Shown here one piece after another: positions 1 through 64,000 of a stretch of 64,000 bases of DNA. The stretch covers positions 1 through 64,000 of the forward strand of contig JAIRQO010000039.1 of assembly GCA_031256435.1 (NCBI GenBank). Reading direction: 5' to 3'. This DNA is from Cellulomonadaceae bacterium (lineage in GTDB: Bacteria; Actinomycetota; Actinomycetes; Actinomycetales; Cellulomonadaceae). Made by a program: the position numbers and the translations under genes. How positions within the stretch are numbered: the first letter of the stretch is position 1; the number at the start of each line of letters is the position of its first letter. Below the pieces are notes generated by a model. It was not told the origin of the DNA, did not search any database, and saw only the letters and a list, made by a program, of their open reading frames with translations.

Positions 1-163
1 GCAGCGTCAGTGCGACAAGTAGAGATTCGTAGAAGCCAGATGGTCGCACTGAAGTGACGCCCACAATCGCAGCCGTGACCCAAATAACTGCAATACCACG
101 GGAAGCAATTTTTGATAAGCGACCAATGTGCGGGGACTTCATTTGCGAGGCTGCTGTACTCAT
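1..163 (-). CDS. N-terminal fragment of a membrane or exported protein (cut by window edge)
   Basis: A minus-strand frame opens at ATG 163 (alternative ATG 142) and stays open to the left edge, giving the first 54 residues. They contain a basic stretch (KSPHIGRLSKIASR) followed by a hydrophobic run (GIAVIWVTAAIVGVTSV), the pattern of a signal anchor or first membrane helix. There is no strong ribosome binding site in front of either ATG. The family cannot be named from so little, and the frame could be fortuitous, but the basic-then-hydrophobic layout and absence of stops favour a real gene continuing outside the window. Confidence 0.45.
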   Translation of the reverse strand, partial: MSTAASQMKSPHIGRLSKIASRGIAVIWVTAAIVGVTSVRPSGFYESLLVALTL

Positions 164-397
164 TGCTCTTCGTTGACTTATCTTTGTTCTTATCGGACAC
201 CTGTTTCGGCTATGTCGTGGTTGGTATACGATTTTCATCGTGTTGACGGATGTGTTCGTTTTCCCAGTTGTACTGCTCACCTGGATTCGTTGACACTAGA
301 TTCCGGCATCCGTTGTTAGGGATTAACTGGGGAAAGCGCGGACAGTAGGTACTAGTATACAGAGTGAATGCCGGACTCCCAGAGGTATAACCCGCAT

Positions 398-432
398 TTG
401 ACATACCCCCCCCCCGTGGTTTTATTACTGCC
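398..432 (+). promoter_or_regulatory. Promoter with a 10-C tract in the spacer
   Basis: TTGACA (398-403) and TTTATT (421-426) are separated by exactly 17 bases. Ten of these are an uninterrupted C run (406-415). The ATG at 433 lies 6 bases after the -10 hexamer, so the transcript would be leaderless. A homopolymer in a promoter spacer can change length by slipped-strand mispairing and so alter the -35/-10 spacing, a known phase-variation mechanism in other bacteria. That this happens here is inference. Confidence 0.6.
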
Positions 433-1380
433 ATGACAGCCATGACAGCCATCAACGCCACGTTTGGGACGATCCAGCACGACCGTGATCACGTGTTCCT
501 GTCGAGCGAGGAACGAGCCCTGATAACTGACAGGCTTCTCCTTCAGTTCCTCATTAAGGGACTAACCGACGGGTGCCGACCACACGGGGTACCTAACGCC
601 GACAGTCAGACGGTACTCAATCAGGCCGAACTCCAGGTGATGAGAATAGATAGTTGGATCGAAGCCCAGCGAACGAAGTGTCGTTCCAACAACCGTTCCC
701 ACGAGCCAACCTTGGAACGGATCTCAGAGCGAGGGCGGTCGTTGTTAACCGAGTACGCCATCAATTATCACCTATTACACGAGTACCCTGTTCCGCCCCA
801 AGGGACGGCTGCAAGAACAGCGTCCGAGGGCCTGTTTCAGCATATCCCCTCTACAATTGGTCGGCTAGCCCAAGTGATCCACGACCTCCGCTATCACCTT
901 CCCGAATCCACTAGGGGAGGTAGCAGAGCGATGGCCTTGAAACATTCCTCTCACCACAATCCTTCCTACGATTTATTGCCCCATCAGGTGGTGGTTCTCC
1001 TAAGAGATTGCGTACTCCTCGATGCCTTCAATCACGCTTTGGCGAATAGTCGATGGCGAACAGAGTCTGGGCAGAGTTCGACTCAATCGCTGATGGATAA
1101 AATCGCCAGAAAGATACGCCAGAATGACGCCCACGTTGCTTCACTCCTTAGCGGTGCCTCATCTGGCGATCCATGCCCTCGTTCGCCGGAAGAACCGCTA
1201 CCTACGGTCCAGTTAAAACTCATGGTCGAGCAACTGTCGATCATTGCACTGTTTGATGAGATCCTCAGTTCTAACAGCAACGAAATTTCAGAGAACACCT
1301 ACACCATGTCACTAAGCGCGGCGAGAAAGCGGATTGAAGAAATAGACCAAGAACTCCTCACTCTCATGGCTAATCAATGA
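433..1380 (+). CDS. Hypothetical protein with degenerate helical repeats
   Basis: A 315-residue protein of no family I recognise. It has no signal peptide or membrane helix. Four stretches look alike: a leucine-rich helix (LLLQFLIKGL near residue 36, YAINYHLLHEY near 110, LLRDCVLLDAFNHAL near 190, LSIIALFDEIL near 275), each followed 15-35 residues later by a charged amphipathic helix (such as LMDKIARKIRQND and ARKRIEEIDQEL). This suggests four degenerate helical-hairpin repeats. ATG 433 is chosen because a stop lies upstream at 388 and a -10 element sits 6 bases before it; the reading frame starts with ATGACAGCCATGACAGCC, a 9-base direct repeat. Codon use is less G/C-rich at third positions than in housekeeping genes here, which hints at an accessory gene. 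Confidence 0.65.
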   Translation: MTAMTAINATFGTIQHDRDHVFLSSEERALITDRLLLQFLIKGLTDGCRPHGVPNADSQTVLNQAELQVMRIDSWIEAQRTKCRSNNRSHEPTLERISERGRSLLTEYAINYHLLHEYPVPPQGTAARTASEGLFQHIPSTIGRLAQVIHDLRYHLPESTRGGSRAMALKHSSHHNPSYDLLPHQVVVLLRDCVLLDAFNHALANSRWRTESGQSSTQSLMDKIARKIRQNDAHVASLLSGASSGDPCPRSPEEPLPTVQLKLMVEQLSIIALFDEILSSNSNEISENTYTMSLSAARKRIEEIDQELLTLMANQ

Positions 1381-1569
1381 TGGCGGGGTCTCGTATGCAC
1401 TGCACGTTCACTGAGTGGCAGATGACAACTCCGAGTGAGTCACTCAAAGGCTCCCAACACCTTTCGACAAACAAAGCTCGTCGTAGTTGCGGCGACACAC
1501 ATTACTTGGCACTCAATGTACCCGAGCCAAGGCCCACCATCAGTTCAAACAAATAGGAAATCGAGAGAT

Positions 1570-2142
1570 ATGATGACAGAAACAAGCCCACGCATGGTAC
1601 GGGGAAAGTGGGCTCGCACTTCCCGGTCTTTCGTTGCGATTGTCTTTACGGCTATCCTCGCAACCGGATTGGTTTCCGGGTGCGGTAATGATGGTTCAGG
1701 AACAACCACCGATCGAGGCCAATTGCTGCTCAATGCCCAGAATGCAGAGCAAGCAGCCCGCGTGATTTGGGATTATTGGTGTGACGCTGGACGGGCGCGG
1801 GTCTATAGTGGTCTGAGAAACTCCTCCGACGGCAGCGTATACCGAGGTAGCAATACGAGGTCGTCGTTTATCGGGTGCAACGTTGATGGGTTCAGGATCC
1901 TCGTAACGAACGAGACGGGACCCGGGAGCATGAGGAGCGGACTTCCTGGTTCCCGTGTTGCTGCCCGCGGTGAGTCTGGCATCGTAAGGATTGACGGTGA
2001 TACATGGAGTATCATAATGCATCCTTCTATCCGTACCTTCAATTGGCGAACGGGATGGGGCCGCGCGGATTTGCCCCGTTCTCTGATCAGATCTATGCCC
2101 AGAGGCCTGACGTTCTGGGGGACTTCTTTGAGAACTTATTAG
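1570..2142 (+). CDS. Hypothetical lipoprotein
   Basis: A 190-residue exported protein. The N-terminus has basic residues (RGKWARTSR), a hydrophobic core and a lipobox (LVSGC, Cys about residue 38), so it should be lipidated and held on the outer face of the membrane. The frame is open upstream to 1435, but only ATG 1570 or 1573 places the signal peptide correctly at the start. The mature part carries several Cys, Trp and Gly residues and resembles no family I can name. It follows the helical-repeat gene with a gap of about 190 bases and has similarly atypical composition, so both may belong to one strain-specific segment. Confidence 0.65.
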   Translation: MMTETSPRMVRGKWARTSRSFVAIVFTAILATGLVSGCGNDGSGTTTDRGQLLLNAQNAEQAARVIWDYWCDAGRARVYSGLRNSSDGSVYRGSNTRSSFIGCNVDGFRILVTNETGPGSMRSGLPGSRVAARGESGIVRIDGDTWSIIMHPSIRTFNWRTGWGRADLPRSLIRSMPRGLTFWGTSLRTY

Positions 2143-2191
2143 CCGCGCCCACGGTGCCGCTGCCGTTACATCGTCCGGTAGTGGGCGACCC

Positions 2192-2470
2192 GAGATTCTG
2201 CGACTGCGCTTCGCTCCGCCCAGAATGACCGGTTGGATGGGGGTTTCGACCGTCGTGCCTTCGGCACTGGCTCAACCGCCTAGACTCTGAGGGCCGGGTA
2301 GAGATTCTGCGACTCCGCTTCGCTTGCGCAGAATGACGGGGATGCTGGGGTTTCGCCACCCGATTGAGCCGAGAGCCCAAACGCTTGCGTTTGTGGCAGA
2401 GGCGATTGAGTGGTGTTGACGAGCGAAGCGAGGAGTACCGTCGGCGCTCACGCGACTGGCTCAACCGCCC
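2192..2470. repeat. Intergenic cluster of hairpin repeats (families A and B)
   Basis: The 350-base gap between the lipoprotein gene and asd has no gene. It holds two copies of family A (2192-2230 and 2301-2340; ATTCTGCG and CGCAGAAT arms followed by GACSG) and a good copy of family B (2242-2280; GGTTTCGACC at one end, GGCTCAACC at the other, with a GC-rich inner stem). A divergent B-like copy ends with GGCTCAACC at about 2458-2466. Lying between converging genes, these hairpins may terminate transcription, but no U-run follows. Confidence 0.7.
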
Positions 2471-2491
2471 GAGTGGGGATGACTAGAATGA

Positions 2492-3673
<1,182 letters not shown>

Positions 3674-3718
3674 TCATCACGCACTGGAAGAAACGGGGAG
3701 CAAATGGTGACGGGAACC

Positions 3719-4987
3719 TCAACGCCCCGTTCCGGCGTACACCGTGGCTTCGCCGTCATGGGAATCGAGATCAAAGGCCGTGTGGATGGCGCGGACGGCA
3801 TCATCCAACTGATCGGCGCGCACCGCCACGGAAATCCTGATCTCTGAGGTAGAGATCATTTCCACGTTGATTCCGGCATCCCGCAGTGCGGCAAAGAACC
3901 GAGCAGACACACCAGGATGGGACTTCATTCCGGCGCCCACTAGGGACACTTTGCCAATTTGATCGTCGTACTGGAAGGAAGCAAAACCCACATCCCCTTG
4001 AATCCGCCGCAAAGCAGACAAGGTGCGCTTTCCGTCACCTTCGGGCAGAGTGAAAGAAATGTCCGTCAAGCCCGGTCGGGCCGCCGAGACGTTCTGGACA
4101 ATCATGTCAATATTCGCCGAGACCTCAGCCACTGCGGCAAAGATGTCCGCAGCGGTTCCCGGTACGTCAGGCACATCAACAATGGTGATCTTGGCCTCGG
4201 AGCGGTCATGGGCCACGCCGGAAATGATGGGAGCTTCCACGGAATCCTCCTGAGTGGACAGGGACACGTAGGTCCCTGGTGACTGACTGAAACTGGAGCG
4301 CACGTGAATGGGGACCCCGTAGCGGCGCCCGTATTCCACCGAACGCAGGGCTAGAATCTTGGCTCCGCACGCGGCGAGTTCCAGCATTTCCTCATACGTG
4401 GCGCGCTCAATCTTCTTGGCGGTGGGCACAATCCGAGGATCGGCGGTGTACACGCCATCCACATCCGTGTAAATCTCGCACACATCCGCACCCAGCCCGG
4501 CAGCGATCGCCACCGCCGTGGTGTCCGAACCTCCGCGGCCCAGGGTGGTGACGTCATTGGCTATGGGGTCCACACCCTGGAAACCGGCCACAATGGCCAC
4601 ATTCCCGGCATCGAGCGCCTTGCGGATGCGGTGCGGCACCACGTCAATGATTTGCGCGCGTCCGTACACGGCATCAGTAATCACCCCGGCTTGCTGCCCG
4701 GTGAAAGATTGCGCCTGGACACCGTAGTTGGCCACCGCCATGGCCAGCAGGGACATGGAAATGCGTTCACCGGCGGTCAGCAGGATGTCTAACTCGCGCT
4801 GCGAGGGCTCGTGCGTGATGGCACCGGCGAGGTCCAAAAGCTCGTCGGTAGTATCACCCATGGCCGATACGACGACAACAACGTCATGACCCTGCTGCTG
4901 CGTGGCCGCCACACGCTTGGCCACGCGCTTGATGGCGGCGGCGTTGGACACGGAGGAGCCGCCGTACTTCTGCACAATCAGTGACAT
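3719..4987 (-). CDS. lysC: Aspartate kinase
   Basis: This 422-residue enzyme phosphorylates aspartate, the first step of the lysine, threonine and methionine pathway. It starts with the kinase motif KYGGSSV at residues 6-12 (protein begins [13 protein letters not shown]) and ends in tandem ACT regulatory domains, the usual site of feedback inhibition by lysine and/or threonine. Start ATG 4987 is chosen over an upstream ATG at 5029 because AGGAG lies 7 bases before it and the family begins with this sequence. In corynebacteria lysC also produces a beta subunit from an internal start; whether this happens here cannot be seen. Confidence 0.96.
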
Positions 4988-5187
4988 GCACACTCCTGAA
5001 TCTCTGGGCTCCTCGCCGTGACTCACCACCTAGTGCCGTGGGCCGCGAGCGGTGAGGGCTGATGGTGCTGCTGTTCCGAGATCAATCCGAACCGCGATGA
5101 TGATGGTACGGCCTTGACCTCCACATCCTTACGCCGCTGGCGCCATGCGCACGGAATGCCACGCCCGGTAACGTAAGATTGCCGCCC

Positions 5188-5919
5188 ATGAAACCGTTTG
5201 TCCTGATCGCTACGCGCGCTGAAGATGCTGCTGCCGATCCCGAGTTTGCCCTCGTCGAAAAGTATGGCGGGTTTGAACCGGGCGAGTTGATCCGCTGGCA
5301 ACTGGACCGCCACGAGATGCCGTCATACAACCTTGATGACCTGTCCGGCATCATTGTGGGGGGTAGTCCGTTTAACACGTCCGACGACGAATCTGTGAAA
5401 TCTTCCACGCAACGGCGAGTTGAAGCCGAGATGAGTTCCCTGCTCGACGAGGTAGTGGAGCGGGATTTTCCGTTCCTGGGCGCGTGTTACGGCGTGGGGA
5501 CGCTTGGACGCCATGAGGGTGCCACGATTGACCGCACCCACAGCGAACCGGTGAGTGCCGTGGAGATCACCTTGACGGAGGCGGGAGTCGCGGATCCTCT
5601 GCTGGCGGGTGTTCAGCCCTCGTTCTACGCCATGGTGGGCCACAAAGAAGCCATCAGCACGCTTCCGCCGCATGCCACCCTGCTGGCTACCTCGGTGGCA
5701 GCACCGGTGCAGATGTTCAAGATCAAGGAAAACCTGTACGCCACGCAGTTCCACCCCGAGTTGGATCTACCTGGTGTTCTGAACCGCATTGACGTGTATA
5801 AGGATCACGGCTACTTCCCGGACGGCGCTATTGAGCAGGTCCGTGCTCAGGTGAAGGAACACTCCATTGCTGAGGCCCAGAAGGTACTGCGGAACTTTGT
5901 GAAGCGGTACGCGCGGTAG
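5188..5919 (+). CDS. Class I glutamine amidotransferase (GMP synthase-like)
   Basis: A 243-residue stand-alone amidotransferase domain. The nucleophile is in GACYGVG (about Cys100) and the catalytic His-Glu in FHPEL, so the triad is intact. Such proteins hydrolyse glutamine to release ammonia; the physiological acceptor is unknown, and many similar proteins are annotated GMP synthase-like without proof. It is divergent from lysC. ATG 5188 is preferred over TTG 5179: TAAGAT (5174-5179) lies 8 bases before the ATG and there is no Shine-Dalgarno sequence, as for a leaderless transcript. The last 22 bases of the gene are copied almost exactly at 5951-5972. Confidence 0.85.
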   Translation: MKPFVLIATRAEDAAADPEFALVEKYGGFEPGELIRWQLDRHEMPSYNLDDLSGIIVGGSPFNTSDDESVKSSTQRRVEAEMSSLLDEVVERDFPFLGACYGVGTLGRHEGATIDRTHSEPVSAVEITLTEAGVADPLLAGVQPSFYAMVGHKEAISTLPPHATLLATSVAAPVQMFKIKENLYATQFHPELDLPGVLNRIDVYKDHGYFPDGAIEQVRAQVKEHSIAEAQKVLRNFVKRYAR

Positions 5920-6046
5920 GTACTCTGGAGCGATAGGTTCAGTAGGTGCTGTGAAGCGGTTCGCGCGGTAGGACGGTCTAGCGCGCTACCGCTGACGGTG
6001 GGCTACCGATCACAGCGCGTACTGGTTTCATCGCGCTACCGTTGAC
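5899..6046. repeat. Duplicated gene ends between convergent genes
   Basis: The last bases of the amidotransferase gene (5899-5920) recur with one mismatch at 5951-5972. A second 15-base segment, CGCGCTACCGYTGAC, occurs at 5982-5996 and again at 6032-6046, overlapping the stop codon of the minus-strand solute-binding protein gene. The two convergent gene ends therefore both have copies in the gap. This looks like small local duplications. Confidence 0.6.
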
Positions 6047-6917
6047 ACGCCACCGGCTTGGGCGGATTGCCGGTGGACAACGGATCAAAACCGGTACCAG
6101 CGGTGTGCCGAACGATGAACTTCTCCCACGAGCCGTCCTCCACCATCAGGCGCAGCGCCTCATTGATCTGTTCACAGATTGCCGGCGAACCGGGTGGTAA
6201 ACCGATGCCCAACTCTTCGGTACTGAAGTGCTCGCCAACCACCCTCACCTTGCCGAACCACTCGTCCTGAGCGGCATACCCTGCCAGGATGAGATCATCC
6301 GAACTCACGGCATCCACCTCGTTCATTGCCAGCATGGAGACGCACTCGCTCAGGCGTTCCCTGCCCACAATCTCAGCAGTGTCACCCAGCATGTCCCGCA
6401 GGCGGTAGATTGAGGAACTGCCCTCGGCCGAGCAGACCTTCTTGCCCACCAGATCGGCAGGACCGGCAATGGAGGCATCCTCGGCGCGCACCAGCAGATC
6501 CTGTCCGGCAACAAAGTAAGGACCGGCAAAATCCACCTGCTCGCGGCGCTCGTCATTGATGGTGTAAGAGGCCACAATGAAATCCACCTTGCCCTCGGTG
6601 AGGAAGGCTTCGCGCTCAGGAGACACCGTTTCCACCCACTCAATGACGTACGGCGAGAAACCCAACTTCCAGGCAATGTAGGCTGCCACGTCAACATCAA
6701 ATCCGGTGGGCGAACCGTCCTGCATATACCCCAAGCCCGGTTGATCAAACTTGATGCCAATCCTGATCTGGGAGGCATCATCCGTGGGTGCCAGAACGGC
6801 ATCCTGTGAACAGCCGGACAACCCCAGGGTGAGTCCCAGCGCGAGCACCAGCCACGCCGCCACCGTCCCGGTGACACGCCCGCGCAGGACCTGCCTCCTT
6901 GCCTCATCCCGAATCAT
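6036..6917 (-). CDS. Glutamate/polar amino acid-type ABC solute-binding lipoprotein
   Basis: A 293-residue lipoprotein (lipobox LSGC, Cys about residue 36) of the family 3 extracellular solute-binding proteins, which present amino acids to ABC importers. Family features include IGIKFDQPGLGY and GFDVDVAAYIAWKLG near the N-terminus and VDFAGPYF in the middle. ATG 6917 has GGAGGT in front and overlaps the previous stop (ATGA), so translation is coupled to the SH3 lipoprotein upstream. No permease or ATPase gene is adjacent, so it is either an orphan binding protein serving a transporter elsewhere or a sensor. Its pairing with two SH3/sortase-like lipoproteins is unusual. Confidence 0.88.
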   Translation of the reverse strand: MIRDEARRQVLRGRVTGTVAAWLVLALGLTLGLSGCSQDAVLAPTDDASQIRIGIKFDQPGLGYMQDGSPTGFDVDVAAYIAWKLGFSPYVIEWVETVSPEREAFLTEGKVDFIVASYTINDERREQVDFAGPYFVAGQDLLVRAEDASIAGPADLVGKKVCSAEGSSSIYRLRDMLGDTAEIVGRERLSECVSMLAMNEVDAVSSDDLILAGYAAQDEWFGKVRVVGEHFSTEELGIGLPPGSPAICEQINEALRLMVEDGSWEKFIVRHTAGTGFDPLSTGNPPKPVACQR

Positions 6918-7639
6918 TGCTGTACCTCCAAACCCACAATCACGGATGTACCGTCCACCGTATCGCACGATTGCAGAAATGCCGTGCCATGCAGGTCACT
7001 GAGAACGGAGGTATCTCCGTGGAGTGATCCGGTGGTAGTGCTCACCACCGCGTACCGCGTCCCGTCCACCACCACCGCGTCCCCCAAGTCCAAGGTGAGT
7101 ACGGGTTCGCCACCGCAATAGCTGTGAATCACCCAATAGGGGCTGCCAATTTCGTCGGACACGCGCGTGAAGTTGACTAAGCCGCCCCCACACGCGTTGA
7201 CCACGCTTTCCTCGCCGAAACCCACCACGGAGGTGTGCCACGGTTCGCCCCTGATGGTGGACTCGGACACGTATCCGCCGTCATCAGCGATCCGCAGCCA
7301 GTCCCCCACGCTGCCATCAATGATGACGTCCTCACCGGGGTTCACGCGCGCCACCACCTCATACAGGGCACCGGGACCGGTGTAGATGTCAGCGGGTCTG
7401 CTCACGGTGAGAACCTGGCGCTCCTGCGGGAGAAATGCCTCCCGGAAAGCCAACCGCTGGCTTTCAATCTCATCCTCGTGCCTGAGGTGGACCGGCAGCA
7501 AAATGGCTGATGAGGTGTCCATCAGGGACAGCGGATCTGCTGAGTTCTCCGTGGATGCCGAGCCGCAGGCGGTGAGCAGGAACCCCGCCACGAGGCAGAA
7601 GGCCAGGCACGCTGCGGCCCTAGATCGATCACACGTCAT
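6914..7639 (-). CDS. SH3-domain lipoprotein with degenerate sortase-like C-terminus
   Basis: A 241-residue lipoprotein (lipobox LLTAC, Cys25). A bacterial SH3-like domain occupies about residues 78-130 (ADIYTGPGALYEVVARV). The C-terminal domain has the layout of a sortase barrel: VIHSYCGG, a GDAVVV strand, then AFLQSC near the end. It is paralogous to the next gene upstream (7629-8786), but the Arg expected after the final Cys is replaced (SVIVGL), so if the fold is sortase-like this copy is probably inactive. The start overlaps the stop of the upstream gene by 11 bases and its own stop overlaps the next start. Function unknown; a cell-wall binding or structural role is possible. Confidence 0.65.
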   Translation of the reverse strand: MTCDRSRAAACLAFCLVAGFLLTACGSASTENSADPLSLMDTSSAILLPVHLRHEDEIESQRLAFREAFLPQERQVLTVSRPADIYTGPGALYEVVARVNPGEDVIIDGSVGDWLRIADDGGYVSESTIRGEPWHTSVVGFGEESVVNACGGGLVNFTRVSDEIGSPYWVIHSYCGGEPVLTLDLGDAVVVDGTRYAVVSTTTGSLHGDTSVLSDLHGTAFLQSCDTVDGTSVIVGLEVQQ

Positions 7640-8786
7640 CGAGACCCACCACCCTCATGGCGTCACTGTGGGTGTAGCACGTCTGGAGAACAATGTCCCC
7701 CTTGACGTCCTTCACCACCTCGATGGTGTCCTTCTTGTGGACATCCTTGGAATCCACCACGCGGTACACGCCCACACTTTCGATGTATACCAAGTCCCCG
7801 TTCTTCAGTGACAGGATGGGCACTCCAGAGCAATGGACATGGATGGGGTAATACTTTCTCCCCATTGCGTTACTGATGGCCGGGCTGTAGGTCAATCCGC
7901 CCATGCAGGAATCCACCGCCTCTTGGCCGTCCACATTGGCCACATAGGTCTGCCACGCATACGGGGAGTGTTCTGCGGCGGCGTCCTCCTCGCCATCCTC
8001 TGCGGTGGGTGAGTCCGTGACGTATCGCGAAGGAATGTACGTGCCGTCAGACACGCGATAGAACGCTCCACTCACCCCCGTGACGCGCACTTCCGTGTGA
8101 GCCGCGAGTTCCCCCACCTTGTCATAACTGGGTCCCGGGCCAATGCGCACGTTCACCACGGCGGACGTCCACCCGGTGTAGGGCTCCACCTCGGTGACGC
8201 CCTTGGCCAGGGCATCAGCATTTTCTGCGCTCTGGTAGCGCGCCGTGATGGCTTCTTGCTCTTGCCGCAGGCTGTTGCGCGCCTCCTGCTCTGCGTTGAC
8301 CCGAGCGCGCTCCACCGCTTTGTCACTGTGTGCCGCCGCCGATTCCGCCGCCACGCGTTGATCCTCGGCCTCTTGCGCCTCGCGCTCAGCACGTTTGACG
8401 TTAGCACCTTCCGCCTTGGCAAGCCTGGCCTTGGCCTGTGCCTCTACCTCCCGCAGCCTGTCCACCAAATCCGAGGCCTCCTGGGCAATGCGCACCTTGC
8501 GGGCCAACTCATCCTCAGCCTTGGCTGATTTTTCCGATTCCCACCGGGCGTAGGCGCCATTGAGAGCCATGTGGGCTTTGATGCGCTCGTCGGCGCGCGT
8601 TTTGCGAGCCATGTCCACATCCGCCAACTTCTGTTGCTGCAACTCCCAGGCTTCATAGGCGGTGTCAAGATTGGCCAACGGACCCGTGGCAAGGAGAGTT
8701 TCCTGAGGAGCAGCACACCCGGCAAGGAGAACCAGCGCGCACGCGAGAGCCACTCGCCTCACTGCTGGTTTTCTGTGCCAGTGCAT
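7629..8786 (-). CDS. Coiled-coil, SH3 and sortase-like lipoprotein
   Basis: A 385-residue lipoprotein (lipobox LLAGC, Cys24). Residues about 40-195 are an Ala/Glu/Arg/Lys-rich coiled coil, about 205-265 an SH3-like domain (VNVRIGPGPSYDKVGEL), followed by an acidic linker and a C-terminal domain of about 100 residues. The latter shows a sortase-like order of residues: PIHVHCSG (His), GDLVYI, then IVLQTC (Cys) with Arg eight residues later (MRVVGL). ATG 8786 is chosen for AAGGCGG upstream and correct signal peptide placement. It is the first gene of a three-gene overlapping operon ending with the solute-binding lipoprotein. I infer a wall-spanning stalk with a C-terminal enzyme or pseudo-enzyme; the sortase assignment is tentative. 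Confidence 0.65.
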   Translation of the reverse strand: MHWHRKPAVRRVALACALVLLAGCAAPQETLLATGPLANLDTAYEAWELQQQKLADVDMARKTRADERIKAHMALNGAYARWESEKSAKAEDELARKVRIAQEASDLVDRLREVEAQAKARLAKAEGANVKRAEREAQEAEDQRVAAESAAAHSDKAVERARVNAEQEARNSLRQEQEAITARYQSAENADALAKGVTEVEPYTGWTSAVVNVRIGPGPSYDKVGELAAHTEVRVTGVSGAFYRVSDGTYIPSRYVTDSPTAEDGEEDAAAEHSPYAWQTYVANVDGQEAVDSCMGGLTYSPAISNAMGRKYYPIHVHCSGVPILSLKNGDLVYIESVGVYRVVDSKDVHKKDTIEVVKDVKGDIVLQTCYTHSDAMRVVGLDDV

Positions 8787-9025
8787 GATGTCCGCCTTGA
8801 CGTGGTGATCGCGAACGCGCCGCCATGGCCTAGCCCGAATGTGGGCAGGACACGACGATGTGTTCCTCCTCACATTCTAGTCCGTTTTCCGCATATTGCC
8901 GGTGCCCGTAGAGTTCGTTATGAGAATGTCATCATGTTGAGAAATTCTGCCCAGCGTTTGCCACGATGGCGCTGGCACGGAAAAGTGGAGTACGTGGCCT
9001 CGCCACGCTATCCAAGGAGCCGTCC

Positions 9026-9490
9026 ATGACTGACACCCCGCACACCCCGGAGCCCCTCGTTGAACCGGCGAGCCTCGGCCAACTCTTTGAGCAACTCTCG
9101 GATCAAACCACGCGGCTCGTCAAAACTGAGGTGGCGTTGGCCAAGGCCGAGATGCAGGAAAAGGCCAAGGATTCCGGCGTTGCCATTGGACTCATCGTCT
9201 TTGCGGCGCTGACGCTGTTCTGGATGACCAACGTGTTCATCTGGGCCGCCATTCTTGGCCTGGGCGAGGCCTGGCCGCTGTGGTTGTCCGCTCTGGTGAT
9301 CGGCGTGTTTGGCGTCCTGGTAGCGGCGGGCGCGGGATTCGCCGCCTACAAACTCCTGCAACGAGCCGCTAACAAGCCTGAGACGATTGATCGCGTCAAA
9401 GCCGATGCCGAAGCCGTCAAACTCGGCGCTCAGCACCACCTCAACAACATCAAGGGCGTCAACAACACGAGCAAAGGGAACGCGTCATGA
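9026..9490 (+). CDS. Phage holin family (superfamily III-like) membrane protein
   Basis: A 154-residue protein with an amphipathic N-terminal region (LGQLFEQLSDQTTRLVKTEVALAKAEMQ) and two membrane helices (GVAIGLIVFAALTLFWM and LSALVIGVFGVLVAAGAGF), the layout of the actinobacterial holin-like family PF07332. Despite the name these chromosomal proteins are usually not in prophages, and none is seen here. AAGGAG at 9014-9019 supports ATG 9026. Its stop overlaps the next start (ATGA), so it is coupled to the DUF3618 protein, the usual neighbour of this family in actinobacteria. Confidence 0.85.
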   Translation: MTDTPHTPEPLVEPASLGQLFEQLSDQTTRLVKTEVALAKAEMQEKAKDSGVAIGLIVFAALTLFWMTNVFIWAAILGLGEAWPLWLSALVIGVFGVLVAAGAGFAAYKLLQRAANKPETIDRVKADAEAVKLGAQHHLNNIKGVNNTSKGNAS

Positions 9491-9918
9491 GCGAGTCAGT
9501 CAAGCAATCCGGTGCTGCTTCTGCATCGACGACGAAGCCTGCGGCTAAGAAGGCTGCCGGTGCCAAAGTCCCCGCTGCCACACCCGCAGAACCGGTACTC
9601 ACGCGGGATGAACTGAAGGCGCAATCCGAGCAACTCCGCAAAGAACTGGCGGCCACTCTGGATCAGGTCACAACGCAGATCTCTCCCAAGTACCAGGCCA
9701 AGCGCGTCACCAACAACGCCAAGGTGAAGGTGCAGTCCACGGCTGCTGGATTTGCAGCCGCTGCCAAAACGGCAGGCACAGACTCTGCGGCCTTTGTCAG
9801 CGGACAGGGATTGCCCGAGGATGACACCCGTACGCGCAACCTCTACGTGGCCGCAGGTGTGGCCGTAGTGGCACTGGCACTCGTTGCCGCCGGCATCGTC
9901 AAAGCCGCCAAGAAATAG
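9487..9918 (+). CDS. DUF3618 family membrane-associated protein
   Basis: A 143-residue protein: an Ala/Lys-rich low-complexity N-terminus, a central segment (TRDELKAQSEQLRKELAATL) typical of DUF3618, and a C-terminal membrane helix (LYVAAGVAVVALALVAAGIV) followed by a Lys tail. The function of the family is unknown. Translation is coupled to the holin-like protein by a 4-base overlap, so both probably act together at the membrane. Confidence 0.85.
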   Translation: MSESVKQSGAASASTTKPAAKKAAGAKVPAATPAEPVLTRDELKAQSEQLRKELAATLDQVTTQISPKYQAKRVTNNAKVKVQSTAAGFAAAAKTAGTDSAAFVSGQGLPEDDTRTRNLYVAAGVAVVALALVAAGIVKAAKK

Positions 9919-10055
9919 GGCTGGCGGCTGGGCTGCCTCTCTGGGTTCGGTCCACCTACCTCCCCGCGCTCTGGCCTTTTCCCCGCGTGCGACCCGCTCC
10001 CCGTTTGGTCTGCTCTCCCGCACGCACATCCCCGCACGCATTTCCCAGCACCCAA

Positions 10056-10158
10056 ACCATCCTGGGTAGCCCCCTGGCCACTTCCCCGCCCGAAAACCAT
10101 CCTGGGTAGCCCCCTGGCCACTTTAGAGGCTCTATTGTGGCCACAGGGCTACCCAGGA
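10056..10158. repeat. Direct plus inverted repeat forming a long hairpin
   Basis: A 28-base unit beginning ACCATCCTGGGTAGCC is present at 10056-10083 and again at 10096-10123 (40-base period). An inverted copy (GTGGCCACAGGGCTACCCAG) follows at 10137-10156. The second copy and the inverted copy can form a stem of about 20 base pairs with one bulge on each side and a 15-base loop. It lies in the 365-base gap between the DUF3618 gene and bldC, which holds no other gene. Confidence 0.75.
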
Positions 10159-10236
10159 CGAAAATTACTCGACGATCCAGAGCGGCTCGGAATGGCAGTT
10201 GTCCGGAACCCGGCAGTTGGATGGCACGACACACAA

Positions 10237-10263
10237 CAACACCCCGTGTGAGACGGGGTGTTG
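10237..10263. terminator. Bidirectional hairpin terminator candidate after bldC
   Basis: CAACACCCCGT and ACGGGGTGTTG form a perfect 11-base-pair stem with a 5-base loop (GTGAG), 20 bases beyond the bldC stop. No long U-run follows on either strand. Confidence 0.65.
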
Positions 10264-10283
10264 CGATGGTCTTCCAGGGACAA

Positions 10284-10505
10284 TTAGGCGCGAACGGCCT
10301 CGCGGGCTGAGGTGTCTACGTGGACGGACTCTCCGAGGAGGGCGCGGACTTCACTCTCGCGGTAACGGCGGTGTCCCCCCAGGGTGCGGATCGAGGCGAG
10401 TTTGCCAGCCTGGGCCCACCGGGTCACGGTTTTAGGGTCTACGCGGAACAACGCGGCAACCTCGGATGGAGTGAGCAGGTTTTCTGACTCTCCGGTGAGT
10501 GCCAT
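10284..10505 (-). CDS. bldC: BldC-family MerR-like DNA-binding regulator
   Basis: A 73-residue protein consisting of one winged HTH: LLTPSEVAALFRVDPKTVTRWAQ followed by AGKLASIRTLGGHRRY, which matches BldC of Streptomyces closely. BldC binds direct repeats cooperatively and controls the onset of development in Streptomyces; its role in non-sporulating relatives is less known. ATG 10505 is preceded by AGGAGG with good spacing; an upstream in-frame ATG at 10565 would add 20 residues not typical of the family. Confidence 0.9.
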   Translation of the reverse strand: MALTGESENLLTPSEVAALFRVDPKTVTRWAQAGKLASIRTLGGHRRYRESEVRALLGESVHVDTSAREAVRA

Positions 10506-10841
10506 GGTGCGCCTCCTGGTATTTGTCCCCGGCGGTGGTTCCACAGGATCCGATGCCGCTTTCATTCACAACTTCTCCCATTCTCCCGCTTTGCCTCCCC
10601 GGTGCCCGCTCGACGATGCTGAGGCGCCAGAATTCGCTGAATCCATCCAGCACGGTGCCTCCCCGCCTCCCCACCCAGTGCCACCGCGTGACACTTTTCG
10701 CGGCAACGAAAGCCGCTGATGAGCGTCGCGCAAGCAATACGGGCCGCGAGGCGTGTACCGTATGCGCTTGAATAGATACACGAATTAATACGGGGCCGCT
10801 CGCCTAGCGCTGCCGCCCCGCTTCCACGTTGAGGGGGAGCC
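10506..10841. other. Gap between divergent bldC and DUF3073 genes
   Basis: This 336-base stretch must hold the promoters of both divergent genes. I see no gene, repeat or riboswitch in it. The segment 10762-10795 (TTGAATAGATACACG and following bases) is AT-rich relative to its surroundings and is the most likely promoter zone for the plus-strand gene. Confidence 0.4.
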
Positions 10842-11072
10842 ATGGGCCGCGGCCGTCAGAAGGCAAAGCAGACCAAGGTTGCTCGGGAACTGAAGGCATT
10901 CAGTCCACCCGTAGATCTCAGTGCCCTGGAGCAAGAGCTCCGGTATGGCGGAACGGTTCCGAATGCACCGGACCCCTACGCCGCTGATGACAGCACCGAG
11001 GATGACCCCTACGCCAAGTGGCGTGATCTTGAGGACCTCCCGGAGGATGACGAGGAAGACGACCGCCGGTAA
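10842..11072 (+). CDS. DUF3073 family protein
   Basis: A 76-residue protein: basic N-terminus (MGRGRQKAKQTKVARELKAF), a segment with LSALEQELRYGG, and a strongly acidic C-terminus (DEEDDR). This is the DUF3073 pattern found across actinobacteria; its function is unknown. GGGGGAG lies just before ATG 10842. It is downstream of and divergent from bldC. A family B hairpin begins 45 bases after the stop. Confidence 0.88.
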   Translation: MGRGRQKAKQTKVARELKAFSPPVDLSALEQELRYGGTVPNAPDPYAADDSTEDDPYAKWRDLEDLPEDDEEDDRR

Positions 11073-11117
11073 TTCGAGCCGCGCGTAGCAGCGTTACTGC
11101 CACTTGTTGTCACGGGT

Positions 11118-11262
11118 GGTTTCGACCGTCGTTCGCCATGCTCACTGGCTCAACCAGCCGGGTTCAGTTTTCGGGGTCCCCGCAAAGTATTCGGAACGCA
11201 GTGGAGAAACTTTGTGGGGTGATCTCGACCGCCGTTCGCCATGCTCACTGGCTCAACCGTCC
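11118..11262. repeat. Hairpin repeats B-C-B between convergent genes
   Basis: Two family B copies (11118-11159 and 11221-11262, sharing TTCGCCATGCTCACTGGCTC) flank a family C copy (11173-11219). Family C has arms CCCCGCAAAGT and AACTTTGTGGGG. The group fills the gap between the convergent DUF3073 and purM genes and ends 5 bases from the purM stop, consistent with a terminator role. Confidence 0.75.
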
Positions 11263-11267
11263 GTGGT

Positions 11268-12416
11268 CTACGCCCAGTTGTAGGTACCCGTCATGTGGAC
11301 GGCTCCGCCCTGGACGCCTTTGGTTCCGGTGACGACATCGCCCTTGTCACCCACAGCCGCACCAGCACCAGCCATCCCGGCATCCGCCGTCTCAGCAGCC
11401 ACCGTCACCGTGCCCAGCACCACTGAGGGCAACCCGCGTGCCGCCAGGCATCGGAGCGCCGCATCGGCACCCTCGGCGCCCACCACGGCCACCATGCCAA
11501 CCCCCAGGTTCCACGTCCCCTCCACGTCAGCCACGGGCACACCCCCGGCCTCGCGCAGAACGGTGAACACCGCGGGAACCTCCCAGGCTCCGCGATCCAC
11601 GGTGGCACTCATACCGGCAGGGAGAATGCGGGCAAGGTTGGCAGCAAGCCCACCCCCGGTGACGTGCGTGAAACCGTGGACCTGTGCTGCAGGATCGGCG
11701 GCAAGGGCCAAGCAATCAGCAGCATAGATCCGGGTGGGTTCCAGCAGCTCTTCACCCAGGGTTCGCCCAAACTCGGGCACGTGACGTTCCAGCGCCCAGC
11801 CTTGCTGTGCCGTGATGGCGCGCACCAAGGAGTACCCGTTGGAGTGCAGACCGCTGCTAGGCATGGCAATGAGCACGTCACCTTCACGCACTCGATCCGG
11901 ACCCAGGAGGGCGTCCTTGTCCACGATGCCCGTCACGGCGCCTGCCAGGTCATACTCGCCGGGTTCCATCAAACCGGGGTGTTCGGCCGTCTCGCCGCCA
12001 ATGAGGGCCGTTTGCGCTTCGGCGCACCCTGCGGCAATCCCGCCCACAATCTGCGCGATGGTGGACGGCACCACCTGGCCACACGCAATGTAATCCGTCA
12101 TGAACAACGGCGTGGCACCCACCACCACAATGTCATCCACCACCATGCCCACCAAATCCCGCCCAATGGTGTCATGCTTGTCCAGCGCTTGGGCGTAAGC
12201 CACCTTGGTCCCCACGCCGTCCGTGGACGTAGCAAGAACGGGATTCGTATAACCTCCCACAGCCCCCAGGTCAAACAACCCGGCAAACCCGCCGAATCCG
12301 CCCAACACTCCAGCCGAGTGCGTGGCCTTGACCGAGGCGCGCATGAGTTCCACCGCGCGATCCCCTGCCTCGGTGTCCACCCCTGCGGTGGCGTACGTCA
12401 ACGGTGTTGTGGTCAT
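11268..12416 (-). CDS. purM: Phosphoribosylformylglycinamidine cyclo-ligase (AIR synthetase)
   Basis: A 382-residue enzyme that closes FGAM to aminoimidazole ribotide with ATP in purine synthesis. Family motifs include YATAGVDTEAGDRAVE at the N-terminus, LATSTDGVGTKVAYAQ and the GGETAEHPG loop. The C-terminus (after about residue 345) is longer than in E. coli and rich in Gly, Ala and Val. The start codon overlaps the purF stop (ATGA), so the two are translationally coupled. Confidence 0.96.
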   Translation of the reverse strand: MTTTPLTYATAGVDTEAGDRAVELMRASVKATHSAGVLGGFGGFAGLFDLGAVGGYTNPVLATSTDGVGTKVAYAQALDKHDTIGRDLVGMVVDDIVVVGATPLFMTDYIACGQVVPSTIAQIVGGIAAGCAEAQTALIGGETAEHPGLMEPGEYDLAGAVTGIVDKDALLGPDRVREGDVLIAMPSSGLHSNGYSLVRAITAQQGWALERHVPEFGRTLGEELLEPTRIYAADCLALAADPAAQVHGFTHVTGGGLAANLARILPAGMSATVDRGAWEVPAVFTVLREAGGVPVADVEGTWNLGVGMVAVVGAEGADAALRCLAARGLPSVVLGTVTVAAETADAGMAGAGAAVGDKGDVVTGTKGVQGGAVHMTGTYNWA

Positions 12417-13828
12417 GCGGTTCCTCCCAAAGGAAGTTGATCCTGCGTCTGCGCGGCCCAGGACTGATCATCAAGCGCCAGAGGGTAGTCACCCGTAAAG
12501 CACGCGGTACATAACTGTGAGGACGACGAATTGGTGGTGTTCACCATTCCTTCCAGCGAAATGTAGCCGAGCGAATCGGCACCAATGGAGGCGCAAATAT
12601 CGTCGTCAGATAAACCACTGGCAATGAGTTCGCCGCGCGTAGCAAAATCGATGCCGTAATAGCAGGGGAATTCCACACGAGGTGAGGAGATGCGCACGTG
12701 AATTTCCGCAGCGCCTGCCTCGCGGAGCATGCGGACTAAGGCGCGCTGTGTATTGCCGCGGACAATGGAATCATCCACCACTACCACGCGTTTGCCGCGA
12801 ATCACTTCCCGCATGGGGTTGAGTTTCATGCGGATTCCGCGGCGGCGTAATGCTTCCGTAGGTTGGATGAAGGTACGGCCCACGTAGGCGTTCTTGGTGA
12901 GTCCCAGTTGGAACGGAATCCCGGATTCTTGTGCGTAGCCCACAGCTGCCGGCGTTCCGGAATCTGGGGTGGGCATGACCAAATCCGCCTCCACGGGATG
13001 CTCGCGGGCCAGGCACTTGCCCATCTCCACGCGGGACTTCATCACGGAGCGCCCGTCCAGCACGGCGTCCGGACGAGCCAGGTACACAAACTCAAAAACA
13101 CACCCCGCGCGCTCCACCTCGGCGAATCGGTGGGACCTCAACCCTGATTCGTCGATGATGATGAGTTCGCCGGGTTCTACATCACGCACATAGGATGCGC
13201 CGATGATGTCCAGGGCGGGGGTCTCGGAGGCCACCACCCAGCCGCGCTCCAGGCGCCCTAGCACCAGGGGGAGCATGCCGTGCTTGTCTCGGGCGGCATA
13301 CAGGGAGGTTTCATCCATGAACACCAGGGAGAAGGCGCCTTGGACGGAGGGCAGAACTTCCTGAACTGTCTCTTCGAGGGTCTGGTCCTGGCTTCCGGCT
13401 AGGAGTGCCGTGAGGATTGCGGTGTCCGTGGTGCTGCCGCGAGCGAGGTCCGCTGCCCGACGAGCCCCGTACAGCTCCCCCACCAGGCGAATGAGTTCGC
13501 TGGTGTGGGTGAGTTTACCGTTGTGCGTCAGGGCGATGGTGCCTTGGGACGTGGGGCCGAGTGCCGGTTGAGCGTTCTCCCAGGTGGCGGCACTCAGAGG
13601 CGCGTACCGGCAGTGGCCCACGGAGAGGTGGCCGCGCTGGGACTCGAGCCCTGGCTCGTCGAACACCTGCGAGACGAGGCCCAAATCCTTGTACACCAGG
13701 ATGTGTTGGCCGTTGGAGGTGGCAATTCCTGCCGATTCTTGGCCGCGATGCTGCAGGGAGTGAAGGCCAAAATACGTGAGTTTGGCTACTTCCTCGCCGG
13801 GAGCCCACACGCCGAAAACGCCGCACAT
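12413..13828 (-). CDS. purF: Amidophosphoribosyltransferase
   Basis: A 471-residue enzyme that makes 5-phosphoribosylamine from PRPP and glutamine, the first committed step of purine synthesis. Met is followed by Cys2 (MCGVFGVWAPG), the N-terminal nucleophile exposed after Met removal. Substrate motifs PTPDSGTPAA (about 287) and the PRPP loop VVVVDDSIVRGNT (about 348-360) are intact. ATG 13828 is fixed by the need for Cys2; CATACT lies 7 bases upstream and no ribosome binding site is seen, so the mRNA may be leaderless. It forms an operon with purM. Confidence 0.96.
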   Translation of the reverse strand: MCGVFGVWAPGEEVAKLTYFGLHSLQHRGQESAGIATSNGQHILVYKDLGLVSQVFDEPGLESQRGHLSVGHCRYAPLSAATWENAQPALGPTSQGTIALTHNGKLTHTSELIRLVGELYGARRAADLARGSTTDTAILTALLAGSQDQTLEETVQEVLPSVQGAFSLVFMDETSLYAARDKHGMLPLVLGRLERGWVVASETPALDIIGASYVRDVEPGELIIIDESGLRSHRFAEVERAGCVFEFVYLARPDAVLDGRSVMKSRVEMGKCLAREHPVEADLVMPTPDSGTPAAVGYAQESGIPFQLGLTKNAYVGRTFIQPTEALRRRGIRMKLNPMREVIRGKRVVVVDDSIVRGNTQRALVRMLREAGAAEIHVRISSPRVEFPCYYGIDFATRGELIASGLSDDDICASIGADSLGYISLEGMVNTTNSSSSQLCTACFTGDYPLALDDQSWAAQTQDQLPLGGTA

Positions 13829-13958
13829 GGCTGGAAGTATGGCATCTGGGCGGGTGCTGGTCAGCACTGTGGACGCAATGAGATAGGCGTTGTGGCTGGG
13901 GCACGCAAAATGCCCCCACGCTGTGAGGCGCGAGGGCACGGTGCTGTGGTGGGTTGAT

Positions 13959-13978
13959 GGGCCGCACGCGTGCGGCCC
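13959..13978. terminator. Perfect 20-base palindrome, probable terminator of the M15 peptidase gene
   Basis: GGGCCGCACG is followed directly by CGTGCGGCCC, about 50 bases beyond the stop of the minus-strand M15 peptidase gene. There is no U-run. It lies between that gene and purF. Confidence 0.5.
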
Positions 13979-14029
13979 GAAAGCCGCAGGGGTAGCCGCC
14001 TCAAGCAGGGGTGCCGAGAGCAGGTGTGG

Positions 14030-15496
14030 CTAGAGCAAGCCAGTCCCACCGGGGTTGTACTCCCAGTGCCACGGCTCAATCTTGGTGGTGCGGGCCCAGT
14101 CCGGGTTCTCAAAACCAAAGTCAGCAGCGTGAGCCACCATCCACTGGTGTTGAGCGGAACCGGAACTCTGAATCCCGCCACCCAGGTCAATGGCAATACC
14201 GTTACCGTGGTTAGAGGTACCCGGCGTGGCAGCAAGGTATCCCTTGGCCGCCTTCACCGCGAGTTGCTGACCATAGGTACGGTACGTGTCCGTCACCTGA
14301 ATGTTCTTGCCGAACTTCAGTTTGTACGCCTGATTCATGCGTTCCAGTTGGGCCGCAGCATCACACCGGATGGAACCGGAGGCAAAGGACAAACCGCACT
14401 TGTCCGCACCCGGAAGTTGCCCGTTACCGTACTTCAAGGTCCCGTACTTCTGGTACAACTCGGGGGCATCCGCCTTGGCTTCCGCCTTGATTTCCGCCAG
14501 CTTCTCGGCTGCGGAAAGCGGTGCGGCCTCGGCGGCCACACCCGTGGAGGACGCAGCGTCCAACAAGGCATCTAGCGCCTGCGTGGCTTCGGCAATCTTG
14601 GCAGTGAGCTGATCGCTGGTGAGGTTGCTCAGGTCATCGGTGGTGGCCGGAGCATCCACCGGGGCCGTTTCATCCTCAGGGGTGGACACGGCAGAACCGG
14701 CGTTGGCCTCGGGGGACGCGGTGGCATCCGCAGAGGCGGCGTCACCCGAACCATCCGTAGCAGTAGAAGCCTCGGAAATACCCGAGCCATCCGTGCCCGT
14801 GCCGTCCGTGCTGGTCCCGTCACCCGCAGTGCTGGCCGAACCGGTGCCGTCCGAGCCGATACCCGCATCCGTGGACGCGCCGTCCGTTCCCGTGGCGTCA
14901 GAGCCGGTAGCGTCTGAACCCGCAGTGACCGCGCCGTCAGCGCCTACCGTGGTGGTGGTGGCGGGGGCAACGTTGTCCTGTTGGGCAAGGGCGGTGAGTT
15001 GTGCCAACGTGTCCTGCGCGTCCTTGATGGCAGCGAGGTCCGCCTTGGATACGTCCGTGGACTCGGCCGTCACCTGATCGGCGCGCGTCAGGGACGCAGC
15101 GGCAGCGGTGATGGCATCCGTGGTCTGCGCGTTGGTGGAATCCCCCGTGGTAGCAGTTGCGGTATCACCCGCAGTGGACACCTGTTGGGCGTTGTCTACG
15201 GCAAACAGTGCATCGCGCTCGTGGGAACGCGAGGCGGCATCATCAACGCGGCCATTGATGGCAGCGGAGTCCATCTCGCCGGTGGCCATATCTTCAGGCG
15301 TCACCGTGGTGGAGTGGGCAGGGCCCAGCAATGCCGTAGCAGCAATGGTGGCTACCGCCATCACCCCTACGGAGGTGCCTACGGTACCCGCTTGGCGTCG
15401 CTTGGCGGCACGCTGTTCGGCGCGCTCGGCCATGCGCATCGCTTTGCGATTCGCTTCTGGCCGTTGAACACTAGCCCGTGTTGGATACTCAGTCAT
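14030..15496 (-). CDS. M15-family D-Ala-D-Ala carboxypeptidase (VanY-like), membrane-anchored
   Basis: A 488-residue protein. A basic N-terminus with MAERAEQRAAKRRQAG is followed by one membrane helix (GVMAVATIAATALLG), then about 230 residues rich in Ala, Thr, Asp, Ser and Gly forming a low-complexity wall spacer. The last 130 residues are a zinc peptidase of the VanY type with SNHGNGIAIDLG and EPWHWEY holding the metal ligands and catalytic Glu. It should trim peptidoglycan stem peptides outside the cell. The second of two in-frame ATGs (15496 rather than 15502) is better spaced from AAGGGGA. Confidence 0.9.
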   Translation of the reverse strand: MTEYPTRASVQRPEANRKAMRMAERAEQRAAKRRQAGTVGTSVGVMAVATIAATALLGPAHSTTVTPEDMATGEMDSAAINGRVDDAASRSHERDALFAVDNAQQVSTAGDTATATTGDSTNAQTTDAITAAAASLTRADQVTAESTDVSKADLAAIKDAQDTLAQLTALAQQDNVAPATTTTVGADGAVTAGSDATGSDATGTDGASTDAGIGSDGTGSASTAGDGTSTDGTGTDGSGISEASTATDGSGDAASADATASPEANAGSAVSTPEDETAPVDAPATTDDLSNLTSDQLTAKIAEATQALDALLDAASSTGVAAEAAPLSAAEKLAEIKAEAKADAPELYQKYGTLKYGNGQLPGADKCGLSFASGSIRCDAAAQLERMNQAYKLKFGKNIQVTDTYRTYGQQLAVKAAKGYLAATPGTSNHGNGIAIDLGGGIQSSGSAQHQWMVAHAADFGFENPDWARTTKIEPWHWEYNPGGTGLL

Positions 15497-15703
15497 CGTC
15501 ATCGTCCCCTTGGTCGATTACCTAATACTCCCACTATGCGCCATCACAGGGGCACGCACAACCATTTTCCGGCTAAATGAGCGGTACGCCACACTATGTG
15601 AGTGGGAAGCCTCGTCTCTGAGTAGTCCCACACATGCCGCAATGTACGACGATTCCGTTCCGGATGAGTGACGTGAGTGTGAAAACCCGGTATGCTCAGC
15701 GGT

Positions 15704-15776
15704 GGGCCTCTAGCTCATCAGGTAGAGCAACGGACTTTTAATCCGTGGGTGCCGGGTTCGAGCCCCGGGGGGCCTA
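15704..15776 (+). tRNA. tRNA-Lys (anticodon UUU)
   Basis: A 73-base cloverleaf: acceptor GGGCCTC, D arm GCTC...GAGC, anticodon stem ACGGA/TCCGT around CTTTTAA (anticodon TTT), T arm CCGGG-TTCGAGC-CCCGG, and a 3' acceptor strand with G-T pairs. CCA is not encoded. A run of eight T residues starts at 15778. Confidence 0.96.
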
Positions 15777-15784
15777 CTTTTTTT

Positions 15785-15830
15785 CCCCACAAAGTGTCCT
15801 CACTGCGTTGCGGTACTTTGCGGGGACCCC
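15785..15830. repeat. Family C hairpin repeat between tRNA-Lys and pit
   Basis: CCCCACAAAGTG at one end and CACTTTG-type complement (TACTTTGCGGGGACCCC) at the other form the family C hairpin. It lies between the tRNA and the 3' end of the minus-strand phosphate transporter gene, where it could act as terminator for both. Confidence 0.6.
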
Positions 15831-15864
15831 GAGCCGGGACACAGTTATCCCGTGCGGACAAGCC

Positions 15865-16920
15865 TTACGAGCCGATAATCGCGCGCAGGAGCAGGGTAAT
15901 CAGTGCGGCCACTGCGGCGGCTGCGGGAATAGTGGATACCCACGCCACCACAATGTTCTTGGCTACGCCCCATCGCACGGCCGACAGACGCTTGGTGGCG
16001 CCCACACCCATGATGGAGGTGGTGATGGTGTGCGTGGTGGACAGCGGCATGTGGAAGTGCATGGCACCCACAAAGAGCACCACCGCAGAAACGGCTTCAG
16101 CCACAAATCCGCGGGCCGGGTCCAGTTCAATGATCTTGCGTCCCAGCGTCCGCATGATGCGCCATCCACCGGAAGCGGTTCCGGCAGAGATGGCCGCAGC
16201 CGCACCAATCTTCACCCACAGCGGGATGGTGCCCATGGGGTCATTCGGGTTGAAGATCCACGTGGGCAGCGTGTGCCCGGTGCCGGGACCGGCGTACGCA
16301 AACAATGCCATGGCAATGATGCCCATGGTTTTTTGCGCGTCCTGCAAACCGTGGCCTAGGGCCATGGCAGCAGCGGAGGCGGTTTGGGCAATGCGGAATC
16401 GTCGGGTAGCTTTCCACGGATTCACCTTCTGGAATATCCACAACACAATCACCATGATGATAAACGCGAGGCAGAATCCCACCAGCGGCGAGGCGATCAT
16501 GGGGATGACCACTTTCTGCAACACGCTCTGCCATTGAACGCCGCCGGAGCCGAGTGCCACCAGGCCAGCGCCAATCAGGCCACCAATCATGGAGTGCGTG
16601 GAGGATGACGGCAGGCCGAGCCACCACGTGATGAGGTTCCAGGAGATGGCTCCCACCAGGGCCCCCACCACCACGGTGAGTTCAATGCGCGGTGCTTGGC
16701 CTTCCAGCTTCACAATTTCGCGGGCAATGGTGCCGGCAACTTGGGTGCCGAGCAGGGCGCCGGCAAAGTTCATCACGGCGGCCATGCCGAGAGCAACGCG
16801 CGGTGTCAGCGCGCGCGTGGATACGGACGTAGCGATGGCGTTTGCCGCATCGTGGAAACCGTTGGTGTAATCGAATCCCACCGCAAGCGCCACGACGAGG
16901 ATGACGAGTGCGAGTTCCAC
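15865..16920 (-). CDS. pitA: PiT-family inorganic phosphate transporter
   Basis: A 351-residue membrane protein of about ten helices with the PiT signature GFHDAANAIATSV near residue 21 and a second inverted half (SVSTRAL... and LSTTHTITTSIMGVGATKR). PiT carriers take up phosphate, often as a metal-phosphate complex, with protons. The start is GTG 16920, 4 bases after the DUF47 stop; the DUF47-pit pair is a common conserved unit. With ppk nearby (20357-22675), phosphate uptake and polyphosphate storage are encoded close together. Confidence 0.93.
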   Translation of the reverse strand: MELALVILVVALAVGFDYTNGFHDAANAIATSVSTRALTPRVALGMAAVMNFAGALLGTQVAGTIAREIVKLEGQAPRIELTVVVGALVGAISWNLITWWLGLPSSSTHSMIGGLIGAGLVALGSGGVQWQSVLQKVVIPMIASPLVGFCLAFIIMVIVLWIFQKVNPWKATRRFRIAQTASAAAMALGHGLQDAQKTMGIIAMALFAYAGPGTGHTLPTWIFNPNDPMGTIPLWVKIGAAAAISAGTASGGWRIMRTLGRKIIELDPARGFVAEAVSAVVLFVGAMHFHMPLSTTHTITTSIMGVGATKRLSAVRWGVAKNIVVAWVSTIPAAAAVAALITLLLRAIIGS

Positions 16921-16924
16921 GAGA

Positions 16925-17548
16925 CTATGACTCCTTCAGAGCAATGGATTCCACAACGTCCGCAACCTCTTCAAAGGAATCGCAGGCGTCTTCCAGACAA
17001 TTGACGATTTCCTTGAGTTTCACGAAGGTCATGACGTCCCCGGTAAATTCGTCGCACAGTTGCTTGATGAGCTTGCGGTGCAACTTGTCACCCTTGCGTT
17101 CCAGGTCCGCAATGGTTTTCCAGTAGTCATCCAACTTGTCCAGCGCACGCATGCGCGGCATGGCGGCCACGGAGAGTTCCGCGCACTGTTTCAGCACGGC
17201 CACCACATCGCTGACGCGAGCCGGCAACTCATCTACTTCATATAGGACAATAAGGTCCGCAGCCTCTTCCATATTGTCCACGCAGTCATCCAGGGATGAG
17301 GACAGGTCATAGATGTCATCCCTGTCCAGCGGGGTCACAAAAGTGGAGTTCAGCCGCGTCATGATGGCGGAGTTAGCAGCATCCGCCTGGGTTTCCACGT
17401 CAGCAATCTTCTTGGCAAGATCCTTGCGCGTGGACTTGTCAGCGGTCAGCATCTGTTCCAGCAGATCGGCTGCTTCCACGGTGTACTGTGCGAGGTCCCC
17501 AAATTGGTCAAAGAACGTAGTATCGCGCGGTGTCAGTTTGAAGGCCAC
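16925..17548 (-). CDS. DUF47 (PhoU-like) partner of PiT transporter
   Basis: A 207-residue all-helical protein of the DUF47/PhoU-like family (LTPRDTTFFDQFGDLAQY near the start, DEFTGDVMTFVKLKEIVNCLED later). Such proteins regulate the adjacent PiT transporter. GTG 17548 is chosen because GGGGAG lies 5 bases upstream and the family normally begins with these residues; an upstream ATG at 17620 would add an unrelated basic extension. Confidence 0.92.
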   Translation of the reverse strand: MAFKLTPRDTTFFDQFGDLAQYTVEAADLLEQMLTADKSTRKDLAKKIADVETQADAANSAIMTRLNSTFVTPLDRDDIYDLSSSLDDCVDNMEEAADLIVLYEVDELPARVSDVVAVLKQCAELSVAAMPRMRALDKLDDYWKTIADLERKGDKLHRKLIKQLCDEFTGDVMTFVKLKEIVNCLEDACDSFEEVADVVESIALKES

Positions 17549-18038
17549 GGTGTCTCCCCATTGCTGTGGTGGACGCTCCCGGCGTGTGCCAGGAATCCCT
17601 TTACCTTTGGATCGTTTCACCTCGTGGGAAACCCGGCACGGCGAGGATGCATTTGCGACGAAGGTGCGGGTGGGGTGCCAGTGGAGGCTGGAGGCGCGGT
17701 GGCTGGGTGTGGGAAATGCCTGTGGCGGGAGTTGCGTTGATGGGCTTGTCCTGGGCGGGAAACCTTCGGAGTGAAAGCAATGGTGAGGTTGTCCCGGTGA
17801 TTGCCTTGGGCGGTGCCTGCCCTGGGTGATGTGCTTGAGGCGGGAGTCATACGATGCCGAGCCGGGAACGCCTCACGGCGTGAGGCCGCTCGAAGCGGCT
17901 GAAGTTGGAGCCCGGGGGTACCGCAGCCCGGCATCGCAGTTCCCAGTGTACTCCTGATTGACCCCGATGGGGAAGGTCAGTGTCAGTGTCAGTGCCCGTA
18001 GCAGTCTCAGTGTTCTGGAACTACGCGGCGTTCTGGAA
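17549..18038. other. 490-base gap without a gene
   Basis: No convincing reading frame. Two adjacent small hairpins lie at 17871-17901 (GCCTCAC-GGC-GTGAGGC and GCCGCT-CGA-AGCGGC). Short direct repeats occur at 17978-17996 (TCAGTG units) and at 18009-18044 (two copies of GTTCTGGAACTACGCGGC), the second overlapping the stop codon of the next gene. Confidence 0.5.
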
Positions 18039-18356
18039 CTACGCGGCGTTCTGAGGCTCGGGGTCCTGAAGCTCGGCGTCCTGAGATTCGTCAGCCTCCA
18101 ACTCGTCGGCCAGATAGGCCGCGATGCCGTCCAAGTCCTTGGTGTCCAGGATGCGCGTGAGGCGTTCCAGGGTGGCCGGGTCCTGGGAAGTTCCGCTGCG
18201 GAGCAGGATGGCGCGCGCCACCAAGGAGGCAAACTCCTCTCGTCGATCCTGATCCATGGGATCGGCAATGCCCTCGGCGGCATGCTGATCCAGCATGGCT
18301 GGCCTGCGGTAGCGCACGCTGGACGCGCGAGGTGCTTCAGCGGGATTGATACTCAT
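18039..18356 (-). CDS. Small acidic hypothetical protein
   Basis: A 105-residue protein I do not recognise. The middle (REEFASLVARAILLRSG and ATLERLTRILDTKDLDGIAAYLADELEA) is helical and the C-terminus is acidic and Gln/Pro-rich (ESQDAELQDPEPQNAA). ATG 18356 gives a plausible start (MSINPAEAPRASS); ATG 18401 is an alternative. The last codons and stop lie inside an 18-base direct repeat, so the C-terminus may have been changed by duplication. No partner is evident. Confidence 0.6.
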   Translation of the reverse strand: MSINPAEAPRASSVRYRRPAMLDQHAAEGIADPMDQDRREEFASLVARAILLRSGTSQDPATLERLTRILDTKDLDGIAAYLADELEADESQDAELQDPEPQNAA

Positions 18357-18418
18357 ACCGGCATTGTCCCACACCCCACCCGTGTCCTGGGCCCGGATCA
18401 CCCACCCCAGAATCGTCG

Positions 18419-18740
18419 TGGGCCCGGATTACTCACTCAATAACGCTTATTAGGTGAGTCAACCGGGCCCACAACCCCAGGAAGCACTAGCCAGCCGTTG
18501 TGGGGGTGCGCTTGTACGCGTATGACCCCCCGTACGCGTACCAACAAACCCCCACGGCGAGAAGTACCGACGAGACACCCGTGATTGCGGGCGCGGGGGC
18601 AGGGTCGGGCGGGCGCGGGCACAGCGAACCGGGCCCACAACCCCAGGAAACACACTCAACCGGGCCCACAACCCCAGGAAGCACACTCAACCGGGCCCAC
18701 AACCCCAGGAAGCACACTCAACCGGGCCCACAACGCAGAG
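18419..18740. repeat. Inverted repeat and 31-base tandem repeats (GGGCCCACAACCCC units)
   Basis: 18419-18472 is an imperfect inverted repeat with GTGGGCCCGG and CCGGGCCCAC ends and inner CTCAC/GTGAG. From 18627 three full 31-base units (each starting AACCGGGCCCACAACCCCAG) and a partial fourth unit follow head to tail to about 18740. A single related unit is at 18461-18485. The 446-base gap between the hypothetical gene and the MarR gene contains nothing else. The repeats lack unique spacers, so this is not a CRISPR array. Confidence 0.8.
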
Positions 18741-18802
18741 GGGACGTGCCGAATCAGGCTAGGTTCCGCGCCGAATGGAAGATAGGTGCCTGGGGATACG
18801 GC

Positions 18803-19276
18803 ATGATGCGTTTCATGTCAGCTATCGATGCTCTCGAACTCGAGTTGCGCCTCATTGCCCGCCGTTCGCAATCCTCGTCCGCGCTCTTTGCCGGGCAGGT
18901 TCACCCCAAGTTGGATGCGAGCGCCTTCCCCATCCTCGCGCACATCTCCATGAACCCGGGAACCAGGGGTTCGGATCTGGCCGCGCACTTTTCCGTGGGC
19001 AGGGCAACCATCTCGCGTCAGCTCGCTCGGTTGGAGAAGCTCGGACTGATTTCACGCGAGGTGGACCCGGAGGACACTCGCGGGCAACTCATCACGCTCA
19101 CCTCGGAAGGCGAGGACCGCTTCACGCACGCCCGCGAAGCCCGCGTTGACGCCTTCGCCGAGGCCCTTGCCAGCTGGGACGAGGCTGACATTGCGCAACT
19201 GGCCAAGTTGCTTCACCGATATTCGGACTCCTTCACCGCCTGGCGTGCCAGCCAAGACCCGGAGTTTGAGGGCTAG
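18803..19276 (+). CDS. MarR-family transcriptional regulator
   Basis: A 157-residue winged-HTH protein. The recognition region is GSDLAAHFSVGRATISRQLARLEKLGLI, followed by the wing (EVDPEDTRGQLITLTSEG) typical of MarR proteins. Members usually bind as dimers to their own promoters and respond to small molecules; the ligand is unknown. The start is ATG 18803 (GGGGA 6 bases upstream), with 18806 or 18815 as alternatives. It converges on mutT1 with a 1-base gap, and the 31-base tandem repeats lie in its upstream region. Confidence 0.88.
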   Translation: MMRFMSAIDALELELRLIARRSQSSSALFAGQVHPKLDASAFPILAHISMNPGTRGSDLAAHFSVGRATISRQLARLEKLGLISREVDPEDTRGQLITLTSEGEDRFTHAREARVDAFAEALASWDEADIAQLAKLLHRYSDSFTAWRASQDPEFEG

Positions 19277-19277
19277 A

Positions 19278-20360
19278 TCAGTACAACTCGGGGGCTACGC
19301 GCTCTACGGAGACTACGAGGGGCCGGCCGTCCACGGTGGCCACGTGTGCCACTACTAACTCCCCCGGCCGCAGGTACGGGTTCTTCTTGGGAAGCACGTC
19401 CGCTACAACCTCGGTGGAGAACTCCTTCATCGTCGCAAATACCGTGGGCAATACGGGCCGATGCGTACACAGCACGGACGGCGTGGAGGACTCCAACAAC
19501 TGCGTGACCGTGGCGGCCACGCGCTCGGGCGAGCGCTCGTGGGAAAGTTCCGTCAGGTTGTCCGAGAACCAGGGCCGCACGTTGGCGGCGCGCACGTAGG
19601 GCTCCACGGTGGCGGCGCACCGCTCCCACCGCGAACTCACCACGCGGGCCACGCCGTACGCGGCCAACACGGGCACAATGGCTGCAGCGTGCGCGTGCCC
19701 AATGGGGGTCAACGGCCGAGTGCCCTCGCCGTCATGCCACTGCCCGCGGGCCAGCGCCGTTCCGTGCCGTGCAATGACCACCACGCGCGTGTCCAGTATT
19801 CCAGCATTGTGCGCGTCCATGAGTGCTTCGAGCGGTTTGCGGTCTGCCCGACGAGTCAGCTTGGCGGACGCCGCCTGGGCGTCAATCCACCGCACAGTGT
19901 CAATCTCCTCAGCGGAGGCGGGCTTGACCACGTCTCGCGCCATGAGCGGACCCAAATCATTGTCCTGCCTGCTGGCACGGCGTGCCATCCAGTAGGTGAC
20001 CGTTTTCCACTGCCCAGTGGCCAACTGATAGCGCGTGCCGGGCAACGGAGATTGGAGGATCACGGCGTTGTGGGTTTCCTCCGTGACCTCGCGCGCGGCG
20101 GCTGCTTGGTGCGTTTCACCGTGTTCCAACTTCCCCTTGGGCCAAGACCAATCGTCATACCGGGGCCGGTGGACCATCTGCACTTGGAGTGTGCCATTCT
20201 TGATCCGCCACACCAGCCCACCTGCGGTGCGCACGGTGGCCAGATGCTCGCCGTTGAACTGCCCTGCCATGCTGGGACGCGGCGGGCGAACAGCGGCGGA
20301 CTTCAGCGCTTTCAGTGCCGGTCCGCTCACGGATGCGTGCGAGTGTCCGGATTTGCTCAC
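19278..20360 (-). CDS. mutT1: Nudix hydrolase fused to SixA-type histidine phosphatase (MutT1-like)
   Basis: A 360-residue two-domain protein. The Nudix box [20 protein letters not shown] is at about residues 76-95; the C-terminal phosphoglycerate-mutase-like domain starts at the RHG motif ([11 protein letters not shown], about 196). This fusion matches mycobacterial MutT1, which degrades 8-oxo-nucleotides and diadenosine polyphosphates. Its ATG overlaps the ppk stop (ATGA), a common actinobacterial gene pair, so both are made from one mRNA. Confidence 0.9.
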
Positions 20361-22675
20361 CGCACTCCTCCGCGCTTGCGGGAATGCCGTGCCACCAGGT
20401 CCGCTTGCAAATCCAGCAGCGGTTCACCCTCGGCGTTGAGGCTGTGGCGTGTCCACGTCCCATCGGCTTCCAACCACCAGGATGACGTGCCCTCATCCAA
20501 GGTGAGTTCCAGCAGATCCAGGAGCGTGTCAATGTGATCCACATCAGACACCCGAATCAACGCTTCCACACGGCGGTCCAAGTTACGGTGCATGAGGTCA
20601 GCGGAGCCGATGAACACCTCGGGGCCGCGGTCACTTCCCTCGCCGATGGCGGGTCCTGCCACGTTGGCAAAGGCAAAGATCCGGGAGTGCTCCAAGAACC
20701 GTCCCAGCACGGAGCGCACACGAATGTTCTCAGACAGCCCCGGAATCCCCGGCTTCAACCCGCAAATCCCGCGCACAATGAGGTCCACCTTGACCCCGGC
20801 CTGAGAGGCCCGGTACAGAGCGTCAATCAGGGTCTCGTCCACGGCGGAGTTGACCTTGATCTTGACCCAAGCCTCCTCCCCTGCCTGGGCTGCGGCGATC
20901 TCACGGTCAATGCGTTCCAAGAGCCCAGCCCGCACGGAGCGGGGAGCCACCAGGAGCCGGTGGAAGCGCGCCCGTGGTGCATACCCGGAGAGTTGGTTGA
21001 ACAGGCGCGTGAGGTCCTGCCCCACGTTGGGGTCACAAGTGAGCAGGCCGTGGTCCGTGTACAGCCGCGCTGTTTTGGGGTGGTAGTTTCCCGTTCCCAC
21101 GTGGCAGTAGCGGACAAGTCCTGTGGACTCCTGCCGGACCACCAGGGACAGTTTGGCGTGGGTTTTCAGCCCCACAATCCCGTACACCACGTGAACACCC
21201 GCATGCTCCAGCTTGCGGGCCCAGGAGATATTCGCCTCTTCATCAAAGCGCGCCTTGATTTCCACCAACGCCAGTACTTGCTTTCCGGCTTCGGCGGCGT
21301 CAATCAACGCGTCCACAATGGGCGAATCACCCGAGGTGCGGTACAGGGTCTGCTTAATGGCCAACACCTTGGGGTCCGCCGCCGCCTGGTTGAGGAACGC
21401 CTGCACGGACGTAGAGAAGGAGTCATAGGGGTGGTGTAGGAGCACATCTCTGCGAGCCATCACATCAAAAATGTTCCGGGCACTGGCAGACTCCACCTCA
21501 GCAAGGTCCCGCGCCGTGGTGGGAACGTGAGGCGGGTAATGCAGCGTGGGGCGCTCAATGTCCGCAATGATGTTCAATCCCGTGAAGTCCAATGGAGCTG
21601 GGAGAACGTACACGTCCGCAGAGTCCATCCCGAGTTCCCGCACAATGAGGCTCAGGATCCGCTGGGAAATCCCCGCCGCTACTTCCAGGCGGACGGGCGG
21701 ACCAAACCGGCGCCGCAGCAACTCCTTCTCCATGGCTTTGAGGAGGTTCTCGGCGTCATCCTCTTCCACCTCAACGTCCTCGTTGCGGGTGACGCGGAAC
21801 TGGTGGACTTCCTCCACCACCATCCCAGTGAACAACTTGTCCAGGTGCTGACCAATCACCTCTTCCAACGGAACAAAGGAGGTGCGCTTCTTGGCGCCGG
21901 TAGGAGACGCAATGGCGGAGGCCGTGGCGGACGTGGGCGCGGACGGGCGGCCCTTTTCATCCACGGCAATGAAGCGCGGGAGGGATTCGGGAACCTTAAC
22001 GCGGGCAAAGTGTTCCTTGCCCGTTTGTGGGTTGCGCACCAGCACGGCCAGGTTCATGGAGAGCCCGGAGATGTACGGGAACGGGTGCGCCGGGTCTACG
22101 GCCAACGGCGTGAGCACCGGGAAGAGTTGCCGACGGAAAAACTTGCTCATCCGCTCCTGTTCGCGGCGGTCCAAATCCTCCCAGTGGACAATGGTGATGC
22201 CCTCGTCCGCGAGCGCCGGCTGGATCACGTCCTGGAACAGGGCGGTTTGCCGCGTCACCAACGCATGCACCTTGGCGGAGATGGCGTCCAACAGTTCCGA
22301 GGGCGTCAGGCCGGACACTGCTGTCACGGCGATGCCCGAGGCGATCCGGCGTTTCAACCCGGCTACGCGCACCATGAAAAATTCGTCGAGATTGGAGGAA
22401 AAAATGGCAAGGAATCTCACGCGCTCCAGGAGCGGAACGCGCGGGTCCTCGGCGAGTTCCAACACGCGCTCGTTGAACGCCAGCCAACTCAGTTCCCGGT
22501 CCGCAAAGCGGTCATCAGGCAGGGGCGGGAGTTCCACAGCATCCTCGGGCGCGGGAAGCGCCTCATCCACAGCGTTGGGCTGAGGATCGTCCCCGCCCAG
22601 GTGCTCAACAATCTGCTCGTTGAGATCAACGCGCGCAGGTGACGGGGTGGGGGGTGCCGGTTCCGCAGTGGTCAT
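20357..22675 (-). CDS. ppk: Polyphosphate kinase 1
   Basis: A 772-residue enzyme making inorganic polyphosphate from ATP. Family landmarks: [19 protein letters not shown] near residue 45, [24 protein letters not shown], the phosphorylated-His motif GLKTHAKL and [10 protein letters not shown]. There is a small non-conserved insert ([20 protein letters not shown]) in the N-terminal half. ATG 22675 is preferred to 22702: CATAAT ends exactly 6 bases before it with no ribosome binding site, suggesting a leaderless mRNA whose promoter occupies the short gap to the LuxR-type gene. It overlaps mutT1 downstream. Confidence 0.96.
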
Positions 22676-22698
22676 ACAGTCATTATGCGCGTGGATGG

Positions 22699-25341
22699 TC
22701 ACCCCGCGAGTACGCGGGACATTTCCGCGCGATTTTCCACCCCAAGTTTGCGGAACACCCGGTGCAGGTGGTTCTCCACCGTGCGCACGGAGATCATCAG
22801 GCGTTTGGCGATGTCCTGGTTGGAGAGTCCGTTAGCGGCCAAGCGAGCAATCTCATCCTCGCGTGCGGTGAGTTCGGCACCTTCGGAGGCGGACCGGAGA
22901 CCCACGGCGGCCTCGGGGCCCCAGGATTCCAAGCGCCTGCGCGCGTCCTCGTGGACCTCGGAGGCACGAGCGGCGGCTCCTTCTCCGCGGAGCGCTCCCA
23001 AGGCAACGGTGTACAAGCGCGTGGCATCCCACACATACCCGGCATCAGCAAGCGCGTGCCCTGCCGTCACCATGGCTTCGGAATCGTTGCTGCACAGCGC
23101 CGAGACTAACATGTCAAAGGAGCGAATCCTGGGGGCGGGAATGCGCTTACTCAACGTGGTAAGAACCTTCCCGCGTTCAGCCGTGGGCTCTTCCACCACG
23201 GCAAGCATCCCGGCCACATACCCGGACACCAGGTACCCCTTGGATACCAGTTCCACAGACTCCGCCCAGAGGCGTTCGGCCACCAATTGATGGGCCGCAT
23301 TGGGTTGGAGGTCTGCGGCTTCCAGAATGGCCAGAGCGCGTGTGGGCGATCCGAGGGGGAACGCGCCGGGCCCTGTTTGCAAGGAGAGCGCTTGTTGGGA
23401 GAGAGTTTTGGCCGTGGTAGTCCGGCCTTCATCAGCAGCCATGGAGGCCGCCATGGACAACAGGGCAACGTGTTGGGGACGCTGCATAGGCGGCATGATC
23501 CCGGAGGACAGCACCGATCCCAGCAACGTGCGCAACTCGGCCGTGCGTCCACGGCTCAGGTACACCTGGGCTGCCACATAAGCGGCACCCACAATGCCTT
23601 CCACGTCATTCTCGCGCCGCGCGGCGGTCATCAATCCCTTGGCCTGATCCAGCGCTTCATCCAGGCGCCCCTCCAGCAGCAGCGCCCACGGGCGAGCCGA
23701 GGCGCGTCCCGCAGCAAAGCTGGAAGTGGCCTTGCCACAATCGTCGATCAACGTGAGGGCATCCTCGGAGCGTCCTTGGGCAAGGAGCAACTCGGCGCGC
23801 GTCCAGGCAACGATTTCGCGGGTGTCCAGCGGGATGGATTCATCATGCACGGGGATGTCCGGCAGGGAGTCCGGGTCCGGTGCGGAATCAATGAGCAGCA
23901 CCAGGAAGGCTTCAATGCCGTCCACCAGGGCCACCCATTCATCGGATTCCACGCGGGTTTTGGCCAGCACGGCGCGCACCTGATCCAGGTCTCGCTCCAC
24001 AATGCCCAGGAAAATGGCGTACCAATCATCAAACGCCACCAGGTCACGGGGATCGCCCACGCGGGGAGTGCTCTGGCGAACAGTCATCACCTCGGCCGGA
24101 TCACCGCCCGTCACCAACAAGGTGCGGATCAGTGCGGCTGCGGTGCGCGGGAGCGGTGAGGCCTCCCATTCGGAGCGCCGCAGGAGCAGTTCACGGTGCC
24201 AGTGTTCCAGCAGGAGGCGGTTTTCAATGTCACCCTCGCCCACGGTGGAGCCGTCCAGCGTGAGGCGTACCGGTTGCAGGGCGTCCGTGGGGTTGGAGGT
24301 GTGCCACGGCCCGGCGGCAGGGGCGGGCCTATCGTTCGACGATCCGCCCAGTGCTTTGGAGAGCAGTTCATCTACGCGGAGGTGGCGGGCGCCAATCCCG
24401 TGGTGACGGAAGTATTCGATGATGGCCAGGGGGAACACACCCACCAGCATCTCGTCCCCGCGGGGAACAAAACGCAGCAGACCGTAGCCGTCCAACTCCT
24501 CCAGCGTTTCCCAATCCATCAGTTTGCGAGCGGTGCCCACTTCCACGGTGCCAGCGAGCGCCAACGCCTCTAGCGCATCCACGGCGGACGGGCTGAGCGG
24601 ATGGAGGAGCGGTTCCACGGCACGCATCATTTCCGGAGTCCACAATTCCGGGCTTGCTTCCCACACGCCCTGGACCTCGCGGAGCGTTCCATGGTTGCGC
24701 GCTATTTCCACCAGGGCGAGGACTAGCGCGGGCAGGCCGCCGGACGCAGCGAAGATCCTGCTCACGGCGGAGGATTCAATGTCACCACCCAGGGCTTCCA
24801 CCAGGAGAGTTTGGGTGTCCACGTACCCGTGCGGTGGAACAAAAATGGTCACTCCGGGGGAAATATTTGCTGAGAGTTGCCAGGAGGGGCGCCGGGTGCG
24901 GGGTGCCGGGCGGGATGTACTCAGGATGGGGAACGGCGTCATGGAATGCACTACTGAGATCACACCGGAGGAGACCTCATCAATGCCGGAGGAACATTCC
25001 ACCACCACCAGGGTGGAGCCGGGCTTGATGGCTTGCTGGAGTCCTTGGACGGCGGCGGACACGGCGGTACTGGCCACGGTGGACCCCTGCTGTTGCTGCG
25101 GTGCCTGTCGTGACACCAGGCCGGCAATTGTCAGCGCCTCTAGCGGGCGGTCCCGCAATCCGGGGGCGCCGGTGATGGTGACAATTTGCCACCCAAAATC
25201 TGACATTTCCGTAGCAATGGCCTTGGCAAGGACGCTTCGCCCGGAGCCCGGTAACCCCAAAAGGTCCACGCTTGTACCCGCTGTGAGGTGCTTGATGGCA
25301 TCATCGCGGGCATCAACGTGCAAGGTTCCCGTGCTGGTCAT
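22699..25341 (-). CDS. Large ATP-binding LuxR-family regulator (LAL/MalT type)
   Basis: An 880-residue regulator. The Walker A motif [13 protein letters not shown] is near residue 30, followed by a P-loop ATPase region, a long helical TPR-like middle and a C-terminal LuxR-type HTH ([19 protein letters not shown]... [15 protein letters not shown]). Proteins of this size and layout are ATP-dependent activators whose helical middle senses a ligand or partner. ATG 25341 ([10 protein letters not shown]) is chosen since the upstream extension is Cys-rich and unlike the family. Its stop is 23 bases before ppk, but ppk seems to have its own promoter. Confidence 0.9.
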
Positions 25342-25605
25342 ACACCCATCGTGTCCTACATGACCACTCAGTGCCACCAGTGCAAGCACGCGGCGACACT
25401 TGGGGAGACGTGCTGCTATGTCCGCGCAACAGTGGGGGCAACTCGGTTGGGAGAAGTCCCTAGGCATCGCACCGCACCCGTCCCCTCGCGGCAGCGCACG
25501 CCCGTCCACCGAGATGGGCCGGTGTCCGCGCGTCAAACCCCCGTGTGCGCGGATACCGGCCATAGCCTTGGTAGATTGGATTCACACCAACACCAGGAGG
25601 ATGGG

Positions 25606-25707
25606 ATGCGCAGACGCACGCCACACCGTCAGTCAACGCTGCGGCGCGATCTCATCATTGGCTGCTTGCTGGGGCTGATCCTGTGCCTCCCCGTGGTCAC
25701 GGTGTAG
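25606..25707 (+). CDS. Small single-span membrane peptide
   Basis: A 33-codon gene: basic N-terminus (MRRRTPHRQSTLRRD) then a hydrophobic helix (LIIGCLLGLILCLPVVTV) to the end. A perfect AGGAGG lies 5 bases before ATG 25606, which is the main support. It precedes the AraC-type gene by 17 bases, so it could be a membrane micro-peptide or a leader in the same mRNA. No family is recognised. Confidence 0.6.
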   Translation: MRRRTPHRQSTLRRDLIIGCLLGLILCLPVVTV

Positions 25708-25724
25708 GGACGTAGAGGTCAACC

Positions 25725-26540
25725 ATGGATCGTCGACGAACAGCGCGCTTTGGAGCGTTTGTTGTTGCCATGCACCAAACCGGTCCGTGGAAATACCGCA
25801 ACGATGCTGAGAACTTTGGTCACCCCTGGAGGGCCTTGCGCTTTGTGGTGGTCATGGAGGGCGGCCTCACCGTGCGCCTCCCGGGTTCTGAGGAAACGCT
25901 GACAGAACGCTGCGCAGCGCTGACTCCCGGATGGCTCCCCATGGAATACGAAACCAACGGCGCCACGCTCATTGAGGTGGACATTGCCGTGGAGCGCACG
26001 CCACTACGCGGTTCAGCAACCGAGAGCCTCATCATGGCGTGGGACCGCAACGCAGTGATCCCGTCCATCACCGCCTCGGCCTTGCGCGAGCTGGTGTACT
26101 ACCACGAGTCCACGGCCGAAACACGGGGCGAGACCAACCGCGTGGTGGAGAACCTTGTTCTCACGGCGGTAGCAGGAACCGCCTTGGGGCGGGCGTCCGA
26201 TGCGTTGGAACACGCCGAAACCACGCGCATTGTGGATTACATCAACGCGCATTTTCAGGAGCATGACCTCACCCCGGCACACCTGGCGCACCACTTTGGG
26301 GTGTCAACCCGCACACTGCACCGCCTCTTCCAGGGGCAGGACACCTCGCTCAGCGGCGTCATTGCCTCCAAGCGGTTGGACGTTGCACTCCAACGCTTGA
26401 ACGATCCCCGCAGTGCCAGCATTGGCTTGGAGGATGTGGCCGCCTCGTGCGGGTATGGTTCCGCACTGGCCATGAGGCGAGCCGTGGTGGCCGCTACGGG
26501 TCAGACCCCCTCGGACATTCGCTCGCAAGCGCACGGGTAG
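25725..26540 (+). CDS. AraC-family transcriptional regulator
   Basis: A 271-residue regulator: N-terminal cupin-like sensor region (VVVMEGGLTVRLPGSEE...) and C-terminal double HTH (LAHHFGVSTRTLHRLFQGQ and GLEDVAASCGYGSALAMRRAV). It is clearly paralogous to the regulator at 27333-28382, sharing FGxF, GPW/LxxxxDNFGH-type and RLxDPR blocks, but lacks that protein's N-terminal extension. AGAGGT precedes ATG 25725. The targets are unknown. Confidence 0.88.
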   Translation: MDRRRTARFGAFVVAMHQTGPWKYRNDAENFGHPWRALRFVVVMEGGLTVRLPGSEETLTERCAALTPGWLPMEYETNGATLIEVDIAVERTPLRGSATESLIMAWDRNAVIPSITASALRELVYYHESTAETRGETNRVVENLVLTAVAGTALGRASDALEHAETTRIVDYINAHFQEHDLTPAHLAHHFGVSTRTLHRLFQGQDTSLSGVIASKRLDVALQRLNDPRSASIGLEDVAASCGYGSALAMRRAVVAATGQTPSDIRSQAHG

Positions 26541-26581
26541 ACGCGCGCGAGTACCTACCTCCCCGCACACGCCAAGCGCAG

Positions 26582-26821
26582 TTATCCACACCCCAGGCAC
26601 ACGCCCAGCACAGTTATCCACACCTGGCGCGCATTGCCTCACCGCCCGCGCGGGCCTGGTGAGAAGTTTCTGTAGCCTCAGGAAACGGTGAAATTTAGCC
26701 GTTTATGCGCCCGTGAAACCGCCAGCGAGACGGCGCCAGCGGATCGAACGTTGTGCGCTCAGCAAAGTTATCCACAGGCACGGGAGAATCGGGAAGATTC
26801 TGCGGATTGTGGTGTGGACAA
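26582..26821. promoter_or_regulatory. Cluster of DnaA boxes
   Basis: Perfect TTATCCACA boxes are at 26582-26590, 26614-26622 and 26768-26776, all on the plus strand. A fourth box, TTGTCCACA (an actinobacterial consensus form), is on the minus strand at 26813-26821. The first two are 32 bases apart. Nearby genes are AraC regulators, not dnaA/dnaN, so this is not the usual oriC; it may titrate DnaA or be a DnaA-controlled promoter. Confidence 0.7.
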
Positions 26822-27173
26822 CTACTCCGCGCGCAACTTGGCTCCCCAAACACGCACCAGCGCCTTGCGCTCGGACCCCCAAAGGGAGTAGAAAGTACCC
26901 CGGCGGTTCTGAGGAAGAGAAGAACACGGATCGGCTGCAGCGAGACGCAGATTTTGATTCCACAGAACTGGTTGAACGGAGAACGACGACCCTTCCGGCA
27001 ACCGTGTTACGGCATGGGAGCAGGGTAACTGCGGATGACGCCGCAGGGGGACGTGCGTGACTTGGAGACCACCCGCGTCCAGCGGAGCGCGTAGGAAGGG
27101 CTTGGGGGAACTCGCGAGATCCAGACTCCCTTTCCACAGACGCTTCATTGGAGCCGTGACGTCGACACGGTGC

Positions 27174-27202
27174 CCGTTGCCACATGGGACTTGAGTGGCA
27201 AC
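27174..27202. other. Strong hairpin of unknown role
   Basis: CGTTGCCAC and GTGGCAACG form a perfect 9-base-pair stem around an 11-base loop (ATGGGACTTGA), 18 bases from the terminator-like hairpin at 27221. Confidence 0.5.
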
Positions 27203-27220
27203 GTTCGCGGTCGCATAGCA

Positions 27221-27251
27221 AAGGCCCCTGGGAAAATACCCCAGGGGCCTT
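27221..27251 (-). terminator. Terminator of the AraC-type gene at 27333
   Basis: AAGGCCCCTGGG and CCCAGGGGCCTT form a perfect 12-base-pair stem with a 7-base loop, about 80 bases beyond the stop of the minus-strand AraC-type gene. On the minus strand it is followed by only a short T stretch. Confidence 0.7.
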
Positions 27252-27332
27252 ATGCCGTCTATGCGTAGTGGGTGCGTCCTTGCCGGACTCCCCACCACGG
27301 GTTACCCCGCCATAGCAGAGCGTGCGGTGGTA

Positions 27333-28382
27333 CTAGCCCACCAAGGCCTCAGCGCGAAGCGCTGACGGCGTACGGCCTGTGGCGGCTTGCACCGCGCGGC
27401 GCAGCGCCAGTGCCGATCCAAACCCGGTCAACACCGCCAACTCGTCGAGCGAGGTAGCCGAGTAACGCGGATCGCGCAGGCGCAGCAGCACCTGGTCCAC
27501 CCGCTTGGATTGGATCAACTGGGACACCGAGTGCTTTTCACCCTCAAACAAGCGCTGCAAAGAACGCTTGGACATGCCCAGGTGGGCGGCGAGGGTGGTG
27601 GGGCCGAGCTGCGGGTCCGCGTAGTGCGTAGCAATGTAGCGCACCACGTGCATCCGCTGGCTGCGGCGGTTCCAATCGCCACCGGACGGCACGGCCAGAG
27701 TGGACACGGTTCCGGAAATCAGTGACTCCAGCGAATCGGTCACCTGGGCACGCACAGCCGGGGTGAGGTTTTCCACGTCCTGACGCAACAGGTCCAGCGC
27801 GAACGCGGCCAGTGCGGACAACAGAGCGGACTCTGTGCCACCGGCAACAAAAGGTGCCGTTTCAGGAAGGCCACCGAGCACATCGTGATCGGCGGGGACG
27901 TCCACCACCACCACGCGTGCCGGGCTGGCAGCGGTGTAGGTGACGGCTTCCCAACCCAGAATCAACGCACCGTCACGCCTGTTCAGCGTGGCCTGCTCGC
28001 CGTGGGTGAGATCGCCGTGGCGAATCACCACCTCACCGTCAAGCACCACCAGCAGACGCAGGGTGTTGACGCCGTGTCCGAAGTTGTCAGACGAGGCCTC
28101 AAACCGCAACGGGCCGTGCACCATGTAGGTGACGTCAAACTCGCCGAAGCGAGCCGTGCGGGACTGGATGTGGAAATGCTCGGGGCGAGCAGTCACAGGT
28201 AGCAAGCCCTGGAAGTGGGCAAGATCTTGCTCCCCGCGCCATTCGCGTACAGAGACCGTGGAGCCTACTTCCGGCTCAAACGGGCACACAACGGCAGCGA
28301 GAGCAGCAGAGTTGCTGCGGGGAGCGGGGGCTGCGCCGGCGGCTTTCCGCCGTGCAGTACGCTCAGGTGTGGTGACAGTCAT
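27333..28382 (-). CDS. AraC-family transcriptional regulator
   Basis: A 349-residue regulator. An Ala/Pro-rich N-terminus precedes a cupin-like region (LVVLDGEVVIRHGDLTHGEQ, near 130-150), and the C-terminus carries the AraC double HTH (LAAHLGMSKRSLQRLFEGEK; SLDELAVLTGFGSALALRRAV). ATG 28382 is supported by AAGGAGG 8 bases upstream. It is a paralogue of the 25725-26540 gene and the two converge across the DnaA-box region. Ligand and targets are unknown. Confidence 0.88.
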   Translation of the reverse strand: MTVTTPERTARRKAAGAAPAPRSNSAALAAVVCPFEPEVGSTVSVREWRGEQDLAHFQGLLPVTARPEHFHIQSRTARFGEFDVTYMVHGPLRFEASSDNFGHGVNTLRLLVVLDGEVVIRHGDLTHGEQATLNRRDGALILGWEAVTYTAASPARVVVVDVPADHDVLGGLPETAPFVAGGTESALLSALAAFALDLLRQDVENLTPAVRAQVTDSLESLISGTVSTLAVPSGGDWNRRSQRMHVVRYIATHYADPQLGPTTLAAHLGMSKRSLQRLFEGEKHSVSQLIQSKRVDQVLLRLRDPRYSATSLDELAVLTGFGSALALRRAVQAATGRTPSALRAEALVG

Positions 28383-28597
28383 GTCATCGTCCTCCTTGGT
28401 TCGGGTACAACCTTGACGCATGAATCGGGGACCCACCGCACTTTTGAGGCCAAATGAGTACTCACGGCCCGTCATCTGAGTAGTCAGCGGCGCCTCTGTG
28501 GCCCCTCACAGGCGTGATCTGCCCCATGGTGTGAGGTGAGGAGCGGAATTTCCTTCGACGATGGTGCGGGAAACGTCCCCATTGGGGCGGACAATGC

Positions 28598-28978
28598 TTA
28601 CGCGGGCAGCGCGGCCTGCAACTCTCCCACTAACCAGTTCAGCGCACCCATGAGTGTTCTCCGGTCCGGACACGTGACATCCGAGACCCCAAAGGCGTAC
28701 GCGGCATCCCCCACCGTCACTCCCAAGGGCGAGGGCGTGGTCAGACCCGTGACAAAGTGTGGGGCTATTTCCACCTCGCGCACGCGCTCCCACGTGATTT
28801 GCGTGGGGTTGTCCAGGAGTGCAAAGAGTTCCCGGCGCAGTAAAGATTCCGTAGCCACCGTGAAGGGATCCACCATCTCGCGCGCTTCGCACAGGCGATC
28901 AATGACCGTGGCTATATCCAGGAGGATCGCTTGATCGTCCGCTGGGCCGCTTGGCGTGCGGCTTTCCTGGGCGGTCAT
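28598..28978 (-). CDS. Small hypothetical protein
   Basis: A 126-residue soluble protein with mostly helical sequence (LLDIATVIDRLCEAREMVDPFTVATESLLRRELFALLD in pieces) and a mixed C-terminal half (LMGALNWLVGELQAALPA). ATG 28978 has GAGGAG 6 bases upstream. I do not recognise a family. It lies 190 bases downstream of the secreted-peptide gene at 29169-29306 on the same strand but is separated from it by two hairpins, so co-transcription is doubtful. Confidence 0.65.
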   Translation of the reverse strand: MTAQESRTPSGPADDQAILLDIATVIDRLCEAREMVDPFTVATESLLRRELFALLDNPTQITWERVREVEIAPHFVTGLTTPSPLGVTVGDAAYAFGVSDVTCPDRRTLMGALNWLVGELQAALPA

Positions 28979-29132
28979 GGCATTCTCCTCGAATTCGGTC
29001 AACCTTCTCAAACGGTGGTGGCGTACTGACCTGCCACTGTTCCGCATGACCTCCCCCCATGCCGCCCAGACTCTGGGGGGTGGCGCACCTTGATATCCCC
29101 CCTGCCGCCCGGAGGGCTTTGCGACCACCAGC

Positions 29133-29154
29133 GTGTCACCAAAGCCGGTGACAC
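29133..29154 (-). terminator. Hairpin after the peptide I gene
   Basis: GTGTCACC and GGTGACAC form a perfect 8-base-pair stem with a 6-base loop, 14 bases beyond the stop of the minus-strand peptide gene. A second inverted repeat (CCCCCCA/TGGGGGG) lies at 29053-29080. Confidence 0.55.
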
Positions 29155-29168
29155 TCATGGATAGACGA

Positions 29169-29306
29169 TCACCTGAAGCAGTTCATACACGCCATGACTT
29201 GAACAGGAGGGGACTCTGGAAGGCCTTCAAGGGTAGGCGGTGATACATAGCCGACGGGAAGAACCAACGCCATAAGTGTGATGACAGCACTGATCTTGGA
29301 GGTCAT
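29169..29306 (-). CDS. Small exported peptide I with C-terminal CxxCF tail (candidate signal)
   Basis: A 45-residue peptide. It begins with Lys and a hydrophobic run (MTSKISAVITLMALVLPVGY) like a signal peptide; the rest is Pro/Glu-rich and ends VQVMACMNCFR. ATG 29306 has AAAGG about 7 bases upstream. It is divergent from the regulator at 29419-30420 with 112 bases between. The same arrangement with a peptide ending CSHCWN occurs at 45611-45742. Shared features are size, hydrophobic N-terminus, a Val-rich stretch before the Cys motif, and a tail CxxC-aromatic-last residue. I infer a secreted, possibly disulfide-bonded signal or antimicrobial peptide. A chance frame is possible but the duplicated architecture argues against it. 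Confidence 0.6.
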   Translation of the reverse strand: MTSKISAVITLMALVLPVGYVSPPTLEGLPESPPVQVMACMNCFR

Positions 29307-29418
29307 GGTGGAACCTTTCACGGAGAGGACATGACACTCTCGATAATTCCGTGGTTTGGATAATTGTGCCTATTCTAGGGATGAGCAATATCGGCATGAC
29401 CGAGACTGGACATCACCA
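29307..29418. promoter_or_regulatory. Divergent promoter region of peptide I and regulator I
   Basis: This 112-base gap contains nested inverted repeats: CACGG (29319-29323) with CCGTG (29349-29353), and GAGAG (29323-29327) with CTCTC (29337-29341). It is AT-rich at 29340-29380, including TATTCT at 29371-29376. The inverted repeats are candidate binding sites for the regulator. The TGGCCA boxes found at other promoters of these loci are absent here. Confidence 0.45.
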
Positions 29419-30420
29419 ATGGAACACGAACCTCGTGAAACACTTCAAGAAGCCACTTCTTCACCGCCTTCGCCAGGTGACGTATATGACGCGATTCTCC
29501 AACTCCAGGTAGGAACAGCACAAAGTATCGCCCAGCACTTGGGCAGCAATGAGGCTATTCAGGTCAAGCAGATGCTCGACGAGTTCGAACGAATGCATCT
29601 CCTCCGTCCTTCGTTAACAACGCCCGGCGCAGTCCGTGCACCCGATCCTGGTGCAATGCTTCTTCGAGCCCTGACTCGATTCACTGACCAACTCCAACGC
29701 GACACGAAGGTCATTGCGGGAGCAACGGAGAGCGTTGTGAGATACGGGATGGGCTTCGATAACTCACATGCCCTCGAAATCGTCATTGGCCATGACGCCA
29801 TTGTCAACCGCATCCCGGGGATCATCATGCGGGCTTCCTCTCGCGTTGACTCGATGTTGCCGACCGTCCCAGATGCGGGGGTTCTCCGCTCCGCACTGGA
29901 AGAGGATCTTGGCGAGGCATCGGCAGACCAGGCGCTCATGCGTGCGATATATCCAGCCGAAGCTCGCCGTCACCATCATGTGATTGAGTATGCAGCCGCA
30001 GTGTCACAGCATGGAGACCAGATTCGCTGTCACACCTTTACTCCGGCTCGGATACTACTCAACGATCAAGGTGAGGCAGTAATCACCGATGGAACACGGA
30101 GCAACACGACGGTGGGGGTCGTGATACGGGAATCGCTCATTGCCAATCTTCTCGCGGATGTCTTTGAAGAGCTCTGGGAACAATCCGATCCCTTAACCGG
30201 GCCTCACGTTGATGGAGGGAATCGTCCGAAAGGTAGAGACCTCAAAGTTCTGAAACTCCTCGCCCGAGGGAAAACCGATGAGGAAGTTGCCCGCCACCTA
30301 GGCATAGCCCCCCGCACCGTCCGCAGGGAGATCGACCGTTTGGAAGAAAGGACCGGAGCGCGATCACGATTGGAACTGGGGGTCCTTGCAGAACGGTACG
30401 GCTGGCTGAATCGCGTATAG
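29419..30420 (+). CDS. Regulator I: winged helix, sensor-like middle and LuxR-type HTH (TrmB/LuxR type)
   Basis: A 333-residue regulator. Residues about 20-65 form a winged helix (GDVYDAILQLQVGTAQSIAQ), followed by a conserved link (RPSLTTPGAVRAPDP), a middle domain (LPTVPDAGVL, RCHTFTPARILLND) like those of TrmB-type sensors, and a LuxR/GerE-type HTH at the end (LKVLKLLARGKTDEEVARHL... RTVRREI). ATG 29419 matches the length of its paralogue (44515-45486, 323 residues); TTG 29356 would extend it by 21 residues. The two share near-identical blocks. It is divergent from a small exported peptide gene, and a possible operator and an operon of exported proteins follow it. Confidence 0.82.
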   Translation: MEHEPRETLQEATSSPPSPGDVYDAILQLQVGTAQSIAQHLGSNEAIQVKQMLDEFERMHLLRPSLTTPGAVRAPDPGAMLLRALTRFTDQLQRDTKVIAGATESVVRYGMGFDNSHALEIVIGHDAIVNRIPGIIMRASSRVDSMLPTVPDAGVLRSALEEDLGEASADQALMRAIYPAEARRHHHVIEYAAAVSQHGDQIRCHTFTPARILLNDQGEAVITDGTRSNTTVGVVIRESLIANLLADVFEELWEQSDPLTGPHVDGGNRPKGRDLKVLKLLARGKTDEEVARHLGIAPRTVRREIDRLEERTGARSRLELGVLAERYGWLNRV

Positions 30421-30456
30421 TCGTGGCCAAATCCGGCATGCCTATACTGGCCACGA
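30421..30456. promoter_or_regulatory. TGGCCA inverted repeat upstream of the I36 operon
   Basis: TCGTGGCCA (30421-30429) and TGGCCACGA (30448-30456) form a perfect 9-base inverted repeat with an 18-base interval that contains GGCATGCC. It starts right after the regulator I stop and lies about 95 bases before the I36 gene. It could be an operator for the downstream operon or a terminator for regulator I. TGGCCA boxes with similar spacing occur at 44440-44470 and 45510-45564. Confidence 0.5.
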
Positions 30457-30548
30457 ATAAAACGATTTTCAATCTTTCGCACACTGTTTAACGCGCGTAC
30501 TGTGTCAAGTGTGGCAAACCCGTCACACCCAACACAAGGACGTGAATC

Positions 30549-30938
30549 ATGACAAGGAAAACACGCACTGCCACTATTCTCATCGCTGGCGCATTGGCCG
30601 TTGGCCTCACGGCTGCACCAGCATCCGCTCTGTGGAGCGATTGCCCATCGGGATATGCCTGTGTGTGGACATCCACCAGTTATCCTGGCAGCCCTAACGC
30701 AAAAACAGCGAGCTTGTCAAACCTCGCTGATGTGAGTAATCGGGGAAATTCGATTGTGAACAATGGAAAGACCTCGGTAGCAAGATACTATGACTTGGCT
30801 GGATGTAGTACCGGTTCCTACATTGTGATGAACAATCCGGCCCGTGGTGGGCAAAGCCGTGATCCCTTACTTTCCAACGGGACTGACGCAACAACGGCGA
30901 ACTGGGCCAACAAGATCTCGTGCGTGAAGTTCTCCTAG
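30549..30938 (+). CDS. Peptidase inhibitor family I36 protein, secreted
   Basis: A 129-residue secreted protein. The signal peptide is basic then hydrophobic and ends with an AxA site (TAAPASA, about residue 27). The mature part begins LWSDCPSGYACVW, the Cys-containing signature of family I36, whose founder (SMPI of Streptomyces) inhibits metalloproteases. Many homologues have not been tested. AAGGACG lies upstream of ATG 30549. It is followed within 16 bases by a lipoprotein gene and then by an adaptor and ABC transporter, so this is the first gene of a four-gene export or envelope operon beside regulator I. Confidence 0.8.
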   Translation: MTRKTRTATILIAGALAVGLTAAPASALWSDCPSGYACVWTSTSYPGSPNAKTASLSNLADVSNRGNSIVNNGKTSVARYYDLAGCSTGSYIVMNNPARGGQSRDPLLSNGTDATTANWANKISCVKFS

Positions 30939-30954
30939 CGGTGAGAACGGAATC

Positions 30955-31839
30955 ATGACTGGTTCGCGTGCCTGGGCACGCGTTGGAATGCTCCTGGCGC
31001 TGTGCATTACCGCGTCAGGATGTGGTGGAAGCACTGTGACCACCCCGCTGACGCCAGCCGAAGTCGCTGAGCGGTACGGGTACAATACCGCCACGTCAAC
31101 CATGACTCCGGCATATGCATTAGTGCCCGAATATCGTAACCCGCTTGACGGCTACGCCCGCGATCTCCTGGCGCGGGAGTGTTTGCAGGGTGTAGTTGAC
31201 TACCAAGTTGTGCGCCCCGTTCCTGGTGACACGGAACTCGAAGAGTTCCGGACGGGTCAGGCGATTTTCAATGAGGGTGTGGCTCTGCGATTCGGTTACC
31301 CAATATTCCGCGCGCCCGCCACGAACGGTCTCGTTGTCGATGAATCGGTCACAATGACTGAGGATATCCTCACTGCAATGAAGGACTGTGGGAAGGCTGC
31401 CGACAAACGTCTCGGTCTCATTCCGGACAACATCCCGTTCCTCATTGAATCCGCAGGATGGGAGGCGGCTGCCACCGATCCATTGGTGATGAGTGCAGCC
31501 AGCGCATGGAAGGCGTGTATGGCTCCGCTTGGCATAGCGGACTTGCCCGAAGTACCTGATCTGATGCCACCACCTTCCATGTTTCCTCGCTGGGCCGTTG
31601 ACGAAGACGGGAATTACCAGGGCTACCTTGATCTCGCTCTGACAGACAAGGAGCGGGATGTTGCCGTTGCGGATGCACGCTGCCGAGGTGAGGCACACTA
31701 CGACGAGGTGAGGTTCAAAGCCCGCGTAGTAGGTGAACTCCAAGCGATAGCTGCTGATCCCGAAGGATTCGAAGCAGCACGTACGGAGTTCGCTGATTAC
31801 TTCCAGGGCATCTCCGAGGTCATTTCAGCATTAGGTTAA
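30955..31839 (+). CDS. Hypothetical lipoprotein of the I36-ABC operon
   Basis: A 294-residue lipoprotein (lipobox ITASGC, Cys23). The mature part contains several Cys (ARECLQG, KDCGKA, WKACMAPLG, DARCRGE) and begins RYGYNT after a short linker. The Cys/Trp pattern, with helices bearing KDCG and WKAC, resembles unnamed actinobacterial surface lipoproteins found beside similar ABC transporters; no function is known. It lies 16 bases after the I36 gene and 43 bases before the adaptor gene. Confidence 0.75.
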   Translation: MTGSRAWARVGMLLALCITASGCGGSTVTTPLTPAEVAERYGYNTATSTMTPAYALVPEYRNPLDGYARDLLARECLQGVVDYQVVRPVPGDTELEEFRTGQAIFNEGVALRFGYPIFRAPATNGLVVDESVTMTEDILTAMKDCGKAADKRLGLIPDNIPFLIESAGWEAAATDPLVMSAASAWKACMAPLGIADLPEVPDLMPPPSMFPRWAVDEDGNYQGYLDLALTDKERDVAVADARCRGEAHYDEVRFKARVVGELQAIAADPEGFEAARTEFADYFQGISEVISALG

Positions 31840-31882
31840 CGCCTGCTGGCTGCTATTCATCATCCACAAAGGAGGCTAAGCG

Positions 31883-33040
31883 ATGAAAAGGATGACACTC
31901 GGTGTGGCCTCATTGTTGATCCTAGCCGCAGTTGCGTGGCTAGTGGCATCGCGAATGGAATCACCAGAGCAGGTATCTGCGCATGCCGAGGCCCCCGTCG
32001 CGGCGCCAATTACGGCTACCGTGATTGAAGGGTACCTGTATGGCAGCATGACGCTTTCGGCGATCGCCTCACCGGAGACCACCCAAAACATCACCGCTCC
32101 CAGTGAGATGGGCGGTGTTGTCACGGCACGGGTTGCACGGCGGGGGCAGGACGTTGGTTCCGGTGATGTCATCCTCCGCGTCAATGGCCGTCCCGTTTTC
32201 ACCCTCGCAGGAGCGTTCCCCATGTACCGGGATATCATGCCTAACGATTCCGGTGATGACGTGGCGGAAGTGCAGAAGGCACTCACCGATGCTGGACTCT
32301 ATGAAGGGCCTGTGGATGGCGAGTTTGGAGAGGTAACCCAACAGGCATTCGTAGCAATGTATAACCGTGCCGGTTACAGGCCCCCGCGAGCACCAGAGGC
32401 ACAACCACCAAGCCAGGACAATCTCGACGGTGAACAGAATGAACGTGAAAATGGGCGGGTAACCCGCCAGGAACCGAAGGACACAACCGGTGGCCCCATG
32501 ATCCTTCGTCAAGAGGTGCTCTTTGTCCCGTCCCTTCCCGCCACTATCTCGTCTATTGCCGATGTCGGGAGCACCGTGACTTCTGACATGCATTTGCTCA
32601 CATTCGCAACGTCGAACACCGTGCTGGAGGCCGTCATTCCGGTTGAGTCGCTCGGTCCCCTGACTGAAGGCGCCATGGGGTCTTTGAAGGACGACGACGG
32701 GAGCGAGGAAGAAGTCAGCCTCGAGTCAATAAACTCTGACGGCCAGGATGCAACACTGCGTTTCCCGGCCAATGAGCACACGTTGACTCAAGGAAACCCC
32801 TACGTCCTGACTTTGACCAACCCCGCGAACGAGCCTGCGCAGAGACTCCTGGTGCCAACCACTTCAGTGACAACGCGCGGTGGACGGTCAGTAGTGTTTG
32901 TGGGACAAGGGCTTTCATTTCATGAAGTAGAGGTGACGATCTCAGGGAGTGTTGGAGGAGTGGTGGCGATATCCCCTGCGAGGCCTGAGGAACTTGCACC
33001 TGGTTTAGCCGTTTTGATAGGTGATCACAGTGGGCACTGA
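31883..33040 (+). CDS. Exported adaptor protein with peptidoglycan-binding domain
   Basis: A 385-residue protein with an N-terminal hydrophobic anchor (MTLGVASLLILAAVAWLVASR). A peptidoglycan-binding type 1 domain (DSGDDVAEVQKALTDAGLY...DGEFGEVTQQAF) is at about residues 115-160; the C-terminal half resembles the beta-barrel parts of MacA/HlyD-type adaptors. AAAGGAGG precedes ATG 31883. The gene overlaps the MacB-like transporter by a few bases, so it is very probably its extracytoplasmic partner, linking it to the cell wall. Confidence 0.82.
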   Translation: MKRMTLGVASLLILAAVAWLVASRMESPEQVSAHAEAPVAAPITATVIEGYLYGSMTLSAIASPETTQNITAPSEMGGVVTARVARRGQDVGSGDVILRVNGRPVFTLAGAFPMYRDIMPNDSGDDVAEVQKALTDAGLYEGPVDGEFGEVTQQAFVAMYNRAGYRPPRAPEAQPPSQDNLDGEQNERENGRVTRQEPKDTTGGPMILRQEVLFVPSLPATISSIADVGSTVTSDMHLLTFATSNTVLEAVIPVESLGPLTEGAMGSLKDDDGSEEEVSLESINSDGQDATLRFPANEHTLTQGNPYVLTLTNPANEPAQRLLVPTTSVTTRGGRSVVFVGQGLSFHEVEVTISGSVGGVVAISPARPEELAPGLAVLIGDHSGH

Positions 33041-34976
33041 CACAGAAGGACCCGTTCTGCCGGTGTTGCACACTCCACCTCTCGTTGAACTCTGTGAGGT
33101 TTCTCGGTCCTATAAGGACACCTTTGCGCTGACCGATGTTAGCCTCACGATTCGTCCAGGGGAGTCCGTGGCGGTTGTGGGACGCTCAGGGTCAGGAAAG
33201 AGCACCCTTCTTAACATCCTTGGCCTTCTGGACGTCCCAAGCAGTGGAACGGTACGAATCGCGGGCTCGGAGATCGTCGAGGACGATGAAAAGACACGGG
33301 TCCACATGCGTGCTGACTACCTAGGATTCATTTTCCAGCGTTCACATTTGATCGGCGGACTCACCGTTGCGGAGAACGTGGAATTAGGGTTGCAGTATTC
33401 GAGAAGTCATCCGGACAATCACGCTGCTGTCAGAGCGCGCGTCATGCAGGCTCTCAGTGATGTAGACCTTGTGCATCGCGCCCAGGCAGATGTCACCACG
33501 CTTTCCGGCGGAGAAATGCAACGGGCAGCTATTGCGAGAACACTGGTGCGTGATACACCATTGTGGTTAGCGGACGAGCCCACAGGTAATCTTGACTCCG
33601 CACAATCGCAGGAAATTATGACCCTCCTGCTGGAACGCGCACAGCAAAACAGTGCGAGCCTGGTAGTGGTGACTCATGAACCCGAAATCGCCGCCCAATG
33701 CAGCAGGCAGGTGATGCTCGCCGACGGACGAGTAGTCTCTGACGAGCGCAAGATATCTCCGGTCATGGATGCCGCCACGTGGGCAAGCCCTGCCTGTTCC
33801 AATGTTCCCCCAGTGGGTGTGATACGAACTTGGTGGACGGCCTGGGTTCGTCTGACGAGGTTCATTTCCCAAGGTCTGCGCGCGCAACGTCAGCGAACCT
33901 GGGCTGGTGTGCTGGCATGCACCTTCGCCGTAGCGCTCACTGTCACCGCTATGGGACTGTCACAAAGCGCATCGAGCCAAGTCTCAACAATCTTCGATGC
34001 TCGACGCGCATCACAAGTTTCGGCCACCTTGACACGTGATTCCGGGGAACCCCGCTGGGGGCTCAACGCGTCAGCGGTTCGAGAGTATGCCGGAGTCCGA
34101 GCCGTCGAATTCTGGAGCCAATGGCAGGCGGTATCTATACGGAATGGAGAAGCTAGTGAAACCACAGCAGAGCTAAACGCCATGGAGATGACTCCCGGAC
34201 CGGGTTCGGATGCGCATATCACCTGGTTGAATCCAGATCGACGAGTCCTTGGTGAAGGTGACGTTGTGTTAGGCCAATCTCTCGCCGCTCGTCTTGCACT
34301 CCCCTCACTGTCCACCTCTCCCGAGGTGATCGTCCACGGTACCCGGTTGCGTGTGGCCGGGATACTCACCGAAGCCAGGCCAGGCACTGCAGTGGGGGCG
34401 GCTTTCGTGACACCAGAAAGCGTCGAGAATCTCCCGTCGCCGCGGACCGTCATGATATATGCCAAGACCAACCCCGGAGCCGCACGACAACTTGCCGATC
34501 ACCTGGATTCCCTGGCAAATCCGTTCGGCGAGTACCGGATCATGGTAGATCCCGTATTACAAGCGGACGCATTCCGTGGACAACTCCAGGAATCGGTCTC
34601 AGTATCCCTCACCGTTCTTGCAGTTGTAGCAGCGCTTGCGGGACTCGTGATCGTGGTGATGGTCACGGTCCTCGGTGTCACGAGGCGGATCCCCGAGTTT
34701 GGACTCAGGCGGGCACTGGGTTCCTCCCGCTTCGGCGTGGCGGGACTCGTCATGGGTGAGTGCATTGTCCAAGGAACAATAGGTTCATCACTCGGCACGG
34801 TAGTGGGTTTCATCGCCATCATGACGGTCACCGCTTTTGCTCGCTGGCAACCGGTCTTTGATACGCGTTTACTCGCCATACCTATGATAGCCAGTGCGGT
34901 ATTTGGGTTGGGTGCTGCCGTAGTTCCTGCAATCCTGGCTGGACGGATCCAACCCGCTGATGCCGTTCGAGGATAG
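33030..34976 (+). CDS. MacB-type ABC transporter (ATPase fused to FtsX-like permease)
   Basis: A 648-residue fusion. The N-terminal ATPase has Walker A GRSGSGKST (about 53-61), signature LSGGEMQRAAIARTL and Walker B LWLADEPTGNLDS; the C-terminal half has four membrane helices with a large outer domain after the first, as in MacB. MacB proteins move peptides or drugs across the envelope by mechanotransmission with an adaptor. GTG 33030 (AGGTGAT upstream) is favoured over GTG 33021; both overlap the adaptor gene. The substrate is unknown, but the neighbouring exported peptide is a candidate. Confidence 0.88.
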   Translation: MGTDTEGPVLPVLHTPPLVELCEVSRSYKDTFALTDVSLTIRPGESVAVVGRSGSGKSTLLNILGLLDVPSSGTVRIAGSEIVEDDEKTRVHMRADYLGFIFQRSHLIGGLTVAENVELGLQYSRSHPDNHAAVRARVMQALSDVDLVHRAQADVTTLSGGEMQRAAIARTLVRDTPLWLADEPTGNLDSAQSQEIMTLLLERAQQNSASLVVVTHEPEIAAQCSRQVMLADGRVVSDERKISPVMDAATWASPACSNVPPVGVIRTWWTAWVRLTRFISQGLRAQRQRTWAGVLACTFAVALTVTAMGLSQSASSQVSTIFDARRASQVSATLTRDSGEPRWGLNASAVREYAGVRAVEFWSQWQAVSIRNGEASETTAELNAMEMTPGPGSDAHITWLNPDRRVLGEGDVVLGQSLAARLALPSLSTSPEVIVHGTRLRVAGILTEARPGTAVGAAFVTPESVENLPSPRTVMIYAKTNPGAARQLADHLDSLANPFGEYRIMVDPVLQADAFRGQLQESVSVSLTVLAVVAALAGLVIVVMVTVLGVTRRIPEFGLRRALGSSRFGVAGLVMGECIVQGTIGSSLGTVVGFIAIMTVTAFARWQPVFDTRLLAIPMIASAVFGLGAAVVPAILAGRIQPADAVRG

Positions 34977-35132
34977 GATGCTCATTCCCCTCAGACTACC
35001 TGGGAGTTGGCCCCTAGAATTGCAGAAATCATGTTGTCATCACACGGATGAGTGGTCAGCGAGTGGGTCGCTGTACCAGGGGAGCCTGATGGAGCCGAGC
35101 CTGGAATTGGAAGTGGGCCGGGAGGCGAGAGG

Positions 35133-35147
35133 TGGCACGCGGTGTGC
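35133..35147. terminator. Small hairpin after the ABC transporter gene
   Basis: GGCAC-GCGGT-GTGCC lies in the 202-base gap between the ABC transporter and the EIIA gene. Weak support as a terminator; nothing else is seen in the gap. Confidence 0.3.
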
Positions 35148-35178
35148 CGTGGCGAGCCGCCGCAACTAGGCTGGAGGT

Positions 35179-35664
35179 GTGAATGGCAATCTTGAAGTTC
35201 TGGCACCCGTTGCGGGAACCGCCACCCCTATTGCGGACGTGCCGGACGCCGTGTTCTCCGGATCGATTGTGGGGCCCGGCATTGCCGTCATGCCTGACGA
35301 TTCCCCGGGTGCCAGCATTGCGCGCGCTCCCGTGGATGGCGTGCTCATGCAACTGCGCAACCACGCGTTCATTGTGCAGGCTGCTGACGGCCGGGCCATC
35401 CTGACGCACTTGGGCATTGACACCGTGGAACTGGACGGAGAGGGCTTCACCCTGTGTGCCGCCAACGGCGATGCCGTGGAGGCCGGGCAGCCGATCATCC
35501 ACTGGGACCCTGCGGCGGTTAGGGATTCGGGGCGCTCCCCCATTGTTCCGGTGGTGGCCCTGGACGTCCCGCCGGAGGCCCTGACCATTGTGGCTCCCAT
35601 TCATCAGCCGGTCATGGACGGAGACGCGTTGTTCACGCTCTCCGCACCGCCTCCCGAACTCTAA
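35179..35664 (+). CDS. Solo PTS EIIA component (glucose type)
   Basis: A 161-residue IIA-Glc-type protein. The two active-site histidines are present 15 residues apart (NHAFIV, His62; ILTHLGIDTVEL, His77), as in E. coli EIIA-Glc. It normally relays phosphate from HPr to an EIIB domain and may regulate other proteins. No EIIBC, HPr or EI gene is next to it. GTG 35179 has no proper ribosome binding site, but TAGGCT (35167-35172) ends 6 bases before it, suggesting a leaderless mRNA. A HAD hydrolase follows after 79 bases. Confidence 0.88.
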   Translation: MNGNLEVLAPVAGTATPIADVPDAVFSGSIVGPGIAVMPDDSPGASIARAPVDGVLMQLRNHAFIVQAADGRAILTHLGIDTVELDGEGFTLCAANGDAVEAGQPIIHWDPAAVRDSGRSPIVPVVALDVPPEALTIVAPIHQPVMDGDALFTLSAPPPEL

Positions 35665-35743
35665 GCGCACGGCTGCGGCTCGTCCGTCGTCGAGCAATAT
35701 CCCACCGTACATCACCCACCACCCACACACCACAGGAGGCCCC

Positions 35744-36391
35744 ATGGATCACGCCGTGGTGTTTGACGTGGGGGAAACGCTGGTGTGCGAGACGCGAATC
35801 TGGCTGCGCTGGGCCGAGCGCCTGAACATTCCCGCCGTCACTTTTGCTGGAGTGCTGGGCGGATGCATTGCCGAGGGCAAAACCCTGGAGGAAACCTTTG
35901 AGATTCTTGTGCCAGGCATCTCCATCCCCGACGAAGAAGCGCGCTGGGCCGTAGACGAACCAGAGTCCTTGCGCTCCGGCTTTGACGCTGATGACCTGTA
36001 TCCGGACGTCCGCCCAGCCTTGGAAGCCCTCCAGGCGGCGGGTTTCCGCGTGGTGATTGCGGGCAACCAACCGGCCGAGGCGCTCGCCTCGCTGCAAGCC
36101 ATGGACCTTCCGTGTGACGTGATTGCTAACTCGTCGGAAATCGGCGTGGAGAAGCCGGACCCCGCGTTCTTCAGCGCCGTAGCAGAACTGGCCGGAGTGG
36201 AGCGGTACAGGATTTCCTACATTGGGGATCGGCTGGATAATGATGTGTTTCCGGCCATGCGCGCGGGGATGCGGCCCTTTTTAATCCGACGAGGCCCCTT
36301 CGGCTACATGCATGCCGCGGGGCCGGACGCCTTCAGAACCACGGTGATTGATTCCCTGATGGAACTCCCCGAGATTCTCACGCACCCGTAG
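35744..36391 (+). CDS. HAD-family hydrolase
   Basis: A 215-residue phosphatase-like enzyme. Motif I is VFDVGETLV (nucleophile Asp8, but the usual second Asp of DxD is replaced by Glu: DVGET), a motif II-like region is FRVVIAGNQ, motif III is GVEKPDPAFF and motif IV YIGDRLDNDVFPA. The substrate cannot be told. CAGGAGG lies 4 bases before ATG 35744. It probably shares an mRNA with the solo EIIA gene, so a sugar-phosphate substrate is possible but unproven. Confidence 0.85.
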   Translation: MDHAVVFDVGETLVCETRIWLRWAERLNIPAVTFAGVLGGCIAEGKTLEETFEILVPGISIPDEEARWAVDEPESLRSGFDADDLYPDVRPALEALQAAGFRVVIAGNQPAEALASLQAMDLPCDVIANSSEIGVEKPDPAFFSAVAELAGVERYRISYIGDRLDNDVFPAMRAGMRPFLIRRGPFGYMHAAGPDAFRTTVIDSLMELPEILTHP

Positions 36392-36563
36392 CGCCACCGC
36401 GCCCGTCACGCCGTACTCGCCGCATCGCCCCTGCCACACACCCTCGCCACACCACCCCCGCCACACCCCACCGCGCATTTCGCGCAGTTACTACCACCCC
36501 GCAGCGCCACCGCGCCGTGCTGTCATGGCCCGCCGCTCTGGGCGCCTTGATTAGTCAGAAACA

Positions 36564-37559
36564 ATGCCCGTCATGGGAACGCAGAGTTCTGTGACGGGGC
36601 ATAACGTTGTGATTCACGTTGTGGCTGACTCCACGGGTGACACAGGGGCTCGAGTAGCGCGCGCCGTGCAAGCCCAATTCCCGGACCTTACCGACATTCG
36701 CCTGATTCGTCACGCTAAGATTTCCTCTGATTCCGCGCTGGACCGCGCCTTGGGAGCCATCATGGCGGACGAGGGCAACACCATTGTCATCCTCACCATG
36801 GTCAACGAGGAGCGCGAGAAGCGCGTCATTGATGCCTGCGCCGCGATGCAAATCCCGTGCGTGGACTTCCTGGAGCCCGTGTTACAAGCCGTCCAACAGC
36901 GCACCGGGTTGACGCCCGCGCGTGAGGTGGCCCCCGTGGGCTTGGCCGCAGACTACTTTGAGCGCATTCACGCCATGGAGTTTGTGCTGGCCAATGATGA
37001 CGGCAACCTGTCCGATTCCCTGCACGAGGCCGCCGTGGTGCTGGTGGGCGCCTCGCGTACCGGGAAAACGCCGCTCTCCATGTACCTGGGCTACCTCGGC
37101 TACCCCACGGCGAATATCCCGCTGGTGACCGGCGTGGAGCCGCCGCCCGAGTTGTTCCAGTGCGATCCCTGGAAACTGGTGGGCTTGACCATCAACCCGG
37201 AACGTCTCCTGGAAATTCGTCGCAGACGCGTAGACACCATGGGTGTAGCGATAGCCGGCGGACAGAACTTGGGCGGGTATGCCGATCTCGCCCAGATTTA
37301 TGACGAGTTGGACGCCGTAGCCAAAGTGCAGCGCAGGCTGGGGTGTCCCGTGTTTGATACCACCACGTTGGCTCTGGAAGAAGCCGCCGGACGGGTCATC
37401 GAAACCGTCACGGCGCGTCGGAGAACGTTTGAGGCGCGCCAGCGGCAACAATCCATCCCCGTCACACCGAAACCACAGAAAACCCCCACTCAGGTAGTGG
37501 ACCTTGGCAGACCGATGGCTGAGGGATTCACCCACCCGAGGACAACCCCCACTAAATAA
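36564..37559 (+). CDS. Pyruvate, phosphate dikinase regulatory protein (kinase/pyrophosphorylase)
   Basis: A 331-residue DUF299-family protein. It has HVVADSTGDTGARVARA near the N-terminus and the P-loop GASRTGKT (162-169). Such proteins inactivate and reactivate PPDK by ADP-dependent phosphorylation and phosphate-dependent dephosphorylation of a Thr near the catalytic His. The gene ends 9 bases before ppdK, which fixes its role. Start ATG 36564 or 36573. The 172-base gap upstream contains CCACACC-rich sequence and no gene. Confidence 0.93.
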   Translation: MPVMGTQSSVTGHNVVIHVVADSTGDTGARVARAVQAQFPDLTDIRLIRHAKISSDSALDRALGAIMADEGNTIVILTMVNEEREKRVIDACAAMQIPCVDFLEPVLQAVQQRTGLTPAREVAPVGLAADYFERIHAMEFVLANDDGNLSDSLHEAAVVLVGASRTGKTPLSMYLGYLGYPTANIPLVTGVEPPPELFQCDPWKLVGLTINPERLLEIRRRRVDTMGVAIAGGQNLGGYADLAQIYDELDAVAKVQRRLGCPVFDTTTLALEEAAGRVIETVTARRRTFEARQRQQSIPVTPKPQKTPTQVVDLGRPMAEGFTHPRTTPTK

Positions 37560-37568
37560 GGAGAAGGA

Positions 37569-40220
37569 ATGACCTCCGAAACAACGTACGTGTATGACTT
37601 TGCGGACGGCAGCCTGGACATGAAGCCGCTGCTCGGCGGCAAGGGTGCCAACCTGTCAGAGATGACGCGGATTGGCATCCCCGTGCCGGACGGCTTCACC
37701 GTCACCACCGCTGCCTGCGTGGCCGCCATGAAGTCTGGTGGCGAGTGGCCCGTGGACCTGTGGCCGCAGGTGGAAGCACACCTGGACGCTCTGGAAGCGC
37801 GCACGGGACGCACCCTCGGCGCCTCGGACAAGCCGCTGTTGGTTTCCGTCCGTTCCGGCTCCGTGTTCTCCATGCCCGGCATGATGGACACCATCTTGAA
37901 CCTCGGTATTTCCGACGAGTCTGCGGGCGCGCTGGCCAAGGAGACGGGCAACGAGCGCTTTGCCTGGGACTCCTACCGTCGCTTTGTGCAGATGTACGCC
38001 GAAGTGGTAGAGGGCGCCCCGCCGCACATCTTTGAAGATGAACTCACCGCCATGAAGGCCGCGCGTGGCGTGGACTATGACACGGACCTCAGCGCTGATG
38101 ACCTCAAGGAACTGGTTGCCACGTTCCGAAGGGTAGCCAAAGAAGCCACGGGCACGGACCTGCCCACGGACCCGCGCGAGCAGCTCAAGCGCTCCATTGG
38201 TGCCGTGTTTGCCTCCTGGGACAACCCCCGGGCCAACATTTACCGCAACCTGAACAAGATCCCGCATGACCTCGGCACCGCCGTGAACGTGCAGCAAATG
38301 GTGTTTGGTAACCGTGGTGACACCTCCGCCTCCGGTGTGGCGTTCACGCGCAACCCGGCCACGGGCGTCAAGGAACTGTACGGCGAGTACCTGGTCAACG
38401 CCCAGGGCGAGGACGTGGTAGCGGGCATCCGTACCGGCCACCAGTTGCCGGACATGGAAAAGGACCTGCCCAAGGCGTTTGCCGAGTTCACGGCCACCAT
38501 GGACAAGTTGGAAGCCCACTACGGTGACATGCAGGACATTGAGTTCACCGTGGAGGACAACACGCTCTACATCCTCCAAACGCGTGCCGGCAAGCGCACT
38601 GCCGCCGCCGCCCTCAAGGTGGCCCGTGACATGGTGGAAGCCGGAACCATCACCAAGGAAGATGCGCTGCGCCGCATTGAGCCTGCTCAGCTGGACCAAC
38701 TGCTGCACCCGGGCATTGACCCCTCGCACGGCGAAACCCCCATCACCAAGGGCCTCAACGCCTCACCCGGCGCCGCCGTGGGCCGCGTGGTCTTTGACGC
38801 TGACACCGCCGCCGAATGTGGCGAGAAGGGCGAGAAGGTTGTTCTGGTCCGTTGGGAAACCACGCCCGACGATATCCACGGTGTGGTAGCCGCGCAGGGT
38901 GTGCTCACCTCGCATGGTGGTATGACCTCCCACGCTGCTGTTGTTGCCCGCGGGATGGGCAAGCCGTGTGTGGCCGGTTGTGGCGACCTCCGCATTGACA
39001 CCGCCGCCAAGACGGCCACCATTGGTGACCGCGTCCTGACCGAAACGGACGTCATCACGCTGGACGGCTCCACCGGTGAAATCTATGACGGTGCCCTGAA
39101 GCTCACCGAAGCCCAAATCACGGATGACTTCCGTGAGGTGCTGGGATGGGCCGATGAGATTCGTCGTCTCGGAGTACGCGCCAACGCAGACACCGGACCG
39201 GATGCCGCCAAGGCTCGCGAACTCGGCGCTGAAGGCATTGGCCTGACCCGTACCGAGCACATGTTCATGGCCCCGGACCGCCTGCCCGTGGTTCAGGAAA
39301 TGATCCTGGCTCAGGACGAGGCTGGCCGCGGCGTGGCACTGGACAAGTTGCTTCCCATGCAGCAGGCAGACTTTGAGGAACTGTTTGAGGCGATGACGGG
39401 CCTGCCCGTGACGATTCGTCTGATTGACCCGCCTCTGCACGAGTTCCTGCCCAACCTGGTGGAGCAGTCCCTGGTGGTCCAGAGACTGGAAGACGCCGGA
39501 ACCACCGGCGCCGAACTGGATGACGCCCGTGAACTGCTGGGCCACGTACGCCGCCTGTCCGAGGCGAACCCCATGCTGGGAACGCGCGGATGCCGCCTGC
39601 TCATGCTGTACCCGGAGATTGCCGTGATGCAGGTGCGCGCTATTGCTCGTGCCGCTGCTGCGGTGACCAAGCGCGGATTTGAGCCGCACGTGGAAATCAT
39701 GATCCCGCTGGTGGCGTACTGGCAGGAACTGGACACGCTGCGTCAAGTGGCGGAGAAGACGTGGGCGGAAGAGGCTCCCGAGGGCATTGACCGCACCATC
39801 GGAACGATGATTGAGTTGCCGCGCGCTGCGGTGACTGCGGATCAGATTGCGCAATACGCGGACTTCTTCAGCTTCGGCACCAATGACCTCACCCAAACCG
39901 GTGTGGGCATCTCCCGTGATGACGCTGAAGGTTCCTTCCTGCAGTCCTACATTGACATGGGCGTGGTTCCCACCAACCCGTTCGCTTCGATTGACCCAGA
40001 CGGCGTTGCCGAACTGGTGCGCATCGGCGTGGAGAAGGGCCGCGGCGCCAAGCCCGGCCTGAAGACGGGCGTGTGTGGCGAGCACGGCGGTGACCCGGAC
40101 TCCATCACCATCTTCAACAAGATTGGTTTGGACTACGTGTCCTGCTCGCCTTACCGCATCCCCATCGCTCGCCTAGCCGCAGCCCGCGCTGTGCTCGGTG
40201 ACACGGTCAAGGACGCGTAA
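37569..40220 (+). CDS. ppdK: Pyruvate, phosphate dikinase
   Basis: An 883-residue enzyme that interconverts pyruvate + ATP + Pi with PEP + AMP + PPi. It has the N-terminal nucleotide-binding domain (LLGGKGANLSEM, residues 21-32), the phosphohistidine domain with GGMTSHAA (His455, with Thr453 as the regulated residue in homologues) and the C-terminal PEP domain ending with CGEHGGDP (Cys836). AAGGAGAAGG lies just before ATG 37569. With its regulator directly upstream, it points to reversible control of glycolysis and gluconeogenesis using pyrophosphate. Confidence 0.97.
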   Translation: MTSETTYVYDFADGSLDMKPLLGGKGANLSEMTRIGIPVPDGFTVTTAACVAAMKSGGEWPVDLWPQVEAHLDALEARTGRTLGASDKPLLVSVRSGSVFSMPGMMDTILNLGISDESAGALAKETGNERFAWDSYRRFVQMYAEVVEGAPPHIFEDELTAMKAARGVDYDTDLSADDLKELVATFRRVAKEATGTDLPTDPREQLKRSIGAVFASWDNPRANIYRNLNKIPHDLGTAVNVQQMVFGNRGDTSASGVAFTRNPATGVKELYGEYLVNAQGEDVVAGIRTGHQLPDMEKDLPKAFAEFTATMDKLEAHYGDMQDIEFTVEDNTLYILQTRAGKRTAAAALKVARDMVEAGTITKEDALRRIEPAQLDQLLHPGIDPSHGETPITKGLNASPGAAVGRVVFDADTAAECGEKGEKVVLVRWETTPDDIHGVVAAQGVLTSHGGMTSHAAVVARGMGKPCVAGCGDLRIDTAAKTATIGDRVLTETDVITLDGSTGEIYDGALKLTEAQITDDFREVLGWADEIRRLGVRANADTGPDAAKARELGAEGIGLTRTEHMFMAPDRLPVVQEMILAQDEAGRGVALDKLLPMQQADFEELFEAMTGLPVTIRLIDPPLHEFLPNLVEQSLVVQRLEDAGTTGAELDDARELLGHVRRLSEANPMLGTRGCRLLMLYPEIAVMQVRAIARAAAAVTKRGFEPHVEIMIPLVAYWQELDTLRQVAEKTWAEEAPEGIDRTIGTMIELPRAAVTADQIAQYADFFSFGTNDLTQTGVGISRDDAEGSFLQSYIDMGVVPTNPFASIDPDGVAELVRIGVEKGRGAKPGLKTGVCGEHGGDPDSITIFNKIGLDYVSCSPYRIPIARLAAARAVLGDTVKDA

Positions 40221-40256
40221 GTAATACCAGGGCAAGGGCCCGGTTGGGTGGCTCCA

Positions 40257-40453
40257 CCCCGTAAAGTTTCCACGCATCGCTCGGAATACTTTACGGGGGC
40301 CCCGGAGTAGAGCCAGGCGCACCAGCGCCGACGGTCGAAACCCCCACCGGACCCATTGCCGTCCCCGCAATGTTTCCACGCATCGCTTGGAATACTTCAC
40401 GAGGGCCCGGTTGGGTGGTTGAGCCAGGCGCACCAGCGCCGACGGTCGAAACC
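40257..40453. repeat. Family C and B hairpins after ppdK
   Basis: Family C copies at 40257-40304 (CCGTAAAGT/ACTTTACGG arms) and 40363-40408 alternate with family B copies on the minus strand at 40310-40342 and 40417-40453 (GGTTGAGCC...GGTCGAAACC). The C-B pair is thus tandemly duplicated with about 106-base period. The 536-base gap up to the surface protein gene has no other gene. Confidence 0.75.
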
Positions 40454-40615
40454 CCCACCGGGCCCTTTGCCGTCCCCGGCCAACTCACCCGCAATTCCGA
40501 AGCACAACGGCGATTCCTGCGTGCATTAGTACATCCTTGCTCGGTTAGTGCCGCAGTCCATCGTCGAATATTGCACTGATCGACGAAACTTGCACTAACC
40601 CACCAGCCAGACACC
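40405..40615. repeat. Long direct repeat, left copy (flanks surface protein gene)
   Basis: This 211-base segment recurs at 43631-43898 in the same orientation with few mismatches and one internal duplication. It includes a family B hairpin, CCGAAGCACAACGGCGATTC and an inverted element (40543-40600) with outer arms GGTTAGTGC/GCACTAACC and inner arms CGTCGA/TCGACG. Confidence 0.85.
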
Positions 40616-40756
40616 CAGACCCAGACGCGCCAGCGCCTGGCTCAACCGCCCGTGGGGGGAGGAATACCTGCTCCGCCAAATACGCTTTGACGTTGCAGAG
40701 CGCTGCGAGTAAACGTTTACTAAAATGGTGACAAATCCGGACACAAGGGAGTCTCC

Positions 40757-43579
40757 ATGGATACGCGCGCTCACGTCAGCCACCCTCGCTCTGGGATGAG
40801 GTGTTCTAGTCACCACCCGAGTTCCCTGGATGAGAGTGCTCTGTACCTAGCCACTCAACACCCAGCCACGCAGCACCCAAGCGCACGACGCCACGTTCGC
40901 GTGGGCGTCATGGCGGGGATAGTGGCTACGGTAGTATTATTGGGCGGCCTGTTTGCCACCATGGCAACCACGTCTGCGTGGGCTGGAACCACCCCTGCCA
41001 ACGGCATAGCCGTTCAACCCCTCCCGGCAGGCGCTCTACGTCAGGTACCTGCATCGCTGCCCAGCCCTGCACCCACGCCATCTACGTGGCACTTCCGGGT
41101 TGATCGCGAGGACGGCAGTTCCACAGGTGGACTTCTCAACTCAGGCACCTACGCCAACTTCACCGACATCTGGGATACCTTGCAAGCCGGAGATAAGGTC
41201 ACCCTCCTTAGAGACATCAACTTCACCGGACCCATCTCCCTGACCAACCAGGGCGCCATCACCCTCAACACCAACGGGTACACGTTAAACCTCACGTCTA
41301 GCGGTGACACGCTCACCGTTTCCGAGAACTCGCAACTTACCGTAACGGGAACGGGAGCGGTGAATGTTTCCACTACGGGCACTGGGGCGGGCGTGGCTGC
41401 GGTCAGAGTCAGATCTCGCGGCGTGGTGACCGGCATTCACAATGTGACTGCACCAGATGGCGCATCGGGCGCTTGGGCCCTTCACGCTGAGGGCGCCCAG
41501 TCCGGCGTGAGCATCAACGGCAATGTGACCTCGGGATACTCCGTACACGCCAACACGGGAGCAACGGTGACGGTGGCCGGTTCCACCAGTACGTACTTTG
41601 GGCTGGACTCCAACGCTGGCACCATCATGGCCGGAGCGGTCACCGCCACCGTGCGTGGTCTGTATGCGGTAGCCGGTGCCACCGTGACCGCAGGACAGGT
41701 CACGCTTGGCTCACAATCCCAGGACGGGGAGGCGGGCCAGTTCTATGTATCCAACTCCCAGGTGACAGCCCAGGCCATCACCGTGACCGGTGCCTGTGAT
41801 GTCCTCGTGCATGACAAGGGGTCCCTCACGGTCACCGGCGCCATCACCGGAGCCCGCATCATAGACGTAGCTCCCAAGGCAGTACTGAAAGCCGGGTCCA
41901 TCTCTGGCGTGCATGAGCTTATTGTTGAGGATGCCACGGTCAATGTTCAGGGAAATGTGGCCTTTGCCCAGAGCGGCGCGTCGAGTGCTTCCAACCCAGC
42001 GCCTTGCGATCATAGCGCTACCAACCCATTGCTGTGCGCTGAAAGTTCCGCCAAGGTGTCCATTGGGGGTTCGGTCTCCTTCCCTCGCGCTGGGGACGTA
42101 ACTGCCAACACTGGGGCAAGCCTTGCCGTGGGCAAAGATCTCTCCTGGCAGGTAGGCACTCTGGATGTGTCAGACCCCGGGACCACCCTCTCCATCAAGG
42201 GTGTCTACAGGTCCACCGGAACGTCCTCGGGTAGCCACAGTTCCGTGATATACGTTGACCAGGGCGCCGTAGTAACACTTGGCTCCGCCTCAATTGTCCA
42301 TGGCGTGATGGCTGCCTCCCGTGCCGCCCAGATCACCGTCAACGCGAACGCTGCCTTCACCGGCAGTGGAACCCTGCTGGCTCAGCAGGGTTCAGTGATG
42401 GTTCAGGGAAATGTAGATCTGGCCTCGTGCAAGGCTGATAGCGAGTCTGCGCCCATGGTATGCGCCGTTGCCATGAACGGGCACATCACCGTGAACGGGA
42501 ATTTCACGGCACGCCAATCAGGACTCCTCTGGGCGTTTGACCCTACTCCACTATTTAGTGCCAGCGCCATCATGAACAGTCAACAGATTCCCCAGGGCGG
42601 GACCATCACCGTCTCCGGCCACACTTCATTGCCGGGTACCACGTGGTTAGGACTTGGACTCAACACGGCTGGGGTGCCCATGTTGAAGCCAGCCACCGTC
42701 AAGTCAGTGACGCAGATGGCTTCCAGCACTACCAAGGCTGGCTACCTCACCTACGCCCAGGGCGGCTCCTCCATCTGGATTCGCCCCTTCCCGGTCACCG
42801 TGAACACACCGCGCATCCCTACCGCTATTTCCGTGGGACAGAAAGTGTCTGTGGCGTCCGGCACCTGGCCGGTGGGGACCAAACTCACCTATCAATGGTT
42901 GCGCGGCACCACCCCAATAGGCACCAACGCTGCCAGTTACACCCCCGTGGCCGCCGATGTAGGAAAGGTGCTCAGTGTCAAGGTCTCTGCGGTCACTCCC
43001 CCTCACCACGTGGCAGTCCAACCCCGTGTCTCCAACACAGTTACCGTGGCAAAAAGTCCGAGCCCCAGCGCACCCGTGGCGCCAGCAGTGACCGCCAAGA
43101 CATCCACGTCTGTCACGCTGAAAGCTAACGCTCGCCATGAGTTTTCCAAGGATGGGGTCACGTGGCAAAGGTCTGGTACCTTCACTCGTTTAGCGCCGGG
43201 AACACGCTACTCGTTCCACCAACGTGTGAAGGAAACGGCATCCACCCACGCCTCTGCTAAGAGCACCAAACGGACGGTTACCACCACACCTGGAACGTTC
43301 TCCCAGGGTAGGGTTTCTCTGTCCGGCACGGCAGGAGTAGGGAAGAAACTCACCGCCCAGGTGGCAACCACCACCCGACCTTCGGCCACCCGGTATCGCT
43401 ATCAGTGGTACCGCTCTGGCAAGAGCGGCGCAGTGAAAACAGTGGTGACTACAGCAAAGAAGAGTTACTACACTCTGGTCAAGGCTGACGTGGGAAAGAA
43501 GATCACCGTCAAGGTGACCGCCATAAGGACTGGTTACACCTCCAAGACTTTCACAAAAACAACGGCCCGAATCTCCTAG
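40757..43579 (+). CDS. Large secreted surface protein with beta-helix-like and Ig-like repeats
   Basis: A 940-residue exported protein. A hydrophobic segment (GVMAGIVATVVLLGGLFATM) about 50 residues in acts as signal or anchor. From about 100 to 680 there are short beta-strand repeats rich in Thr, Val, Gly and Ser (LTVTGTGAVNVSTTG), likely a right-handed beta-helix. The C-terminal part has two or three repeats of a domain with TYQWLRGTTPIG and ADVGKVLSVKV, common in actinobacterial surface proteins. There is no LPxTG-type anchor. AAGGGAG precedes ATG 40757. An adhesin role is inferred. It is flanked by direct repeats (40405-40615 and 43631-43898) that could delete it by recombination. Confidence 0.82.
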   Translation: MDTRAHVSHPRSGMRCSSHHPSSLDESALYLATQHPATQHPSARRHVRVGVMAGIVATVVLLGGLFATMATTSAWAGTTPANGIAVQPLPAGALRQVPASLPSPAPTPSTWHFRVDREDGSSTGGLLNSGTYANFTDIWDTLQAGDKVTLLRDINFTGPISLTNQGAITLNTNGYTLNLTSSGDTLTVSENSQLTVTGTGAVNVSTTGTGAGVAAVRVRSRGVVTGIHNVTAPDGASGAWALHAEGAQSGVSINGNVTSGYSVHANTGATVTVAGSTSTYFGLDSNAGTIMAGAVTATVRGLYAVAGATVTAGQVTLGSQSQDGEAGQFYVSNSQVTAQAITVTGACDVLVHDKGSLTVTGAITGARIIDVAPKAVLKAGSISGVHELIVEDATVNVQGNVAFAQSGASSASNPAPCDHSATNPLLCAESSAKVSIGGSVSFPRAGDVTANTGASLAVGKDLSWQVGTLDVSDPGTTLSIKGVYRSTGTSSGSHSSVIYVDQGAVVTLGSASIVHGVMAASRAAQITVNANAAFTGSGTLLAQQGSVMVQGNVDLASCKADSESAPMVCAVAMNGHITVNGNFTARQSGLLWAFDPTPLFSASAIMNSQQIPQGGTITVSGHTSLPGTTWLGLGLNTAGVPMLKPATVKSVTQMASSTTKAGYLTYAQGGSSIWIRPFPVTVNTPRIPTAISVGQKVSVASGTWPVGTKLTYQWLRGTTPIGTNAASYTPVAADVGKVLSVKVSAVTPPHHVAVQPRVSNTVTVAKSPSPSAPVAPAVTAKTSTSVTLKANARHEFSKDGVTWQRSGTFTRLAPGTRYSFHQRVKETASTHASAKSTKRTVTTTPGTFSQGRVSLSGTAGVGKKLTAQVATTTRPSATRYRYQWYRSGKSGAVKTVVTTAKKSYYTLVKADVGKKITVKVTAIRTGYTSKTFTKTTARIS

Positions 43580-43630
43580 GCGTGGCGCAATCGCCCTCCA
43601 AGTACCCCTCGCAACCGGTGCATTGCCGGA

Positions 43631-43898
43631 CCCGGTTGGGCGGTTGAGTCAGGCGCACCAGCGCCGACGGTCGAAACCCCCACCGGGCCCTTTGCCGTCC
43701 CCGCGATGCCCGCAACTCCGAAGCACAACGGCGATTCCTGCGCCCCACCAGCCCACAAACCAGCAACCCGCCCGCAATTCCGAAGCACAACGGCGCTCCC
43801 TGCGTGCGGCAGTACATCCTTGCTCGGTTAGGGCCGCAGTCCATCGTCGAATATTGCACTGATCGACGAAACTTGCACTAACCCACCAGCCAGACACC
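43631..43898. repeat. Long direct repeat, right copy (flanks surface protein gene)
   Basis: Counterpart of 40405-40615. It differs by scattered substitutions (for example GGTTAGGGC instead of GGTTAGTGC at 43826) and an extra 57 bases where the CCGAAGCACAACGGCG segment is duplicated. It fills most of the 333-base gap between the surface protein and the membrane protein gene at 43913. Confidence 0.85.
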
Positions 43899-43912
43899 GA
43901 GGCTCACGGGGC

Positions 43913-44320
43913 TTACTCCTTCAGGCGTAACAGACTAACGGTTCCTGCCAGCGCCGTCACCAGCGCAACGAGTGAGCTTCTCGCCCCAGAGGCAATGAAC
44001 TCACCCAGGCTCGGCAGCGAATCGCTGGGGATGGTGAACCGCGCTACAGCGCCGTGCGTTGCCACCATGCCTACAACAATGAGCACCATGCTGGTCACCG
44101 CCGCAATGGCCAGTACCTGCGGGAAGCGGTAGGCCAGATATCCCACGGCAGCACCCACAATAAGGGCCGCGAGCACCCGAGCAACGGCACCGCCCGTCAG
44201 TTCACGCGAAGCGGTGGGCATCACCTGCGGATCAAACACCGCAAGGCCAGAAAACACCGTCACACCAGCAACAATGCCACCAAAGACAGACTTCCCAGTG
44301 ACGTCTTTCAACAGTTCCAT
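43913..44320 (-). CDS. Small multi-span membrane protein
   Basis: A 135-residue protein with about four membrane helices (SVFGGIVAGVTVFSGLAVF; VARVLAALIVGAAVGYLAY; VLAIAAVTSMVLIVVGMVAT; SLVALVTALAGTVSLL) and a Lys/Glu end. No family is recognised. ATG 44320 is better spaced from AAGGGAG than ATG 44326. TGGCCA boxes lie about 120-150 bases upstream, just beyond the regulator II gene, so it may belong to that regulon. Confidence 0.7.
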   Translation of the reverse strand: MELLKDVTGKSVFGGIVAGVTVFSGLAVFDPQVMPTASRELTGGAVARVLAALIVGAAVGYLAYRFPQVLAIAAVTSMVLIVVGMVATHGAVARFTIPSDSLPSLGEFIASGARSSLVALVTALAGTVSLLRLKE

Positions 44321-44439
44321 GATCATTCTCCCTTCGAGATAGCGGACCCTCAGGTGCCGCAAGTGTAGGTCAGTGCCTTACTGAAGTGACGGTACGCTGG
44401 TTATCCACGGCGGGAAACCCTGAAAATCGGTTTCATACG

Positions 44440-44470
44440 TGGCCAAAAGAGGCATGGCCGCAGGTGGCCA
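44440..44470. promoter_or_regulatory. TGGCCA boxes upstream of the membrane protein gene
   Basis: TGGCCA at 44440-44445 and 44465-44470 (25 bases apart), with TGGCCG between them at 44455-44460. They lie in the gap between the end of regulator II and the start of the 43913-44320 gene. The spacing is like that at 30424-30453 and 45510-45541, so these may be regulator binding sites. A DnaA-like TTATCCACG is at 44401-44409. Confidence 0.45.
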
Positions 44471-44514
44471 GGTGACACCAACTAGGATGGACGACGATGC
44501 GTTCGGAGGTGTTA

Positions 44515-45486
44515 TCAGGGGTGCGGGAGCCAGCCAAGGCGTTCGGCCCGGACCGCAAGTTCGAAGAGCGATCTTGCTCCGCAGCGGTCCGAGAGGTCAG
44601 CGATGATGCGCCGTAAGGTGCGCTTACTCAGCCCGGTGGCATGGCTAATGCCGTCATAGGTGTCGCCCATGGAAAACCTCTGGAGTACGTGCGCCTCCCT
44701 GGGGGTCAGAACCCCGGTCTCTCCTTCGCGTGGTAGCGGTTGAGCACCATCCCACACGTGGTTGAACAGTGAAGCCAGGAGATCCACGATGATGGGATTT
44801 GTCACGTGGACTGCCGTGGGGCTTTCATGCTGATAGGAATCGACGATGATTGCCTCACCTCGGTCCGTCATGATGATTCTGGCAGGCGTAAACACGTGGG
44901 TTCGGATCTCCGCATCGTACGCAGATGTTGCTTGCGAGTAGCGGTGTACCTGAGGGGCTTCTGCGGCATCGGCGGGATAAATGGACAACTGTTGGAGTCC
45001 GCGTTCCAGCATAGGAATGTCCTCTGAGACGGCCGAAGCCAGTACCTCTGCTGTGGGAACGGTAGGGAGAACGTTGTGGACGAACATGCGTGCTCGAGCG
45101 GTCAGCCCCGCTATGGCGCTGATGATGGAATCACGCCCAACAAGGTGTTCCACATTGGGACTTTGGAGGTGGTGACCGCTCGCGGGATTCAGCTGCGCTA
45201 CCGCCTCAGTCAGCACCGATGCATCATTCTGAAGCCTGGCAATGACAGCGGTAAGCGCCCGGATGAACGTGGCCTCAGGATCCGGAGCCCGCACTGCTCC
45301 CGGCTGAGTCAACGAGGGCCGAACGAGGCCAAGCTCAAGCAATCCATCAACAATCGTCGCCATGTCCGTTGGCTCAACTGACCGATACTGCTCAGTCAAC
45401 TCCGGGACGCTGACGGAATTCGCTCCAAGAATCGCTTTGTAGACTGCTCCGGCCGATACGTGCGTTCCCTCATGCTCGTCTCCCAT
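44515..45486 (-). CDS. Regulator II: winged helix, sensor-like middle and LuxR-type HTH
   Basis: A 323-residue paralogue of regulator I (29419-30420). Shared blocks include RPSLTQPGAVRAPDP, VLPTVPTAEVL, IYPADA and RTHVFTPARIIMTD. The C-terminal LuxR-type HTH is LTPREAHVLQRFSMGDTYDG...SKRTLRRIIADL. The start ATG 45486 is preceded by TAGGGT (complement of 45493-45498) with a 6-base gap, suggesting a leaderless mRNA. It is divergent from the small exported peptide II gene, with 124 bases between that carry TGGCCA-type boxes. The ligand is unknown; I infer that the peptide or an envelope signal controls it. Confidence 0.82.
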   Translation of the reverse strand: MGDEHEGTHVSAGAVYKAILGANSVSVPELTEQYRSVEPTDMATIVDGLLELGLVRPSLTQPGAVRAPDPEATFIRALTAVIARLQNDASVLTEAVAQLNPASGHHLQSPNVEHLVGRDSIISAIAGLTARARMFVHNVLPTVPTAEVLASAVSEDIPMLERGLQQLSIYPADAAEAPQVHRYSQATSAYDAEIRTHVFTPARIIMTDRGEAIIVDSYQHESPTAVHVTNPIIVDLLASLFNHVWDGAQPLPREGETGVLTPREAHVLQRFSMGDTYDGISHATGLSKRTLRRIIADLSDRCGARSLFELAVRAERLGWLPHP

Positions 45487-45610
45487 CCCTCCACCCTACC
45501 CACGGCGCGTGGCCACTTGCGGCCACGGCCTCAGGTGGCCGCCGAAATCTCTGGACATTGGCCGTGACGTGGGTCACAGTTATTGAGCGGTTCGAACAAA
45601 GGAGATCACC
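45487..45610. promoter_or_regulatory. Divergent promoter region with TGGCCA-type boxes
   Basis: TGGCCA at 45510-45515, CGGCCA at 45520-45525, TGGCCG at 45536-45541 and TGGCCG at 45559-45564. The first two make a GTGGCCACTTGCGGCCAC pattern. The region lies between regulator II and peptide II, so autoregulation and control of the peptide operon are plausible. Confidence 0.5.
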
Positions 45611-45742
45611 GTGCGCAAAGCCATCGCCCTCATCCTCGCAGCCCTCGCCATCATTGCCGGAGGTGCGGCAGCATCACCACACACCACCCCACCCCATCAC
45701 ACCGTGGTAGAAGCCTGCCACTGCAGCCACTGCTGGAACTAG
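45611..45742 (+). CDS. Small exported peptide II with C-terminal CxCxxCWN tail (candidate signal)
   Basis: A 43-residue peptide starting with GTG 45611, with an excellent AAAGGAGAT ribosome binding site. A signal peptide (MRKAIALILAALAIIAGGAA, cleavage likely after the Ala run near residue 21) precedes a His/Pro/Thr segment and the tail VVEACHCSHCWN. The stop lies 16 bases before the YiiX-like gene, so it is the first gene of a three-gene operon, divergent from regulator II. The matching layout at 29169-30420, with a tail MACMNCFR, supports a real paralogous peptide family. A secreted signal or metal- or redox-sensitive peptide is possible; the Cys/His cluster could bind metal. Confidence 0.7.
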   Translation: MRKAIALILAALAIIAGGAAASPHTTPPHHTVVEACHCSHCWN

Positions 45743-45758
45743 AATCAAGGAGAAAGAC

Positions 45759-46556
45759 ATGTTGCCGTTCAGGGAACACTCATTGCACATTGCCGTTGGT
45801 GAAACCAGCCCACGGAGAATGACCATTATTCGCGGGTGGGTTGCGGTGGTCACCGCTGGCATGTTGATCACGTCCACGGGTCCCGCTTTCGCCTCTAGTG
45901 GAAGCGCACGCATTGACGATGGATTTGAGGCAGCGCTCATTGTTCTGTTGGATCGAAATCCAGGGACAACGCGAGATGAAATGATTGAGGCAGCCACCGT
46001 TGTGGCTACCGAAAGCGGTCAGGTGATGAGAGAAGTCATTGTGGCAGCGGCGCGAGAAGCAGAGGCTCAGGAACTTCCCGAGGGAGGCGATGGAACACGC
46101 CTTGGTGTTGGAGCGGATATTGTTATTCCTGCGAGTAATTTCAAGGGGGATGTTTTCTATAGCCCAGTATCAACACTTGGTGTCACCCATGGCCACTCGG
46201 GCATTTTCTCGACGCTGCAGACAATAGTTGAGGCACCTGGTCCCGGGAAGCAGGTTCGGAATACGAACCGTAGCAATGTCAAGGTTGCATCGGGATCCCA
46301 CCAGCAGGTGGTGAACACTACTCAGGCTAAGCGCGATAAGGCAGTGACCAAAGCACTAACCTTTGTGGGGCGTGCGTACAACTTGAATTTTGCATTCAAC
46401 AAAACTGCCAATGGTGCGATGAACTGTTCACAGGTAGTGTGGGTAGCGTATAAAGATGGCTCCGGAATTGACCTTGATGCCAACGGAGGAAACGGTGTTT
46501 ACCCGATTGACATCAAGAACTCATCACACACCTCAACCTATCGAATTGTGAAGTAG
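45759..46556 (+). CDS. YiiX-like NlpC/P60-superfamily exported hydrolase
   Basis: A 265-residue exported protein. The signal region is late (WVAVVTAGMLITSTGPAFA, residues 27-45). The C-terminal part has the order of a permuted papain-like NlpC/P60 domain: GDVFYSP then THGHSGIF (His144/His146), and later NGAMNCSQVVWVAY (Cys223) with GIDLDANGG. Members of this superfamily hydrolyse peptidoglycan peptides, amides or lipids; the substrate is unknown. AAGGAG lies 6 bases before ATG 45759. It is translated from the same mRNA as peptide II and the next lipoprotein. Confidence 0.78.
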   Translation: MLPFREHSLHIAVGETSPRRMTIIRGWVAVVTAGMLITSTGPAFASSGSARIDDGFEAALIVLLDRNPGTTRDEMIEAATVVATESGQVMREVIVAAAREAEAQELPEGGDGTRLGVGADIVIPASNFKGDVFYSPVSTLGVTHGHSGIFSTLQTIVEAPGPGKQVRNTNRSNVKVASGSHQQVVNTTQAKRDKAVTKALTFVGRAYNLNFAFNKTANGAMNCSQVVWVAYKDGSGIDLDANGGNGVYPIDIKNSSHTSTYRIVK

Positions 46557-46565
46557 GGCAACCCC

Positions 46566-47909
46566 ATGTTCAATGTCACAACGAGCGTATCCACGAGTCA
46601 GCGCGGGTACGCTCGTGTGCGTTGGTGGCATGCCGTCACTGGAGCAGTGGCCATTGCTCTCCCCCTCAGTGGATGTGCCGCTCATGGACGGAACACGGTA
46701 TCTCAATTGCAAGAGGTGGATTGGGAATCCGTTGTTGCCGTGGCGGTGATGGCTCCTCAGGCGTCGACCAACTGGCTCGGTGGCGGAGGCCAGGTAACAG
46801 TAATGAATCGCGACGGCTCTACGGCGGTAGTTTCCATGTCCGCGATGGACGTGGGAGCGGCATCGTGGACAAATCACGGCCTGATCTTCTCTGACCAGCA
46901 CCATGATTACCTTATTGAGGGAGACGGGTCCGTCAGCGCGTTTGAGTCATTAAAACCTGACTACCAGGATGGCCTGGTTTCCCTCGATAACGGCACACGT
47001 GTGGGCTTCTTCAACGGTGGTTACGCCGATGACGGCTCCTACGATGAGGTGGTCACCACCATTGATCACTCGGGTTCCACGCAGCACAGGTCAACGGAAT
47101 GGTCACAGGTCTTTGCCGCGTGCGGAAACTCCGCCTACGGAATAGCGCAAATTATCCCCGAGGGAAGCCCTCAACACACCACGTTGTCAATGCGCATCCT
47201 ACTCAGTGACGGCAAACCGGCAGACCGCGGCATCGCCACCCACACGTCGGCCTTTTCTGAGACGGCTTTTGCTGCACCCGCCGTCCCATGTCTCGACGAT
47301 GAAATCGTGTTCATCTCCTCACAAGATGTAGCAACAGGATCACTGAACAGAGTGCCTGCCACGGATTCTCCTTATCGAGACCCTGACTCGGGTTTTGAAT
47401 GCCAACTCGTCAATGACGGATATGGCCATCTCAGTTGCCCTACGGTAGAACGGTGGAACGTGAGAACGGGACAACGACTGATTGTGCCCATCCAAACCAC
47501 GGGCGTCCCCGGTGTTGACTGGTCTGAGAACTCTGCATACTTGGCTCGTTATGATCAGAACTCCCTGGTGGAAGGATTCCTGTACTGGCTCCATCCCAGT
47601 GGGGTTCTCCTGCAAACAGACATTTCCAATGGGCACACTGCAACGTTGGCAACCTTGCCGGGAACGGAATTGAACCTAGGTGACTTCCTCACGGGCAACG
47701 TTGACTACCTGGTGGATATCCAAGATTCAGTGATGTCAGTGCTCCGCTTCAGCCCCAATGGCAAGGGCACGTTCCCCACCGAAATCCTGAGCTACGCGAT
47801 CCCTGACGGCGCTCTCGTTTCCCGCACCGAATTTCCCGAATTCCTTCGCGATAATAGTGCGAACTACATTGTCCGAAGCATCGCCGTCAACCCAACTTTG
47901 ACCCTGTAA
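46566..47909 (+). CDS. Lipoprotein of the peptide II operon, beta-propeller-like
   Basis: A 447-residue lipoprotein (lipobox LPLSGC, Cys37). The mature part has repeating short strands with Trp/Asp turns (SWTNHGLIFSDQHHDYLIEGDGS; NGGYADDGSYDEVV) that could form a beta-propeller, with no named family. It starts 9 bases after the YiiX-like gene. A CTGTAACGA/TCGTTACAG hairpin overlaps its stop codon and ends the operon. Codon use resembles that of the preceding accessory genes. Confidence 0.75.
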   Translation: MFNVTTSVSTSQRGYARVRWWHAVTGAVAIALPLSGCAAHGRNTVSQLQEVDWESVVAVAVMAPQASTNWLGGGGQVTVMNRDGSTAVVSMSAMDVGAASWTNHGLIFSDQHHDYLIEGDGSVSAFESLKPDYQDGLVSLDNGTRVGFFNGGYADDGSYDEVVTTIDHSGSTQHRSTEWSQVFAACGNSAYGIAQIIPEGSPQHTTLSMRILLSDGKPADRGIATHTSAFSETAFAAPAVPCLDDEIVFISSQDVATGSLNRVPATDSPYRDPDSGFECQLVNDGYGHLSCPTVERWNVRTGQRLIVPIQTTGVPGVDWSENSAYLARYDQNSLVEGFLYWLHPSGVLLQTDISNGHTATLATLPGTELNLGDFLTGNVDYLVDIQDSVMSVLRFSPNGKGTFPTEILSYAIPDGALVSRTEFPEFLRDNSANYIVRSIAVNPTLTL

Positions 47910-47929
47910 CGAAGGAAACCTCGTTACAG
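47904..47929 (+). terminator. Hairpin ending the peptide II operon
   Basis: CTGTAACGA (including the TAA stop) and TCGTTACAG form a perfect 9-base-pair stem with an 8-base loop. No U-run follows. Confidence 0.55.
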
Positions 47930-48051
47930 AGCAGACGCCGTGCCACCACCAGCGCAGCCCCACTAGCATTTGCGGCGGCGGGTATTGGCTAGGGTGGCAA
48001 TGACGCCCTACTGTCCGCGAAAGCAATCCAGGCACGGACACTACGGCATGG

Positions 48052-48069
48052 TAGGATGAGTGGTAGGAT
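48052..48069 (+). promoter_or_regulatory. Tandem TAGGAT elements before the toxin-antitoxin operon
   Basis: GGTAGGATGAGT and GGTAGGATAACG are repeated with a 12-base period. TAGGAT is at 48052-48057 and 48064-48069; the second ends 6 bases before ATG 48076, fitting a leaderless start. The duplication may also be an operator for the antitoxin. Confidence 0.5.
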
Positions 48070-48075
48070 AACGCC

Positions 48076-48321
48076 ATGAGCCAGATGACCCTCAAGAAAT
48101 CAGTCACCATTCCGGAAGATGTGTTCCGCGAAACCCAAAGCTTCAATCCGAACTTGTCCGAGTACACCACCAGGGCGCTGCGTAATCAGATTGAGCAGGA
48201 CAAACTTGCCACCCTCGTCGAATATCACGAAAGCAAATACGGCCCCGTTTCTGACGATGTGATGGCGCGCGTGATTGCTGATCGTCATGCGGCTGACCGA
48301 ATGGTTGGCTTCGTTCGGTGA
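48076..48321 (+). CDS. Antitoxin (VapB-like)
   Basis: An 81-residue protein. The N-terminus (MTLKKSVTIPEDVFRETQ) is like ribbon-helix-helix DNA-binding antitoxins; the C-terminal half is charged and helical, as expected for toxin binding. Its stop overlaps the GTG start of the PIN-domain gene (GTGA), the normal coupled order of VapBC pairs. Autoregulation through the tandem TAGGAT region is likely but inferred. Confidence 0.82.
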   Translation: MSQMTLKKSVTIPEDVFRETQSFNPNLSEYTTRALRNQIEQDKLATLVEYHESKYGPVSDDVMARVIADRHAADRMVGFVR

Positions 48322-48740
48322 CGCGACGCAGAGTCCCGCGAGACCATGCGGCTCGCGTGGTGGTTTTTGATTGCCAGGCGCTCGCAAGGGCAGTGACGGG
48401 CGACGAGTACCTCCGGGGCGTGATCCGGTTGGCAAAGCAGGAGAACTCTCCCGTTGTGGTCTCGGTAGCCACCATGGTGGAGGTGATCCACCCCAGGATT
48501 GACACTCGCGAGTTACGGTACGTACTCTCGCTCATCAGGCTGGTTGACGTGACAGCCGATATTGCCCGGAGTGCGAGTGAGTTGCTCAGCGCCGCAGGTC
48601 TACACGGCCACACGCATGCGCTCGATTCCTTTGTTTGTGCCACCGCCTTGGCGTCACAGGGTCACCCGACGATTTACACCTCGGATCTAGGTGATGTGCA
48701 GCGCCTCGTGGGCAACCGCGCCTCCGTGATCCGGGTGTAA
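48318..48740 (+). CDS. PIN-domain toxin (VapC-like)
   Basis: A 140-residue protein with PIN-domain acidic residues: VVVFDCQALARAV near the N-terminus, MVEVIHP in the middle, HALDSFVCATAL and YTSDLGDVQRL towards the end. PIN toxins are magnesium-dependent RNases that cut tRNA or rRNA. The start is GTG 48318. It is translationally coupled to the antitoxin. Confidence 0.85.
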   Translation: MTRRRVPRDHAARVVVFDCQALARAVTGDEYLRGVIRLAKQENSPVVVSVATMVEVIHPRIDTRELRYVLSLIRLVDVTADIARSASELLSAAGLHGHTHALDSFVCATALASQGHPTIYTSDLGDVQRLVGNRASVIRV

Positions 48741-48753
48741 CGTCCCGCGCTGT

Positions 48754-49839
48754 TTATGGGATGGGGCGGACAGCGGTTTTCTGGAGGCCACGGTAGTGGT
48801 GGAGTGAGGTGATGTGGCCTCCAACGCCGGGGGCCTCCTCCAGGATCTTGCCGTTGCCAAGGTAGATGGCGCAGTGGTTGATTTTCCCGCCGCCGATGGC
48901 GTAAAACACCACGTCACCGCGCTTAAGGTTCTTCAGGTTGACGTGCTTCAGCCGCGAGAGCGCCGCCAAGTTTCGTGACGAGCGCCACGCCGGGAGCGCA
49001 TGATTCACGGTGGTGTTGGGCTTGGGATCAATCCCCACCGAGTAGAGCGCCTGGAGGATGATTCCTGAACAATCGCCGCCTTGCTCGGGCAGGTTAGCGC
49101 CGCCCCAGATGTACCGCTTCCCCTGGTACTCGGCCGCCGTGGCAATGAAGGTCTCGATGATCTGCTTGCGAGACATGCGCGGCGTCACCACCACCGGATG
49201 CTGGTAGCAATCAATCTCTTTCCAGTCCTTGGCTGTGAATCCCATGGCCAGCCACGTTTTTTTGTTAACAACCCCGGTGGCCTTCAGGTCGTGCTTCCTC
49301 TGGAACGTCCGCACCTTGGAGCGCAACAGCGGACTCATGGATTGCAGACGCTGCGTCACCTTGAACTTATCCGCCACCATCTGGACCTTCAGGCCGTTCA
49401 TCCCGGGCGTGAGATTGAAACCGCAGCCCTCCAACGCGGGCAGCCCCTCGTAATGAATCTGCCGGTACTTGCGGGGAACCTGATACTTGGCGGCGATGCT
49501 GAACGTGGTTTTCCCCGTCACGCTCGATAACTTGATGCGCCCAAATTGAAACTTCTGCGCGTAGCCATCCTTGGTGGCGTATTGATTCCCTATCGGCTCC
49601 CCCAACGCAGAGTTTTCCGCACCGAGTTTGGTGTATCGCCGCAGGATTTTCCCCTTCACGGTGAATTGCGGGGTGCCCGTTGCTTCGGCTTGTGGGTCGG
49701 TCTGATTTTTTCCCGACGACGATGCTGCGGCTGAATTTTCCTTAGCCGTGGCACTCGCAGTGCCCACACCGCACACGAGTCCGAGGGCCAGCAGCGTTGC
49801 TACTACGCCGCGTACCGGTACGCGATACCGTGCGCGCAT
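48754..49839 (-). CDS. NlpC/P60 cell-wall hydrolase with LGFP-like and peptidoglycan-binding modules
   Basis: A 361-residue secreted enzyme. A signal peptide (VVATLLALGLVCGVGTASA) is followed by an LGFP-like repeat (LGAENSALGEPIGNQYATKDG), a peptidoglycan-binding helical domain (VRTFQRKHDLKATGVVNKKTW) and an NlpC/P60 peptidase with GGDCSGIILQALY (Cys), KRGDVVFY and INHCAIYLGNG (His). It should cut peptidoglycan stem peptides. ATG 49839 is chosen to place the signal peptide near the start. Two TGGCCA boxes lie upstream at 49894-49899 and 49906-49911. Confidence 0.88.
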   Translation of the reverse strand: MRARYRVPVRGVVATLLALGLVCGVGTASATAKENSAAASSSGKNQTDPQAEATGTPQFTVKGKILRRYTKLGAENSALGEPIGNQYATKDGYAQKFQFGRIKLSSVTGKTTFSIAAKYQVPRKYRQIHYEGLPALEGCGFNLTPGMNGLKVQMVADKFKVTQRLQSMSPLLRSKVRTFQRKHDLKATGVVNKKTWLAMGFTAKDWKEIDCYQHPVVVTPRMSRKQIIETFIATAAEYQGKRYIWGGANLPEQGGDCSGIILQALYSVGIDPKPNTTVNHALPAWRSSRNLAALSRLKHVNLKNLKRGDVVFYAIGGGKINHCAIYLGNGKILEEAPGVGGHITSLHHYRGLQKTAVRPIP

Positions 49840-50033
49840 CAGGGGACCCCATTCCCGAATCGTGATCCGCCGGTGCTGAATCACCGGGGACTCTGGCCAT
49901 TCTCCTGGCCACTGACCACTTTACTGGGCGAGCATTGCCACGGGTTCGGCGGCGTCCGTGGGTGACGAAAGCGTTATTGAACCGGTGCACAGTTCAACCG
50001 GTGTACGTGTCAGCCAACTACGCCGTCTGCCTG

Positions 50034-52046
50034 TTAGCCAGCCAAAGGCAGGGTGAGGGTGGCCGCACCTTCGGTGCTGACGCGGACCGGCACGCCCCAG
50101 TCCTGCTGGGCGAGGTGGCACGCGGGGAACTCGGTGGCGGGATCATCATCGCAACTGGCGGCGCGCGCTGTCACGTGGAGCACGCCCTCCACGACCTGCG
50201 GGTTGATGACAAGATCACGGGTCAGCGCAGTCCCGGCGCCGTCACCCCCGGCGAGCAGTTCAGCCGGGGTGGCGGACACTTTCAACGATGTGGCAGGGCC
50301 CCATCGCTCGTCGATTTTCTGGCCGGGTGCCGGGGTAAAGGGGACCTCCAACCGGAGGTTGCCGGGAGCAATGAGGGTGGCGGGGCGCTGGGTTTCCTTG
50401 GCACCCTCGTTGAGGATCTCGCCGCTCAGATCGGCGGGAAGGGCAATGCGCGTGAGGCGATGCGCAGCACTTTCCACCACCACCAGCGTGATCTGGTCAT
50501 CTCCGTGGTGTTCCACCAGGATGTCCGAAGGCTCAGCCAGTCCGGTGGCCAGCGTGGTGAGGTGCCCCTGCGCGTACCGACGGATGGCTCCATTGTAGGT
50601 ATCGGCGATGACTACAGATTCGTCGGGCAAAACGGCAAGGCCTAACGGGTGTTGGAGCCGCGCCGATGACGCTGGACCGTCCACGAGGCCAAAATCAAAC
50701 AGGCCCGTTCCCACCGGCGTGGTGGTCACGCCGGTTTCGGTGACGTGGCGGAGCGCGGACGTTTCCGAATCGGCAATCCACAGGCCGTCCTGGCTGGCCG
50801 CGAGTCCGCTGGGTTGGGCGAACCACGCTGTGGTGGGCGAGCCGTCCACCAGGCCCTCGTTCATGGTGCCGACCCAGAGGCGGATGGTGTGGGCTGCTGG
50901 ATCGAAGAGCCAGAGGGTGTGGTGGCCTGCCATGGCAGCAACGAATCCTTGGGCTGGCTCGAACCACTGGACGTCCCACGGTGAGGACAGGCGGACGCTG
51001 CGTGCGGGATAGGTGGCGCTGGGCGTGAACGGTCCGGTGGTTCCCGTGACGTTTTCCAGGCCGCCCACCAGGAACTGTTCGCCGGTGCCTGCCACGGTGG
51101 TGACTGTGCCGTCACCCAGGCGGATTCCGCGCAGGGCGTGGTTGACGGTGTCAGCAACGAGGACGTCATAGCCGAGGTTGGCGCGCAGGTGTTCTGGGAC
51201 AAGGCAGAGGCCGTTGGGTTCGCTGAAGGTGGCACCGGGCGTGGTTTCGAGACGTTCGCTAGGCGAACCCTCAACCGATGCGAGCGGGAGCAAGGTGCCC
51301 TCCTGACTCGGCTCGCTGTCAGTAAAGCCGCGCTGACCAGTGCCGATGCGACGAATCAGCGTGGTGCCATCCGGCTCCAGTTCCACAATACTGTGGTGAC
51401 CCGCATCGGACACCAGCAGATTGCCGCCGGGAAGCGCTACCGCTTTGGACGGGAACCGCAAAGTCCCCTCGCGCGGAGGCGGCGGAACATAGGGTCCCGA
51501 GCCACGGTGCAGCGTGCCGCGCTCGGAATGTTCCGTGACGAGTTGCTTGACCAGGGCCTCGAGCGCTGAGGCGTGCCCCTCCCCCGCCATCTGGGCCACG
51601 ATGTACCCTTCCGGATCGATGACTACGAGGGTAGGCCAGGCGCGTGCTCCGTACGCCTGCCAGGTCTGGAGCGCGGGATCGTCGAGCACGGGATGGTGAA
51701 CCTCGTAGCGCTCCACGGCATCCTTGAGCGCCTGCGGATCGGCCTCATGGTCAAACTTGGGGCTGTGTACGCCGACGAGCACCACCTCGTCAGGGTAGGC
51801 GAGTTCCAGCGGGCGAAGCTCGTCGAGAACGTGCAGACAGTTGATACAGCAGAACGTCCAGAAGTCTAGAATCACAATCTTGCCGCGCAGGCTTTCCAGG
51901 GTGACGGGCTCGCCCCCGGTGTTCAACCAGCCGCGTCCGCGGAGTTCCGAGGCGCGCACACGGGAGAGACGCGATGTGCTGGTACCGGGCTTGCCGGTGC
52001 TGGAGGTGCTGGTGCTGCGGTTACTGGTACTGGGAGTGCTGACCAT
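50034..52046 (-). CDS. NHL-repeat protein with thioredoxin-like domain
   Basis: A 670-residue protein. A Ser/Thr-rich start (residues 1-27) precedes a thioredoxin/AhpC-TSA-like domain with the redox motif FCCINC (Cys67-Cys70) and LVVIDPEGYIVAQMAGEG. From about residue 170 on, NHL repeats form a beta-propeller (FPSKAVALPGGNLLVSDAGHHSI; GLCLVPEHL...DVLVADTVNHALRGI). Similar proteins in other bacteria, and human NHLRC2, share this order; the function is poorly known. GACAAT lies near the start but no strong ribosome binding site is seen. No signal peptide, so it seems cytoplasmic. Confidence 0.88.
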   Translation of the reverse strand: MVSTPSTSNRSTSTSSTGKPGTSTSRLSRVRASELRGRGWLNTGGEPVTLESLRGKIVILDFWTFCCINCLHVLDELRPLELAYPDEVVLVGVHSPKFDHEADPQALKDAVERYEVHHPVLDDPALQTWQAYGARAWPTLVVIDPEGYIVAQMAGEGHASALEALVKQLVTEHSERGTLHRGSGPYVPPPPREGTLRFPSKAVALPGGNLLVSDAGHHSIVELEPDGTTLIRRIGTGQRGFTDSEPSQEGTLLPLASVEGSPSERLETTPGATFSEPNGLCLVPEHLRANLGYDVLVADTVNHALRGIRLGDGTVTTVAGTGEQFLVGGLENVTGTTGPFTPSATYPARSVRLSSPWDVQWFEPAQGFVAAMAGHHTLWLFDPAAHTIRLWVGTMNEGLVDGSPTTAWFAQPSGLAASQDGLWIADSETSALRHVTETGVTTTPVGTGLFDFGLVDGPASSARLQHPLGLAVLPDESVVIADTYNGAIRRYAQGHLTTLATGLAEPSDILVEHHGDDQITLVVVESAAHRLTRIALPADLSGEILNEGAKETQRPATLIAPGNLRLEVPFTPAPGQKIDERWGPATSLKVSATPAELLAGGDGAGTALTRDLVINPQVVEGVLHVTARAASCDDDPATEFPACHLAQQDWGVPVRVSTEGAATLTLPLAG

Positions 52047-52148
52047 GCGCCTATTGTCCCGATGCCGTGGCAGGCCGGGAAACGCGCGGCCCGTGGTGAT
52101 CCTTGCGGGCAGGGGTTGGTGCATGGTCCCACCCTGTAGGATGTCACC

Positions 52149-52736
52149 ATGACACGGAGAGCCCTGATTATTGTTGATGTTCAACCCACATTCTGCGAGG
52201 GTGGTGAACTCGGGGTGGACGGCGGCAACGCCGTGGCCGAGCGGATTGCCGCGTATGTGGCCGCGCATCGTGACCGGTATGCGCTGGTGGCCACCACCCA
52301 GGATTGGCACGTGGATCCCGGAACCCACTTCTCAGACACGCCGGACTTTGTGGACACGTGGCCACCCCACGGCATTGCTGAATCCAAGAACGCCCTGCTT
52401 CACCCTGCGTTAAGCGCCGTGAATGCTGACGTCACCATTAAGAAGGGTCGGTTTACTGCCGGATATTCGGGTTTTGAGGGGGTAGATGAGCATGACGTTC
52501 TCCTGGCCGACATCCTGCGGCAGAACGCGATTGAAGCACTGGACGTGGTGGGCATTGCCGAATCGCATTGCGTGAAGCACACCGCTCTCGATGGCGTGGA
52601 TGAAGGATGGGCGGTGCGGGTGCTGACGGACCTGACCGTGCCCGTGTCCGCAGAGTTGGGCGAGGTGGCCGAGGTGGAGATGGCTACCGCTGGGGTGGAG
52701 TTGGTGGAGAGTGCGGCGCTAGAGAGTGCGGAATAG
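52149..52736 (+). CDS. pncA: Nicotinamidase (isochorismatase family)
   Basis: A 195-residue enzyme converting nicotinamide to nicotinate for NAD salvage. The catalytic triad is Asp10 (IVDVQPTF), Lys98 or Lys99 (TIKKGRF) and Cys141 (ESHCVKHT); the metal site is QDWHVDPGTH (Asp52, His54, His60). TAGGAT (52137-52142) ends exactly 6 bases before ATG 52149 and there is no ribosome binding site, a leaderless pattern. It is divergent from the NHL protein. Confidence 0.93.
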   Translation: MTRRALIIVDVQPTFCEGGELGVDGGNAVAERIAAYVAAHRDRYALVATTQDWHVDPGTHFSDTPDFVDTWPPHGIAESKNALLHPALSAVNADVTIKKGRFTAGYSGFEGVDEHDVLLADILRQNAIEALDVVGIAESHCVKHTALDGVDEGWAVRVLTDLTVPVSAELGEVAEVEMATAGVELVESAALESAE

Positions 52737-52765
52737 GCGTTGCTGCTGGGATCAACCCACCTGCG

Positions 52766-54877
52766 CTAAATCCAACTCGGTAGCCACATGAGGCCCTGCC
52801 ATTGGCTGAACGGGATGGGGATCGCGGACCAGATGGGGTAGAACATGGCCGATACCACCACAATCAGTGTCACCACTACTGCAATGGCTACGATGACCAA
52901 GCGGCGCGGCCAGCGAGGTGATGGCACTGTTGCCTGGACCGTGGTTTCGACCGACGGCAGGCCATGGCTGCCTGGCTCAACCACCCGGTAGGCGGGTTCC
53001 TCGCCGCCATGCCTGCCTGGCTCAACCACCCGGTAGGCGGCTTCCTCACCGCCATGCCTGCCCGGCTCAACCGCTGGATCGTCGTCGAATACTTCAAGGC
53101 CGAGTACCCCCACAAAGGTGAGGGTCAAGATGACCCACGGGGCGAATGCGATGGAGTAGAAGGTGAACACGGTGCGGTGCATGTAGGCCATCCATGGCAG
53201 CCAACCCGCGATGATTCCGGAGAGCACGGCGAGGCCTCGCCAGTCGCGGCGCCAGATTCCGAGGACGGCAACAAGGAGGATGCTGGCCGCGCCGAGCCAC
53301 CACAGGATGGGGTTCCCCAGCGAGGTGATGGCTTGCGCGCATTGTTCCGGGCCGCAGGCTTCATGGTTGGTGACGCGTTCCCAGAAAAAGGACGTGGGGC
53401 GCCATTGGATGATCCAGCCCAGCGGGTTGGCCGCGTACGGGTGCTCGGCTTCCAACGAGGTATGGAAGTTCCACATGTCATGGTGATAGTGCAGGAAACT
53501 GCGCAGCGCCTCGGGGAGCCAGGTGATTCCTTGGCCCGGGTTGTCGGCCGCCCACTGCCGCCCGTAGGCACCGGGGGTGGCAAACCAACTCCACCAACTG
53601 CCCACGTACACGGCAACGGCGGTGGGAACCATGAACAGGAACGCGCGGACGCCATCCTTGGCGAGGCCGCCCAGGAACCATCGCTGGATGCCCGCGCGCC
53701 TGCGTGCCGTGACGTCCCACAGAACGGTCATCAATCCGAAGCCCGCCAGGAAATACAGTCCGGACCATTTCACGCCGATAGCCAAGCCGAGTGACACCGC
53801 AGCGGCAAGGCGCCACGGCCGGAATCCGAGGCCCGGGCCGTACATCCACAGGGCGTTATGAAGGCTTGAGGCGGCGGGTTCTTGGCTCTCATGTCCGGCG
53901 GGGGTTTCGACCGACGCGCTTGTCAGCGCTGGCTCAACCACCCTGTCAGGGAGCGCTGGCTCAACCACCCTGGCGTCGGCCAACCGGGCGGCTAATCGTC
54001 GCTGGGCATGGTCACGGTCAATGAGTAAACATCCAAAAGCCACCAGGGCAAAGAACATCAGGTACTGATCCAGCAGCCCGGTGCGCGAGTGAACAATGGC
54101 CGTCCCGTCCACCGCCATCAGTCCGCCTGCCACCAGTCCCATGGCCGTGGAGGAAAACAGCCGCCGCGCTATCCGTGCCATGAGGACGACGGCAAGGATG
54201 CCCACCACCGCGTTGGCAATCCGCCACGCAAAGGCATCCGTGGGGCCGCCGCCAAGGTGAATCCCCAGGCCAATCAGCCACTTGGCCACCTGAGGGTGGA
54301 CCACAAAGGCAGGCTCAGAGATGTAGGAATACACGTCTCCGGACTCAAAGGCGGGGTTGGGATCCTCGGGCCATCGCGCCTCAAAGCCCAGGTTCCACAG
54401 CGTCCATCCGTCCTTGACGTAATAGGTTTCGTCGAACACCAGCTCATGGGGCTCCCCCAGCCTGACCAGCCTGATAAGCGCTGCCACCACCGCCAGGAGT
54501 GCCACACCGATCCAACCGATCAGCCGATCATGGCGCTGCGACCCGAGCGCCAGTGCGCGGGCGGAGAAAAGGCGGAGGAGGAGTTGATCGTGGAGGGGTG
54601 GGGCTGGTTGGACTGGTAGGACGGGTGAGGCGGCGGCGGAGGTTTGGGCGACGGTGAAGGTTTGGGCTACGTCAGGGGCTGCGGCGGGGGCAGTGGCGAG
54701 GCTTGGTCCGGCAGGCGGTACGGTACCCGTGCTAGTCGGCGTCGGTGACTCGGTGCCCGCGCGAGGTGAAACCGTTGGCCCATTTCCTGCAGGGGGCAGC
54801 ACGGCGGGTGTGGCGCCCGTGGGAGGCCAATTCATCTCCCCTGCCCATTGGCCGCCGCTATCCGTCACAGGGGACAT
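52766..54877 (-). CDS. Dolichyl-phosphate-mannose--protein mannosyltransferase (PMT family)
   Basis: A 703-residue membrane enzyme that transfers mannose from polyprenyl phosphate to exported proteins. It has FDETYYVKDGWTLWNLG (catalytic-region Asp-Glu), many membrane helices and HRTVFTFYSIAFAPW near the C-terminus. The N-terminal 90 residues are Pro/Thr/Ala-rich. Two insertions of the family B repeat are read in frame: about residues 302-325 (with DRVVEPALTSASVETP) and about 600-645, where a 15-residue unit VEPGRHGGEEAAYRV is tandemly repeated. ATG 54877 is chosen; ATG 54925 is possible. rsmI is divergent upstream, as in many actinobacteria. Confidence 0.9.
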   Translation of the reverse strand: MSPVTDSGGQWAGEMNWPPTGATPAVLPPAGNGPTVSPRAGTESPTPTSTGTVPPAGPSLATAPAAAPDVAQTFTVAQTSAAASPVLPVQPAPPLHDQLLLRLFSARALALGSQRHDRLIGWIGVALLAVVAALIRLVRLGEPHELVFDETYYVKDGWTLWNLGFEARWPEDPNPAFESGDVYSYISEPAFVVHPQVAKWLIGLGIHLGGGPTDAFAWRIANAVVGILAVVLMARIARRLFSSTAMGLVAGGLMAVDGTAIVHSRTGLLDQYLMFFALVAFGCLLIDRDHAQRRLAARLADARVVEPALPDRVVEPALTSASVETPAGHESQEPAASSLHNALWMYGPGLGFRPWRLAAAVSLGLAIGVKWSGLYFLAGFGLMTVLWDVTARRRAGIQRWFLGGLAKDGVRAFLFMVPTAVAVYVGSWWSWFATPGAYGRQWAADNPGQGITWLPEALRSFLHYHHDMWNFHTSLEAEHPYAANPLGWIIQWRPTSFFWERVTNHEACGPEQCAQAITSLGNPILWWLGAASILLVAVLGIWRRDWRGLAVLSGIIAGWLPWMAYMHRTVFTFYSIAFAPWVILTLTFVGVLGLEVFDDDPAVEPGRHGGEEAAYRVVEPGRHGGEEPAYRVVEPGSHGLPSVETTVQATVPSPRWPRRLVIVAIAVVVTLIVVVSAMFYPIWSAIPIPFSQWQGLMWLPSWI
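52943..53078. repeat. Family B repeat expanded as 45-base tandem units inside the PMT gene
   Basis: A complete family B unit (GGTTTCGACC at 52943 to GGCTCAACC at 52974-52982) is followed by two more GGCTCAACC ends at 53019 and 53064, each 45 bases apart. Because 45 is a multiple of three, the frame is kept and gives 15-residue repeats. Confidence 0.85.
53903..53970. repeat. Second family B insertion inside the PMT gene
   Basis: GGTTTCGACC at 53903-53912 and two GGCTCAACCACCC ends at 53931-53943 and 53958-53970 (27-base period) lie in frame within the PMT coding region. They encode the VVEPAL repeats in a loop between membrane helices. Confidence 0.85.
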
Positions 54878-55079
54878 GGTAAACGCTGGCGGTGGAAAAT
54901 ATGGCGAAATTTGGCACTGCCGCACGGAAATTGCACTAACCCACGTTCGGGAAACTCAGGTGCTCGCCCCGTGAGAGAGTGGGGGTATGGGTGTTGCGAA
55001 AGAGGGTGTTGCGTGCCAGGCGGCGCGTGTACGCCGGGGGTCCGGAACCGGTGAGGGTGTTGCGAGTGAGGCGGGCGGG

Positions 55080-55916
55080 ATGCTGGTTGTGGCGGGAACG
55101 CCGATTGGCAACGTGGAGGACGCGTCGCCTCGGCTGCGAAGGTTGCTTGCCGAAGCTGACGTAGTGGCGGCCGAGGATACCCGACGAGTCCGTGACCTGG
55201 CCTCGCGGCTCGGCGTGACCATCCAAGGCCGCGTGGTGAGTTGCTTTGAGCACAACGAGGGGGCCAAGGCTGACGAGTTGGTGGATGCGGTTCTGGCGGG
55301 CGGAACGGTGCTCTTGGTCTCGGATGCGGGGATGCCCACGGTGTCTGATCCGGGATTCCGCGTGGTGGAACGCGCCGTGGAGCGTGGCGCTCCGCTGACT
55401 TGCGCTCCCGGTCCCAGCGCTGTTCTCACAGCACTTGCGCTTTCTGGCTTGCCTTCGGACCGGTTCTGCTTTGAGGGGTTTGTGCCGCGGAAGGCAGGTG
55501 AGCGCGGGCGGGCGCTTGACTCTTTGGCCCAGGAACAGCGCACCATGGTGTTCTTTGAGTCCCCGCACCGGATAGTGGACACGGTGGAGGCCATGCGGGA
55601 GGCGTTTGGAGGGGACCGCCGCATGGCGGTGTGCCGTGAACTGACCAAGACGCACGAGGAAGTTCTCCGCGGGACGGCGGCCAATGTGTCTGCGGAGATC
55701 GCCGCGCGTATGGAAGCGGGGAACCCACTCCGCGGAGAGATCTGCCTTGTGGTGGAGGGGGCGCCTGATTCGGCCATGCCCTCAATGGACATGCTGGTGG
55801 CCGAGGCGCAACAGCGCGTTTCCGCAGGTGAACGCCTGAAAGATGTCACCGCAGACATTGCTGCCACCACCGGCATCAACCGCCGGGACCTCTACAACGC
55901 AGTACTACGCGGATAG
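55080..55916 (+). CDS. rsmI: 16S rRNA (cytidine(1402)-2'-O)-methyltransferase
   Basis: A 278-residue SAM-dependent enzyme that methylates C1402 in the ribosomal P site. It begins MLVVAGTPIGNVEDASPRL, with VVAAEDTRRVRDLASRLG, LVSDAGMPTVSDPG and FFESPHRIVDTVEAM, all typical of RsmI. ATG 55080 is chosen because the family starts here; an in-frame ATG at 54987 would add 31 residues encoded by GGGTGTTGCG-containing repeats. It is divergent from the PMT gene. Confidence 0.94.
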   Translation: MLVVAGTPIGNVEDASPRLRRLLAEADVVAAEDTRRVRDLASRLGVTIQGRVVSCFEHNEGAKADELVDAVLAGGTVLLVSDAGMPTVSDPGFRVVERAVERGAPLTCAPGPSAVLTALALSGLPSDRFCFEGFVPRKAGERGRALDSLAQEQRTMVFFESPHRIVDTVEAMREAFGGDRRMAVCRELTKTHEEVLRGTAANVSAEIAARMEAGNPLRGEICLVVEGAPDSAMPSMDMLVAEAQQRVSAGERLKDVTADIAATTGINRRDLYNAVLRG

Positions 55917-55925
55917 GCCAGGACG

Positions 55926-56154
55926 AGATACTGCGACTCGCTTCGCTTCGCGCAGCATGACGGTGGGGTGTGGAGATAAGCCAGAACGAAATACTGCAAC
56001 TCCGCTCCGCTGCGTGCAGCATGACGACGAGTGGTGAGGATGAGTCAGGACGAGATACTGCAACTCCGCTCCGCTGCGTGCAGCATGACGGGTTGGGCGG
56101 TTCCCTTCACACCTGTCATTCTGCGGGGAACTCGCAGAGCCTCGCAGAATCTCC
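55926..56154. repeat. Tandem array of family A hairpins
   Basis: Three head-to-tail copies at 55926-55963, 55988-56028 and 56052-56090 (period 62-64 bases; two contain CAACTCCGCTCCGCTGCGTG), followed by an inverted variant at 56114-56154 (GTCATTCTGCGG...CGCAGAATCTCC). They fill the 313-base gap between rsmI and the DUF433 gene, which contains nothing else. Confidence 0.8.
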
Positions 56155-56229
56155 CCGTAGGATGCATGACATTGCTCCGAGTTCTTGTACTCCATTGGAT
56201 TCCACAGACGGGCATGGCAGAATAGGCCC

Positions 56230-56463
56230 ATGGCCGGATCGATCCGCACACCGCAACGCATCACCATGGACCCCAGTATTCGCTTTGGGAAGCCCACGGT
56301 ATTCGGCACCCGTATTTCTGTTGCCGATATTCTCGGATGGCTTGCTGCCGGAATGTCCATTGCAGAGATTGTGCAGGACTATCCCGATCTCGATTCTGAT
56401 GCTGTCTATGCTGCGCTGGAGTACGCCGCCTCGGCCACTGATAGCCGCAGAATTGCCGTGTGA
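56230..56463 (+). CDS. DUF433 antitoxin-like protein
   Basis: A 77-residue DUF433 protein: IRFGKPTVFGTRISVADILGWLAAG, then MSIAEIVQDYPDLDSDAVYAALEYA. This domain often serves as the DNA-binding antitoxin of a DUF5615/Mut7-C-type PIN-like toxin. Its TGA overlaps the GTG of the next gene (GTGA). ATG 56230 is the start that fits the family. Confidence 0.85.
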   Translation: MAGSIRTPQRITMDPSIRFGKPTVFGTRISVADILGWLAAGMSIAEIVQDYPDLDSDAVYAALEYAASATDSRRIAV

Positions 56464-56834
56464 CCATGCGGTTCATTGTTGATGCGAACCTCCCCTTCAG
56501 CCTCGTGAAACTGCTCCGTGATCACGGCCACACTGCTGACCACGTTGGAGGGCTGGATATCGGCAAGGACGCCTCTGACACTGTCATCGCTCAATGGGCT
56601 GACACGCAGAATGCCGTTGTGGTGTCCAAAGACGCCGATTTCCGGCTCCTCCAAATAGCCACGGACCGCCCTCCGAGGCTTCTGCTTGTGGGCACGGGGA
56701 ATATTTCCAACCGTGATCTACGGGCATTGGTGGAACGCTTCTTGACCCAGATTGAGGTGGAACTTCACCAGCGGCGGTTTGTGATGTTCGACGAACACTC
56801 ACTCATTGTTGAGTCATCTCCAGATGAGATGTAA
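56460..56834 (+). CDS. DUF5615 PIN-like toxin
   Basis: A 124-residue PIN-like protein. Conserved acidic residues are in FIVDANLPFSLVKLLRDHG, GKDASDTVIAQWA and VVSKDADFRLL. It pairs with the DUF433 protein as a putative toxin-antitoxin module. The start is GTG 56460 (coupled) or ATG 56466. RNase activity is inferred from family. Confidence 0.85.
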   Translation: MTMRFIVDANLPFSLVKLLRDHGHTADHVGGLDIGKDASDTVIAQWADTQNAVVVSKDADFRLLQIATDRPPRLLLVGTGNISNRDLRALVERFLTQIEVELHQRRFVMFDEHSLIVESSPDEM

Positions 56835-56861
56835 CAGACCCCACAACCACCTCATTGACGC

Positions 56862-57743
56862 CTACATCGGAGGCAATACCAGTCCGGCCTGGGCTTGGAG
56901 GCGGGCTATGCGGTCTGCCATGGGTGGGTGGGTGCTGAACAATCGGGACATGGAGCCGCCGGAGCGGAATGGGTTGGCAATCATCATATTGGACACGTTC
57001 TGTAACTGAGGTTCGGCGGGAAGCGGCGCTAAAGAAATTCCGGACTCTAGTTTCTGTAACGCGGAGGCCAACGCCAACGGGTCCTCGGTCAGCCGTGCTC
57101 CGTCCTCATCTGCGTCATATTCTCGGGTCCGAGAAATAGCCAGTTGGATCAGGGAGGCGGCAATGGGCATCAGGATCATGGCCGCAAGGCCAGCCAGCGC
57201 GCTGCTGTTGTTGCGCCGGTTTCCGCCGCCAAAGAACATCAGGAACCTGGCCAGGGACGTGATCACTCCTGCCATGGCCGAGGCCACGGCAGAGGTCAGG
57301 ATGTCACGGTTATACACGTGCATGAGTTCATGGCCCAGTACTCCGCGCAACTCTCGTTCGTCGAGAAGCCGCAGAATCCCCTCAGTGCAACACACCGCAG
57401 CGTTCTGGGGATTGCGTCCCGTGGCAAAGGCGTTGGGTGAGGCCGTGGGCGAGATGTAGATGCTGGGCATAGGCTGACCCGCCTTGGTGGACAGCTCGCG
57501 CACAATCCGGTAAATAGCCGGAGCCATCTCCTCAGTGACCGGGTACGCCTTCATGGAACGGATAGCAATGGTGGCCGAGTTCCAGTACCCCACAAACGTC
57601 ATCACCAGGCCGATTCCGGTGAAGAGGATCAGCATGGTGGAGTCTCCCCCGCCCACAAAGAACCCGAGCAGCATGATGATGGTCCACATCACCACAAAGA
57701 GCATGGTGGTTTTCAGGCCGTTGTAATGTTTCCGCCCGTACAT
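56862..57743 (-). CDS. htpX: HtpX-type M48 membrane metalloprotease
   Basis: A 293-residue membrane protease involved in quality control of membrane proteins. The zinc site is GHELMH (His138-Glu139, His142) with the third ligand in EYDADEDGA; membrane helices flank it (TMLFVVMWTIIMLLGFFV and LILFTGIGLVMTFVGYW near the N-terminus). AGGAGAG lies before ATG 57743. Length is usual for the family. Confidence 0.94.
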   Translation of the reverse strand: MYGRKHYNGLKTTMLFVVMWTIIMLLGFFVGGGDSTMLILFTGIGLVMTFVGYWNSATIAIRSMKAYPVTEEMAPAIYRIVRELSTKAGQPMPSIYISPTASPNAFATGRNPQNAAVCCTEGILRLLDERELRGVLGHELMHVYNRDILTSAVASAMAGVITSLARFLMFFGGGNRRNNSSALAGLAAMILMPIAASLIQLAISRTREYDADEDGARLTEDPLALASALQKLESGISLAPLPAEPQLQNVSNMMIANPFRSGGSMSRLFSTHPPMADRIARLQAQAGLVLPPM

Positions 57744-57777
57744 GGAACTCTCCTATTCGCTCTTGGGGTGTTGGATT

Positions 57778-57816
57778 GAGATTCTGCGAGGCGTTTCACG
57801 CCCGCAGAATGACGGG
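57778..57816. repeat. Family A hairpin between fprA and htpX
   Basis: GATTCTGCG and CGCAGAATGACGGG with a short interval. It lies just past the fprA stop (minus strand) and upstream of htpX. Confidence 0.7.
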
Positions 57817-57822
57817 ACCGGG

Positions 57823-59238
57823 TCAGCCTACGGAGGGCGGGGGTGCCATGGAGATGGCGAGCATCTCCTCGCGCGGGACCACCTTGACGCGTTCGCGGCC
57901 CTGGGAGGCTCCCAGCATTTGCTCGTAGCGGTCCAGCACCTCAAACTGTGCCCACTGCACGTATTCCACGCCCTTGGCGGCCAGGAACTCCAGCACGGAT
58001 TCGGCATTCCCGTCCGGCGCGGTGCGCCCGCCGTCCAGGTCACCGCCACGCGGATCTTCACCAATCCCCACGCCGGATACGTCCTCCATCAGGCAGCGCA
58101 CGGTTTCCTGAGCATCGGACTTGGTGGACCCAATCAACCCCACGGGCCCGCGCTTGATCCACCCGGTGGCGTAAACTCCATGGACAATCCTGCCGTCCCC
58201 GTCAATGACACGGCCCTCATGGTTGGGGATCACGCCGCGTGCATCGTCGAACGGAACCTGCTCCAGCGGTGAACCAAAGTACCCTACGGCGCGGTACACG
58301 GCCTGACACGGCCACTCGGTAAACTCACCGGTGCCTTCCACGGAGCCGTCCCCCACCAGGCGGGTGCGCTCGGTGCGCAGCGCCTCCACTTTCCCGTCTC
58401 CCAGGATGGCGGAAGGCGCGTGCAGGAAGTGGAGGTGGATGCGCCGCGATGCTTGCTGCGTGGCCGGATCGATGAGCGTCCAATCGGTGAGGGTCTTGAC
58501 TACCTGTTTGGTTTGGTTGGTTTTTTCAATGGCGGCCAGGGAGCCGTCATCAAACTCGTAATCCTCCGGATAGACAACGATATCCACGTCAGGCACCTGG
58601 GCCAGTTCACGCAACTCCAGCGGGGAGAACTTCACCTGCGCCGGGCCACGACGCGCAAAGATGTGGACATCCGTGACCGGGTTCTCCTTCAGCCCCTCGT
58701 ACACGTTGTTGGGAATCTCGGTGCGCAGCAGGTCATCGGCGTGTTTGGCCAGAATGCGGGCCACATCCAGGGCAACGTTCCCCGCCCCCAACACGGCAAT
58801 CTCCTGGGCTTCCAGTGGCCAGGTGCGCGGCACGTCCGGGTGGCCGTCATACCAACTCACAAAGTCTGCCGCTCCGTAGGAACCCTCCAGGTCCACGCCC
58901 GGCAACGGCATGGGCGCGTCCTTGATGGTGCCGGTGGCAAAGATGACCGCGTCATAGAAACGGTGCATGTCATCCAGGGTAATGTCCCTGCCGTACCGCA
59001 CGTTGGCCAGAAGCCGCACGTCACCGTGCTCCAGAATCTTGTGCAGCGCCAGAATGATCTGCTTGATGCGCGGGTGATCCGGGGCCACGCCGTAGCGGAC
59101 CAAACCGAAGGGTGCGGGCAGATGCTCCACAATGTCAATGGACACGTTCAGGGGCTGCTTGGACAGGATGTCAGCGGCGTAAATGCCAGCGGGGCCGGCA
59201 CCCACCACGGCCACGCGAAGAGGACGAATAGTGCTCAC
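57823..59238 (-). CDS. fprA: Ferredoxin/adrenodoxin-type NADP reductase (FprA-like)
   Basis: A 471-residue flavoenzyme moving electrons between NADPH and ferredoxin. The FAD loop VVGAGPAGIYAADIL is near the start, the NADP loop VLGAGNVALDVARIL near residue 160, and ATGWIKRGPVGLIGSTKSDA towards the end, as in mycobacterial FprA. GTG 59238 is preferred (AAGGAA 9 bases upstream); ATG 59256 is an alternative. The C-terminus is followed by a family A hairpin. Confidence 0.93.
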   Translation of the reverse strand: MSTIRPLRVAVVGAGPAGIYAADILSKQPLNVSIDIVEHLPAPFGLVRYGVAPDHPRIKQIILALHKILEHGDVRLLANVRYGRDITLDDMHRFYDAVIFATGTIKDAPMPLPGVDLEGSYGAADFVSWYDGHPDVPRTWPLEAQEIAVLGAGNVALDVARILAKHADDLLRTEIPNNVYEGLKENPVTDVHIFARRGPAQVKFSPLELRELAQVPDVDIVVYPEDYEFDDGSLAAIEKTNQTKQVVKTLTDWTLIDPATQQASRRIHLHFLHAPSAILGDGKVEALRTERTRLVGDGSVEGTGEFTEWPCQAVYRAVGYFGSPLEQVPFDDARGVIPNHEGRVIDGDGRIVHGVYATGWIKRGPVGLIGSTKSDAQETVRCLMEDVSGVGIGEDPRGGDLDGGRTAPDGNAESVLEFLAAKGVEYVQWAQFEVLDRYEQMLGASQGRERVKVVPREEMLAISMAPPPSVG

Positions 59239-59464
59239 AGTGTGCGATTCCTTCATGGACAACAAATCTTGAGCAGAGTGTATCCGGGGGGTAGGACACG
59301 CAGCGGGATTCGCTCGCACAATGATGGGACTTCCGGGGCGTGGCGTCGCGCGGGGAGCGTCAGGGCGCACGGGTTGACCGCGGCGGGAAGGTGCGCGCAC
59401 GGACAGGGTTCGCCCAACGGGGAGCGTCAGTCCAGCCGAGAGGGTAGCGCCTCAGGAGGGGGCG

Positions 59465-59743
59465 TCAGCCCAGGAACTCGTCGTCCTCGGCACCAATTCC
59501 TTGCGACGAGGGTAGTTCCACGGTCCACGGGAAGGTGGCGGCCAGGGATGCCAACGCGAGATACCCCGTAATCAGCGCCGGGACGGGGACGCAGCGCCGG
59601 GCGTGACTTGCCGTGGTCACCGCTGGACATCCGTGGACAGCATTGGTCTGCCCAGCGCACAACCCTGCCGCTCCGGAGGCGAGGCCGGACACGGCAGGCT
59701 GAACAATGGCGAGTCCGTGGGGCCACGGTGAGGTGAAGTACAT
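59465..59743 (-). CDS. Doubtful small hypothetical protein
   Basis: A 92-codon frame with a hydrophobic segment near the end (ALITGYLALASLAATFPW) and several Cys and His residues. There is no strong ribosome binding site before ATG 59743 and no recognised family. It fills part of the gap between the surface protein gene and fprA. It could be a small membrane protein or a chance frame. Confidence 0.3.
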   Translation of the reverse strand: MYFTSPWPHGLAIVQPAVSGLASGAAGLCAGQTNAVHGCPAVTTASHARRCVPVPALITGYLALASLAATFPWTVELPSSQGIGAEDDEFLG

Positions 59744-59856
59744 GGAGCGTCCTGAGGTTGAGCGATTCGCACCGCCGCGATTCGCTGATACCCCTGTGTT
59801 TACTCCTGTTCACCGCCGTGGAGGCACAGCCGTGGAAAGTGCCGGGGAATGGATGC

Positions 59857-62800
59857 TCAATCGTGACCAGGTTGCGCAATTTGGCGCTGCCCGTGGCGAC
59901 GCACCATCACTCCACCACCGGCGAGTGCCGCCACCACAAGGAGCAGCACGCCAATGGATACGCCCGTGAGGGCGAGCCTCGGCACGGTAGTGGGAGTTCG
60001 CGTCAGGTCACGTGACACCGTCTCGGCCTCGCCGAGTTCCACGTCACCCGCGCCTCCCGTAGGCGGCCTGCCACCCATGTTATCGCCAGGAGGCAGCGGG
60101 TAGGAATCCCCAGGAATCTCCCCGCCCACGGGCGGTACCTGCGTGACCTCCACTGTCACGTCATCCCGAATCTCAGGAATCTGATAGATCCAGGCGATGT
60201 TGGTGTACGTCGCGTAGGTGGTGTCCTCGAGGAGCCGCATGGGGCCGTCCAGCGTAATGGAGTACGTGAACGAGTACGGTGCGAGCGCCTCCCCATACCA
60301 GGCACCCACCGGCGGCTCGCCTGCCAACGTGGACGGCGGTTCCCAGGACCACGGCACCCACCCGAGTTCCACCACGTTGCCCGGCACCGTTTTATCGTCC
60401 ACAATGCGCACGCACCGGCGGGCCGGTCCGGCATCAGCACCCGGAACGGGACAGGCCGTTGGGCGATCGTCGGGCATCTCGCCAGGGATCTCAATCAATT
60501 CCGAGTTGTACACACTTGTGGAGAAATCAATGTTTGCCGTAGTCGCTTGCGACCCATGGAGGAGTTGCACCCAATCAATGCTGACTGCGGCCTTAGCCGT
60601 AACCGAGCCGTCGAGTTCCTGAGACCCGCCGAAGGTGGATGTGTCAAAGGTGAAGGTGTACTCGAATCTCACCGCGCCGCCCGCCGGAATCGGATATTGA
60701 TCCACTACGAAGGCGGTGATGAATCCCAGACTCACCTGCTCATCGGCAAGAATCAGGCAGGGTTCGAAGCCTCCTGGCACAACGGTGGTTGTATCCCCCC
60801 GGACCAGAAATACCTCGGTGGAAAGCGGGGTTAGGAGCAGATCGTCCGCTCCGTTTGAGAACTCAGGGATAATACAGATCCCATTCAGGTCCACCGGTAC
60901 CGTGTTGGTATTTCTCACCGTGAACTCGCCGTCCACGTGAATATGCGGCGCGAGTGGTTCCACGGACACTCGATAGGTGAACGTAGCGGTGCCGTCCGGG
61001 TTCTCGTAGGCCATTTCCTGGTCACCGTCTTCAACCTTCCGCAGATCCCAGTTGGGCGTACGACGGATTGTCAGTCCTTCGCCTCCACGATGTTCCACGT
61101 TGAGGTCAACGCCGCAGGTCACATGGTTGGTGTAGGTGATTTGGTAGTCCGTTGCCCCGACGACGAATAGCCTCGGGGACGTCTGTCCGCTCGGGAATTC
61201 GGTGGGCCAGGTATAGGTGAACCCGTCCTCGGTGACGCCAATGGGCGCGATGTTCCCCACCGGGCCATGCGCTACCACGGCACCCTCCGGCCTGCACGGG
61301 CCGCCCACGTTCACGGACTCGCTGAAGGTCAGTGAATCCCCGACGAAGGTGCTGACGTGCTGGACGCCCCAAGGAGACGGACCTTCACCGTGGAGGTCCG
61401 CGTGGAGCGCCTCAGCCACCTGCGCCACCTGGGCAGCAGTTAACGTAGGATGGGTACCCGCAAGGTCAGGGTCACGCAGCAGCGCTTCCGATACCGGTTC
61501 GAGCGCACCAGTCCCCAGGTCTATAGACCAGTACTTATCCACCGCAACTTCCGCAGGCAGCCACGTATCCGCGGCGCAGGTCAGAACGTTGGTAAAGGTG
61601 ATGCTGGTATGCGCGTAATACTTGGTGAACTCACGCTCATACTCGTAGTGCCATTCGCTCTCCGTGGGCGCTCCAGCATATCCATCCCCTAACGTGTCTT
61701 CAATGCGCGTGAGATGCGCTTCATACACGCACAACTCCGGGACGAGCACGTCCTTTTCATAGAGGAGCACCCTGGCACCGGCAGGGATCACCGTGCCCGT
61801 ACCCCAGGTGAACCCCACAGGTTCATCATTGATGTACCCCACAAGGTCAACGCTCACCGAATGAGCAAGGTTCACTAGCCGCACCCAGGAGAACCCGGCT
61901 ATCTCCGCTTGCGGATCACCTTCAACAATCGTGCCGTTGAGGATGCCCCTCAACGTAGAGTCCGGAATGCTGACTGGATCGGCGCCCTCCAGCGTGACCT
62001 CCCACACCTTGTCTACATCCAGAACTTGCCGCGCGATGATGACGTCTTGGTCATCGGTGGCGAGGATCTTTGGGGCATCAGAGTCTGGGTCTGGGTCTGG
62101 GTCTGGGTCGGTGAACTCCTCCCACTCCTCGGGGGTCCACGGAGTGGTATCAGCGCCCCCCGGACGCACCACGGCGATGTTCCGGTAGGTGGTCTGGTAG
62201 TCATCAGCAGCACCGATGTTGCGTAGGGCCGTGTAGGTGAACGGCCACTGACCGGATGGTTCGTCAGCCTGAGGTTCGACGAATGCCGCACTATCAGGTC
62301 CGCACTGTGCAGCGAACTGCGGGGTCAGGAGTTGCCCGCCAAATTCGTCGAACGAATCATCAACGAATGCTTCCGCGTTCGCCACATCAGAACGGCACAC
62401 CACATAGGGGTCATGGCCCGGAGCAGGTACAGGGCCAAACGCTTCACGACCCTCAAACTCCATGGACACCCCCGTCACGGGGGCGAGGCGCTCGTGGGTG
62501 TCCGTCACGGTGAAACTAAACTGGGCTCTGCCACCTGGAACAATCCGGCCGGTGCTGTCCAGTTGACCCACGGGAGACTGCGCCACGCTGATGGGACTGA
62601 CCACACCGGGAGCCTGACCCAGCAACTGGACCACGGGTACGGCCGGGGGAAGCATCGGTACAGGGTTGGGATTAGTCACCCACGCGTACCCGGTGATGGT
62701 GGTGTAGCCTGCGGTAGGCGCGGCACCGACATCAAGGCGGTACTCCAATTCAACGGGTTCGCCCGTGGTGATGAACAACGGAACGCCGTCCTCGCTCACA

Positions 62801-63999
62801 CCGTGGGGTTCGGTGGTGATGGACTTCTCCAGAGTCCAGTCAATGTCCACGTCAAAGGTGCCGCTCACCGAGGAGTCACCGAAGGCCCAGGGGGTGAGCC
62901 ACATATCGGTGGGACATTCCACGGTGTTGGTGAAGGTCACGGTGGCCAGCGGGCCATCCATCACGTGGTTCCACACAGGAGGAGTGAAACTCAGGCCCAT
63001 CAACCGGACGATGGGCCGGTCCCAGGTCTCGGTGGTGCCCGTATCCGTCACGGTGGCATCGGTCCACTGGCAACCTTCTGGAACGGTGACCGTCTCCAGG
63101 AGGTTGACTTCTGCGCGGTAACCGATGGGGACAGGGGTGCCCCACGTCAGGCCAGCGATCGGTTGGGCTTCAGTGGCGCCGTACGGCGTGGCCCACCCCA
63201 GGGGTGTGGCACTGACGCCATCTCGCAACCCGCGAACCTGGCTGTAGGCCAAGCCGGAGTCATGAACGCCCTCGCCATCCGCGTTGAATCCACGTAACGC
63301 AGCCTCGCTGACGGTGAACTGCTGGTCACCGAGGGCAATGACCCATTCCTTGTTCACGGTCAGCATCTGCTCCGCAACGGTGACGTCCACCCGTTCCTCG
63401 AGGTCAGGCGTGTCAGCATCAGGGAAGGTCAACAACGCAATGTTCCTGTGGGTTCCCACCATCACGTCTACTTCATACGCACACTTCCAGCGATGAACGG
63501 AACCGTCCAGGGAGCGTTCGCACTCATCGGGACTTCCCTCACCCAGAGCGTCTAGGCCAACGGCATTGATGTTGTACGCCGTGGTTGTAGCGTCCTGGCC
63601 AGAGTCGCTATCTCCGGAAGCACCATCCTCGGAAGCAGAATCCCCGTCAGCAGCATCCCCAGAATCAAACCAGTCACTCAGCACAGTACTGCGGTCCGTT
63701 TCAACGCCATAGTTCACACGGGTCAAGTCCAGTGGCGCTGACACCGTGGGCGCCCCCGGTATCGCAATCTCCACGGCAATGGGTGGGTGCGTGTACTCCA
63801 GTGAGGCGGTGAACCCAACGTCCACATACCCGCGTCCATCCACCTGGGTGACACCGGCGGGCATCGCCACGGTAGCCTGTTCGCCTCCCACGGTCACCAC
63901 CGGTGGAACAAGGTCAACCGGGTAGGACGCCGAGTTGCTCAGCCTCACGGTACCGGTGACATCGATGTGCGAATACCGAGGCGTGGCGGTCACGTCCAC
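59857..63999 (-). CDS. Giant sortase-anchored surface protein with repeated Ig-like/DUF5979-type domains (N-terminus outside window)
   Basis: The last 1380 residues of a minus-strand gene that runs off the right edge. It has many repeated beta domains with phrases such as YQTTYRNIAVV, ATVTFTNTVECPTDMWL and SITFTNVLTCAADTWL, like DUF5979/Cna-B-like pilin or adhesin domains. The C-terminus has a sorting signal: LALTG (LAxTG type), hydrophobic helix (VSIGVLLLVVAALAGGGVM) and basic tail (RRHGQRQ). LAxTG is the motif of class E sortases; no sortase gene lies beside it. A DP-repeat (hexamer GGTCTG units at 62082-62108) may vary in length. An adhesin or pilus role is inferred. Confidence 0.88.
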   Translation of the reverse strand: MDVTATPRYSHIDVTGTVRLSNSASYPVDLVPPVVTVGGEQATVAMPAGVTQVDGRGYVDVGFTASLEYTHPPIAVEIAIPGAPTVSAPLDLTRVNYGVETDRSTVLSDWFDSGDAADGDSASEDGASGDSDSGQDATTTAYNINAVGLDALGEGSPDECERSLDGSVHRWKCAYEVDVMVGTHRNIALLTFPDADTPDLEERVDVTVAEQMLTVNKEWVIALGDQQFTVSEAALRGFNADGEGVHDSGLAYSQVRGLRDGVSATPLGWATPYGATEAQPIAGLTWGTPVPIGYRAEVNLLETVTVPEGCQWTDATVTDTGTTETWDRPIVRLMGLSFTPPVWNHVMDGPLATVTFTNTVECPTDMWLTPWAFGDSSVSGTFDVDIDWTLEKSITTEPHGVSEDGVPLFITTGEPVELEYRLDVGAAPTAGYTTITGYAWVTNPNPVPMLPPAVPVVQLLGQAPGVVSPISVAQSPVGQLDSTGRIVPGGRAQFSFTVTDTHERLAPVTGVSMEFEGREAFGPVPAPGHDPYVVCRSDVANAEAFVDDSFDEFGGQLLTPQFAAQCGPDSAAFVEPQADEPSGQWPFTYTALRNIGAADDYQTTYRNIAVVRPGGADTTPWTPEEWEEFTDPDPDPDPDSDAPKILATDDQDVIIARQVLDVDKVWEVTLEGADPVSIPDSTLRGILNGTIVEGDPQAEIAGFSWVRLVNLAHSVSVDLVGYINDEPVGFTWGTGTVIPAGARVLLYEKDVLVPELCVYEAHLTRIEDTLGDGYAGAPTESEWHYEYEREFTKYYAHTSITFTNVLTCAADTWLPAEVAVDKYWSIDLGTGALEPVSEALLRDPDLAGTHPTLTAAQVAQVAEALHADLHGEGPSPWGVQHVSTFVGDSLTFSESVNVGGPCRPEGAVVAHGPVGNIAPIGVTEDGFTYTWPTEFPSGQTSPRLFVVGATDYQITYTNHVTCGVDLNVEHRGGEGLTIRRTPNWDLRKVEDGDQEMAYENPDGTATFTYRVSVEPLAPHIHVDGEFTVRNTNTVPVDLNGICIIPEFSNGADDLLLTPLSTEVFLVRGDTTTVVPGGFEPCLILADEQVSLGFITAFVVDQYPIPAGGAVRFEYTFTFDTSTFGGSQELDGSVTAKAAVSIDWVQLLHGSQATTANIDFSTSVYNSELIEIPGEMPDDRPTACPVPGADAGPARRCVRIVDDKTVPGNVVELGWVPWSWEPPSTLAGEPPVGAWYGEALAPYSFTYSITLDGPMRLLEDTTYATYTNIAWIYQIPEIRDDVTVEVTQVPPVGGEIPGDSYPLPPGDNMGGRPPTGGAGDVELGEAETVSRDLTRTPTTVPRLALTGVSIGVLLLVVAALAGGGVMVRRHGQRQIAQPGHD

Positions 64000-64000
64000 G

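What the first reader, a model, noticed from the sequence alone, without database searches (positions are those of the whole stretch)
44515..45742. Second copy of the micropeptide-regulator module (locus II)
Seen: a 43-codon GTG-start gene with strong ribosome binding site, clear signal peptide with AxA-like cleavage zone and tail EACHCSHCWN, 124 bases from a divergent regulator paralogous to that in locus I. The peptide is first in an operon with a YiiX-like NlpC/P60 enzyme and a lipoprotein. The Cys/His-rich end could form disulfides, bind metal or be modified. Presence of two modules with different peptides and different effector genes suggests a family of cognate peptide-receptor pairs.
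Basis: partly seen in the sequence, partly recalled or inferred. Interest (0 to 1): 0.85.

Follow-up and report, generated by a model that had tools for sequence, protein, structure and literature searches.

The report
Actinobacterial peptide pheromone–receptor gene pairs
Next to a DNA-binding regulator sits a gene for a tiny peptide with a secretion-type start and a Cys-x-x-Cys tail, one of several such pairs in this genome and of a peptide-regulator family seen in several actinobacterial families, which likely lets these bacteria sense their own secreted peptides, by a pairing of peptide and receptor that I found no report of.

Summary
The 43-codon gene (45611-45742) has a good ribosome site, a signal-peptide-like start and a CxxC tail, 124 bp from a divergent regulator. 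The genome holds 11 such regulators, this one included; 6 of 11 have a small secreted-type ORF with a C-terminal CxxC within 900 bp, each with a different tail. The pairing recurs in the same genus, in Isoptericola and in another family. In Streptomyces-like genomes homologous regulators sit beside secreted-type peptides with D-x-x-W motifs, often repeated like pheromone precursors; in 75 homologues of one such peptide 198 of 205 tryptophans have Asp at -3. By one fixed rule 35 of 92 regulators in three clades have such a peptide and 0 of 40 in a fourth. The regulator is TrmB-like winged helix, PLD-fold effector domain and LuxR-type HTH. Best reading: one-component peptide signalling with Sec export, trimming, probable permease re-import and sensing by the PLD-fold domain, here likely controlling secreted-protein, lipoprotein and ABC-transporter genes. 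Binding, export and import are untested. Eight aimed searches of open papers showed no description.

The parts
45611..45742 (+). Peptide gene of locus II: 43 aa, GTG start
   Evidence: ORF; RBS AAAGGAGA at 45598-45605; CxxC scan
45611..45673 (+). Signal-peptide-like part (residues 1-21, AAA/S cleavage zone, judged by eye)
   Evidence: Sequence; hydrophobic-window score 3.2
45722..45733 (+). CxxC (Cys38-Ser-His-Cys41) of the predicted exported tail
   Evidence: CxxC lined up in 16 peptides (chosen for having it); Trp follows it in 8 of 16
44515..45486 (-). Divergent regulator, 323 aa: TrmB-like wHTH, PLD-fold effector domain (about 109-255), LuxR/GerE-type HTH (257-323)
45487..45610 (.). 124-bp divergent intergenic region with TGGCC-type inverted repeats (45511-45540)
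44438..44473 (.). Candidate operator 3' of regulator II: CGTGGCCAAA-N3-GGCATG...TGGCCA
   Evidence: same 21-bp pattern 3' of regulator I
43913..44326 (-). Small membrane-protein-like gene behind that candidate operator
   Evidence: no family over cut-off
45759..46556 (+). Secreted YiiX/YaeF-like (Peptidase_C92, permuted NlpC/P60) protein, second gene after the peptide
   Evidence: weak match
46566..47909 (+). 447-aa lipoprotein-like protein, no family over cut-off
29169..29306 (-). Peptide gene of locus I (45 aa), tail VQVMACMNCFR
   Evidence: ribosome-site match only 3 of 6
29356..30420 (+). Regulator of locus I (likely start 29419), paralogue
30422..30455 (.). Candidate operator 3' of regulator I: palindrome CGTGGCCAAATCCGGCATGCCTATACTGGCCACG
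30549..34976 (+). Locus I gene cassette: Inhibitor_I36-like secreted protein, 294-aa lipoprotein-like, PG-binding/membrane-fusion-like 385 aa, MacB-like ABC transporter 648 aa
   Evidence: related transporter genes in L042 and L045

Best explanation
The 43-codon gene and the divergent regulator are one of several peptide-regulator pairs in this genome, and the pair likely works as a one-component pheromone system in which the secreted CxxC peptide is the signal and the regulator its receptor. Predicted steps: the peptide leaves by the Sec route; its signal sequence is removed and its tail trimmed or oxidised; the tail is probably brought back by an oligopeptide permease (as Streptomyces BldK imports the BLD261 peptide); it binds the PLD-fold middle domain of the soluble regulator; the regulator, through its TrmB-like and LuxR-like DNA-binding ends, switches the peptide's own operon and nearby genes for secreted proteins, lipoproteins and ABC transporters. 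Shown here: the gene anatomy, the paralogous pairs with different tails, the recurrence of the pairing in several families, the CxxC or (in Streptomyces-like genomes) repeated DxxW motifs, and the regulator's sequence and predicted-fold relationships. Inferred: export, processing, re-import, binding, and the direction of control.
For: Eleven regulators in one 2.5-Mb genome; CxxC peptide within 900 bp of 6 of 11, each with its own tail, and one more 2.3 kb from regulator L006 on a contig with no other such regulator. Same pairing in same-genus L014, L015, L019, L059, in Isoptericola (L080, L082, L083; names) and in another family (L116). Fixed rule on 146 regulators (6 of them weak profile matches): CxxC tails 9 upstream divergent against 0, 2, 1 in the other zones; DxxW 12 upstream divergent and 15 downstream convergent against 1 and 1; seven control motifs give at most 2 in any zone. 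By clade, 35 of 92 with a peptide in three clades, 0 of 40 in a fourth; any of six control motifs, 8 of 92 (clades drawn after seeing the labels, relatedness not corrected). Among labelled regulators CxxC and DxxW need 2 changes on the tree (labels partly set by hand). Repeats 1-6 per precursor, Asp at -3 of 198 of 205 Trp. dN below dS in 3 of 3 Isoptericola comparisons of 41-44 codons. TrmB/TrmBL2 and LuxR-type HTH matches by sequence and fold. The PLD catalytic pattern is absent in 135 of 137 regulators, so a binding rather than a catalytic domain. Two SBP_bac_5 proteins in the genome, as import would need. A shared candidate operator at loci I and II.
Against: No binding, export or import evidence. 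Five of 11 own regulators have no CxxC peptide within 900 bp; L002, L004 and L008 have none in the stretches read. In the whole set 92 of 140 regulators carry no labelled peptide, and the 40-row clade shows that the architecture can work without one. Secreted-looking ORFs of any kind turn up at 21-39 of 146 regulators per zone, so the case rests on the motifs. The pair's layout varies: divergent, convergent or same strand. The TrmB fold is known for sugar binding. CxxC and DxxW peptides are linked through their regulators, not by alignable sequence. SBP_bac_5 is common (11 of 14 control genomes). The locus I peptide has a weak ribosome site. The operator is seen at 2 of 11 regulators and its pattern was written from those two sites.
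Confidence: 0.62

Rival explanations
1. The peptide is a product of the locus, not its signal: a secreted antibacterial or surface peptide whose expression the regulator controls in response to something else.
For: Locus I and paralogous loci carry secreted small proteins, lipoproteins and ABC transporter genes; the locus I transporter resembles the putative bacteriocin exporter model TIGR03608, below its cut-off. In L041 and L042 the peptide is the first gene before a secreted protein and a lipoprotein. In L202 the CxxC peptide is followed after 16 bases by an ABC ATPase-like and a permease-like gene (by eye).
Against: In five DxxW loci read (L198, L199, L200, L208, L209) no such cassette lies directly beside the pair (by eye, no family scan; L208 has an ABC transporter about 5 kb off, and L198 and L200 a small gene right behind the peptide). 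A motif of a few residues repeated up to six times fits a signal precursor better than a toxin. Peptide type follows the regulator clade.
Confidence: 0.2
2. The peptide acts inside the cell, or as a membrane-held partner, on the regulator before or instead of export, reporting on secretion or envelope state.
For: Short signal-anchor-like N-termini; envelope-type genes beside several pairs.
Against: AxA-like cleavage zones in many of the peptides and motifs in the predicted exported part (read by eye).
Confidence: 0.1
3. The regulator senses a sugar or other small molecule like archaeal TrmB, and the small ORFs are unrelated or spurious.
For: Fold match to the TrmB sugar-binding domain; a 40-row clade has no peptide; some rule hits are spurious, such as L113.
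Against: Enrichment specific to motif and position, control motifs near zero; homologues of the Streptomyces peptide are annotated proteins in many strains; dN lower than dS.
Confidence: 0.06
4. The CxxC tail is an extracellular metal or redox sensor peptide.
For: CxxC, here with three Cys and several His.
Against: Homologous regulators pair with DxxW peptides, most of them without CxxC; His is not conserved.
Confidence: 0.02

Closest known systems
RRNPP systems of Bacillota (Rgg-SHP, PlcR-PapR, Rap-Phr and kin)
   Same: Small exported pro-peptide encoded beside a soluble one-component regulator; paralogous pairs with different peptides in one genome; short C-terminal signal (partly recalled).
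   Different: Receptor is not a TPR protein but TrmB-like wHTH + PLD-fold domain + LuxR-type HTH; Actinomycetota; motifs CxxC(W) or repeated DxxW. RRNPP definition seen in passages of PMC10075063.
TrmB / TrmBL2 transcription factors
   Same: Winged helix, coiled coil and PLD-fold effector domain; profile match to TrmBL2 over positions 8-259, E 1.2e-8, Foldseek and VIA-align matches.
   Different: Extra LuxR/GerE-type HTH at the C-terminus and an adjacent secreted-type peptide; archaeal TrmB has a sugar-binding domain (title of 2f5t).
LuxR/GerE-type regulators of actinobacteria
   Same: C-terminal HTH.
   Different: No AHL-binding, receiver or ATPase domain matched; N-terminal TrmB-like part.
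BLD261-BldK signalling of Streptomyces coelicolor
   Same: An extracellular oligopeptide signal taken up by an SBP_bac_5-type permease (passages of PMC11303876).
   Different: The passages seen name no precursor gene and no intracellular receptor for BLD261; whether a DxxW peptide is involved is a lead only.
Lactococcin 972-type bacteriocin loci
   Same: Secreted small protein with MacB-like ABC transporter; TIGR03608 match.
   Different: Match is below the curated cut-off; the secreted protein of locus I is Inhibitor_I36-like and no lactococcin 972 family matched.

Membership tests
RRNPP peptide-receptor systems | Receptor with TPR repeats | tested here: not met
   Pfam scan of both window regulators lists no TPR family; matches are TrmB/PLD and LuxR-type HTH
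RRNPP peptide-receptor systems | Small exported pro-peptide gene adjacent to receptor | tested here: met
   Adjacency; export inferred from the N-terminus only
RRNPP peptide-receptor systems | Mature peptide imported and bound by receptor | not testable with these tools
   Only the presence of two SBP_bac_5 genes was seen
TrmB-type regulators | TrmB-like wHTH followed by PLD-fold effector domain | tested here: met
TrmB-type regulators | Sugar-responsive control of sugar transport | not testable with these tools
   Ligand unknown; none of the neighbouring genes scanned is a sugar transporter
LuxR/GerE regulators | C-terminal GerE-type HTH | tested here: met
   PF00196 over cut-off for regulator I (30.7 against 23.5 bits), just under for II (21.3); profile matches LuxR-type HTH chains, best E 3.5e-10 (7x1k), GerE 1fse 1.3e-8
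LuxR quorum-sensing receptors (AHL type) | Autoinducer-binding N-terminal domain | tested here: not met
   No such Pfam match; PLD fold in the middle domain
Peptidase_C92 (YaeF/YiiX) | Pfam match and Cys/His of permuted NlpC/P60 | tested here: inconclusive
   25.2 bits against cut-off 27; HGHSGIF and NCSQVVW read by eye
Lactococcin 972 loci | Exporter over the TIGR03608 cut-off and a lactococcin 972 protein | tested here: not met
   189.2 against 254.85 bits; secreted protein of locus I matches Inhibitor_I36

The most novel reading that the evidence does not exclude
Actinomycetota have their own widespread peptide-pheromone system: Sec-secreted precursors releasing CxxC(W) or repeated DxxW peptides, sensed after re-import by TrmB-PLD-LuxR receptors, expanded into many private channels per genome; oligopeptide signals of Streptomyces whose genes are not named in what I read, such as BLD261 imported by BldK, could be members.
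Probability: 0.5. Interest if true: 0.93.

Novelty: new variant of a known kind. Interest (0 to 1): 0.85.

Why it matters
A 2023 survey says that signals in Actinomycetota are typically small molecules made by enzymes, while gene-encoded oligopeptides are the Bacillota way (passage of PMC10075063); a 2016 review also names cyclic or modified peptides for the phylum (passage of PMC4748050), and Streptomyces takes up the BLD261 oligopeptide. If these pairs work as read, the phylum of the main antibiotic producers has a gene-encoded peptide language with many private channels and a receptor fold that I know from sugar binding. The signals are short and can be synthesised, the pairs are recognisable by motif, and the question which peptides Streptomyces senses becomes directly testable.

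Tried and rejected
Rejected: a Cys/His metal-binding tail as the defining feature (His not conserved; most DxxW relatives lack CxxC). Rejected: AHL-type or TPR receptor. Rejected: two modules only (11 regulators). Not supported: lactococcin 972 membership. Inconclusive: the common operator. TGGCCA-N5-GGCATG has 6 exact matches in the genome, 3 of them at two sites of loci I and II (locus I counts on both strands), and with up to one mismatch 77 matches against 18 for the reversed control, so the core alone is not specific; the longer 21-bp pattern, written from the two sites, gives 4 matches with up to 3 mismatches against 0.38 expected; beside the other nine regulators I found none, only one loose match in L046 about 3 kb off. 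Inconclusive: partners of regulators L002, L004, L007, L008 (no CxxC peptide within 900 bp). The peptide itself has no NCBIfam match and only a chance-level Pfam one. The naming scan with three own regulators found nothing; the second named two Isoptericola MAG loci. No complex of regulator and peptide was modelled.

Literature: 10 searches of open PMC papers (no preprints; most subscription papers missing). Eight were aimed at this pairing, one at S. coelicolor locus tags, one at BldK. Lists were cut in three. I saw listings and abstract starts, and passages of six papers found by terms (PMC6585502, PMC3282765, PMC11303876, PMC13220807, PMC10075063, PMC4748050); no paper was read whole.

Labels and counts: the regulators are the best-matching places that the searches listed, not a random sample. 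In one search labels were partly set by hand: six W-tail variants counted as DxxW, L059 as CxxC, L186 as DxxW, L113's candidates dropped as spurious, only divergent and convergent places counted except for L013, L044 and L143. Searches use the fixed rule only and keep the spurious L113 hit, also in the 35 of 92. Of 137 tree rows 5 lie outside the four clades, with no peptide. The fourth clade also has no control-motif ORF (0 of 40). Fisher's p (3e-7) ignores relatedness and the choice of clades after the fact. The tree has weak forks and long branches.

Full report
What was claimed and what is there. All of this is in the sequence at the given place. The regulator is 38% identical over 314 residues to the one in locus I. 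Behind the peptide come a YiiX/YaeF-like protein (Peptidase_C92, 25.2 bits against a cut-off of 27) and a 447-aa lipoprotein-like protein without a family over cut-off.

The genome has many such pairs. A search of the window's own genome (2.5 Mb, 88 contigs) gave 11 full-length regulators, this one included; the other ten are 25-38% identical to it. Reading around them shows CxxC-tailed, secreted-type small ORFs, eight in all: locus II ...EACHCSHCWN, locus I ...VMACMNCFR, and ...EIQCIHCKPQPK...EIQCMHCKPQPK (a twin of the last)...EVLCGHCGFSRR...QILCVNCPDRN...EVVCYTCRPIPT...VIPQCWNCPGIQ. Six of 11 regulators have one within 900 bp. The ...CGHCGFSRR peptide lies 2.3 kb from regulator L006, the only such regulator on that contig. 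Regulators L002, L004 and L008 have none in the stretches read, L007 none within 900 bp. In the 64-kb window the scan gave four CxxC candidates, two of them these peptides.

The pairing recurs elsewhere. In same-genus genomes: L014 ...TCADCWEYV, L015 ...ACHYCPPRQ, L019 ...QCIDCWQPQW, L059 ...SCVHCWNPNV. In three genomes of another genus of the family...QCVACWPTAD...MCVTCWPTSK...MCVACWPTSK; two of these loci are Isoptericola MAGs and the third regulator is that of Isoptericola variabilis, which places the window's organism in the family of Isoptericola (family name recalled: Cellulomonadaceae). In a further family: L116 ...VPCIGCW. Over 16 such peptides Trp follows the CxxC in 8, Phe in one (the 16 were picked for having CxxC). 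In the three Isoptericola peptides dN is below dS in each of three comparisons, 0.20-0.33 against 0.48-0.70 over 41-44 codons, with the largest share of changes at third positions; the comparisons are small and not independent, but they fit a coding gene.

A wider family. A profile of the sensor part (A2) finds relatives in 50 of 221 genomes of the family and 155 of 345 sampled from the class, the own genome counted in both. Around Streptomyces-like members the same kind of small secreted-type ORF appears, now with D-x-x-W motifs, often repeated: DSGWG three times (L154), DSGW[DN] five times (L187), and twice DTGWT (L161), DLPWT (L173), DMGWQ (L111), DPQWE (L086), DTSWG (L151). L186 joins DSSW and CxxC in one peptide (DSSWGCGGCVR); L162 and L176 have DSSW and CxxxC. 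A protein search with one such peptide type gave 75 homologues; where a shown name gives an organism it is Streptomyces, and the names are hypothetical or uncharacterised protein, once 'Secreted protein'. In these 75, 198 of 205 Trp have Asp three residues before, and each precursor has 1-6 motifs, two or more in 62 of 75. That is the look of a multi-copy pheromone precursor.

Controls. One fixed rule (25-100 aa, hydrophobic start, basic residue near the start, ribosome site at least 4 of 6, within 900 bp) was applied to 146 distinct regulators, 6 of them weak profile matches, in four zones of about equal size. CxxC tails: 9 upstream divergent, 0 upstream same strand, 2 downstream convergent, 1 downstream same strand. 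DxxW: 12, 1, 15, 1. Two other Cys spacings and seven control motifs (HxxH/CxxH, WxxD, DxxF, DxxxW, DxW, ExxW, RxxW) gave 0-2 per zone; the controls leave out peptides that carry the main motif. ORFs with such a start but any tail were found at 39, 21, 33 and 23 regulators, so the start alone means little. A tree of 137 regulators puts 13 of 14 CxxC-labelled ones in one 20-row group and the DxxW ones in two others; the two labels need 2 changes among labelled rows (labels partly by hand, weak forks). With the rule alone, 35 of 92 regulators in these three clades have a CxxC or DxxW peptide (one, L113, I take as spurious), 8 of 92 have one of six control motifs, and 0 of 40 in the fourth clade have either. 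The fourth clade has the same architecture, so the peptide goes with particular receptor lineages. The clades were drawn after seeing the labels, the regulators are best matches and not a random sample, and relatedness is not corrected for.

What it may control. Locus I has, behind the regulator, an Inhibitor_I36-like secreted protein, a lipoprotein-like protein, a peptidoglycan-binding/membrane-fusion-like protein and a MacB-like ABC transporter. Paralogous loci L042 and L045 carry related membrane-fusion, ATPase and permease genes, and lipoproteins of two families recur in L041/L045 and L042/L046. In L041 and L042 the CxxC peptide is the first gene before a secreted protein and a lipoprotein; in L202 it is followed after 16 bases by ABC ATPase-like and permease-like genes. 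A 21-bp pattern CGTGGCCAAA-N3-GGCATG-N-C lies just behind both window regulators, before the next genes. It is a candidate operator only: the pattern was written from these two sites, it was not seen beside the other nine regulators, and its core is not specific in the genome.

Mechanism. A secreted-type small precursor beside a soluble regulator, several copies with different tails per genome, and short, sometimes repeated motifs point to one-component peptide signalling. The signal would have to come back into the cell; the genome has two SBP_bac_5 oligopeptide-binding proteins (a common family, found in 11 of 14 control genomes), and in Streptomyces BldK imports the BLD261 oligopeptide (passages of PMC11303876). 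Shown: anatomy, pairing, motifs, architecture. Inferred: export, processing, import, binding, control. The chief rival is that the peptide is a regulated product, since several loci of this genome look like secreted-protein export loci; five DxxW loci without such a cassette directly beside the pair (by eye) speak against it.

Novelty. It would work like RRNPP systems but fails their defining feature (TPR receptor), so it is not a member. The passages that I saw of two reviews and a survey of quorum sensing name no such system in Actinomycetota (PMC13220807, PMC4748050, PMC10075063), and eight aimed library searches showed no paper on it, with preprints and most subscription papers outside the library. 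I file it as a new variant of a known kind: peptide signalling with an unrelated receptor and new signal motifs.

Noticed in passing
window 48076-48740; L041 2932-3279; L044 3138-3485; L004 598-1325; L007 2653-3335: Toxin-antitoxin-type genes (PIN, PemK/MazF, FitA-like, Phd-like, the window pair and the Phd-like one below cut-off) lie near several of the regulator loci, as if these were mobile or hypervariable islands.
   Followed up: partly
window 40291-40614 and 43649-43897: Closely similar stretches (ORFs starting MSGWWVSASFVDQCNIRRWTAALTEQGC on the - strand) flank the 940-aa Ig-like-domain gene 40757-43579: a direct repeat.
   Followed up: no
L198 2351-5341, L199 8243-11380: In two Streptomyces-like genomes the DSGW peptide and regulator sit between grpE/dnaJ/hspR-like genes and a clpB-like gene (names by eye), i.e. 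in a heat-shock neighbourhood.
   Followed up: partly
L186, L162, L176: Peptides with both DSSW and a Cys pair (CxxC in L186, CxxxC in the other two), convergent to the regulator; they may link the DxxW and CxxC types.
   Followed up: no
L202 6043-7986: The CxxC peptide of another family (...VPCIGCW) is followed after 16 bases by ABC ATPase-like and permease-like genes on the same strand (by eye).
   Followed up: no
tree, 42-row group (40 rows): A large clade of the same TrmB-PLD-LuxR architecture without any candidate peptide: probably another ligand.
   Followed up: partly
window 43913-47909 and 29419-34976: Genes of both loci have third-position GC of 0.52-0.66, against 0.70-0.79 in many other genes listed, suggesting acquisition from outside.
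   Followed up: no
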